IMG/VR virus record: IMGVR_UViG_3300035698_007029
Coordinates: 1-21,276 of that record
DNA length: 21,276 nucleotides
Source: a virus
Strand: one strand, 5' to 3'
A program made the position numbers and the translations under genes. Position 1 is the first letter of the stretch. The number at the start of each line of letters is the position of its first letter. The notes under the pieces were generated by a model. It searched no databases. It saw only the letters and a list, made by a program, of their open reading frames with translations, and was not told where the DNA came from. Positions 1 to 21,276 of this stretch are shown piece by piece.

Positions 1-71
1 CCAAAATCTTTCAATGCTTGGATACGACATAGTCCATTTTCTTCTCGTTTCAATAACTTATATTTTTTCAT
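1..71 (-). CDS. Partial start of a second hexapeptide-repeat (YdcK-like) protein
   Basis: Only the first 23 codons and 2 nt lie in the window; the gene continues past the left edge. It starts at ATG 71 (minus), 8 nt after a perfect GGAGG (80-84), and begins MKKYKLLKREENGLCRIQAL. These 71 nt are identical, base for base, to positions 542-612 of the neighbouring gene, so this is a tandem paralogue of the 100-639 gene or a gene-converted copy of its start. It is the last gene in view of the minus-strand block, 28 nt after the preceding stop. Whether it also carries the beta-helix repeats cannot be seen. Unlike its neighbour, its ribosome binding site sits directly before MKKYK, without the MKITILEEK extension. 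Confidence 0.7.
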   Translation of the reverse strand, partial: MKKYKLLKREENGLCRIQALKDF

Positions 72-99
72 CTTCTGTGCCTCCTTTTTTTGTCTCATT

Positions 100-639
100 T
101 TAGTAATCTACGTCACCGCCACACACTCGAGCATTACCAAACACCTGAGCATTGCCAAATACTTGAGCATTGTCACACACTCGAGCATCACCAAACACCT
201 GAGCATTGCCAAATACTCGAGCCTTGTCACACACTCGAGCATCACCAAACACCTGAGCATTGCCAAATACTTGAGCATTGTCACACACTCGAGCATCACC
301 AGATACTTGAGCATTATCAGATATGTGAGCAGTACCAAACACTCGAGCCTTGCCACACACTCGAGCATCACCAAACACCTGAGCATTGCCAAATACTTGA
401 GCATTGTCACACACTTGAGCAGTACCAAACACTTGAGCATTGTCAAATACTTGAGCATTATCACACACCCAACATTCACCGAAGTGGCTAAGGTTATCCT
501 CTTTTTCTGCATAGCCGCCAATGTCCCCTTTTTTCACATCTCCAAAATCTTTCAATGCTTGGATACGACATAGTCCATTTTCTTCTCGTTTCAATAACTT
601 ATATTTTTTCATTTTTTCTTCTAAAATTGTGATTTTCAT
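100..639 (-). CDS. Hexapeptide-repeat left-handed beta-helix protein, YdcK-like
   Basis: The protein has 179 residues. Residues about 11-55 form a non-repeat cap (KYKLLKR, DFGDVKKGDIGGYAEKEDNL) that resembles the N-terminus of the E. coli YdcK family as I remember it. From about residue 56 to 173 it is twenty hexapeptides of the type NAQVFG/DARVCG. Each has Val at the inward position and Ala four residues later, the pattern of left-handed beta-helices. Cysteines fall at 59, 77, 95, 119, 137, 155 and 173, spaced 18 residues (one helix turn) except one gap of 24. The start chosen is ATG 639, 8 nt after GGAGG (648-652); ATG 612 (residue 10) is an alternative because the paralogue at 1-71 starts there. 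No acetyltransferase catalytic residue is recognisable. The role is unknown; a structural or surface scaffold is a guess. The gene lies 19 nt after the 659-1399 gene in a co-oriented block. Confidence 0.85.
   Translation of the reverse strand: MKITILEEKMKKYKLLKREENGLCRIQALKDFGDVKKGDIGGYAEKEDNLSHFGECWVCDNAQVFDNAQVFGTAQVCDNAQVFGNAQVFGDARVCGKARVFGTAHISDNAQVSGDARVCDNAQVFGNAQVFGDARVCDKARVFGNAQVFGDARVCDNAQVFGNAQVFGNARVCGGDVDY
114..476. repeat. 18-nt tandem repeats (54-nt higher-order unit) inside the beta-helix gene
   Basis: The coding strand repeats every 18 nt (one hexapeptide) with a superimposed 54-nt unit (three hexapeptides, one beta-helix turn). Nearly identical 54-nt units can be read around 172-225, 226-279 and 352-405, differing by a few bases. 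This suggests recent expansion by slippage or unequal recombination. The repeat is in frame throughout, which explains the long but spurious open frames on both strands. Confidence 0.9.
542..612. repeat. 71-nt perfect direct repeat of positions 1-71
   Basis: Positions 542-612 match 1-71 exactly. The match covers codons 1-23 from the MKKYK methionine and continues to the window edge, so the true repeat may be longer. It stops abruptly at the ATG, where the upstream leaders differ. Confidence 0.95.
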
Positions 640-640
640 T
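606..640. repeat. 35-nt repeat, copy A (leader encoding M-K-I-T-I-L-E-E-K-M-K)
   Basis: Positions 606-640 match 1366-1400 with a single base difference. On the minus strand the block encodes MKITILEEKMK at the start of the 100-639 gene and MRITILEEKMK at the start of the 659-1399 gene, whose remaining sequences are unrelated. A start cassette has therefore been copied between different genes. Confidence 0.9.
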
Positions 641-658
641 TTTTGTGCCTCCTTTTTG

Positions 659-1399
659 TCACCAGCAATGATGTTTTTCTATTACAATTTTTCCGCTCGG
701 GAGTAAATACTCAAAGCAATTATCAACATCGCAATCTTCATTCTCGTCATCGCAGTCTTGTGTCCACTTCGATAACAATTGTTTCTCTCCAGATTTTTTC
801 GCTTTTTCTAAAAGAGCTTTAAATTTTTCGTCTTCTTTTATTTTGTACTTTTGATTTTCCTTGATTTTATCAAGAATCTTATGAGTTATAATATCACTGT
901 CGTTCCCCTGAAAATTGTCGGGGTTCAATTCATATTTTTTTTCGAGTAAGCTATAATAGAATGAATGAACATCATTGATTCGAATATTATATTTTTCTGA
1001 TAATTCTTTTCTACTTTTCACTTCGAATAGATGTCTTTTTGATTCTTCAAGAACAGCTAAGATTATTTCAATTTTCCCATCGAGCAAATCTTTTTCAAAA
1101 ATATCCCATTTTTCTTGCCAGGCTTCTTTTATTTCGTTTTGGTCGTCGTCAGTAATATTAATTTGAATATTAGAATTAATATTTATATCAAGTTCATTTT
1201 CGAGAAATTCTTTAGCTTTATCATAATTGTTTGCATATTCGCTAATTTCTAGAAAATTAATTCCAACATTATTGCTTTCGGTTGACGAATAACTTATATA
1301 TGCTTTACCTATTTTTTCGATTATTGCGAGGGTTAAATCTTCTGATATTTTTGCCGATAATCCGTTTTTCATTTTTTCTTCTAAAATTGTGATTCTCAT
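659..1399 (-). CDS. Phage accessory protein of unknown function, 246 aa
   Basis: I do not recognise a family. The first 11 residues (MRITILEEKMK) are nearly identical to those of the next gene and come from a repeated leader; a second ATG at residue 10 could be the functional start. The middle (about 80-215) is charged and probably helical. The C-terminus is distinctive: about residues 205-246 carry KKSGEKQLLSKW followed by an acidic stretch with three cysteines (residues about 220, 227, 232), then YLLPSGKIVIEKHHCW. The Cys/His content allows metal binding, which is inference only. GGAGG (1409-1413) lies 9 nt before ATG 1399. The start overlaps the stop of the upstream 47-codon gene by 4 nt (ATGA), so the two are probably translationally coupled. 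Confidence 0.8.
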   Translation of the reverse strand: MRITILEEKMKNGLSAKISEDLTLAIIEKIGKAYISYSSTESNNVGINFLEISEYANNYDKAKEFLENELDININSNIQINITDDDQNEIKEAWQEKWDIFEKDLLDGKIEIILAVLEESKRHLFEVKSRKELSEKYNIRINDVHSFYYSLLEKKYELNPDNFQGNDSDIITHKILDKIKENQKYKIKEDEKFKALLEKAKKSGEKQLLSKWTQDCDDENEDCDVDNCFEYLLPSGKIVIEKHHCW

Positions 1400-1400
1400 T
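1366..1400. repeat. 35-nt repeat, copy B of the MxITILEEK leader
   Basis: This copy matches 606-640 with one mismatch (C for T in the second codon, giving Arg instead of Lys). It forms the start of the 659-1399 gene. Confidence 0.9.
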
Positions 1401-1539
1401 TTTCTGTGCCTCCTTTTCTGATAATATGTTCGTTCCCTCGCTTGTCGTAATAACTAGTAGCATTGCATTCTTTGAACTTCTTTAGTTTTTTTTGGGTGTC
1501 TATACACTTGCCAAACTTGTCATAGTTAGATTTGTTCAT
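1396..1539 (-). CDS. Small hypothetical protein, 47 aa
   Basis: This short frame is supported by three observations. It starts at ATG 1539, 8 nt after GGAGG (1548-1552), inside the same start cassette used by its neighbours. Its stop overlaps the next start as ATGA. It fills what would otherwise be a 170-nt gap in a tightly packed block. The product begins MNKSNYDKFGKCIDTQKKL and ends IIRKGGTEK; it is basic, with two cysteines (12 and 25). The last codons, GGA GGC, are the ribosome binding site of the downstream gene, so the C-terminus is dictated by that signal. No family is recognised. Confidence 0.7.
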   Translation of the reverse strand: MNKSNYDKFGKCIDTQKKLKKFKECNATSYYDKRGNEHIIRKGGTEK

Positions 1540-1569
1540 TTTCTGTGCCTCCTTTTTTTTGTTTCTATA

Positions 1570-1821
1570 TTAGTCATTCAAACAATCATATATACAATCA
1601 ATCGCTACTTTTTTCGTATATTCTTCTTCACAATATATTGTCAAATCGATATATTGTTCGAATTTTTCATTGTATAATACTTCTTGCGACATGCCTACAT
1701 ACTCACAAGTAAGATTCCATTTCTCATCTTCATTATCTCTGATAGCGCATACATGTCTTAGTTTTTCATTTTTCCAAATTTGATTTATAAATTCTCTAAT
1801 TTCTTTTTTTGTGATGTTCAT
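1570..1821 (-). CDS. Small acidic hypothetical protein, 83 aa
   Basis: The start chosen is ATG 1821, 8 nt after GGAGG (1830-1834). An in-frame TTG at 1866 would add MKKLKKYGKKKEAKK, but that leader has no ribosome binding site here and is a copy of the leader of the upstream gene. The protein begins MNITKKEIREFINQIWKNEK and is rich in Glu/Asp, with four cysteines (about 25, 39, 69, 76) and Trp17/Trp35. No signal peptide, membrane segment or known domain is visible. It sits 41 nt after its upstream neighbour's stop when measured from ATG 1821. Its function is unknown; small acidic proteins in such blocks are often host-takeover or anti-defence proteins, but nothing in the sequence proves this. 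Confidence 0.75.
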   Translation of the reverse strand: MNITKKEIREFINQIWKNEKLRHVCAIRDNEDEKWNLTCEYVGMSQEVLYNEKFEQYIDLTIYCEEEYTKKVAIDCIYDCLND

Positions 1822-1865
1822 TTTTTTTGCCTCCTTTTTTTTACCATACTTTTTTAATTTTTTCA
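1815..1865. repeat. 51-nt perfect repeat, downstream copy
   Basis: Positions 1815-1865 are identical to 2150-2200. On the minus strand the unit contains codons for KKLKKYG, a GGAGG site and the next ATG. In this copy the A of the leader ATG is replaced by T (TTGA), and that TGA serves as the stop codon of the upstream gene (1863-1865). Confidence 0.95.
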
Positions 1866-2156
1866 AACAACTACTATCATCATGTGAGCAGTCTCGTCAG
1901 TATCATCGCAATAATCAGACACTAGTGACATGCTATTCGCATATATAGTTTGATTATATGTATTCACGTCGATTATCCCTGCCGATTTTATTTTCTCTGA
2001 TAATAATATATCAGATTCTTCGATCGACGTACATGTGTCAGTATGCAATGCATCACAGAAATGATACCCTGAGCTTCGATATATTTCTATATCTACTAAT
2101 CTCTGTGCAGCTATTTCTTTGATTTCTTTTAATGTTTCTTGTGTTTCTGTGTTCAT
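1863..2156 (-). CDS. Small acidic hypothetical protein, 97 aa (or 112 aa from an upstream start)
   Basis: Two in-frame starts each have a perfect GGAGG at 8 nt: ATG 2156 (site 2165-2169), giving MNTETQETLKEIKEIAAQRL, and ATG 2201 (site 2210-2214), which adds the lysine-rich MKKLKKYGKKKEAKK. I list the shorter form because part of the extension is simply the translated second ribosome binding site. Both could be made. The body is acidic and cysteine-containing (FCDALHTDTC around residues 33-42, YCDDTDE near 81) and ends in hydrophobic MMIVVV. The stop codon is provided by the repeated leader of the next gene. No family is recognised. Confidence 0.7.
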   Translation of the reverse strand: MNTETQETLKEIKEIAAQRLVDIEIYRSSGYHFCDALHTDTCTSIEESDILLSEKIKSAGIIDVNTYNQTIYANSMSLVSDYCDDTDETAHMMIVVV

Positions 2157-2200
2157 TTTTTTTGCCTCCTTTTTTTTACCATACTTTTTTAATTTTTTCA
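2150..2200. repeat. 51-nt perfect repeat, upstream copy (dual-start leader)
   Basis: This copy is identical to 1815-1865. Here the leader keeps its ATG (2199-2201) and its own upstream GGAGG (2210-2214). The arrangement is therefore ribosome site, ATG, 14 codons that themselves contain the next ribosome site, then a second in-frame ATG. Confidence 0.95.
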
Positions 2201-2227
2201 TTTTCTATGCCTCCTTTTTTTGTGTTT

Positions 2228-2635
2228 CTATATGTTTTGTAACTCTGATATTTCCGTGTCCATCATATTAGAGATTTTCTCGACTTCGTCTTCGAGATAG
2301 AAATCAATTATAGCATCTATATTTTCTTCTGCTATTATTTCATATCCTTTTGCGTCTTTCTCTTTCCAGTTTTCTGCTGTTGTATATCCTGCTTCTGCTG
2401 CTTGTTCATCTGTTACATCTTCTTCGCTATTGCTATCCCATTTCCGCATTATTACATATGCGTCATCTGCTGATGTGTTCCCTGCCCACGTCGTCGTAAT
2501 CCCATCATTGAAAATTACAAAATCATAGGAAGATTGATTCATTGTCGCGCGCATCCCTTTTTCTACTACTTCATCGTGTTCCATAATGTACGTTTTCAAT
2601 TTCTCGAATGCTTCGATTTTTTCTGAATTGTTCAT
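2228..2635 (-). CDS. Highly acidic hypothetical protein, 135 aa; first gene of the minus-strand block
   Basis: This is the gene nearest the block's promoter. It starts at ATG 2635, 9 nt after GGAGG (2645-2649). The protein has about 33 Asp/Glu against 11 Lys/Arg, a strong net negative charge for its size. It begins MNNSEKIEAFEKLKTYIMEH. The middle is beta-prone and aromatic (SSYDFVIFNDGITTTWAG), and an acidic helix-prone end follows (about 95-130). No catalytic motif, signal peptide or membrane segment is visible. Being promoter-proximal, acidic and unrelated to virion genes fits an early host-interaction protein, possibly a nucleic-acid mimic; this is inference only. Confidence 0.8.
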   Translation of the reverse strand: MNNSEKIEAFEKLKTYIMEHDEVVEKGMRATMNQSSYDFVIFNDGITTTWAGNTSADDAYVIMRKWDSNSEEDVTDEQAAEAGYTTAENWKEKDAKGYEIIAEENIDAIIDFYLEDEVEKISNMMDTEISELQNI

Positions 2636-2665
2636 TTTTCTGTGCCTCCTTTTTTTGTGTTTCTT

Positions 2666-2684
2666 AAAGTGTGTTTCGCACTTT
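2666..2684. promoter_or_regulatory. Inverted repeat at the expected transcript start of the minus-strand block
   Basis: AAAGTG (2666-2671) and CACTTT (2679-2684) form a 6-bp inverted repeat with a 7-nt centre, placed immediately downstream of the -10 box. It could be a repressor operator or a 5'-end stem-loop in the transcript. Confidence 0.4.
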
Positions 2685-2691
2685 CAATACA

Positions 2692-2720
2692 ATAATATCA
2701 TAATTCAATGAAGTTGTCAA
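2692..2720 (-). promoter_or_regulatory. Sigma70-type promoter for the minus-strand block
   Basis: On the minus strand a perfect -35 TTGACA (2715-2720) is followed by a 17-nt spacer and -10 TATTAT (2692-2697). This is the best consensus promoter in the window. It points at the acidic gene starting at 2635, with an expected transcript start near 2685. Confidence 0.8.
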
Positions 2721-2726
2721 GCATTA

Positions 2727-2862
2727 TTACAGCGACGACGAATACATATAATTAAGTCAAGATGTCAAGATGTTGTACAAGCAGAAACAGCAAGATATGT
2801 AATTACAGCGACGAGTGTACGACGAGAGAATGAGCATTAAGTTTGTCGTCGAGACAGCGACT
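2727..2862. repeat. Short dispersed repeats (ACAGCGAC) beside the divergent promoter
   Basis: TTACAGCGACGA occurs at about 2727-2738 and 2803-2814, with a third shorter match (ACAGCGACT) near 2854. TCAAGATG is directly repeated at about 2757-2772. The elements lie just upstream of the minus-strand promoter -35 box, where an activator or repressor could bind. Function is not shown. Confidence 0.45.
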
Positions 2863-2876
2863 GAGAAAATTAAGTA

Positions 2877-2905
2877 TTGCTATATTTGAATTAATTTTGT
2901 ATAAT
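2877..2905 (+). promoter_or_regulatory. Candidate rightward promoter P1
   Basis: TTGCTA (2877-2882), a 17-nt spacer and a perfect TATAAT (2900-2905). The -35 matches consensus at four of six positions. It lies about 650 nt upstream of the small terminase gene, so its transcript would have a long leader or be a separate RNA. Confidence 0.45.
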
Positions 2906-2943
2906 AGATTTAGGTATATGTAAGTTTAAAGTACCCAACATAG

Positions 2944-2971
2944 AAGAGGCGTACCCTTTTTAGCGTCTCTA
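2944..2971 (+). other. Stem-loop AGAGGCG...CGTCTCT
   Basis: AGAGGCG pairs with CGTCTCT (one G-T pair) around an A/T/C loop. It lies about 40 nt downstream of P1. It is not followed by a T-run on the + strand, so it is not a good terminator. It could be part of a leader RNA or a DNA structural element. Confidence 0.3.
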
Positions 2972-3105
2972 TACATATCTACGTTCAAACGATACAAGAC
3001 AGTTGAGTATTCCGTATCTAAGATAAATCCCTTTATCGTCCAATACAACACGATTTGAAGCATAGTATAGTATAGAAAACAAAAGAAAACAGCTTAGAAC
3101 GAATA

Positions 3106-3134
3106 TTGAATGTTTCATAATATTAGTATACTAT
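3106..3134 (+). promoter_or_regulatory. Candidate rightward promoter P2
   Basis: TTGAAT (3106-3111), a 17-nt spacer and TACTAT (3129-3134), in very AT-rich DNA. Each hexamer is close to the sigma70 consensus, but AT-rich sequence produces such matches by chance. Confidence 0.4.
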
Positions 3135-3302
3135 TAATTATAAATATATAATATATCTTGTAATTTGTTTGAAAATATGCTACTATTTAGAAAGAAAGCA
3201 AATCACATTCTTGTTATACTACACACTTACACAAAGCAACATCTGAAATTCTAAGAAAATATAAGAGAAAAGGTCTACTACTATTACTACACTAATTTTA
3301 AT

Positions 3303-3326
3303 CGCTTATATCACCGCTTATATCAC
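3303..3326. repeat. Perfect 12-bp tandem repeat CGCTTATATCAC x2
   Basis: Two adjacent identical 12-mers (3303-3314 and 3315-3326) are followed within about 40 nt by two TGACGAA motifs (near 3334 and 3344). They lie 235-260 nt upstream of the small terminase start. Small terminase subunits of many phages bind repeated sites near their own gene, so this is a candidate recognition array. Confidence 0.5.
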
Positions 3327-3420
3327 GTAGAATTGACGAAGAAATGACGAAAATCGAGGTATCGAAACAAGACGTATATAGCCCTATCACTTTATATTTG
3401 AGAAAATTAAAAACTAAATG

Positions 3421-3450
3421 TTGACAATGTTTACATGAAATTGGTAAAGT
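3421..3450 (+). promoter_or_regulatory. Candidate late-operon promoter P3
   Basis: A perfect TTGACA (3421-3426) is followed by an 18-nt spacer and TAAAGT (3445-3450), preceded by TGG, an extended -10 signature. It is the closest good match upstream of the terminase genes, with an expected transcript start near 3457, about 105 nt before the ATG at 3562. Confidence 0.55.
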
Positions 3451-3561
3451 AAATATGTTCTGGAAAACGTTTGGTATCGACAAGGGAAGACCCGAGTAAA
3501 TAGATAAGCCATCACCCAGAACAATTTTCCGTCTTAAAAGAATTTGACGCTGGAGATTTAC

Positions 3562-4086
3562 ATGGTGAAGAAAGCTAACATAGACAAGTTAAATTTAAAA
3601 GATAAGTTACTTACTAGCCGAGAGTTAGAAGATAAACATTGTATGACTGGTGTTAGTAAAACGGTTGTTGAGAAACAAGAGATTATTAATTTACTAGCTA
3701 ATGGTACGAGCTGGATGAACACGGCTAAAGCGTTAGGGGTAGGCGAACGAGTTGTAAGAACAGTAGCTGGTAACCATAGAGACGAGATAACAGCACGCAC
3801 GGTTAAATTGAAATCTATTGTAGATAATTTGTATGACAAAGAGACTACTGGGTTGGCTAGCAAGATAGTAGTGAAAGGTCATATGTTATTAGATAGTATG
3901 GATAAGGTTAAAACGAACAAAGCTAGTTTGTCGCAAGTAGCTTTAGCGTTTGGGATTATAGTTGACAAGATGCGATTATTGACTGACAAGAGTACACATA
4001 ACGTTGACATGAAATTCAAGAGTAGGTCGGATGTCCTAGGATTTTTACGTAGCAGTACAGCTGATAAAGGTGTAATTGATGTATAG
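3562..4086 (+). CDS. terS: Probable terminase small subunit (DNA recognition)
   Basis: The 174-residue protein is assigned by position immediately before the large terminase and by a helix-turn-helix at about residues 45-66 (LANGTSWMNTAKALGVGERV), typical of small terminase N-terminal domains that bind the packaging site. The second half (about 75-150) is helical and may be the oligomerisation core. The start is ATG 3562 with GGAG at 3552-3555; an in-frame TTG at 3544 lies before that site and is rejected. The stop overlaps the large terminase start by 8 nt. Residue-level family membership cannot be confirmed by eye; another DNA-binding protein is the alternative. Confidence 0.72.
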   Translation: MVKKANIDKLNLKDKLLTSRELEDKHCMTGVSKTVVEKQEIINLLANGTSWMNTAKALGVGERVVRTVAGNHRDEITARTVKLKSIVDNLYDKETTGLASKIVVKGHMLLDSMDKVKTNKASLSQVALAFGIIVDKMRLLTDKSTHNVDMKFKSRSDVLGFLRSSTADKGVIDV

Positions 4087-5599
4087 TTTACCATTAGATG
4101 GTATTGAAGCTATAAAATATGAAGATATATTGGAAGATGTGGGACCTTTGGATAATTTGACTGATGATCAGTTAGAAAAGTTAGCTGAGGTTAAGTTAGA
4201 GTTGGAAGAACGTGAACGCAAGTTTGGTATTTTGTATTACGAACCACAAGAATACCAGAAAAAGTTTCATGAGACGATTAAAAAGTCTAGGTACATATTC
4301 GGTGGTAACCAGACAGGGAAGACTGAAAGTTGTTGCGCTGACGGGTTAATGATAGCATTAGGGATACACCCGGTTTGGAGTGATAAGGTCTCTGTCCCAA
4401 ACAGAGGTCGGGTAATTGCAACGGACATCTCGAAAGGGATCGGGGAAGTGATCGGTGCTAAGTACGAGAAACTGTTACCGACTGATTATGTAGAGAAGAT
4501 TAAATATTATCAAGGTCATGAACTTAAAAAGATAACGTTCAAGAACGGTAGCACGATAGAATTTCTAAGTTACGAGCAAGATTCAAAGATCTTTGAAGGA
4601 TGGACAGGTCAGTGGGCGCAGTTCGATGAACCTCCTCCACGTGACATTCATATTGCGACATATCGTGGGTTGATGAGATATAAAGGGATATTGTTTGGAG
4701 CAATGACACCGCTTAACGAACCGTGGATATATGATGAGATATTCACTAAAGCAGGTCAAAAACCAAACTCTCCTAGCGTGTTCATGTTTGATATTTATGA
4801 TAACAAATATTTGACACGTGACGAGATCGATCAGTTTCTTGATCAGGTCCCGGATGACGAAAAAGAAGCTCGCGCTCATGGTAGATTCCGACATTTAAGT
4901 GGGTTGATTTATAAAGAGTTCGGGTTTGAACATAAGATACCTAGTTTCGATATTCCCAAACATTGGACACGATACTGTGCTATGGATTATCATCCACGTA
5001 CACCGTGTGCGATTTTATGGATGGCGGTTGATCCTAAAGGTATTGCTTACGTATACGATGAACTGTATATAGATAAACGGTTGTCAGAAATAGCGAACGC
5101 TATAATAGCGAAAGAGACTGAACATGGTGTCAAACCTACAAAACGGTTCATTGATACCATAAGTTCTACTCCAGAACGAGAATCAGGAATGTCTTCAACT
5201 CGACAGTTATGGAAGATCAGTAAGGAAATGGGATACCCTATCTTGTTCAGAGGCGCTACGAAAAATTGGGTACTAGGAAAAAATGCCGTACACGAATATT
5301 TGAAACTTAAAAATGATAAACCAGGTATATATTTTTTTGAAGATAAAACGCCTAAATGTATACACTCAATGGAACGATACCAATGGGACGATTTTGCAGG
5401 CACGAAATCAGAAAAACGGGGTAAAAAAGAATCACCAGCTAAACAATATGCGCATTTCCCCGATACTTTACGATACCTGGTAGCAGTTAAACCTAGATAT
5501 GTGCAGATCGTACCTAAAGAATTTAATAAGTTTATAGGTACTTACGGAGAACAGTTCGAGGAAGAAAAAAGTATTACAGGTTATTCATACGGGAGGTAA
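4079..5599 (+). CDS. terL: Terminase large subunit, packaging ATPase-nuclease
   Basis: The 506-residue motor protein powers DNA translocation into the prohead and cuts the concatemer. The N-terminal ATPase has Walker A GGNQTGKT (residues 75-82) and Walker B AQFDEP with the acidic pair D183-E184. It is followed by a coupling segment FGAMTPLNEPW (about 206-216). The C-terminal RNase H-like nuclease shows D303 (CAMDYHP), D359 (RFIDTIS) and D462 (HFPDTLRYL), the expected three metal-binding acids. The start is ATG 4079, 8-9 nt after AAGGTG; the preceding TTG (4076) is rejected. Length and motif order are those of a complete enzyme. Confidence 0.96.
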   Translation: MYSLPLDGIEAIKYEDILEDVGPLDNLTDDQLEKLAEVKLELEERERKFGILYYEPQEYQKKFHETIKKSRYIFGGNQTGKTESCCADGLMIALGIHPVWSDKVSVPNRGRVIATDISKGIGEVIGAKYEKLLPTDYVEKIKYYQGHELKKITFKNGSTIEFLSYEQDSKIFEGWTGQWAQFDEPPPRDIHIATYRGLMRYKGILFGAMTPLNEPWIYDEIFTKAGQKPNSPSVFMFDIYDNKYLTRDEIDQFLDQVPDDEKEARAHGRFRHLSGLIYKEFGFEHKIPSFDIPKHWTRYCAMDYHPRTPCAILWMAVDPKGIAYVYDELYIDKRLSEIANAIIAKETEHGVKPTKRFIDTISSTPERESGMSSTRQLWKISKEMGYPILFRGATKNWVLGKNAVHEYLKLKNDKPGIYFFEDKTPKCIHSMERYQWDDFAGTKSEKRGKKESPAKQYAHFPDTLRYLVAVKPRYVQIVPKEFNKFIGTYGEQFEEEKSITGYSYGR

Positions 5600-5603
5600 T
5601 TTA

Positions 5604-5951
5604 ATGAAAAAATTATTAATGATTGTTATGTGTACAATGTTTACATCAAGTTTATGGGGTAGTTTCGAACAATATACGATAGATATTGCGTCTGCTACTG
5701 TTACTACTATTGTTTGGGAGTATAATCCTCGTACTGTATATATAAATAACCCTGATGTTGATGTTTATACTAGATATAGGATAGATGGATCTACGGTTAA
5801 TATCGCAACTGGTGGTGATAGTGGTAATGGAGACGGATATTATTTGCCTACTTGGCAAGGTCAGTCTTTAGCTACTAGAGATAATATATATTTACAGTTA
5901 GAACCTGGTGAAGCTACGATAAACGTTAATGTTTTAATAGACCGCGAATAA
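5604..5951 (+). CDS. Small beta-rich protein with N-terminal signal peptide
   Basis: The 115-residue product starts MKKLLMIVMCTMFTSSLWGS: two lysines, a hydrophobic core (about 4-16) and small residues at 19-20, a classical Sec signal peptide. The mature part is beta-prone and acidic (TVYINNPDVDVYTRYRID; a Gly-rich loop near 69-78; ending TINVNVLIDRE), without cysteines or a recognised domain. It sits 4 nt after the large terminase stop, with GGGAGG at 5590-5595, and 12 nt before the portal, so it is made with the head proteins. A head decoration protein would not need export, so the signal is unexpected here. It might act in the envelope, for example in superinfection exclusion, or the segment may anchor it. 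Function unknown. Confidence 0.82.
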   Translation: MKKLLMIVMCTMFTSSLWGSFEQYTIDIASATVTTIVWEYNPRTVYINNPDVDVYTRYRIDGSTVNIATGGDSGNGDGYYLPTWQGQSLATRDNIYLQLEPGEATINVNVLIDRE

Positions 5952-5963
5952 AAGAGGTTTGAT

Positions 5964-8000
5964 ATGATTAAAATAAGTTCAACAATCAAAGATAAAGCCA
6001 AAAATTTTGTGTCAGAACGGTATAATATGTATAAAAACCGTAGTGGTTTGGAAGAAAAATGGCGTAAATGGGATAAGATATATAACAATATCCCTGACAA
6101 AAAGTTTTATAACGGAGTTGCTAACTTAAATCCGCCTGAAACTAGACGCGCTTGCGATACATTGGTTAATTTTGTTGATGAAGTTGTGTTTGGTAGTAAC
6201 CCATTGTTTAGGTTGTCACCTATCGGTGGTGATAATGATGCTTCAAAAGCTAAAGTTAATGAAGATATTATAAAAATCCAGCTTGAAAAAGCTAGGTTCC
6301 GCGCAAAGTTCCGTGAATTTGTACAGTTTGAAGTTAAATATGGATTTGGTATTGCAAAAGTTAATTATTTGTACAAAGATAAATATATTTTAGCTAAAGA
6401 AGAAGAACGATCTAAGATTAATAAGATGTTGAAGAACATATTATCGTTTTTCTCGACAGAAGAACAAGAAGATCCGGATTCACCTGTTAAGAAAAAAGAA
6501 GTAGCGTTGTATGATAACGTTGACTGGCATGTTGTTGATCCGTTCAATTTTTTCTGGGATTATTATTCTGCATGGGAGAACCAAGATTGTTTGATAGAAC
6601 GTATACTGAATGTATCAGAAACACATTTAAAGTTACAAGAAAAACAAGGGATATATCACGGTGTTTCTAAGATTTTGGCAGAAAATCCGTACGAAAGTGG
6701 GTCAGATGACGAAGGACAACCAACACAAAGTCTGCCGCATCTATCAGAGTTAACAGGGTTATCAGATAATTATCGAGCTACTAAGAAAAAACATACGCTT
6801 CTTGAAGCATGGTGTAATTTTGATATTGACGGTGATGGGATAGATGAAGAATGTGTAATTACTATCTTAGATGAAAAACATATTATTCGATTAGAACTAA
6901 ATCCGTACGATATTCAAGAGAAACCGTTTGTGTTTTGTCCATGGAATAGTCTACAAGGTACAAGTTTAGGGATGGGTATACCACAATTATGCGAACGATC
7001 TCAAATTGCATTGAACGATTTCACTAACCAGATCATGGATAATATAACCGCTATTTTAAATACAATGAAAGTTGTGGATGAAGCGGCAGAGATACCTGAC
7101 GAAATGTTAAAATCACGACCAAACGGAGTTATACGATCAGCTACCGGTGTAGATGCTGTGAAAGAGTTTAAAACACAACTTACGGCTAATGAAGGGTTGA
7201 AGGCTGTGTCTATGTCAAAAGAAGATATTAGACAGGTTAGCGGAGCTACTGTGTCTATGCAAGGTATGCCTGCTAAGTATGATACTACCGCAACAGAAGT
7301 TAATGCGCAAACTAATGCGTCTTCAAGAGAAGTTATATCTAAAATACGTGATTTGGAAGATTTGATAATCAAACCTACTCTACGGAAAACGTATAGTTAT
7401 AATATCCAGTTCATGTCAAGAGCAGATTTTATTAAACTATTAGGTGAAAAAGCTGCGGAACCTGTGTTAGATAATAATGAAGATAAAGATATTTCAGAGA
7501 TATTGTTACAAGATTATAATTTTGTACCGTTAGGGACTACACAAATCGAGAACAAAATCGTTAAACGTCAACAGTTACTTAATTTTTATAATATCTCGTT
7601 AAGCGAACCACCAGGTGTTATAAATAGACGTAAGTTAATAGGTAAAATCTGGGAAGATTTAGGTGACGGTGATGACATATTGTACCCGGATATTGAAGAT
7701 ACACGTATATCCGCTAATGATGAGAACGTTATTATGCAAGAAGGTGAAACTTTACATGCTACTGTAAACGATAATCATAACCTGCATATAGCTAAACATA
7801 CAGAACTGTTATCAACGGATCCCCAATTATTAGAGATCGTAGTGCCACATATTCAAGAACATGAAATGTTGTTAGGACAGGCCCAAGGACAAGGAGGGGT
7901 AGCGCCGCAAGAACAATCATCTTTCGGTCCTGAAGAGATTACTCCAGAAAATACCGGACAGGTAGAAGGGTTGGTTGCACCGCCAGGAGGGTTGGGATGA
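5964..8000 (+). CDS. Portal protein
   Basis: The 678-residue protein forms the dodecameric ring at the packaging vertex, docking the terminase and later the adaptor. Position after the large terminase, size and sequence features fit portals of short-tailed phages. The N-terminus is charged and helical (DTLVNFVDEVVFGSNPLF). An acidic calcium-loop-like motif DIDGDGIDEE lies near residues 286-296, as in many such portals. A long central helical region follows (IALNDFTNQIMDNITAILNT and a Thr/Ala-rich stretch around 430-460), and the tail is Gln/Gly/Pro-rich (about 625-678). The start is ATG 5964 after AGAGG (5953-5957). Its stop overlaps the next start (ATGA). Confidence 0.9.
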   Translation: MIKISSTIKDKAKNFVSERYNMYKNRSGLEEKWRKWDKIYNNIPDKKFYNGVANLNPPETRRACDTLVNFVDEVVFGSNPLFRLSPIGGDNDASKAKVNEDIIKIQLEKARFRAKFREFVQFEVKYGFGIAKVNYLYKDKYILAKEEERSKINKMLKNILSFFSTEEQEDPDSPVKKKEVALYDNVDWHVVDPFNFFWDYYSAWENQDCLIERILNVSETHLKLQEKQGIYHGVSKILAENPYESGSDDEGQPTQSLPHLSELTGLSDNYRATKKKHTLLEAWCNFDIDGDGIDEECVITILDEKHIIRLELNPYDIQEKPFVFCPWNSLQGTSLGMGIPQLCERSQIALNDFTNQIMDNITAILNTMKVVDEAAEIPDEMLKSRPNGVIRSATGVDAVKEFKTQLTANEGLKAVSMSKEDIRQVSGATVSMQGMPAKYDTTATEVNAQTNASSREVISKIRDLEDLIIKPTLRKTYSYNIQFMSRADFIKLLGEKAAEPVLDNNEDKDISEILLQDYNFVPLGTTQIENKIVKRQQLLNFYNISLSEPPGVINRRKLIGKIWEDLGDGDDILYPDIEDTRISANDENVIMQEGETLHATVNDNHNLHIAKHTELLSTDPQLLEIVVPHIQEHEMLLGQAQGQGGVAPQEQSSFGPEEITPENTGQVEGLVAPPGGLG

Positions 8001-8272
8001 TAGAAATTACTAAAGAAAAAGCTATGGATATTACAGCAATGACCCAAACAGGTGGTTGGAGTCATATTGAATGTTACATCGACGATAAAATAGAGTTGTT
8101 GAAACATAAGTTATGCAATTGTGGCACAGGCGTAGAAGTAGCTAGTGTGTCACAATCAAACGATAATGTAAACATTGTAACCATAAATACTAATGTGTAT
8201 TTAACCGAGCTTAAGTTCTGGGTAGCGTTCAAGAAAAAGATCGAGTTATGGAAAAATTTAGCAATTAAATAA
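7997..8272 (+). CDS. Small hypothetical protein coupled to the portal gene, 91 aa
   Basis: It begins at ATG 7997, overlapping the portal stop by 4 nt (ATGA), so translation is probably by reinitiation. GGAGGGTTGGG lies 5-13 nt upstream. The product (MIEITKEKAMDITAMTQTGG) has a CNCG motif near residues 40-43, a middle that is likely beta-stranded, and a C-terminal aromatic/basic helix (FWVAFKKKIELWKN). No signal peptide or known domain. Location between portal and scaffold suggests a head-assembly or minor virion role, by context only. Confidence 0.75.
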   Translation: MIEITKEKAMDITAMTQTGGWSHIECYIDDKIELLKHKLCNCGTGVEVASVSQSNDNVNIVTINTNVYLTELKFWVAFKKKIELWKNLAIK

Positions 8273-8289
8273 AAAAAAGGGAGGAGATT

Positions 8290-8538
8290 ATGACAAAGAC
8301 TATGACAAAAGCAGAAAAGTTAGCTGAAGAAATTAGAGTGGCAAATGAAAAAGTACAGAAAAATGAAACAGTAAAGAAGAACGATGCTGAAAAACTCGAA
8401 GAAGATATTGAAAAAGAAACACCCGAAAACCCTATTAGTGCAAAAAGTAAATGTAAAAGGTGTGGACATTCTAGTAAAGAAGTAGAGGGTATTAAAGTGT
8501 GTGAAGATTGTAGTGCGCCACTTGAATGGAAAAATTAA
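8290..8538 (+). CDS. Small zinc-ribbon protein with charged coiled-coil start
   Basis: In this 82-residue protein, residues 1-45 are highly charged and helix-prone (KAEKLAEEIRVANEKVQKNE). Residues 55-74 carry two CxxC knuckles (C55, C58, C71, C74), a four-cysteine zinc-ribbon arrangement. A strong GGAGGAG precedes ATG 8290. It lies 17 nt after its upstream neighbour and 19 nt before the scaffold gene. Small zinc proteins of this kind occur in phage head modules, but the partner is unknown. Alternatives are a transcription or assembly cofactor; catalysis is unlikely at this size. Confidence 0.8.
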   Translation: MTKTMTKAEKLAEEIRVANEKVQKNETVKKNDAEKLEEDIEKETPENPISAKSKCKRCGHSSKEVEGIKVCEDCSAPLEWKN

Positions 8539-8557
8539 ATAAACGAGGAGAGATAAT

Positions 8558-9574
8558 ATGGCAGTTGACGACAAACTTATAAAAAAAGAAGCTCCTAATC
8601 AGGACGAACTTCCTTTAGAGTCCGTTATACAAAACGTAGAATCTATAGAAGACTTAGAGAAGTTAGAGACAAAGATTGATACAGAGATAGAGAATGTTGA
8701 TGTTCCAGTTGATAATGATACTAAAACTGAACCAGAAACTAAAACTGATGAGGGAGAAAAAGAAGATGGTACAACACAGGATGCAGCTTCAAGTAACAAA
8801 GAAGATGACCCTGATCCTGGGGCAGAACCAAAAGATATTAAAACTGACATAACTGATAATGTTAGAACTACGTTTAATATCCCTAAAAAGTTCAAGTATA
8901 TTGAAGATTATGCTAAATGGGGACACGAAGCTGAACAACAAAAAACTCGTGTTGAACAAGAACGCGCGGATTTGGTCAAGAAACAACAAGAAACTGAAAA
9001 AGAACTGGCTTATTTGAAAGGTAAAAGTGATGTGCCGGTTCCAAAAAGTGTACACCAAGAGGAACAAGAAGCATCGGAACGTGAAGAATTAAACAATAAG
9101 TTCCGTGACGAATATGACAGAGATCCTATTGGGGCAATGGCTAGATTATTTGACGCGCAGGAGACAAAACGACAAGAGAAATATCAAGTTGAGCAAACAA
9201 AAATTAAACAACAAGAAAAGTCTACTGCTATGGTTTCTAGGTTTGAAACTGAAACAAAAGCTCTGAAATCAGTTATAGGTGAAGAAGAATATAGAAATAT
9301 AGAACCAGAGTTAGGAAGAATCGCTGTTGAAAACGAGAAAGCAGGGACACCGTTACAAAGTGTAAACCATGTTTACGCTGTTTACAGAAGCGAACAAAGT
9401 TTAAAATATAAGAAAAATGAACAAGAACAAGAAGTTAAAAAAACTATGAAAAAGAAAGTGTTTTCTGAAAACAGTAATGTTAATAGGAAAGATGACGAGA
9501 ATGTTAATAAAAAAATAGACAAAGCAGAATCTATAGAAGAGTTAGACGCTGCTATGGAAAAGTTTGTGGTATAG
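8558..9574 (+). CDS. Probable capsid scaffolding protein
   Basis: This 338-residue, very acidic and highly charged protein lies directly between the portal region and the major capsid gene, the usual place for the scaffold that templates prohead assembly and is then removed. The N-terminal 90 residues are disordered-looking (Asp/Glu/Thr-rich). About 125-165 and 175-225 are long Gln/Glu/Lys coiled-coil stretches. The last 25 residues form a short helix (KAESIEELDAAMEKFVV), where scaffolds often bind coat protein. The N-terminal segment ESIEDLEKLETKID resembles that C-terminal helix. No protease signature is visible. The start is ATG 8558 after GAGGAGA. Confidence 0.8.
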   Translation: MAVDDKLIKKEAPNQDELPLESVIQNVESIEDLEKLETKIDTEIENVDVPVDNDTKTEPETKTDEGEKEDGTTQDAASSNKEDDPDPGAEPKDIKTDITDNVRTTFNIPKKFKYIEDYAKWGHEAEQQKTRVEQERADLVKKQQETEKELAYLKGKSDVPVPKSVHQEEQEASEREELNNKFRDEYDRDPIGAMARLFDAQETKRQEKYQVEQTKIKQQEKSTAMVSRFETETKALKSVIGEEEYRNIEPELGRIAVENEKAGTPLQSVNHVYAVYRSEQSLKYKKNEQEQEVKKTMKKKVFSENSNVNRKDDENVNKKIDKAESIEELDAAMEKFVV

Positions 9575-9707
9575 ACCTATATAGATAATCTATAGTTTAC
9601 AACCTTTTCTTTATTATTAAGGAAGACCTTTTAGGAAAAAGATAATCTTTCTGTAGATAATATATAACTTGAAACAAAAAAATATTAAAAACAGGAGGAT
9701 TATTATT
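9575..9707 (+). promoter_or_regulatory. Capsid mRNA leader with repeated AGATAATCT palindromes
   Basis: This 133-nt untranslated stretch stands out in a tightly packed operon. AGATAATCT occurs at 9583-9591 inside the palindrome TATAGATAATCTATA (9580-9594) and again at 9640-9648 inside AAAGATAATCTTT (9638-9650); a third partial copy AGATAATAT is at 9655-9663. As RNA, the first two can fold into small stems with the same AUAAU loop. I find no convincing -35/-10 pair here, so an RNA-level function (processing, stability or translational control) is more likely than a promoter. AGGAGG at 9693-9698 serves the capsid start. Confidence 0.5.
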
Positions 9708-10874
9708 ATGGCAGGATTGAACACGACCGCAGAAATTACAGTAAGTCAATATTATGATAAACGGTTTCTATTAAGAGCGAAACCTTCGCTAGTAGCTTAC
9801 GAACATGCTCAGAAACGTGATTTACCAACAGGGGAAGGAAAAACTGTGTATTACACACGAATATTACCTTTACCTAAGAACACTACAGCTTTAACAGAAG
9901 CTGTAGATGGTGGAAAATCAGTCGCAACTCGAGAACAATTAAAATTAGAACAAATTTCGGCTACTTTACAACCGTATGGTGATTTTGTAACGATTTCTAA
10001 AATCGCTGAAAAAACCACGATTGATAAAGGATTGAAAAACGCAATTGATGTAGTAGGAGTACAAGGTGGAGAAAGTATTGATTATCTTATTATGAAAGAA
10101 CTAGCTACTCATTGTACACGTCAAAGAGCTGATGGAGACGCAACTTATCATGTAAAAGGAACGGCAGATAGTGGAAGCACAACAACATTAGTTGATGCTG
10201 CTTTGACACAAGCAGATGATGCTTGGAATGGTGGATTTATAACTATCACGGCTGGTACAAATTATGGAATAACACGTCAAGTTACAGATTTTGTTGCAAG
10301 TTCGGATACATTAACTTTTGCAGCATTCCCTAAAGCAATAGATACGACTTCTAAGTATACCTTGACAGTAGGTACTAACTTGGATGCGACTGATAAATTA
10401 AGTGATACTGCATTAAGACTTGCAGTTAGAACATTGAAACGTAACAAAGCTATGAGATATGACGGTAATATGTGGGTAGGGATGTTAGATCCTGATACTG
10501 AATATGATTTCATGGGTGACACTAACTGGCAGAACGCTGCTGTATACAAAGATAGAGTTCAGTCTTTATATACGGGTGAATTAGGTACATGGATGGGTAT
10601 CAGATTTGTACAACCTACTTCTGTATACAGAGAATCTGTAGCAGGTGTAGAAGCAGATGGATCAGGCTTGGTCCATGTTATCCCTATTATAGGTAAAGAA
10701 TCTTATGGTGTTGTCGAAATGGATGGTCAGAAAAAAACTATTGTAATAAGACAACCTAAAGAATTAGGACAGGCCTTAGACTTATATTCAAGTATAGGTT
10801 GGCAGGTTATGCAAGCACCTAAAATGTTGAACAGTGATTTTGCTGTTGGTATTGAATGTGGAGCAACTGCTTAA
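9708..10874 (+). CDS. Major capsid protein, N4-gp56 family (HK97 fold)
   Basis: This 388-residue protein is the shell subunit. The N-terminal part (SQYYDKRFLLRAKPSLVAYEHAQKRDLP; GKTVYYTRILPLPKNTTALTEA; LQPYGDFVTISKIAEK) and the C-terminal part (LRLAVRTLKRNKAMR; WVGMLDPDTEYDFMGD; a beta-rich end from about 320) match the layout I know for N4-gp56-type capsid proteins. Residues about 151-222 (GTADSGSTTTLVDAAL, then WNGGFITITAGTNYGITR) look like an extra beta-domain inserted into the fold, a possible surface decoration. The start is ATG 9708 behind AGGAGG (9693-9698); 13 upstream in-frame codons precede that site and are rejected. It has its own untranslated leader and trailing hairpins, consistent with high expression. 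Confidence 0.93.
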   Translation: MAGLNTTAEITVSQYYDKRFLLRAKPSLVAYEHAQKRDLPTGEGKTVYYTRILPLPKNTTALTEAVDGGKSVATREQLKLEQISATLQPYGDFVTISKIAEKTTIDKGLKNAIDVVGVQGGESIDYLIMKELATHCTRQRADGDATYHVKGTADSGSTTTLVDAALTQADDAWNGGFITITAGTNYGITRQVTDFVASSDTLTFAAFPKAIDTTSKYTLTVGTNLDATDKLSDTALRLAVRTLKRNKAMRYDGNMWVGMLDPDTEYDFMGDTNWQNAAVYKDRVQSLYTGELGTWMGIRFVQPTSVYRESVAGVEADGSGLVHVIPIIGKESYGVVEMDGQKKTIVIRQPKELGQALDLYSSIGWQVMQAPKMLNSDFAVGIECGATA

Positions 10875-10885
10875 TTTAGCAAAAT

Positions 10886-10902
10886 GATACTATATTAGTA
10901 TC
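10886..10902 (+). other. Stem-loop GATACTA-TAT-TAGTATC after the capsid gene
   Basis: A perfect 7-bp stem (extendable by two pairs including one G-T) with a 3-nt loop begins 12 nt after the capsid stop. It has no T-run. Together with the next hairpin it may protect the capsid mRNA 3' end or mark a processing site. Confidence 0.55.
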
Positions 10903-10911
10903 GTATGCAAT

Positions 10912-10944
10912 AAGGGGGAGCAAATAATAACTCCCCCTTTATAT
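10912..10944 (+). terminator. GC-rich terminator-like hairpin after the capsid gene
   Basis: AAGGGGGAG (10912-10920) and CTCCCCCTT (10931-10939) make a perfect 9-bp stem with a 10-nt loop, very stable for this AT-rich DNA. It is followed by TATATT, a weak T-tract. Read-through is likely because co-oriented virion genes follow 10 nt later. Partial termination would lower expression of downstream genes relative to capsid. Confidence 0.7.
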
Positions 10945-10954
10945 TGAGGTGATT

Positions 10955-11155
10955 ATGAGTAAAACTGGACGATATAAGTATGACAGAGATTTAAAACTAG
11001 TAATTAAAATATCTGATAGAGCATACATTAAAGATTTTTGGTACGAGAAACATAAATTAGACGGGAACAAAGAATCTAAAAAATGTTATGCAGAATTTGA
11101 ACGAAAAGGAACATTGAACAAAGTTGACGATAAAGAAGTCTGGGGGTCATTATAG
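10955..11155 (+). CDS. Small basic hypothetical protein, 66 aa
   Basis: It starts at ATG 10955 just after GAGGTGA (10946-10952). The product (MSKTGRYKYDRDLKLVIKIS) is short, lysine-rich and contains many Tyr/Trp residues. It has no cysteine pair, membrane segment or recognised domain. Translation must initiate right after the hairpin at 10912-10939. It sits between capsid and adaptor genes, where many phages encode a small head-completion or minor virion protein; that role is inferred from position only. Confidence 0.7.
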   Translation: MSKTGRYKYDRDLKLVIKISDRAYIKDFWYEKHKLDGNKESKKCYAEFERKGTLNKVDDKEVWGSL

Positions 11156-11164
11156 GAGATTAAT

Positions 11165-11851
11165 ATGCAATGGTCTGATATATTATCCGAAATAAAACGA
11201 ACATTAAAAGAACCAGAATCTAATGGTCATTGGACAGATCCTGAATATTTACGACGTGCTAACATTATTCAACGTAGGATTTGTAGAGAATCTGAATGTA
11301 TCACTGAAACAGACAGTTCTAATGTATCAGTAGTAGGGGTATCGACATATAATAAACCTGCTAACTCGTTGAGAATACCACAAGTTTATTATAGTGATAC
11401 AAAGTTATACGAGATTGATAAAACTACTTTAGATCTTAATGAATTAGAAGGTAACATACCTTCACCATGGCAAGACGCAACAGGAACGCCTACACATTTT
11501 TATCAAACACGTACACAAATAGGGTTATATCCTACATGTGATACGGCAGATGACGTTATACATATTACTTCTATTGTGCAAGGTGATGATTTAGCAGAAG
11601 CTGCTGATGAACCGTTTAATGCTATGTTCGATCTTGAAGATGCTTACGAATTGATTATAGATGGTGTATGTTGGAAATGTTTAGTAGAAGACGGGAAAGA
11701 AATATATGTTGAATATAAAAGCGAATTTATGAGTGGCGTTAAAAAATTGCGCCGTCAAATGAAAAATAAACAGAACGTATTGCAAAGTTTTAGTTTAACA
11801 GGACGAAGATCAGGAAGTAACACTAATCCTTTACCGATAGTGGGGTCATAA
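11165..11851 (+). CDS. Head-tail adaptor protein (connector)
   Basis: This 228-residue protein begins MQWSDILSEIKRTLKEPESN and has the layout of podoviral adaptor proteins that sit below the portal. N-terminal helices (DPEYLRRANIIQRRICRESE) are followed by a beta-rich middle with recurring features (SLRIPQVYY, a conserved-looking THFYQTRTQIGLYP near 117-130), then helices (DLEDAYELIIDGVCWKCL, FMSGVKKLRRQM) and a flexible end. GGAG at 11155-11158 precedes ATG 11165. Its stop shares the A of the next ATG (TAATG), so the large tail protein is coupled to it. Confidence 0.75.
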   Translation: MQWSDILSEIKRTLKEPESNGHWTDPEYLRRANIIQRRICRESECITETDSSNVSVVGVSTYNKPANSLRIPQVYYSDTKLYEIDKTTLDLNELEGNIPSPWQDATGTPTHFYQTRTQIGLYPTCDTADDVIHITSIVQGDDLAEAADEPFNAMFDLEDAYELIIDGVCWKCLVEDGKEIYVEYKSEFMSGVKKLRRQMKNKQNVLQSFSLTGRRSGSNTNPLPIVGS

Positions 11852-14800
11852 TGGCTGAATTAAAATCTTTAAATCTTAATAAATTCACAACTGGGCTAAT
11901 AACGAAAATGCCTGATACTGATATACCAGATACTGCGTTTTCCGATTGTGAAAATATTTTATTGAACGATAAACTTGTGCCTACAAAAGATAAAGGTCAA
12001 CAATATTATAGTGGATATACCGGATCATCACTAGACCAAGAATTTGATGCGTCTTCTAATTTTTTTGATGCGTATTTGAGTGGTTGGCAATCATTTACTG
12101 CTGGTGTTAGTGGAAGTTTAAATAGGATTGAAGCATATCTAATAAGAGGTGGCTTAACAACTGTAAGAGTTGGGATTTATGCTGGTACCGGGACTGGTGG
12201 TTCAAAATTATACGAATCTAGTTTTGAAGCGTATACTGATTTAAATGGATACCAATCTTTCGATATAACAGGTGTTACTTTAGTATCGTCAAGTATATAT
12301 ACTATCAGTTTGACGGCTGGTCCTTATAGTGTATGTGAATGGCGTACGTGTAGTTCTGGTGGATATGCAGGTGGATCATATAAAGGTGGTGCTTCAGATG
12401 CACTATTTAAAACTTACGTGGATAATCCTAATACAATTGCTCCTGTACGAGGCGCAGTTTTATATACTTTAACAGATGGTACGAAATATTATGTATTTGC
12501 TAGTAACGGTAAATTGTATTATTCTGTGGTAGGTAGCCAAACATATACAGCATACCAGATTGATGTTGGTGGGTCACCAGAAGATTTAACCATTGATGAT
12601 GATGTCGATGTAGAGTTCGTACAATATAACAATAAATTATATATAGTTAATAGTAAATATCCTATTATAACTAATGCTGGGTATACTACTTCTCGTATGA
12701 TAAAAATAGACGGGACAACACCGTCAGAACTTACTGGTACTGATATTCCACAAGGACTAAAATATTTAATTTTACATCAAGAACGATTGATTGGTGGGTT
12801 TTCGATTGACCAGCCGAACGGATTATATTGGACTGAATCTTATGCCCCCGAAAACTGGATACCTATATCTGGATTAAATTATGATTTTGTAGGGAAAGAT
12901 GATGGCGAAAACATGTCGGGACTTGTGAGTTATCAGACTTATGTGTTTGTATGTAAACCACGTAACATGTATAGATATTCTACTATTGGTGATATAACTG
13001 AATGGGGTAGTAACAAAGTTGATACTAATTTAGGCGTGTTGGCGCACAGAACTATTCAAGAAATGGGTGGTTATTTATATTATTTGTGTAGTATAGGTGT
13101 TGTTAAGTTTGACGGGAACAATGCTATTGTCGTATCGGATGCAATAGAAGATAAAATATTAGCGTTGCCACAATTAGTAGACAATAAACGGGTATGGACG
13201 CAAACATCAACAGGAGATTTTGATACTGGGACAGTTTCAACAGATACTCTTGATACGCAAAATAATATGTTAGAACAACATCCACAAGAAACACAGACAG
13301 ATTTCGAGGCTGGGACTTTAGATAATGTTGATACTACAACATATCCTGATAGTGTAATAATTAATCAGAATAGTCAAATAATAGATGATTCTGTAGGTGT
13401 GACATATGGCGGTATATCTCCAACTTCTACAACAGGTGTTTTGGCTAATATAGATGATAACGATACAGATACTTATTATTCAGAAACTTATGCGAAGACT
13501 GTTCCTCCTCAAAATATCTATACTGATATTGAAATAACTATAAGCCCGGGAATATATATATATGGAATCAAGCTAAAGTTTAGTCTGGAATATGGAACAT
13601 TAAGTTTTTATATTCATTCTGCTTCTTTTGGATGGTATTATTTAGGCGCTCAATCTGGGAATCATTCAGTTACAACCGTTAATATTCTTAATTCTTCACA
13701 TAACAATTTATCAGATTTTGATGCAATAAAATTTAATTATACATCAAGTACAAGTGGAACTTCTCCAGCCGCTGGGTTCGCTATTTATGATGTCGATGTT
13801 CCACAAACTTTTGGGTTGATAGATTCACAATCATTAGATTATAAAAGAGCATTATCATCTTTAGAACATATTGCTTATCATTTACAAGATATAGATACTG
13901 GGACCATCGTTATCTATACAAATTCTTCCAGTGATGATATATCATGGGACGGATGGGTTGCTGCAACAGGAACTAAAATAAATTCTACGCCTAAACAATA
14001 TTTTAAATGGAGCGTTAGAATGTGGATTGGTAAAGTTACGTTAGAATCTCCACGCCTTAATTCTGTTTATACATATACCGAATGGGACTCGCAAGTTAAA
14101 AGTTTAGGTAGCACCCCTACTTCGTGGGGTGATATTGAGTCGGCATATAACAATAATAGTGAAACTATAACTTATGAAATGCGGTCTGCTGCAACTGACG
14201 GTGGGGTAGCGTCTGCTACTTGGTATACACAAATAATCGGTACAGCTATAGTAAATGTTCCGTTGGAACAATATATACAATTACGAATATCACTTGATAG
14301 TGACGATATATCAGAGGAAACAATAGCTAGTCCATACGTTGAAAGTGTCAGAATAAATTACAATGTTGGTGATGTTTTACTTAAACCTTGTGCTATTGTA
14401 TGGAAAAACAATTATTGGTTAAATATCTCGGAAGGTGATGCAGGATATAATAATGTAGTTTATAAATATAACAATAGTGGTTATTGGTTGATAAATAAAA
14501 ACAAAAATTCAAACATATATTTTATCGATAACGAAAACTTGGTAGGAGGAACTTCATTAAGTTTAGGAGAATTGTTTTATAATGATGTAGGATCTAAAGA
14601 TTTTAATGATGATATAGTTGCTTTCTTTGTAACGAAAAATTTCCAGTTATCAAATGCTATCAACTTGTTCAGGAAATTATATGTCACGTCAAGAAGCAAC
14701 GTTGATCTCACATTGTCATATTCAATAGATAACGGTGATTATACTGATATGAATATTGTCAAACAAGATTATTCAACCTTGGTTTTGAAAGTTTTTGAAG

Positions 14801-14919
14801 GGATAAAACGAGGGCAGTTTATCAAATTTAAAATAACTAATAGTTACGAAGATACAAATTTTGAGTTTCATGATTTAATGTTGATGTGGGACCCAATACG
14901 GAGCATAAATAATGGTTAA
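11851..14919 (+). CDS. Large tail/nozzle protein with beta-propeller core and inserted carbohydrate-binding-like domains
   Basis: This 1022-residue protein has an N-terminus (LNLNKFTTGLITKMPDTDIP, then SDCENILLNDKLVPTKDKG) of the kind found in tail tubular or stabilisation proteins of short-tailed phages. Residues about 63-190 (WQSFTAGVSGSLNRIEAYL, VRVGIYAGTGTGGSKLYES) look like an inserted jelly-roll module. About 200-440 has propeller-like repeats (YYVFASNGKLYYSV, NNKLYIVNSKYPI, YQTYVFVCKPRNMYRYS, GGYLYYLCSIGVVKF). About 500-655 (GVLANIDDNDTDTYYSE, DIEITISPGIYIYGIKLKF) resembles an F5/8 type C (discoidin) domain. The remaining C-terminal third is beta-rich. It most likely forms the tail nozzle with surface-binding modules. 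The start overlaps the adaptor stop (TAATG). Confidence 0.75.
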   Translation: MAELKSLNLNKFTTGLITKMPDTDIPDTAFSDCENILLNDKLVPTKDKGQQYYSGYTGSSLDQEFDASSNFFDAYLSGWQSFTAGVSGSLNRIEAYLIRGGLTTVRVGIYAGTGTGGSKLYESSFEAYTDLNGYQSFDITGVTLVSSSIYTISLTAGPYSVCEWRTCSSGGYAGGSYKGGASDALFKTYVDNPNTIAPVRGAVLYTLTDGTKYYVFASNGKLYYSVVGSQTYTAYQIDVGGSPEDLTIDDDVDVEFVQYNNKLYIVNSKYPIITNAGYTTSRMIKIDGTTPSELTGTDIPQGLKYLILHQERLIGGFSIDQPNGLYWTESYAPENWIPISGLNYDFVGKDDGENMSGLVSYQTYVFVCKPRNMYRYSTIGDITEWGSNKVDTNLGVLAHRTIQEMGGYLYYLCSIGVVKFDGNNAIVVSDAIEDKILALPQLVDNKRVWTQTSTGDFDTGTVSTDTLDTQNNMLEQHPQETQTDFEAGTLDNVDTTTYPDSVIINQNSQIIDDSVGVTYGGISPTSTTGVLANIDDNDTDTYYSETYAKTVPPQNIYTDIEITISPGIYIYGIKLKFSLEYGTLSFYIHSASFGWYYLGAQSGNHSVTTVNILNSSHNNLSDFDAIKFNYTSSTSGTSPAAGFAIYDVDVPQTFGLIDSQSLDYKRALSSLEHIAYHLQDIDTGTIVIYTNSSSDDISWDGWVAATGTKINSTPKQYFKWSVRMWIGKVTLESPRLNSVYTYTEWDSQVKSLGSTPTSWGDIESAYNNNSETITYEMRSAATDGGVASATWYTQIIGTAIVNVPLEQYIQLRISLDSDDISEETIASPYVESVRINYNVGDVLLKPCAIVWKNNYWLNISEGDAGYNNVVYKYNNSGYWLINKNKNSNIYFIDNENLVGGTSLSLGELFYNDVGSKDFNDDIVAFFVTKNFQLSNAINLFRKLYVTSRSNVDLTLSYSIDNGDYTDMNIVKQDYSTLVLKVFEGIKRGQFIKFKITNSYEDTNFEFHDLMLMWDPIRSINNG

Positions 14920-15505
14920 TTTGTTTAAACCATATAAGATAACTAAACTAGATACACCACAAGATATATCTAAATTAGATGATTTGGTATCTAATTTATA
15001 TAAATTTAAACAATCGCAAGAGAGTATATTAGAAAAAGTATATGACACAATAATAGATACTAGCACCAGTAATGTCACTATAGGTGCATTGAACGGGGAT
15101 TTAGATAAATTTTATTTATTGTTAATATCGTTATATGATGAAACTTCTGGAAACGATCATGAAATACGATTACAGTTTAATGAAGATGTTGGCGCTACTC
15201 AATATGGATATTCTGATCAAGTAACAGTAAACGATAGTACTTCTAGTATAAGAATAGGTAGATCTTCTGGTCAATCAAAAAGTATCACAAAAGTATGGAT
15301 ACAAGCGGAACATGAAGGACCTTCTAATAGGAATGTTTTATATGAGAATTATTATTTAAACAATGCTACAGATTATAGAGGACTATCTAATGGTGGTGGT
15401 CATTGGAGAGATACAACGAATAATATGATTTCTATGCAAATTTCAAGTGCGGCTGCGGCTGGGATTGGGGCTGGGACAAGAATACAATTATATACAAGTA
15501 AGTAG
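14912..15505 (+). CDS. Probable virion protein with beta-sandwich C-terminus, 197 aa
   Basis: The start ATG 14912 overlaps the preceding gene by 8 nt, with GGAG at 14897-14900. Residues 1-45 are helical and charged (MVNLFKPYKITKLDTPQDIS). From about 60 onward it is beta-rich with a phage-virion look (FYLLLISLYDETSGNDHEIR; QFNEDVGATQYGY) and ends with a Gly/Ala-rich strand AGIGAGTRIQLYTSK. I recognise the pattern from small phage surface or tail proteins but cannot name a family. Coupling to the nozzle gene suggests a tail-associated or receptor-contacting role. Confidence 0.7.
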   Translation: MVNLFKPYKITKLDTPQDISKLDDLVSNLYKFKQSQESILEKVYDTIIDTSTSNVTIGALNGDLDKFYLLLISLYDETSGNDHEIRLQFNEDVGATQYGYSDQVTVNDSTSSIRIGRSSGQSKSITKVWIQAEHEGPSNRNVLYENYYLNNATDYRGLSNGGGHWRDTTNNMISMQISSAAAAGIGAGTRIQLYTSK

Positions 15506-15513
15506 GTAATAAA

Positions 15514-15918
15514 ATGAAAACAGTTGAATTGTTTGGAAATATATACCATGAATCTAATTTGCCAAAAGAAATCACTTTAAAATGTGGATGTAACTATATA
15601 AGGAATAAAGATATTATAGGTGTTTCGTATTCTTTGGCTATACCATGTTCTCAACATGAAATTATAGAAGACTTAGATGATCAAAAAAATATTAAGATTA
15701 AAGAAATTAAAGAAAAAATTAAAGAAGAAATTTTAGATATTTATCCATACTATAAACAATTAAATATTAGAGGACAAATTAGAGGGTATAATAAAAATGA
15801 TTTAGAAAAAATGAATAAATATATAGAGTTTATTGCTAGTCAAATGGATATAGTTGAACAAAATATATTGAACAAAACTAATTTAAAAGATGTCTTAGAT
15901 TATAAATATGAGAAATAG
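15514..15918 (+). CDS. Hypothetical protein with possible C-x-C/C-x2-H metal site, 134 aa
   Basis: It starts at ATG 15514 after a weak site (TAGGTAA). Residues 24-48 contain C24-x-C26, C45 and H48 (LKCGCNYI... PCSQH), a plausible zinc knuckle. Residues about 55-75 are a very charged helix (KNIKIKEIKEKIKEEILDI). Residues 77-120 (YPYYKQLNIRGQIRGYNKND) resemble the C-terminal helical hairpin found in many small phage tail-region proteins. Lysine and AT content are higher than in its neighbours and the ribosome site is weaker, which may mean lower expression or a later arrival. It could be a tail-assembly accessory. Confidence 0.72.
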   Translation: MKTVELFGNIYHESNLPKEITLKCGCNYIRNKDIIGVSYSLAIPCSQHEIIEDLDDQKNIKIKEIKEKIKEEILDIYPYYKQLNIRGQIRGYNKNDLEKMNKYIEFIASQMDIVEQNILNKTNLKDVLDYKYEK

Positions 15919-15929
15919 GAGGTATTATT

Positions 15930-16508
15930 ATGGAAGATAGACAAGTTAGTGATTATTTAAAACCTTTAAATTATTTACCTGGACCAGGAGCAATAGGAGC
16001 AGGTTTAATCAGTGGAATTGGTGATTATTTTGGAAAGAAAGCCGAGCTAAAAGCAGAAGAAGAAAGACGAAAAAGAGCAGAAGGGTATTTAGAGGGGTAT
16101 GACTATACTCCTTATGGCGAGACATATACACCTTATAAATCATCGTTGGATCAACCACAAGAGCAGACGTTAGCTAGTCTTTTGTCTGGCAGACTAAATC
16201 CGGCACAACGTGCTGAATTAGGATATCAAAGAGAAAAAGGAATTGGCGATATTAACAGAGTGGCCGCAAGTCGTGGAACTCCAGCAGGCGGACATTTAGC
16301 GTTGTCTTCACAATTTAGTGGGAATATAGCAAGACAAGCAGGTAACCTAGCATCTCAGAATATAGCAACAGGATTAACTCATGCGTTACCATATCAAAAG
16401 TTCAGAGCTGGTGAAGAAGAAAAACCGTTTAGCTATGGGTTAGCAGAGTGGATTAGAGGGCAACAAGCCACACAAGATAAGTCTAGACTACTGGCGACTT
16501 ATGCTTAA
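15930..16508 (+). CDS. Probable DNA ejection (internal virion) protein, 192 aa
   Basis: It starts at ATG 15930 behind AGGAGG (15917-15922). Residues about 17-35 (PGPGAIGAGLISGIGDYFG) form a Gly-rich amphipathic segment. It is followed by a charged helix (KKAELKAEEERRKRAEG), a Tyr/Pro-rich linker (YDYTPYGETYTPYKSS) and an Ala/Gly/Gln helical region (NRVAASRGTPAGGHLALSSQ, ARQAGNLASQNIATG). This layout is typical of small ejection proteins of podoviruses, which leave the capsid and enter the host envelope during infection. Two further ejection-type genes follow directly, supporting the call. Confidence 0.68.
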   Translation: MEDRQVSDYLKPLNYLPGPGAIGAGLISGIGDYFGKKAELKAEEERRKRAEGYLEGYDYTPYGETYTPYKSSLDQPQEQTLASLLSGRLNPAQRAELGYQREKGIGDINRVAASRGTPAGGHLALSSQFSGNIARQAGNLASQNIATGLTHALPYQKFRAGEEEKPFSYGLAEWIRGQQATQDKSRLLATYA

Positions 16509-16522
16509 AACAGGGGGGTATC

Positions 16523-17488
16523 ATGGGAATAGCAGAAGACGTAGCATTATCTAAATTTTTTAATGTTATATCTCGAGATGTTTCACAAAGAGGTGAGACA
16601 AGACAAAAAGAAGAATCAGATATTCGTAAAACTATAGGTGATCTATATACAGAGAAAATAAAAAAAGGACAATTGCAACGTGAAGTTACTACAGAATTAC
16701 CTGCGCGGCCTGATCCATCTTTGTTATTAGCTCAAAGATTAGAACGTGAAACACCTATAACTCCTATTGTTCCACGTGAAACACCTTTACAACCGTCTAC
16801 TGTTGAGTATGCGCCTACAATTCAAGAACGGCAACCACTAACTATCGAAGAGCAAAGAAGCGTGTTAGAAGACATATATAGAGGCAGACCTGTGCCTAAG
16901 GATATAAAAGAGAAGCCTAAGGTTATACCTGAAGGACAAGAAGTTGTAGGTACTTATAAAGATGGTACACCTAAGTATGGAAAAAAAGATGAGACAACAT
17001 TATTGTTTGTTGATCCTAACACAAAGAAAATTTATGATACCAAAGGTGAAGAGGTAATAGGCCCGTTCTCAAAAAACACTAAATTTCAAAGTACAGGGAT
17101 TAGTTCTGTTAGCGCAACCAGTGATTTGACACGCATAAATAGAGAACAAATTATTACGGCCAGGGCCAGGAAGATTGCAGAGAAAATAGCTAAAGAAAAA
17201 ATATTAGAACAAGATCCAAGAGCTTTAGGGCTTAAAGGAAGACGCAAAGAAGAAAGATTAGCTGAAGTTAGAGAAGGATTGAAAAGTTATATTGTTCATG
17301 AATCAGATATAGAAAAATATTTAGATGAAGCAACAAGAAGAGCTGTTGGTGAAGAAGTTGAAAAAGAAAAAGTAGATAATTTTGATTTTGATTCTATAAA
17401 AGAAGCCCAAAATGCAGATAATCAAGGTAAAATACCTAAAGGGACAGTTGTGTATGTTAAAGGTAAAAGAATAGGAGAAATAAAATAA
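16523..17488 (+). CDS. Probable internal virion / ejection-module protein, 321 aa
   Basis: It starts at ATG 16523 after a G-rich site (16512-16518). The protein is hydrophilic: a helical N-terminus (DVALSKFFNVISRDVSQRG), a Pro/Glu/Arg-rich disordered stretch (about 55-150), a small beta-like patch (TLLFVDPNTKKIYDTKGEEV), long charged helices (about 205-290) and a short beta end (IPKGTVVYVKGKRIGEIK). No enzyme motif is visible. Its stop shares a base with the next ATG (TAATG), tying it to the 1094-residue protein. The role is inferred from place and composition. Confidence 0.62.
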   Translation: MGIAEDVALSKFFNVISRDVSQRGETRQKEESDIRKTIGDLYTEKIKKGQLQREVTTELPARPDPSLLLAQRLERETPITPIVPRETPLQPSTVEYAPTIQERQPLTIEEQRSVLEDIYRGRPVPKDIKEKPKVIPEGQEVVGTYKDGTPKYGKKDETTLLFVDPNTKKIYDTKGEEVIGPFSKNTKFQSTGISSVSATSDLTRINREQIITARARKIAEKIAKEKILEQDPRALGLKGRRKEERLAEVREGLKSYIVHESDIEKYLDEATRRAVGEEVEKEKVDNFDFDSIKEAQNADNQGKIPKGTVVYVKGKRIGEIK

Positions 17489-20400
17489 TGCCACTTGTGC
17501 TAGATGAAGAAAAAACTAGACTAGTATTAGATACTAAACAACATGGTTTGGTATTAGACGAAGAACCTGAACGTGAGTTTTTAGGTATCAAGGAAGATGT
17601 ATTCCCTCGTCCTGTAGAACGTGAAGTATCTTTACGTCCTGCTACTGAAAGAGAAGTTAAACAAAGACCTATATATACACCTTCTGAAGAAGAAGTTAAA
17701 AAGTTCCAGCTAGAAAGTTTTGCTGGTCGCGCGCATGAGGCTGCTACAGGTGTAGATCCAGAGACAGCTATTAAAAAAACTAAACAATTAGGTGTGCTTG
17801 TTACGAAAGCTCCTTTGATTGCGACTGCTTTTGGAAGTCCTTTGACGGCCGGGGCAATAGAAGCTTATCATCAAGGCAAGAATTTACTTGTAAGCAAATT
17901 AAAGAAAGAAAAATATTCACCTTTAGAATTTAGATTAATATCTGAACTTTTACCAGAAGATGCTCCAGCTGCTCTCAAAATTGGTGCAGGTGTAGCAGAA
18001 ATTGGCGCAGATGTAGCTTTGATTGCTACAGGTCTTAATTTAGCTAAGAAAGGAATTTTAAGCAAAACTATAAAAGAATTAGGTGATAAATTAGTTAAAG
18101 CCGGATATAAACCAGACAGTGTTACTATACAACAGAAAGATTTGAATAAAGCTATTAAAGGATCTACTTTAGAAAAAGAACTAACAAGATTACATAAAGT
18201 AAAAGGTTTGAAAATAGATCCTCAACTTAAAAAGTTAGGTGTGACAGCGTCGGAAAGAGATGTTGCTGAATCTTTAATGGCTCAAGAACTTACAGATTAT
18301 GAAGCTAAAAAGAGCGGTGATTTACTAGATAAAATTAGTGAGCATGGGAAAATAAATGTTAAATATTTTAAAGGCGCGGAAGAGGTTGGTCAAATTTCTA
18401 AATATGTTAAACTGAAAACGTTTGGGGCTGGTGGTCAAGATTTAGACACCATGGCTCAATCGTTAGGAATGCCAGAAGGTGAATTGATACGGCAGTTATC
18501 CGAGTATGAAACATATAGTAAACCTTCAACAAGAATACAAGATTATGTTAGTGAAGCGAAAGAAATAACTGCGATTGAAAGAGAATATCCTGATGAAGCT
18601 AAACGTCTTTTAGAATTAACAGCAATAGAAGAAGATGTAAAAACAATTCCCGAGACTGAAACTGTTAAAGAAGTCGCAGAAACAGTTAAGCCTGTATTAT
18701 CTAAAGAAGCTGGTTTAGAGGTAGATGATTTAGAGAAATCTTATGAATCTATAAAAGATAGATGGATAGGAGAATATGATGTTGGGATACATCGCTCAAA
18801 TATTGAAAAAAGATTGTTACAACAAAATATAAAAAATGTATTAGGTGAAACAAAATATACAGATAGAGTAAAAAATTATGATAGAGCTATCCAAATATAT
18901 ATTGATACAAAACGAAACCCTACTGATATTGAAAAATATTACAATGATTTATCATTAGAACGTAAAAATATAGTAGATTTGTCGCAAAATTTACCTCCTG
19001 AAATAAAAGTTATTGCTGATAAGATTGCACAAAGTTACGAGTTAATAGGTCAACAAGCTAAAGAACAAGGTGTTATTAAGAATGTATTAGATAATTATGT
19101 TGGTAGAATATGGAATATTAAAAAAGATAAAATTCCGACTGGTAGAAAGTTCGCACCTACAACTCGGCATGCAAGAAGTAGAACATTAAACACAATCATG
19201 GAAGGTTGGGCTAAAGGATATGATTTAAAAGTTGAAGGGGCAACAAGTAGTTTAAATATTTTAAAAAATGAAATGACACAAGCCATTCAAGATAATAAAT
19301 TTTTAAAATCATTACAAAAAATGAGAACAATAGAAGGGGAACGTGTAGTATCTACAAAATATTTAGATGAATATAAACGACTTGATGATAACGCATTAAA
19401 AAGTTGGAAATTGGTAGGGAAAGCAGTCGAGGGTAAAAGTTATGGGAAAAATACGTTTATTGATGATGAGGGTAATTTGTTTGAGCGACAAGTATTGTAT
19501 GCTCCAAAAAATATAGCAAATAATATTAATAATATGCTAGGGACATCAGCTTTAAACAAAATTCCTACAATAAAAACTATCACTAAATATAATGCTAGTA
19601 TAAAATCTTTAATTTTACAGGCTTCTTTTTATCATCATCAAGCATTTGCTCGGTCTTATTATTTAGGTACAAATAATAAAAAATGGAACGAAATGAATGT
19701 TCTTACTACATATAAAGAGGGTATGAAATTTATGGAACAATCATCCCCGATTGTTGAATTTGGTGTCAGGCATGGATTAACGCTTGGGCTTAAACAAGAT
19801 TGGCAAGAAGATTTGGTAAGAGAAAAAACTGCTATAGGTAGATTTTTGGATAAAAATAAAGTTTCTGAAAATATTAAAAACAAAATACTAGAACTTAGAG
19901 ATAGACATATAGATTTTCTTTTTGGAGAGTTTGGCGCTGGATTAAAAGCCAAATCATTTATTATTGAATTTAGAAATCTTGTAAAAAAGCATCCGAATGA
20001 AGATCCGTCGAAATTAGCTAAATATGTTGCTGATTTAATTAATGATGATTTTGGTGGGTTACATTTAAAAAGAATGGGACGTAATCCTACTGTTCAACAT
20101 ATATTTAGATTATTTGCGCTAGCTCCTGATTGGACAGAAAGTAATATACGTACTATGATAAAAATGTTTAAAAGTGGACCTAAAATAGAACAGGAAATGT
20201 ATAGAAGATTTTGGGCTGGAATTGTAACTAAAGGTATTTTATTAAGTTTCACTGCAAACTTAATAATAAATGGGAAAGAAACTCCCGAAGTTTATAGACG
20301 TGCATGGAAAGAAGGAAAATTTAAATGGTTAGATGTAGATATAACGAATATTTATAGACTTCTTGGTGGGGAAACTAGTAATAGAAAATATTTTTCTGTA

Positions 20401-20772
20401 CTTGGTCATTTTAAAGATCCTTTAAAATTTCTTTTTCATCCGGTAAAGTCTGCTAGATATAAAGGAAGTGTTATTTTTAGAACTATATACGAAGCGCTTG
20501 CTGGTGAAGATTGGGCTGGGAGAGGATTTACATCTTTACCTGAATTATTAAAAACAGGAAAAACTGTAACATGGAGACCAGAAGGTAAAGGTTATACACA
20601 AACACCATCATTTATTTTGTCTCAAGCAAAAAGTATGAGTCCAGTCCAAATACAAAATTTGATTGCATGGTTTTCAGGCGAAATGGAAGGGTTTGATGCT
20701 ATATTAAGTTCTTTAGGAGTACGGATAGGAACAACGTATAAAGAAAAAGGGAAATATTATCCAGCTAAATAG
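17488..20772 (+). CDS. Very large internal virion / DNA ejection protein, 1094 aa
   Basis: The N-terminus carries three LVLD repeats (residues about 3-30) and a repeated RP-x-x-EREV element (about 41-60), then Gly/Ala hydrophobic segments at about 105-128 (LVTKAPLIATAFGSPLTAGA) and 157-190 (GAGVAEIGADVALIATGLNL) that could insert into membranes. The bulk is charged helix. Near 870-885 lies LFALAPDWTESN, a motif I associate with very large phage internal or polyvalent proteins. A third hydrophobic stretch is near 905-928 (WAGIVTKGILLSFTANLIIN). I see no lysozyme or transglycosylase catalytic motif. AGGAGA (17473-17478) precedes ATG 17488. It probably forms, with the two preceding proteins, the channel that carries phage DNA across the envelope. 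Confidence 0.7.
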   Translation: MPLVLDEEKTRLVLDTKQHGLVLDEEPEREFLGIKEDVFPRPVEREVSLRPATEREVKQRPIYTPSEEEVKKFQLESFAGRAHEAATGVDPETAIKKTKQLGVLVTKAPLIATAFGSPLTAGAIEAYHQGKNLLVSKLKKEKYSPLEFRLISELLPEDAPAALKIGAGVAEIGADVALIATGLNLAKKGILSKTIKELGDKLVKAGYKPDSVTIQQKDLNKAIKGSTLEKELTRLHKVKGLKIDPQLKKLGVTASERDVAESLMAQELTDYEAKKSGDLLDKISEHGKINVKYFKGAEEVGQISKYVKLKTFGAGGQDLDTMAQSLGMPEGELIRQLSEYETYSKPSTRIQDYVSEAKEITAIEREYPDEAKRLLELTAIEEDVKTIPETETVKEVAETVKPVLSKEAGLEVDDLEKSYESIKDRWIGEYDVGIHRSNIEKRLLQQNIKNVLGETKYTDRVKNYDRAIQIYIDTKRNPTDIEKYYNDLSLERKNIVDLSQNLPPEIKVIADKIAQSYELIGQQAKEQGVIKNVLDNYVGRIWNIKKDKIPTGRKFAPTTRHARSRTLNTIMEGWAKGYDLKVEGATSSLNILKNEMTQAIQDNKFLKSLQKMRTIEGERVVSTKYLDEYKRLDDNALKSWKLVGKAVEGKSYGKNTFIDDEGNLFERQVLYAPKNIANNINNMLGTSALNKIPTIKTITKYNASIKSLILQASFYHHQAFARSYYLGTNNKKWNEMNVLTTYKEGMKFMEQSSPIVEFGVRHGLTLGLKQDWQEDLVREKTAIGRFLDKNKVSENIKNKILELRDRHIDFLFGEFGAGLKAKSFIIEFRNLVKKHPNEDPSKLAKYVADLINDDFGGLHLKRMGRNPTVQHIFRLFALAPDWTESNIRTMIKMFKSGPKIEQEMYRRFWAGIVTKGILLSFTANLIINGKETPEVYRRAWKEGKFKWLDVDITNIYRLLGGETSNRKYFSVLGHFKDPLKFLFHPVKSARYKGSVIFRTIYEALAGEDWAGRGFTSLPELLKTGKTVTWRPEGKGYTQTPSFILSQAKSMSPVQIQNLIAWFSGEMEGFDAILSSLGVRIGTTYKEKGKYYPAK

Positions 20773-20785
20773 GAGGTAGATTTTA

Positions 20786-21276
20786 ATGAAAAAGATTTTA
20801 GCAGTTTTAGGGATTTTACTAACGATTGGAATACTTAATGCAGGGGGGAAGATAACTAACACGGGAGTGTCTAACAGATTTAATAAAATTTATACTTCTA
20901 CCGAAATAAGCAGGAATGGACAAGGGATATATTTTGATCCTGATAATGACGGGAGTTCGGAAATTACCATGAATGCTGATGGAACTATAACGTCTAATGG
21001 GATTATATTAGGTTCAACAACCATCTCTAGTGATAGTATAGAAACAAATTATTTGACAGTAAATTCTACCTCGAGTTATGGTGGGTTAGCTAGGTATACA
21101 GCAGATATAGTCGGCACGAAAATAATCGTATCGAGCGTAAGTGCAGTTGATGCAGATGGGTTATGGTTGCTAGATGATGGAAATAATGGAATGTTTATAG
21201 AAAACGGTGGGAATATTGGTATAGGCTCAGATTATCCTAATGAAAAATTAGATGTAAAAGGAAATATTAGATGTGA
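20786..21276 (+). CDS. Fibre-like protein with N-terminal signal peptide (partial, runs off the right edge)
   Basis: The first 163 codons are present. ATG 20786 follows AGGAGG (20771-20776). The product starts MKKILAVLGILLTIGILNAG: two lysines, a hydrophobic stretch and Asn-Ala-Gly, a good Sec signal peptide. The mature part has beta-solenoid or fibre character: ITNTGVSNRFNKIYTSTEIS, GIYFDPDNDGSSEITMNADG, SDSIETNYLTVNS. It then has NIGIGSDYPNEKLDVKGNIR (about 142-161), a motif common in tail fibres and often followed by an intramolecular chaperone (S74) domain, which would lie outside the window. A signal peptide on a fibre is unusual. The alternative is a phage-encoded cell-surface protein. 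Confidence 0.8.
   Translation, partial: MKKILAVLGILLTIGILNAGGKITNTGVSNRFNKIYTSTEISRNGQGIYFDPDNDGSSEITMNADGTITSNGIILGSTTISSDSIETNYLTVNSTSSYGGLARYTADIVGTKIIVSSVSAVDADGLWLLDDGNNGMFIENGGNIGIGSDYPNEKLDVKGNIRC

What the first reader, a model, noticed from the sequence alone, without database searches (positions are those of the whole stretch)
100..639. Beta-helix protein with a cysteine on nearly every 18-residue turn and one phase slip
Cysteines sit at residues 59, 77, 95, 119, 137, 155 and 173, in the same hexapeptide position. The spacing is exactly 18 residues, one turn of a left-handed beta-helix, except for a 24-residue step. Residue 113, where the first series would continue, is Ser, and one extra hexapeptide then shifts the ladder by one face. 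Phe occupies the equivalent position on the other two faces. A cysteine ladder along one face could bind metals, form stacked disulfides or present a repetitive surface. I know of no described phage protein with this pattern, but I could not search.
Basis: partly seen in the sequence, partly recalled or inferred. Interest (0 to 1): 0.62.

Follow-up and report, generated by a model that had tools for sequence, protein, structure and literature searches.

The report
YdcK-like phage beta-helix with duplicated cysteines
This is an ordinary phage member of a widespread family of rod-shaped repeat proteins, and its regularly spaced cysteines most likely come from copying of a 54-base DNA unit rather than from a metal-binding or disulfide ladder.

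Summary
Gene 100-639(-) encodes 179 aa with Cys at 59, 77, 95, 119, 137, 155 and 173 at one hexapeptide position, with one 24-residue step. The beta-helix reading is supported. The protein passes Pfam's YdcK beta-solenoid cut-off, matches YdcK by sequence (PDB 2f9c/2pig, E=2e-21) and has many phage and prophage relatives. A 51-sequence AlphaFold2 model (pLDDT 97) has YdcK as its four best PDB matches, and most of the next matches are other left-handed beta-helix proteins. The special meaning given to the cysteines is not supported. In 50 relatives the six testable ladder columns are mostly Tyr, Phe or Ser, with Cys in 0-7. Across 167 non-redundant relatives, aromatics at this site stack every 18 residues (z=7) but cysteines do not (z=-0.4). 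In this gene the 18-nt hexapeptide codons, silent bases included, are identical only at spacings set by a 54-bp unit and the slip, so the period reflects tandem DNA duplication. The Cys lie in two stacks on two faces. The function is unknown. The best inference is an intracellular, early-region rod with a conserved N-terminal cap.

The parts
100..639 (-). YdcK-like beta-solenoid protein, 179 aa
   Evidence: PF18836 70.8 bits against cut-off 30; phrog_7964 E=5e-69 and phrog_5070 E=3e-66; PDB 2f9c/2pig E=2e-21
640..656 (-). Shine-Dalgarno region (AAAAAGGAGGCACAAAAA) before the ATG at 639
   Evidence: sequence printed
469..612 (-). Conserved N-terminal cap, residues 10-57 (MKKYKLL...ALKDFGDVKKGDIGGY...NLS..ECW)
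   Evidence: invariant residues A28 D31 F32 V35 G38 G41 G42 L50 W57 in 51 relatives
118..469 (-). Hexapeptide/54-bp tandem array coding for about 6.5 coils of the solenoid; carries the seven Cys
   Evidence: Tandem Repeats Finder: period 18 (19 copies) and 54 (6.5 copies); codon table
286..360 (-). Phase-slip block, four hexads (VCGKAR VFGTAH ISDNAQ VSGDAR) between Cys95 and Cys119
1..74 (-). Start of a second, tandem copy of the gene, cut by the contig end
   Evidence: 71 of 71 nt identical from ATGAAAAAATA onward, but without the MKITILEEK leader

Best explanation
The gene encodes a YdcK-like left-handed beta-helix. A conserved cap of about 50 residues closes the N-terminal end, and a rod of about 6.5 three-sided turns follows, built from the hexapeptide V-(F/Y/S/C)-(G/D)-N-A-x. 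Val and Ala point inward and residue i+1 points outward (inferred from the known geometry of the fold). At i+1 the family uses mainly Tyr, Phe, Ser and Cys, which share the codon box TNY and interconvert by one base change. The Cys period arose when a 54-bp unit carrying one TGT codon was copied in tandem, so Cys recurs every 18 residues with no need for selection on Cys. Most likely the protein is an intracellular early-region accessory protein that works as a rigid rod or protein-binding surface whose length changes by repeat gain and loss. Shown: fold class, family, DNA duplication, non-conservation of Cys. Inferred: cytoplasmic location, binding role (the binding role alone I would put at about 0.3).
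For: Family. Fold: AF2 pLDDT 97.0 and pTM 0.91 with 51 sequences; the four best PDB matches are YdcK, E 1e-7 to 9e-7, and most of the following ones are other left-handed beta-helix proteins such as GlmU, LpxD, PglD and gamma carbonic anhydrase. Independent of AF2: in 167 relatives, Phe/Tyr at i+1 pairs at a lag of 3 hexads (844 against 754 expected, z=7.0) and Asn at i+3 likewise (z=4.5), with no enrichment at lags 1, 2 or 4, after near-duplicate hexads were removed. Codon box: 77% TNY over 4521 hexads. Duplication: identical 18-nt hexads in the window gene occur only at lags 3, 6 and 7, and Val GTA/GTG and Gly GGC/GGT choice follows the 54-bp phase. Cys not conserved at the ladder columns. 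Context in other phages and prophages: next to replication, recombination and regulator genes.
Against: The window gene has the highest fraction of Cys at i+1 of all members surveyed (6/19; none of 167 others reach it), and all seven ladder codons are still TGT, so some retention by selection cannot be excluded. [quoted passage not shown] The binding role has no direct evidence.
Confidence: 0.82

Rival explanations
1. The Cys stacks are functional: metal sites, stacked disulfides or a redox-active face on a beta-helix.
For: Exact 18-residue spacing (P=0.0034 for the placement, post hoc). Highest Cys fraction in the surveyed family.
Against: Relatives have mostly Tyr/Phe/Ser at these columns, Cys in 0-7 of 50. 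Cys shows no 18-residue stacking preference in the family (z=-0.4). Silent-site identity follows the same phase. L013 and L016 carry very similar VCDNAQ/VFGNAR units at other spacings, placing Cys on several faces. The stacks switch face at the slip. In-line thiols about 4.8 A apart do not form a tetrahedral metal site (inference from fold geometry), and the N terminus shows no sign of export.
Confidence: 0.04
2. It is a hexapeptide acyltransferase of the LpxA superfamily, as some phage annotations say.
For: The same fold class; weak matches to LpxA/LpxD models and structural matches to LpxD/GlmU. Some phage records say 'acyltransferase'.
Against: All NCBIfam transferase matches are far below cut-off. 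The conserved residues lie in the N-terminal cap; the solenoid conserves only its core ladder and has no conserved His.
Confidence: 0.05
3. It is a bactofilin-like polymer that forms filaments in the infected cell.
For: Bactofilin Pfam model matches weakly, 22 bits against a cut-off of 27.9. Some phage relatives are annotated 'polymer-forming cytoskeletal protein'.
Against: Below the curated cut-off. The conserved N-terminal cap is expected to block end-to-end stacking on that side (inference).
Confidence: 0.08

Closest known systems
YdcK (Salmonella, PDB 2f9c/2pig; Pfam PF18836 B_solenoid_ydck)
   Same: N-terminal DF.DVK.G..GG....LS..G.CW cap including the conserved Cys (Cys56 here), followed by hexapeptide solenoid.
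   Different: YdcK is 326-334 aa with irregular, interrupted coils; this protein is 179 aa with a nearly perfect tandem array. The NCBIfam YdcK equivalog cut-off is not reached (88.8 of 350 bits).
PHROG 7964 / 5070 phage proteins (for example in Streptococcus phage Sfi19, Xanthomonas phage CP1, Vibrio phage 1.209.O)
   Same: Nearly full-length match including the cap and hexapeptide rod (PHROG profiles; phage records matched by tblastn). That the three named phages fall in these two PHROGs was not tested one by one.
   Different: i+1 residues in the family are mostly Tyr/Phe/Ser instead of the Cys-Phe-Phe repeat; sequence identity about 39-63%.
Insect left-handed beta-helical antifreeze proteins (spruce budworm)
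   Same: A repeated outward residue on one face of a left-handed beta-helix (own knowledge, not tested here).
   Different: There the ladder is Thr on a flat ice-binding face; here it is Cys/Phe and breaks across two faces. No sequence relation was looked for.

Membership tests
YdcK-like beta-solenoid (PF18836) | Pfam gathering score of 30 bits | tested here: met
   70.8 bits
YdcK-like beta-solenoid (PF18836) | N-terminal cap motif DFGDVKxGDxGG...NLSxxGxCW | tested here: met
   present at residues 31-57; invariant core shared with 50 relatives and aligned with YdcK
YdcK-like beta-solenoid (PF18836) | left-handed beta-helix with three hexads per turn | tested here: met
   AF2 model matches YdcK crystal structures best; lag-3 stacking statistic. 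Handedness was not measured from coordinates.
YdcK equivalog (NCBIfam NF040481) | curated cut-off of 350 bits | tested here: not met
   88.8 bits; so a relative, not shown to be an ortholog of YdcK
LpxA-type hexapeptide acyltransferase | conserved catalytic His in the solenoid and cut-off of a transferase model | tested here: not met
   invariant and nearly invariant columns contain no His; the only frequent His, residue 52, is in the cap; all transferase models far below cut-off
Bactofilin (PF04519) | Pfam gathering score of 27.9 bits | tested here: not met
   22 bits
Metal- or disulfide-bearing cysteine ladder | ladder Cys conserved in relatives | tested here: not met
   Cys in 0-7 of 50 relatives at the six columns that could be tested; residue 173 lies beyond most of the aligned fragments
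Metal- or disulfide-bearing cysteine ladder | metal content or disulfides in the protein | not testable with these tools
   needs purified protein

The most novel reading that the evidence does not exclude
The Cys/Phe version of the outward ladder was amplified because it gives the rod a new property in this phage, such as stacked thiols that bind soft metals or lock copies into disulfide-linked fibres; DNA duplication would then be the means and selection the cause.
Probability: 0.04. Interest if true: 0.5.

Novelty: new member of a known kind. Interest (0 to 1): 0.17.

Why it matters
The protein belongs to a very common but functionally uncharacterised phage and prophage family. The survey gives that family a structural rule that can be tested: aromatics at the outward i+1 site, and Asn at the turn, stack every 18 residues. 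It also shows how near-identical tandem arrays can look like designed residue ladders.

Tried and rejected
Exact 26-nt scan for the same unit in IMG/VR: none found, so no near-identical relatives to compare array length. Search for the window's capsid protein in eight contigs holding relatives: none, although most of them are fragments. First AF2 model with 8 sequences: weak, matched YdcK poorly; replaced by the 51-sequence model. Literature on YdcK or phage hexapeptide solenoids in the open library: no function found. Neighbour clustering: early-region genes, mostly from Bartonella prophages; no constant partner seen. Antisense ORFs over the array were dismissed because the minus-strand gene has the ribosome-binding site and the homology.

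Full report
Observation. The minus-strand gene 639..100 encodes 179 aa. The listed Cys positions are all correct, all at position i+1 of V-x-(G/D)-x-A-x hexapeptides; residue 113 is Ser, and residue 107 is Ser as well. Cys24 and Cys56 lie outside the ladder. Given 7 Cys on 20 hexads, at least five 18-residue pairs arise by chance with probability 0.0034, computed post hoc. A good ribosome-binding site, AGGAGG, precedes the ATG at 639. A second ATG at residue 10 begins the part shared with relatives (MKKY...), and the tandem copy at the contig edge starts there directly, so the first nine residues (MKITILEEK) are an addition also found, with one change, at the start of the neighbouring gene 659-1399.

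Family. Pfam B_solenoid_ydck scores 70.8 bits against a cut-off of 30. PHROGs 7964 and 5070, both of unknown function, match nearly the whole protein. The only PDB sequence match is Salmonella YdcK. tblastn finds 68 phage records, hosts including Streptococcus, Bacillus, Vibrio, Xanthomonas, Edwardsiella and Bacteroides. Scans of IMG/VR and GTDB each confirmed more than 120 relatives, 80 and 79 loci kept, many of them in Bartonella (the link to prophages rests on the neighbouring genes). The YdcK equivalog cut-off is not met, so this is a YdcK-like protein and not shown to be YdcK itself.

Fold. With a 51-sequence alignment AlphaFold2 gives pLDDT 97.0 and pTM 0.91, with a two-residue strand every six residues. 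The four best PDB matches are the YdcK chains (E 1e-7 to 9e-7), and most of the next ones are other left-handed beta-helix proteins. Global TM-scores are modest (0.33-0.48 for YdcK), probably because the rods differ in length and in their interruptions (inference). AF2 is known to overcall beta-solenoids for near-perfect repeats (PMC11795689), so an independent test was made from sequence alone. In 167 non-redundant relatives, with the window gene left out and near-duplicate hexads removed, Phe/Tyr at i+1 recur at a lag of three hexads (844 pairs against 754 expected, z=7.0) and Asn at i+3 does the same (z=4.5). Lags 1, 2 and 4 show no enrichment. This supports an 18-residue turn in the family without any structure prediction.

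The cysteines. Position i+1 in 4521 hexads is Tyr 40%, Phe 18%, Ser 17%, Cys 7%; 77% of the codons are TNY. TAT, TTT, TCT and TGT are single-base neighbours, so Cys is one of four easily exchanged residues at an outward site. In 50 aligned relatives the six testable ladder columns hold mainly Tyr, Phe and Ser, with Cys in 0 to 7; residue 173 lies beyond most of the aligned fragments. Cys56, part of the cap, is conserved in 43 of 50 and in YdcK. Unlike the aromatics, Cys has no 18-residue preference in the family (11 pairs against 12 expected, z=-0.4). Without the duplicate filter, and with redundant sequences counted, Cys pairs at lag 3 do look enriched (43 against 25.5); this falls to 19 against 15.8 (z=1.0) when redundancy and the window are removed.

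Cause of the period. The array is a 54-bp tandem repeat. Hexads identical at all 18 nt occur only at lags 3, 6 and 7; 7 is what 54-bp copies give when they straddle the one-hexad slip. Silent choices follow the phase: outside the older slip block the Val codon is GTG in Cys hexads, GTA in the next hexad and GTG in the third, and Gly is GGC in the second hexad and GGT in the third. Copying of a unit that already carried TGT is therefore sufficient. The window gene is nevertheless the most Cys-rich at i+1 of the set, which leaves a small opening for selection.

Geometry. Because of the extra hexad the cysteines form two stacks on different faces: 59/77/95, then 119/137/155/173. From established left-handed beta-helix geometry (own knowledge), equivalent residues are about 4.8 A apart along the axis. 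That is a poor layout for tetrahedral metal binding and neither requires nor strictly forbids disulfides.

Context and function. In this window the gene sits in a minus-strand block of small genes opposite the terminase-portal-capsid block on the plus strand. In other phages relatives lie near primase, helicase, RecA, RNA polymerase or exonuclease genes, although in Acidovorax phage AP1 and Vibrio phage 1.209.O the neighbours are mostly hypothetical. In prophage-like loci, mainly Bartonella, the recurring neighbours look like an annealing protein, a YqaJ-type exonuclease, an antirepressor and repressors, judged by eye from their sequences. About half of the surveyed loci hold more than one family member (82 of 167). 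The most probable role is an intracellular early accessory rod that binds something through its surface or cap; this remains inference. No catalytic His is conserved in the rod and no transferase cut-off is met.

Verdict. The cysteine-ladder interpretation is not supported, and the period is best explained by DNA duplication in a common phage protein family.

Noticed in passing
window 1-74 (-): A second tandem copy of the YdcK-like gene begins here, identical over 71 of 71 nt, and the contig breaks off inside it, as assemblers often do at repeats.
   Followed up: partly
window ~74-95, 640-656, 1400-1420, 1540-1560, 1840-1860, 2160-2215, 2640-2660 (-): The small minus-strand genes share near-identical leaders (A-rich stretch, GGAGGCACAGAAAA or similar, ATG). 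Two unrelated genes share the N-terminal peptide M(K/R)ITILEEKMK, and two others share MKKLKKYGKKKEAKKMN.
   Followed up: partly
L175 3508-3821 (Vibrio phage 1.209.O, MG592579): CRISPR spacers are annotated inside and overlapping the start of the YdcK-like gene, some at 54-base intervals; they look like a miscall of the hexapeptide DNA repeat as a CRISPR array.
   Followed up: no
phage hits H4, H9, H19, H40, H48: Streptococcus Javan prophage relatives are annotated 'glycerol kinase', which looks like propagated misannotation.
   Followed up: no
family survey, 167 non-redundant members: Aromatics at the outward i+1 site and Asn at i+3 recur every 18 residues, and Lys/Arg at i+5 tend to avoid that spacing (z=-2.6): a sequence signature of coil stacking.
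   Followed up: yes
L095-L173: Many Bartonella genomes carry several divergent family members each, beside early-region phage genes.
   Followed up: partly
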